9,579 nt of DNA. Source: an uncultured archaeon (GTDB lineage: Archaea; Thermoproteota; Nitrososphaeria; Nitrososphaerales; Nitrosopumilaceae). The notes under the pieces were generated by a model that was not told the DNA's origin, ran no database searches, and was given only the letters and a program-made list of their open reading frames with translations. Both the position numbers and the translations under genes were made by a program. This document shows, piece after piece, positions 1-9,579 of this stretch. The DNA is taken from contig CALBNQ010000018.1 in NCBI GenBank assembly GCA_937896495.1, positions 1 to 9,579 of the forward strand, written 5' to 3'. Position 1 is the stretch's first letter; every line of letters begins with the position of its first letter.

Positions 1-34
1 ATAGAAAAAGTGCATTAGCACACTTTTTTTCTAT
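1..34. terminator. Bidirectional hairpin with T-tracts
   Basis: An inverted repeat pairs AAAAAGTG (5-12) with CACTTTTT (21-28). An alternative core pairs GTGC (10-13) with GCAC (18-21) around an ATTA loop. Seven T follow on the plus strand (24-30), and five T follow the stem on the minus strand. It lies 28 bp past the stop of the 31-aa cysteine-rich gene and could also end a gene entering from the left, so it would work in either direction. Archaea mostly terminate on T-tracts, so the hairpin itself may matter less than the T runs. Confidence 0.5.
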
Positions 35-62
35 TTTATTATTTTTAGAAAATTATTTTATT

Positions 63-158
63 TTAATGACGTGGATCATAGTGACAATCACAATTACAAT
101 TTGCAGTACATTTTATTCTAAAACAATCAGCACATGATTTTCTATATTGCCAAGTCAT
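63..158 (-). CDS. 31-aa cysteine-rich small protein, putative metal binder
   Basis: This short gene reads as a 31-residue protein with six Cys (9, 12, 17, 21, 23, 25) plus His26 and His31. The pattern is CxxC-x4-C-x3-CxCxCH, which strongly suggests Zn, Fe-S or Cu binding in the cytoplasm, as no signal peptide is visible. An in-frame TGA lies two codons before the ATG, so this is the only possible ATG start. A TATA-like TTAAAATAAT sits 21-30 bases upstream, the distance expected for a leaderless archaeal transcript. All six Cys use TGT, in keeping with the AT-rich genome. It lies 94 bp downstream of the CDGSH iron-sulfur gene on the same strand, so two small metal-type proteins are neighbours. 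I do not recognise the family. The function is inferred from composition only, and a chance ORF cannot be fully excluded. Confidence 0.6.
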   Translation of the reverse strand: MTWQYRKSCADCFRIKCTANCNCDCHYDPRH

Positions 159-178
159 GTTTCAGTATATACAACAAT

Positions 179-188
179 ATTATTTTAA
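179..188 (-). promoter_or_regulatory. TATA-like box of the cysteine-rich gene
   Basis: TTAAAATAAT on the minus strand ends 21 bases before the ATG at 158. Transcription about 25 bases from the box centre would begin at or next to the start codon, giving a leaderless mRNA. The region is AT-rich, so the match alone is weak; the spacing is what supports it. Confidence 0.45.
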
Positions 189-252
189 TTTCATTGATTC
201 ATTTCTGAATAACTGTTTAACTAATTGCTATTTTTTATACAAATAATTTTGA

Positions 253-495
253 TTACAGTGAAGAATGAGTACCATCGCATTTCCCTGTACTGTCTACTGT
301 ATACTTACATCCACAAAAAGAGACAGTTGTTGATTCAGTTGCCTTGAACATGCGTGGACCTATGCCTGAACCTTTGTGATTTCCATCACATAATGGTTGT
401 TTGAAGGATTTTCCACACATACAAACATGATATTCTTTTCCAGATTCTACAGAAAGTGTATATGGTTTTTTCTGAGGAGAAAACGGTTCATTCAT
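253..495 (-). CDS. Dual CDGSH iron-sulfur domain protein
   Basis: An 80-aa soluble protein with two CDGSH-type [2Fe-2S] motifs, the mitoNEET/Miner2 family in which each cluster is held by three Cys and one His. The first motif (residues 25-40) is canonical: C25, C27, Ser30, Pro34, C36, His40. The second (61-77) has C61, C63, Thr66, C73 and His77, but carries one extra residue between the CxC and the third Cys and lacks the usual Pro. Family members act in electron transfer or Fe-S and redox handling; the substrate here is unknown. The ATG is preferred because a TATA-like box lies about 26 bases upstream and no Shine-Dalgarno is seen. It lies 53 bp downstream of the 218-aa gene and upstream of the cysteine-rich gene, all on the same strand. 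Confidence 0.9.
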   Translation of the reverse strand: MNEPFSPQKKPYTLSVESGKEYHVCMCGKSFKQPLCDGNHKGSGIGPRMFKATESTTVSFCGCKYTVDSTGKCDGTHSSL

Positions 496-515
496 GATTA
501 TTGTGAAATTGTATG

Positions 516-526
516 TTATTTGTAAA
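516..526 (-). promoter_or_regulatory. TATA-like box of the CDGSH gene
   Basis: TTTACAAATAA on the minus strand is centred about 26 bases before the ATG at 495, which suits a leaderless transcript. It falls in the 53-bp gap after the 218-aa gene, so the CDGSH gene probably has its own promoter. Confidence 0.45.
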
Positions 527-548
527 GATTGTTGAATTGTATTGAAAA

Positions 549-1205
549 TTATTTTTTAATTTTAAGGCCAAATATGGGATGATTTTTCTTTAACATGACT
601 ACAGGTAAGTATGGGAATCCATGTTGAAATATATCTGTAAACTCTGCTGAAATTCCTTTATGTCCGGAATATTTTATGAATGGTTTTGTAGGTTTTTTGT
701 TTAATTCTACATAGTAGAAACAATAAACGGTCTCATCTAATTCAATAGTTGACATGTATCCAACAATCCATTTTTTTCCATAGGGGAAACATAGCAATGT
801 TACCTTTGGTTGATCAGGTAATTCTGGATCATAAGTTAATCTTGCAAGATCTCCCAACTCAGAAATTTTTGAAGTTTTGAATTTGTTTATAATTTTTTTT
901 GGAGTTGTTGTACTAAATGGAAGAGATTCCAAATGAATTATTGGTGCATGGTTTGATGGTGTACTAATAGAGTCAACAACTTTTGCACTTTCTTTTCCTC
1001 CTTTTGCATCATACTCTATGTATCGACCTTTTTCATATTTTGTATAAAATGCTAAAATTGATTGTGATAATACATGTCGTGTAGATAGTACCATTTTACC
1101 TTGTAATTTATGAGCATAGATTCTTAGAGGAAATTCTCTAAAAGAGCAGACATATCTTGCAAAATCCATAAAACTATCCACTTCGATAAAATGAATTTGT
1201 ACCAT
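549..1205 (-). CDS. Conserved-looking hypothetical protein, 218 aa
   Basis: I do not recognise this protein. It has no signal peptide, no clear membrane segment and no familiar motif. It is basic at the C-terminus (ending FGLKIKK), has a Ser/Thr/Pro-rich middle (about residues 79-102) and an aromatic-rich second half (tryptophan at 146, several Tyr and Phe around 159-165), suggesting a mixed alpha/beta cytoplasmic fold. The stretch around residues 130-166 reads like paired beta strands. The start is uncertain: TTTAAAATA lies only 13-21 bases before the first ATG, rather close for a TATA box of that start, so Met13 (at 1169) is a possible alternative. It is divergent from the permease gene and followed on the same strand by the CDGSH gene. 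Confidence 0.75.
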   Translation of the reverse strand: MVQIHFIEVDSFMDFARYVCSFREFPLRIYAHKLQGKMVLSTRHVLSQSILAFYTKYEKGRYIEYDAKGGKESAKVVDSISTPSNHAPIIHLESLPFSTTTPKKIINKFKTSKISELGDLARLTYDPELPDQPKVTLLCFPYGKKWIVGYMSTIELDETVYCFYYVELNKKPTKPFIKYSGHKGISAEFTDIFQHGFPYLPVVMLKKNHPIFGLKIKK

Positions 1206-1321
1206 TCTGTTCTTTTTTATTTTAAACCTAGTTTAATTTTGCTTGGATTTTCATTTAAAATGAATTTTCACATACGTGTTTGATCAAAACTTTTCTATGG
1301 TAGCATTTGGGAATTGAGTAG
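1206..1321. promoter_or_regulatory. Divergent promoter region, 218-aa gene / permease
   Basis: This 116-bp gap separates two divergent genes. On the minus strand TTTAAAATA (1218-1226) is the best box for the 218-aa gene. On the plus strand TTTAAAATGA (1254-1263) could serve the permease, giving a leader of about 40 bases before the TTG or 60 before the alternative ATG. No clear Shine-Dalgarno or palindromic operator is visible. Confidence 0.35.
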
Positions 1322-2626
1322 TTGTCGGAATTAAAACGTCACATGGGACTTTTTTCACTAACTCTGTACGGTGTGGGTTTAACCCTTGGTGCAGGAATCT
1401 ATGTGTTAATTGGAGAGGCTGCAGGGTTTGCAGGAAATTCAATGTGGATTTCATTTGTATTAGGAGCAATTGTTGCCATATTTGCAGGATTAAGTTATGC
1501 CGAACTTTCTGCATTATTTCCAAAGGCAGCTGCTGAATATGTTTTTGTAAAAAATGCATTCAAAAGTGAATTTATTGGATTTCAGGTAGGGTGGTTAACT
1601 GCTATTACTTCTATGATTGTAGGGGCCACTGTTGCATTAGGGTTTGGTGGATATTTTTCACAATTTGTAGATATTCCAATTGTGCTATCTGCTGTGTTAC
1701 TTCTTGTGGTGTTATCTATAATCAGTTTTATTGGAATAAAACAATCAGCATGGGCAAATACAATTTTTGCACTAGTTACAATTGCAGGTCTTGGAATAAT
1801 TATTTTTCTAGGTATTACAATTGATGTCAAAGAACCCATAGATTATTTTGATACTCCAAATGGAGTCACGGGAATTATTCTAGCATTTGTGTTGATATTT
1901 TTTGCATTTATCGGATTTGAAGATATGGCAAATGTGGCAGAAGAAGTAAAAAAACCAAAGAAAACACTTCCACGAGCAATAATTTTATCGATATTAATTA
2001 CTGGTGTTATCTACATACTAGTTTCGATATCTGCAGTACGTATTTTGAATTGGGAGGAACTAAGTCAATCTGCAGCACCTCTAGCTGATATTGCAACAAG
2101 AGGTTTAGGGAATAACGGAGGAATTACAATGTCTGTAATTGCTTTGTTTGCTACTGCTAGTACTGTTCTAATCACATTAGTTGCTGGTGCACGCATTTTG
2201 TATGGTATGGCAAAATCTAATTCATTACCGTCTATTTTTGCCAAAATTCATCCAAAGACAGGCACTCCATGGATTGCAGTAATTGGAATTTTAGTAACAT
2301 CTGTAGTATTTGCATTAATTGGAGATATTGTAATTGTTGCAAACATTGTAGTATTTGCAATTGTCATTACATTTGCCATGATAAATTTATCAGTGATTTT
2401 ACTTCGATATGTAAAATCTGAAGATGAAAGACCATTTAGAGTTCCATTGAATGTAGGTAAGTTTCCAATTTTACCTCTCTTTGGATTTATCATTACTGTC
2501 TATATGGCAATGCAATTTGAATTGGAAGTTATTCTAGTGGGTATTGGAATTATTGCTTCAGGTTGTGTTTTTTACATTTTGTACAATAGACAAAAAAATA
2601 AAAATCATTCAATTTATGACGAATAA
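1322..2626 (+). CDS. APC-family amino-acid permease, 12 TM
   Basis: A 434-aa integral membrane transporter of the amino acid-polyamine-organocation superfamily, expected to import amino acids by coupling to an ion gradient. TM1 holds the substrate-binding break GAGIYVLIG (residues 23-31). TM2 leads into YAELSALFP (59-67), where the usual GGEY is AAEY. TM6 carries the conserved FAFIGFEDMANVAEEVKKP stretch (194-212). About 12 hydrophobic segments end near residue 420 and the length fits the family. The start is uncertain: an in-frame TAG directly precedes TTG 1322, and the next choice is ATG 1343 (residue 8). TTG is favoured because the LKRHMGLF segment resembles the conserved LKRxLGLF lead-in of the family. 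The specific substrate cannot be read from sequence; cationic or branched-chain amino acids are possible. Its 3' end overlaps the convergent membrane gene by 13 bp. Confidence 0.9.
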   Translation: MSELKRHMGLFSLTLYGVGLTLGAGIYVLIGEAAGFAGNSMWISFVLGAIVAIFAGLSYAELSALFPKAAAEYVFVKNAFKSEFIGFQVGWLTAITSMIVGATVALGFGGYFSQFVDIPIVLSAVLLLVVLSIISFIGIKQSAWANTIFALVTIAGLGIIIFLGITIDVKEPIDYFDTPNGVTGIILAFVLIFFAFIGFEDMANVAEEVKKPKKTLPRAIILSILITGVIYILVSISAVRILNWEELSQSAAPLADIATRGLGNNGGITMSVIALFATASTVLITLVAGARILYGMAKSNSLPSIFAKIHPKTGTPWIAVIGILVTSVVFALIGDIVIVANIVVFAIVITFAMINLSVILLRYVKSEDERPFRVPLNVGKFPILPLFGFIITVYMAMQFELEVILVGIGIIASGCVFYILYNRQKNKNHSIYDE

Positions 2627-3111
2627 TTTTTAGAACCTATTTTGATATTTTGTTTCTTGATCACTTTTCTTAGTTTTAATGCGGAAATTCCTACAAATCC
2701 AAAGATTATGAACAATCCTCCATATGCTAAAGGTTGACTATACTCTATTAGAATAGATGAGACTCCAGTACCCACAATACCTGGAAGTAACGATAAAGCA
2801 TACAACCACCATCCACAGCAGCCTAATGGAACCAGGGAGAAAAATGAAAAAAATGATGTAGTTGCAGTACTGCCTGCATTTCCTCCAAATGACTTTTTCT
2901 TTAATGAGCAACCTAATTTTTTGCTCTTCTCTGAGATAAACACCTGAAGACCAATACCTATTCCCATTCCAAAAATAACAATTGAATTAAGTTGTAATGC
3001 TGCATTAATTGCATCAAGAGGTAATAATGCAGGAGTGGTAAATACTACTACTGAAAGATAAATTACTATAGTAATACTTCCAACAAGGATTGCTTTTTGA
3101 ATCGGTCTCAT
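2614..3111 (-). CDS. Four-TM membrane protein with vicinal Cys pair
   Basis: A 165-aa membrane protein with about four hydrophobic segments (residues 6-30, 41-60, 82-116, 127-146). A Lys-rich loop with Cys68 follows the second segment, the Cys98-Cys99 pair lies inside the third (PLGCCGWW), and the tail is basic. I do not recognise a named family. The segment from the Cys pair onward, about 22 residues to a Pro-containing turn (IEYSQPL) and then a last TM, recalls the layout of the mercury transporter MerT, but the resemblance is by eye only. The start ATG overlaps the stop of the DUF3179 gene as ATGA, so the two are almost certainly co-transcribed and translationally coupled and probably work together at the membrane. 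The gene end overlaps the convergent permease gene by 13 bp. Confidence 0.8.
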   Translation of the reverse strand: MRPIQKAILVGSITIVIYLSVVVFTTPALLPLDAINAALQLNSIVIFGMGIGIGLQVFISEKSKKLGCSLKKKSFGGNAGSTATTSFFSFFSLVPLGCCGWWLYALSLLPGIVGTGVSSILIEYSQPLAYGGLFIIFGFVGISALKLRKVIKKQNIKIGSKNYSS

Positions 3112-4199
3112 GGTGTTACTCCATAAACCAAAGTATCAGGATGAAATGAAATCCATGAAAACCAAAATCCTGGATTAATTGATAGTCGAGATAGTTGTTC
3201 TCCTTTCAAAGTACCTGAAATTGATTTGCCATCATAATTCCATACGGACTTTGTGTTGGTATCCAAAATAACTCCATCTTCAAATGTGAAATCCAAGACG
3301 TCATCATTTACCATTCTATCAAATACTCTAGAATTACCTGCAAACATTGAAACAACTAGAATTGATGAATCACCCACTACATCATTAATTATTCCATTTG
3401 ATTCAACATCTGATTGTTTGTATGCTTTGAAAATATCATCTTGATGGAATCCCACAATTACTTCTTTGAGAGGTATTCGGTCATCTTGATTATCTACTGG
3501 GAATAATATTTGTGGATTTGTGTAATAACTTCCATACGGATCAATGCTGTATGACCTGATGTGTCCAGTATCTGTAGTTAACACTAGAGTATCTTGATGT
3601 AATTCTTTCCAGTTGCCCCAAGTAATCATATCAAAGGGAATTGTATCTAGTGTATCCCCACTCAATTCTCCAGTAATTGCAATTCCCAATCCTTGACTCC
3701 AATACGAATCAGTTAATCTATCATACATTACCAAATTACTATTGTATAATTTTCCTGATGTCCCAAATTCAACTGTAGTTCCATCTAATGTCCTATCAAA
3801 GACTTGGTTTGTATAGCATAATGGGCAGTATGTTACAGCTACTGGAGTACCTCCTACAACATCGTTTACTATCTCATGCCACACTAGAATGAATAGAGGA
3901 TATGCCTTTGATTCACCATTAATGCTCAAACCAATCACAATGTCCTCATCTGAAACAAATTGAGAGTCATTAATTGTTGCAAATTTTGGATCATCAATTG
4001 AAGGAATACCATCTTTTGGAGGTCCTCCCCTCCTAATCTTGTCTAATGATATGATGTGTTTTTTACCATCTGTAATCATAATGTCTGATGTTGCAGATGT
4101 AATTTGTACATCAGATTCAGCATCATCTGGAGACATTACTAGAAATGACATAATTCCTGCTATTGCAACTATTCCCAAAAGAACTAGTTTTAGATTCAT
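3108..4199 (-). CDS. DUF3179 domain protein, exported and membrane-anchored
   Basis: A 363-aa protein with a hydrophobic N-terminus (residues 3-21) that acts as a signal peptide or anchor, followed by a large extracytoplasmic domain. The core matches the DUF3179 family: HEIVND (108-113), VTYCPLCYT with Cys125 and Cys128 (122-130), then FGTSGKLYNSNLVMYDR (145-161), SYWSQ (165-169) and the ITGELSG stretch (175-181). DUF3179 has no established activity; the conserved CPLC pair and nearby His suggest metal binding or thiol chemistry, which is inference. The ATG is preceded by ATTAAATATT (4224-4233), a well-placed TATA-like box. It is coupled by ATGA to the downstream four-TM gene and lies 57 bp downstream of the winged-helix regulator on the same strand, so it may be partly under that regulator. 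Confidence 0.92.
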   Translation of the reverse strand: MNLKLVLLGIVAIAGIMSFLVMSPDDAESDVQITSATSDIMITDGKKHIISLDKIRRGGPPKDGIPSIDDPKFATINDSQFVSDEDIVIGLSINGESKAYPLFILVWHEIVNDVVGGTPVAVTYCPLCYTNQVFDRTLDGTTVEFGTSGKLYNSNLVMYDRLTDSYWSQGLGIAITGELSGDTLDTIPFDMITWGNWKELHQDTLVLTTDTGHIRSYSIDPYGSYYTNPQILFPVDNQDDRIPLKEVIVGFHQDDIFKAYKQSDVESNGIINDVVGDSSILVVSMFAGNSRVFDRMVNDDVLDFTFEDGVILDTNTKSVWNYDGKSISGTLKGEQLSRLSINPGFWFSWISFHPDTLVYGVTP

Positions 4200-4223
4200 C
4201 TTCAGACATTATTTGGTTTATAG

Positions 4224-4233
4224 AATATTTAAT
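4224..4233 (-). promoter_or_regulatory. TATA-like box of the DUF3179 operon
   Basis: ATTAAATATT on the minus strand lies 25-34 bases before the ATG at 4199, so the mRNA would be leaderless or carry only a few bases of leader. It falls in the 57-bp gap after the regulator gene and gives the DUF3179/four-TM pair its own promoter. Confidence 0.5.
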
Positions 4234-4256
4234 GAAATTCCCAAATTGAAAATTAT

Positions 4257-4643
4257 TTATTCAACATATTTTTTCTTTTTATCAAATTTATCTTCCACTT
4301 TTCTAATTACCACATACAACGTTGATAAATTAGATGTAAGCAAGTCTGATGGAAAAAATGTTGCACCATACCCTTCACCTTGTTTTGTAATAAAGCCATT
4401 TTTTTCCAAAACATCAATACTATGAGTTACGGTTTTGTAGTCTAGTTCTAATTTTTTTGATAATTCATTTGGATTTTCAGGATTTTCAGTTATTGCACAA
4501 ATTATTCTCAATCTTGTGAATCGTCCACCCATTCCAGTAAACACAGAGGAGAATCTCTCTTTCATTTGTTTGTCAACTTTGATGTCTTCATAATTTAGAA
4601 CGTCTTTGAAAATTTTACTTTTACATAATGAATCAAATGGCAT
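4257..4643 (-). CDS. Winged-helix transcriptional regulator
   Basis: A small DNA-binding protein, 128 aa from the ATG chosen here. A winged helix-turn-helix spans about residues 41-97: RLRIICAI helix, then NELSKKLELDYKTVTHSIDVL (helix-turn-recognition helix), then the wing ending in GYGATFFPSDL. This is the ArsR/MarR-like fold common in archaeal regulators. The Lys-rich C-terminal helix (about 103-126) may dimerise. No metal-sensing Cys cluster is seen; there is only one Cys at 7 and one at 49. The frame stays open to a TTG at 4694, but the TATA-like tract at 4672-4688 would then lie inside the gene, so the ATG at 4643 is preferred. It is divergent from the secreted duplicated-domain gene and upstream of the DUF3179 operon, and it may control either one or itself. 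The ligand is unknown. Confidence 0.8.
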   Translation of the reverse strand: MPFDSLCKSKIFKDVLNYEDIKVDKQMKERFSSVFTGMGGRFTRLRIICAITENPENPNELSKKLELDYKTVTHSIDVLEKNGFITKQGEGYGATFFPSDLLTSNLSTLYVVIRKVEDKFDKKKKYVE

Positions 4644-4737
4644 TATTCTAACAGTATAATCATTATCAAAGAATATAATTTTTTTAAATCTCAATTTGGG
4701 AAACTCCTTTAATAATAAAAATAGAATTTCATACCTA
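4644..4737. promoter_or_regulatory. Divergent promoter region with opposed TATA boxes
   Basis: Between the preferred starts of the regulator and the secreted protein lie two TATA-like tracts. TTTAAAAAAATTATATT (4688-4672, minus) would drive the regulator with a leader of roughly 8-16 bases. TTTAATAATA (4708-4717, plus) lies 21-30 bases before the ATG at 4738 and suits a leaderless mRNA. A perfect 5-1-5 inverted repeat, ATAATcATTAT (4656-4666), falls at the predicted start of the regulator transcript and could be an operator, although such repeats are easy to find in AT-rich DNA. Confidence 0.5.
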
Positions 4738-5934
4738 ATGACTAAAAATGTACAAAAAATCAGCCTACTTGCAATAATTCCAATTATTGCAATTGCTATG
4801 ACTTTTGTTCCTTTGACTGACGTTCATGCACAAAAAATCTGTGGAGACCGTCTATGTATTTCAGGTGATGCAGAAACAGAACGTAAAAAAATGCGAGATG
4901 CAGTTTTGACATCCCCTTCTGAGCCTACAAAGACTGTAGAAGCTGTAATTGTGAAAGACAAAGAACCTGGCTCTCTATTGAAATTGTCACGTGCAAGTGT
5001 TCCAGCAGATATTCCATTACATCAAGGGTATTACAATGGAGATTCAGTTTATTTCATAATTACTGATGCAAGTGATGAAAAACATGCAAAAGTAATTTCT
5101 GAAAAACAAGGATGGAAAGTAGAAGTTGCACCACCTCTTGAAAGCACTCCAAAAGACGCACTATCTACAGCATACATGTTTGTAAATGGTGTAAGTGGTG
5201 AAGGAATTCACGGATATCAAAGTGAAGTAGTTACTAGCACTCCTGCACAAACTGAAATTTACAGTGCATTGACATCTCACGTACATGTTATGTGGAATGA
5301 TGAAAATGATGCCAGGGTTTTAGATTCAGAACAAGCAGTAATTGATGCTCAAACAAATGGAGAAGTAACCCTAACTGAACTTGAAGTAGTTTTGAATATG
5401 CCACAAATAGTTTGGCCTGATGGACAAATGACAATTAAAGAAGACAAAACATTAACTGATGCTACACCTTATGGCAAAGCACAAGTTTTAGACATTGATT
5501 TAGATGAAATGACTGTAACTTTTGTAGCTCATAGAGGTTGGGGACCTGATGGTAGAACCATTTACTATATTGTAACTGATGCAACACCTTCTGGACCTGC
5601 AAAAATGATGGGAGTGATTAATGCTCCAACATTAGCATCAACTTTGGTTAGTCCATCTGCAATTGATTTGTTTCAATTCAAAAATGGAATTGAGGGTTCT
5701 GGTCCATTAGGATTTCAACCAGGAATTGCAGCAGGAGTACCAGGAGATGAAAACTACTCCCCATTATGGAGAATATTCATGATAACATGGACTGATCCAG
5801 AAAATGCTGTAGTTTTAGAAACAATAGATGACATCAACTACTACAAACAACAGGGACTATTGGATGTTGGAATGGCAAGACCTATGAACAGTGATCATAT
5901 TGTGAACTGTCCATTTATCGATCCTTTCCAATAA
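4738..5934 (+). CDS. Secreted protein with two copies of one domain (DUF7482-like)
   Basis: A 398-aa exported protein. The signal peptide (residues 1-31) has a basic start, a hydrophobic core LLAIIPIIAIAMTF and a likely cut after VHA. A CGDRLC pair (Cys35, Cys40) follows. Two related domains are visible. Copy 1 (about 97-211) starts GYYNGDSVYFIITDAS and copy 2 (about 267-376) starts GWGPDGRTIYYIVTDAT. Both then have a FxNG or FKNG turn, a GYQ or GFQ element, and an MWND or TWTDPENA strand followed by VLDS or VLET. The C-terminus ends HIVNCPFIDPF, with His387 and Cys391. I tentatively associate this with DUF7482; no function is established. ATG 4738 is chosen over the upstream TTG 4696 because of the TATA-like box at 4708-4717 and because it gives a normal signal peptide. 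It is divergent from the regulator. Confidence 0.85.
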   Translation: MTKNVQKISLLAIIPIIAIAMTFVPLTDVHAQKICGDRLCISGDAETERKKMRDAVLTSPSEPTKTVEAVIVKDKEPGSLLKLSRASVPADIPLHQGYYNGDSVYFIITDASDEKHAKVISEKQGWKVEVAPPLESTPKDALSTAYMFVNGVSGEGIHGYQSEVVTSTPAQTEIYSALTSHVHVMWNDENDARVLDSEQAVIDAQTNGEVTLTELEVVLNMPQIVWPDGQMTIKEDKTLTDATPYGKAQVLDIDLDEMTVTFVAHRGWGPDGRTIYYIVTDATPSGPAKMMGVINAPTLASTLVSPSAIDLFQFKNGIEGSGPLGFQPGIAAGVPGDENYSPLWRIFMITWTDPENAVVLETIDDINYYKQQGLLDVGMARPMNSDHIVNCPFIDPFQ

Positions 5935-5936
5935 TC

Positions 5937-5948
5937 TTTTTTTATTTT
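5937..5948 (+). terminator. T-tract terminator after the secreted-protein gene
   Basis: Seven T, one A and four T begin two bases after the TAA. No hairpin precedes them, which is normal for archaeal termination on T-rich runs. The tract would separate this transcript from gatCAB. Confidence 0.5.
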
Positions 5949-5999
5949 CATCAAGTTATGACTGTAATTAGGCACAAATTTACTATTAGTCAAAGTTAT

Positions 6000-6043
6000 C
6001 TTTAAAAATTGGAGATATCGATTGAGCACCTAGGTGTTAGAAA
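6000..6043 (+). promoter_or_regulatory. gatCAB promoter, palindrome and ribosome binding site
   Basis: The TATA-like TTTAAAAATT (6001-6010) predicts transcription starting near 6030, a leader of about 14 bases. The perfect 10-bp palindrome CACCTAGGTG (6027-6036) lies at that point, and its second half holds AGGTG (6032-6036), a Shine-Dalgarno match 7 bases before the ATG at 6044. Unlike most genes here, gatC thus seems to have a short leader with a real ribosome binding site. Whether the palindrome is an operator is unknown. Confidence 0.5.
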
Positions 6044-6313
6044 ATGGTAACTGAAAAAGAGATAGAACATGTCTCAAAATTAATGAAAATTGACGTTGAT
6101 GATCATACTGAATATGTAGATAAAGTTCAAAAAATGATTAATTACTTTGATATTTTGGATTCTGCAGGAGTAGAATCTGAAGAAATTTCAATGCCGGAAA
6201 TTTCACTTGAAAGTTTAAGAAAAGATGAACATGTTGCATTTGATGATAAATTAATCGAGAAATTAAATCACTACAAAGGAACCTATGTTCGAGCACCAAA
6301 GATGTCATCATGA
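6044..6313 (+). CDS. gatC: Asp/Glu-tRNA amidotransferase subunit C
   Basis: An 89-aa subunit of GatCAB, which converts mischarged Asp-tRNA(Asn) (and in some organisms Glu-tRNA(Gln)) to the amidated form in the cytoplasm. GatC wraps around GatA and stabilises its contact with GatB. The family pattern is clear: an N-terminal helical region (VTEKEIEHVSKLMKI, then the KVQKMINYFDILD helix at about 28-40), a middle LRKDEH loop where most members have LRxDE, and the C-terminal YVRAPKMSS that matches the usual YFxVPKV tail. The length is typical. It is first in the operon, with a Shine-Dalgarno AGGTG, and its TGA overlaps the gatA ATG. In archaea Gln-tRNA is generally made by GatDE, so the main role here is probably Asn-tRNA; that is established family knowledge, not visible in this window. 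Confidence 0.95.
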   Translation: MVTEKEIEHVSKLMKIDVDDHTEYVDKVQKMINYFDILDSAGVESEEISMPEISLESLRKDEHVAFDDKLIEKLNHYKGTYVRAPKMSS

Positions 6314-7755
6314 ATCTAAAAATTTCTGCTTTAGACTTTGTACAACAAGTACAAAATGGTGATATTTCTGCTGAAGATTTTGTTGCAGAAACAATTCAGA
6401 GAATTCAAAAAATTGATGATGACCTTCACGCATTTTTATCAGTAAATGATGATGCGATTAATCAAGCTAAAAGTATCGATAAAAAAATTAAATCAGGTGA
6501 AAAAGTTGGGGCTTGTTTTGGAATGCCAATATCAATTAAAGATAACATGTGTATCAAAAATAGTAAAACCACATGTGCATCAAAAATGCTTGAAAATTTT
6601 GTGGCACCATATGATGCAACAGTTATCTCAAAACTAAAACAACAAGATGCAATATTTATCGGAAAAGTAAACATGGATGAATTTGCCATGGGGTTGACGA
6701 CCGAATTTAGTGCATATGGTCCAAGTAAAAATCCATGGAATCCAGAATATGTTCCAGGTGGTTCATCTGGTGGAAGTGCAGTATCTGTTAGTGCTTTTGA
6801 ATGTGTAGCATCATTAGGTTCTGATACTGGAGGTTCTGTTAGAAATCCTGCAAGTTTTTGTTCAGTTGTTGGATACAAACCAACGTATGGTTTAATCAGC
6901 AGATATGGATTGATATCATATGCAAATAGTATTGAACAGATTGGCCCATTAACTAGAACTGTCAAGGATACTGCCTTTATGCTAAATATGATTGCAGGAT
7001 TAGATTCAAATGATAACACCACCATTGATAACAAAAATGAAGACTATCTTTCAGGCATAGATTCAGGTATTGAAGGCAAAAAAATAGGCATAATTACTGA
7101 AATGATTGGAGATGGAATTGATTCAACGGTGCTATCTGCAACAAAAGATGCTATTTCAAAACTAGAAGGATTGGGGGCAACATGTGAAGAAGTATCACTG
7201 GATATGGTAAAATATTCAGTTGCAGCATATTACACTATTACAGCTACTGAAGCTGGAAGTAATCTTGCAAGATATGATAATTTGAGATACGGTTATGAAT
7301 TCCCAGTTGAAGGGTATGAGTTTAATTCATACATTTCAAAGGCCAGACAAAAGTTTGGTCCTGAAGTTACACGAAGAATGATTATTGGGGGCTTTGTTCC
7401 ATCTGCAGGACATGCAGGAAAATATTTTCTCAAGGCAATGAAAGTGAAAAGTAAACTAATCAAAGAAATCAATGAAGCATTTAAGAAATTTGATTTACTA
7501 ATTGCACCAACTGTCCCCGTACTACCATTCAAGTTAGGAGAAAAAATTAATGATCCTGTATCTTTGTTTTTAATTGATATCAATACCGTTACTGCAAACC
7601 TTACTGGGAAACCTGCAATTTCTGTACCTTTTGCAATATCTAATGGATTACCAATTGGTATGCAATTGTTTGCAAATTCTAATGAAGATAAATTATTACT
7701 TCAAGCAGCTTGTGCATTAGAAAGTACTGTGAAACTACCAGAGGTTCCAATATGA
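6310..7755 (+). CDS. gatA: Asp/Glu-tRNA amidotransferase subunit A (amidase)
   Basis: A 481-aa amidase-signature enzyme that hydrolyses glutamine or asparagine and passes the ammonia to GatB for transamidation of Asp-tRNA. The catalytic triad is intact: Lys77 in ISIKDN, cis-Ser152 in PGGSSGGSA (149-157), and nucleophile Ser176 in SDTGGSVR (171-178); the spacing matches known GatA enzymes. The PTYGLISRYG segment (191-200) and the C-terminal LTGKPAISVPF (near 430-440) are also family hallmarks, and the length is normal. Its ATG overlaps the gatC stop and its TGA overlaps the gatB start, both as ATGA, so the three subunits are translationally coupled in operon order C-A-B. There is no clear Shine-Dalgarno at its own start, which fits coupling. 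Confidence 0.98.
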   Translation: MNLKISALDFVQQVQNGDISAEDFVAETIQRIQKIDDDLHAFLSVNDDAINQAKSIDKKIKSGEKVGACFGMPISIKDNMCIKNSKTTCASKMLENFVAPYDATVISKLKQQDAIFIGKVNMDEFAMGLTTEFSAYGPSKNPWNPEYVPGGSSGGSAVSVSAFECVASLGSDTGGSVRNPASFCSVVGYKPTYGLISRYGLISYANSIEQIGPLTRTVKDTAFMLNMIAGLDSNDNTTIDNKNEDYLSGIDSGIEGKKIGIITEMIGDGIDSTVLSATKDAISKLEGLGATCEEVSLDMVKYSVAAYYTITATEAGSNLARYDNLRYGYEFPVEGYEFNSYISKARQKFGPEVTRRMIIGGFVPSAGHAGKYFLKAMKVKSKLIKEINEAFKKFDLLIAPTVPVLPFKLGEKINDPVSLFLIDINTVTANLTGKPAISVPFAISNGLPIGMQLFANSNEDKLLLQAACALESTVKLPEVPI

Positions 7756-9155
7756 CCAAAATTGGTTTAGAAATTCATTGTCAGCTAACACATTTGAAAA
7801 GCAAGTTATTTTGTTCATGTAAGGCAAATTATAGGGAATTTGAGATTAATGAAAATATTTGTCCTGTTTGTATGGGGTTACCTGGAAGTCTTCCAAGATT
7901 AAATCAAGAAGCAGTAAAAAAAGCAACAATCATTGCAATGGCGTTAAACTGCTCAACTCCTGAAAAAATTGCATTTTTTAGAAAAAATTATTTTTATCCT
8001 GATTTGCCTAAAAACTTTCAAATCACACAACTCAATATTTACGGAGACACAAGTGTGGGCGGTTCAGGTTCCATAATGGTTGGGGATAAAAAAATTAGGA
8101 TTACTAGAATTCAACTAGAAGAAGATCCTGGTAGATTAATCTATGAAGGAAGCTCATCTAAGAATCAAATCACATTAGTGGATTACAATCGTGCAGGTAC
8201 GCCTCTAGTAGAGATTGTGACAGAACCTGATTTTGAGAGTCCTAAACAAGTTAGAGAGTTTCTCAATATTTTATCAGATTTATTAGAAAATTTAGGTGTG
8301 TCTGATCCTAGTTTGGAAGGTGCAATGAGAGCTGATGCCAATGTATCCATTGAGGGTGGAAATAAAGTAGAGGTAAAAAATATCGGTTCATTTCATGATT
8401 TAGAAAAAGCAGCTCATTTTGAGATTACCAGGCAAAACAGCTTGCATTCAAGAGATATTGAAATTGTTCAAGAGACAAGACATTGGGACGACAAAAGAAA
8501 GATTACTGTATCATCTCGTTCAAAAGAAGAAGATTTGGATTATCGCTATTTTCTTGAAGGAGATATTCCATGGGTTACAATGAATGATGGAATCGTAGAT
8601 GAATTAAAATCAGAAATGCCTGAAAGTATTAATTCAAAAAAAGAAAGATATATTTCAAAATACACCATACCAGTCCAAGTATCTGAGGTTTTGTCATCTG
8701 ACAAATATTATTCAGATTTGTTTGAACAATCCCATAACGAATCTAATGCAAAAGAGATTGCAAATATAATTACAACTGATTTGATGGGACTTGTGGATAC
8801 TAGAGAGAAAAGAGATAAATCAAAAATGACATCCAAACATTTGTCTGATTTGGCAGACTCTATTCAATCTGGAAAGATATCTAGAAACTCTTCAAAAAAT
8901 GCATTACATGAAATCGTAAAAACAGGAAAAGAACTTTCTCAAATTATTTCAGAATTAGATTTGGGTAATGTGTCTGATGAATCAGAACTTGCAGGAATTA
9001 TTTCTGAAGTAATTAGTGCTGAACCTCAAGCAGTAGAGCAAGCAAAATCAAACCCTCAAACAATTAATTATTTGGTGGGTAAAGTAATGCAAAAAACAAA
9101 AGGTAAGGCAGATCCTACAAAGACTTTGGATTTACTAAAAAAACAATTAACTTAA
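7752..9155 (+). CDS. gatB: Asp/Glu-tRNA amidotransferase subunit B
   Basis: A 467-aa tRNA-binding and kinase/transamidase subunit that activates the tRNA-bound Asp or Glu with ATP and transfers ammonia channelled from GatA. It begins with the family motif KIGLEIHCQL (3-12). Four Cys form the zinc site (C21, C23, C37, C40 in FCSC and CPVC). Core motifs follow: FYPDLPKNFQITQ (81-93), DYNRAGTPLVEIVTEPD (144-160), MRADANVSI (192-200) and DYRYF (263-267). The usual RYFPEPDLP is RYFLEGDIP here. The C-terminal YqeY-like tRNA-binding region is about 330-467. The frame is open to an earlier start at 7710, but ATG 7752 is chosen because it gives the conserved N-terminus, overlaps the gatA stop as ATGA and has GAGGT (7741-7745) six bases upstream. 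Confidence 0.98.
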   Translation: MTKIGLEIHCQLTHLKSKLFCSCKANYREFEINENICPVCMGLPGSLPRLNQEAVKKATIIAMALNCSTPEKIAFFRKNYFYPDLPKNFQITQLNIYGDTSVGGSGSIMVGDKKIRITRIQLEEDPGRLIYEGSSSKNQITLVDYNRAGTPLVEIVTEPDFESPKQVREFLNILSDLLENLGVSDPSLEGAMRADANVSIEGGNKVEVKNIGSFHDLEKAAHFEITRQNSLHSRDIEIVQETRHWDDKRKITVSSRSKEEDLDYRYFLEGDIPWVTMNDGIVDELKSEMPESINSKKERYISKYTIPVQVSEVLSSDKYYSDLFEQSHNESNAKEIANIITTDLMGLVDTREKRDKSKMTSKHLSDLADSIQSGKISRNSSKNALHEIVKTGKELSQIISELDLGNVSDESELAGIISEVISAEPQAVEQAKSNPQTINYLVGKVMQKTKGKADPTKTLDLLKKQLT

Positions 9156-9180
9156 GAATCATAATTTTGTAGTGTATTCA

Positions 9181-9432
9181 ATGGTTCATTTTTACATAAA
9201 TAAAATCAAACCTGTCCCACAAAAACCATCTACATGCATTGATTGTGGAGGATTAGAACTAAAAGATGATGCAGTTTTAGCTACTATGGGACCATCTCAA
9301 AAAGATGCAGATTATGTTCCATCTGTCCTATGTTTATCATGTGAAACATTAATGATAATTACCACACATCCTGGAGCAGTAATTGGAGTGAATCATTCTG
9401 CAGGAAATCAAGCAACTGTACGAAATCAATAA
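9181..9432 (+). CDS. Small zinc-ribbon-like protein with two CxxC pairs
   Basis: An 83-aa soluble protein with two Cys pairs, CIDC (19-22) and CLSC (51-54), spaced 28 residues apart, the usual form of a zinc ribbon. No other family motif is recognised. The C-terminal tail (about 62-83, THPGAVIGVNHSAGNQ) is Gly/Ala/His-containing. The ATG at 9181 is preferred to a GTG at 9172 that would add three residues. No convincing TATA-like box is seen, and it lies 25 bp after gatB, so it may be carried on the gatCAB transcript. Possible roles are nucleic-acid or protein binding, but nothing in the sequence decides this. Confidence 0.75.
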   Translation: MVHFYINKIKPVPQKPSTCIDCGGLELKDDAVLATMGPSQKDADYVPSVLCLSCETLMIITTHPGAVIGVNHSAGNQATVRNQ

Positions 9433-9470
9433 CATCAAACTCTTAATTTGACCGTATTGAAAAATAATTC

Positions 9471-9579
9471 ATGGTAAAATTAGCTTTAGAAGATATTGAA
9501 TTTATCAAAATTTTAGCAACCTCTGATGCAACTATACTTCAAACAGGCATGAATGAGGCTACAAAACAAAGATTAGATG
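9471..9579 (+). CDS. Start of an unrecognised gene, cut by the window edge
   Basis: An open frame begins at ATG 9471 and runs 36 codons without a stop to the window end. The visible part is mostly helical and amphipathic (MVKLALEDIEFIKI, then GMNEATKQRL), with no signal peptide and no known motif. TCTTAATTTG lies 21-30 bases upstream, a poor but correctly spaced TATA-like box for a leaderless transcript. The product cannot be identified from 36 residues. Confidence 0.55.
   Translation, partial: MVKLALEDIEFIKILATSDATILQTGMNEATKQRLD

Follow-up and report, generated by a model that had tools for sequence, protein, structure and literature searches.

At the edge of an archaeal contig, a frame of 31 codons spells out six cysteines, and the locus raises two questions: whether so short a frame is a gene at all and, if it is, what kind of protein it encodes. 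The window, by which is meant the whole stretch of DNA analysed here, is one entire contig (C18) of 9579 bases, from a genome of 1.25 Mb in 243 contigs, and the frame sits at the contig edge. It opens with an ATG at 158-156 and closes with a TAA at 65-63, and its product is MTWQYRKSCADCFRIKCTANCNCDCHYDPRH. A sequence-only reading of this DNA had fixed the start by an in-frame stop two codons ahead of the ATG, where a TGA can indeed be read, and had given a spacing of cysteines and histidines that is present as described (Cys 9, 12, 17, 21, 23 and 25, His26 and the C-terminal His31). It had also considered such an array unlikely to arise by chance; in agreement with this, the Cys/His pattern at the DNA level occurs once in the window and in none of 200 dinucleotide shuffles. 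The features of the window and the tails of the related subfamilies are collected in Table 1.

Table 1. Features of the window, with the sequence marks of the subfamilies and the positions of certain related members (L numbers denote loci in other genomes).
Feature	Coordinates	Strand	Basis or characteristics
31-aa micro-protein gene, subfamily D	63..158	-	ORF listing, homologues, substitution pattern
Predicted metal-binding core CADCFRIKCTANCNCDCH	81..134	-	C9, C12, C17, C21, C23, C25, H26; also D11, D24
A/T-rich hairpin with T tract after the stop	1..34	-	Folding z-score
Promoter-proximal region	159..218	-	Alignment of five subfamily-D upstream regions
CDGSH-type protein, 80 aa	253..495	-	PF09360 match; judged outside the micro-protein's module
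DUF3179 protein	3108..4199	-	358 bits; gene adjoins a 165-residue protein without Pfam match over the cut-off
Winged-helix (ArsR-like HTH_5) protein	4257..4694		Beside the DUF3179 gene
Frames read by eye as gatC, gatA, gatB	6044..9155	+	
Members ending CDCHP	L181 6982-7074; L190 4758-4841; L128 6003-6086		
Subfamily A			MNTAPYW...CDCHQLRDR
Subfamily B			...CDCHW
Subfamily C			KSGRSKGC; one additional residue between third and fourth Cys
Subfamily D (the window's)			C.DC.R..C..NC.CDCH(Y/F)DPR
Subfamily E			SYYRRKRC...CDCHYEPR
Other members			Some end CDCHP..W

Homologue searches place the frame in a family of mostly 26-36-residue proteins with the core C-x-D-C-x4-C-x3(4)-C-x-C-D-C-H. The window protein carries the six cysteines, D11, D24 and H26 in this spacing, and the family profile matches its gene at E 2.1e-12. 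With the 31-residue protein as query, a second copy was found in the same genome (contig C209; 22 residues aligned at 64% identity), and 33 of 61 genomes, its own counted, gave matches at E<=1. Of the 201 genomes of the order, a 14-row profile reached 60 at E<=0.1 and 42 at E<=0.001, 41 of the latter belonging to what we take, from record titles and taxonomy, to be the Nitrosopumilaceae and one lying outside, with a stop in its match. When the profile was built from DNA references only, 35 of 300 genomes of the phylum matched at E<=0.001, every one of them from the Nitrosopumilaceae, and at least nine Nitrosopumilaceae genomes in that set had no match; at this threshold and among these 300 genomes, the family appears to be confined to the Nitrosopumilaceae.

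A degenerate DNA pattern run against a collection of 84,980 species found at least 118 stretches, 115 of which contain a short in-frame family member. By their record titles, the matches listed come from the Nitrosopumilus / Nitrosarchaeum / Nitrosotenuis / Nitrosotalea group; those listed also include three Nitrososphaeraceae MAGs and two bacterial records, one (L063) holding a long unrelated frame that is not a family member and the other (L117) being a 3-kb contig in a bacterial MAG, which may have been mis-binned. Of the remaining two stretches not counted among the 115, L086 is interrupted by a stop and L123 carries a long C-terminal extension. No exact match to the pattern was found among the IMG/VR viruses. 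Several copies can share a genome: G150 has seven intact ones, and G135 has seven matches, of which one carries a stop and one is partial.

The 158 distinct members (154 proteins) sort into groups by their tails, and the labels A to E, with a remainder of other members, were assigned here on that basis. T3, P5, W7, R32, D33 and R34 are invariant in 58 of the 63 A-type proteins (the 36-residue ones), and the five D-type proteins have Y5, K7, D28, P29 and R30 in common. Subfamily D was found in five of 95 genomes of the genus (E 2.9e-21 to 6.7e-20), the next matches belonging to other subfamilies (9.3e-11 or weaker). In a 57-row alignment nine residues never vary, an invariance that is largely by construction because the majority of rows came from a DNA pattern demanding just those nine motif residues. 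Among loci recovered through searches by sequence or by profile, in which the motif was not demanded, the full ligand set (six Cys, two Asp and the His) is kept in 69 of 73 frames at profile E<=1e-3; the four exceptions are a Trp for the third Cys (L197), one C-type CSCH and a pair of copies that are truncated or decayed. CSCH or CECH is also read in five more C-type copies, which adjoin pattern-found members. Judged by this count and by the nature of the exceptions, the cysteines and the histidine appear to be nearly fixed across the family, with the second Asp apparently variable in the C-type. In-frame stops or lost cysteines were also noted in the copies at L086 (6447-6500, minus strand), L186 and L187, which probably reflect decay or sequencing errors.

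The sequence-only reading had looked for support to the conservation of the frame and its Cys codons in close relatives, which the homologue searches bear out, and to purifying selection, which is clear in subfamilies A and B and in subfamily D comes mainly from the motif codons. Nei-Gojobori counts over 25 core codons gave a median dN/dS of 0.10 in A (all 463 usable pairs below 1), 0.19 in B (212 of 212) and 0.22 in D (9 of 9), values that are pulled down by the motif-based choice of members. Since many members had been selected by the motif, the counts were repeated on the 16 non-motif codons, and the medians became 0.19 in A (831 of 840 pairs below 1), 0.42 in B (541 of 564), 0.61 in D (6 of 6), 0.43 in E (4 of 4) and 0.93 in the mixed 'other' group (28 of 46). 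A-type members from motif-free searches alone gave 0.09 over 25 codons and 0.19 over 16. Pairs with a synonymous p-distance of 0.70 or more were left out. Over 25 codons, 645 of 1953 pairs were kept and 463 used in A, 303 of 1485 and 212 in B, 10 of 10 and 9 in D, 3 of 15 and 2 in E, and 30 of 105 and 23 (22 of them below 1) in the other group; over 16 codons, the figures were 1035 of 1953 and 840 in A, 693 of 1485 and 564 in B, and 8 of 10 and 6 in D. The window gene differs from its four D relatives by p-distances of 0.49-0.68 at synonymous and 0.22-0.27 at non-synonymous sites, and all the ratios given here are rough because synonymous sites are near saturation.

On these substitution patterns, subfamilies A and B clearly appear to be under constraint at the protein level, and the mixed group seems to drift outside the motif. 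Purifying selection is also indicated for the frame of the window gene, the D pairs being few and their synonymous sites near saturation; because of the higher ratio outside the motif codons, the support from selection in D is mainly that of the motif, and constraint would lie mainly there and in the DPR tail. A structured RNA in place of a protein is rejected on the codon-position entropies of subfamily A (0.28/0.20/1.03 overall and 0.43/0.32/1.19 outside the motif), and Rfam gave no match in positions 1-1300 of the window. That the frame is spurious or decaying, and rich in cysteine by chance, might be argued from the absence of the family from some genomes and from the decayed copies at L086, L186 and L187, but frame, spacing and substitution pattern are all conserved, which makes this exceedingly improbable. 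As far as comparison among relatives can tell, the frame at 158-63 is a genuine coding gene.

Signals on either side of the gene had also been pointed out. The TATA-like box that the earlier reading saw upstream is present as a TATA-like stretch, AAAATAATAT, at 186-177, 19-28 nt before the ATG, with AGAAAT at 206-201. The five D upstream regions, when aligned, have an invariant AGAAAT and a common A/T box about 20-30 nt before the ATG; from -60 to -1, three of the five are 76-85% identical, compared with 38-50% from -200 to -121, and the region of the window is looser (56-58% identity to any of these three). From this arrangement we infer a leaderless transcript. The box was also considered as the mark of a regulon and rejected: a 21-base pattern of it, searched in five genomes with up to three mismatches, matched exactly only before the D gene in its three source genomes, missed the window's own D gene and that of G112 even at three mismatches, and gave other matches that all had three mismatches and were no more numerous than those of a reversed-pattern control. 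Downstream, the T-tract hairpin of the earlier reading holds as a stable fold at 34-1 (-10.4 kcal/mol, z -3.97, none of 200 shuffles as stable), whereas a scan for consensus terminators reports none. The hairpin is G+C-poor, lies at the contig end and reads nearly identically on either strand; being so nearly symmetric it may serve either strand, and it is a possible transcript end.

The protein encoded next to the micro-protein does match zf-CDGSH, as had been claimed. The sequence-only reading had gone further and proposed that the two genes form a functional module, for which the window itself speaks, both genes lying on the same strand with 94 nt between them, but co-occurrence or linkage is lacking elsewhere. 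The CDGSH gene was detected in 8 of 101 Nitrosopumilaceae genomes, its own counted, which proves the query to work; no family member lies within about 1.5 kb on either side in any of the seven other full CDGSH loci, and the gene is absent from the four other subfamily-D genomes. As a conserved unit the module is rejected and must be regarded as very improbable, with a local co-transcript in the window's species alone being possible. The likeness of the family to CDGSH proteins (PF09360) is that of a gene neighbour in the window, whose linkage is not conserved, and the tiny protein matches no Pfam model. The nearest relatives of the CDGSH gene (70-73%) are copies in another genus (g29; L201-L207), and from this and its rarity it may have been acquired laterally.

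Tight gene pairs are found in the sister subfamilies A and B and were not seen in subfamily D. Among the 62 A-type genes with enough upstream DNA, 34 begin 0-1 nt past the stop of a 73-residue protein, which has two hydrophobic stretches (helices judged by eye) and no Pfam match. In each of the 26 cases measured, the gene of this protein follows a CBS-domain gene after a gap of 5-9 nt. Neighbours were counted at those named loci that have 2.5 kb of flanking DNA on each side (20 of 48 for A and 14 of 47 for B), purB and TFB being recognised by eye; the 20 A loci had CBS genes near 14, Usp genes near 13, the membrane protein near 11 and purB near 8. The tight cluster of CBS, 73-residue membrane protein and A-type genes can be seen in L082, L153, L088 and other A loci, where it is frequently accompanied by a divergent Usp gene and by purB behind it. 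A relative's contig (L092) carries homologues of gatC/gatA/gatB and of the window's APC-like transporter near two A-type members.

B-type genes are followed in 14 of 57 cases by a small TC.H...YEC..C protein, which is zinc-ribbon-like, carries no name and stands right behind the B-type gene in L094, L152, L157, L177, L182 and L193. In L172 and L175 a C-type gene comes after the E-type gene, and members ending in CDCHP plus aromatic residues precede by 3-6 nt a protein of 52-57 residues that begins M(K/R)VEIVQS. For subfamily D, a counterpart of the 218-aa neighbour of the window gene, 75% identical to it, was found in G012, where about 158 kb separate it from the D gene.

None of 57 members matches a Pfam family at E<=0.1 or a PHROGs model, and the sole NCBIfam match among them is one marginal ferredoxin hit. 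A 42-residue C-type member, used as query in a protein search, returned eight proteins, none with a name or domain, and no description of such a six-Cys micro-protein family was found in the titles and abstracts of the open-access literature searched. The suggestion that the protein was not described before can thus be upheld for the model libraries and for literature of that scope. The family appears to lie outside any named family, archaeal zinc micro-proteins being already known as a kind. One-domain C(P)XCG zinc finger micro-proteins, such as HVO_2753 and HVO_0758, have been reported in Haloferax volcanii (PMC6562870, PMC11241148, PMC10716476), and deletions of haloarchaeal members alter biofilm and swarming (PMC6562870). 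As far as the available text of these papers goes, they resemble the present family in being archaeal, shorter than 70 residues, rich in cysteine and several to a genome, and they have paired C(P)XCG knuckles with four cysteines. The window's family, in contrast, has six cysteines and a histidine in 18 residues and no CPXCG; the only CxxC in the window protein is CADC, followed by Phe, the remainder being CxCxCH. The model of the HVO_0416 zinc finger (NF041910, cut-off 80 bits) does not match the window protein; its score against one B-type member is 11.5 bits (E 0.21).

Metal binding would be the natural reading of six cysteines and a histidine, since a 30-residue chain of this kind hardly folds without metal or disulfides. 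The explanation we prefer, at somewhat short of an even chance, is that the window gene encodes a multi-copy micro-metalloprotein adaptor, probably a zinc one, that docks onto partners. Six cysteines and one histidine would clasp a metal ion, most probably zinc, and metal binding would let the 30-residue chain fold as a metal-nucleated core, which the subfamily-specific tails would dock onto partner proteins. In subfamily A the gene immediately upstream encodes the small membrane protein whose cytosolic tail is the predicted partner, so that the adaptor reading names a partner gene for this sister subfamily, not for D. Tails that are fixed within subfamilies and different between them suggest a specific partner surface, and their fixity argues against a loose metal sponge. 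As to the identity of the metal, we infer zinc before iron-sulfur or copper. AlphaFold2, run on the window protein and 56 relatives, gave a mean pLDDT of 59; an uninformative outcome is to be expected from the haloarchaeal zinc micro-protein work, which in its available text has AlphaFold2 unable to distinguish metal-filled from empty zinc pockets (PMC11241148).

The resemblances that were found point to ferredoxins and none to zinc fingers, which would speak against zinc but does not appear to survive the number of comparisons made. The cysteines of the N-terminal motif of seven-iron ferredoxins have known roles as ligands, and an iron-sulfur micro-protein, with a small cluster for electron transfer or sensing, would fit a C-x2-C-x4-C-x3-C-x3-C spacing that matches the N-terminal half of these proteins (FdxA, Azotobacter ferredoxin I), together with the shared run of D-C-aromatic/His. 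The only PDB matches of the profile at E<=10 are four ferredoxins with the five-Cys spacing (best E 0.15), one of them titled 7FE FERREDOXIN I, and one of 57 members matches FdxA at E 0.0014. Once the searches are counted, these scores are not significant, and they do not support descent from a ferredoxin; the micro-protein, moreover, has an extra Cys, no second half and no CP motif, the Pro after the fourth Cys being replaced and the remote ligands missing, and the 31-aa window protein gives no match to the FdxA model (NF045490). The FdxA cut-off was reached in none of 41 family genomes, with weaker matches in nine, a weak test since only one of 14 control genomes reaches it. An iron-sulfur protein thus appears rather unlikely.

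Two other functions were considered. A DNA- or RNA-binding regulator, in which basic residues round the metal core touch nucleic acid, could draw on the Arg two residues past the CxDC pair in 148 of 158 members and on a TFB-like match about 0.1-0.75 kb from the D gene in three of five D loci (one being a 143-residue piece). In G112, however, the roughly 8 kb that flank the D gene in each direction contain no TFB, nor does one lie near the D gene of the window on the one side that the contig edge leaves; and as Nitrosopumilus has several TFB genes, such neighbours are likely to be due to chance. A regulator of this type is regarded as unlikely. A copper(I) thionein or copper chaperone, its CxCxCH buffering or delivering Cu(I), would suit six thiols within 17 residues and a distribution confined, among the genomes searched, to one family of copper-dependent ammonia oxidizers. 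Bacterial and eukaryotic metallothioneins are short chains rich in CxC, and the family is similar in that respect, but near-fixed spacing, conservation beyond the ligands and tails peculiar to each subfamily do not resemble a metal sponge, none of the 57 members matches a Pfam model, and no copper gene was found beside the micro-protein gene. In the available text of a study of copper limitation in Nitrososphaera viennensis, which belongs to another family, the protein named is a different one, an 18-Cys storage protein (PMC7785015). A copper protein is accordingly regarded as quite unlikely.

Much of the nitrification in the sea is the work of ammonia-oxidizing archaea, which rely on copper and iron enzymes and whose metal handling is, to our knowledge, poorly known. 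A conserved, lineage-restricted, multi-copy family of about 30 residues, with no model in Pfam and no credible match in NCBIfam, offers ready targets for proteomics, metal analysis and NMR, and its occurrence suggests that gene models close to the usual length limit in these archaea merit systematic review. The adaptor reading may also be extended, though doubtfully, to a set of up to seven 30-residue metal adaptors per genome with a common thiolate core and interchangeable tails, each with its own partner. The partners would be the membrane protein with its CBS protein in one subfamily and the zinc ribbon in another, the window's adaptor being a free one, and the six cysteines and histidine within 18 residues would form a minimal cluster (two zinc, Cu(I) or Fe-S), for which no solved counterpart was found. 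If this is true, the adaptor set may serve copper-dependent nitrifiers as a layer that senses metals or redox state.
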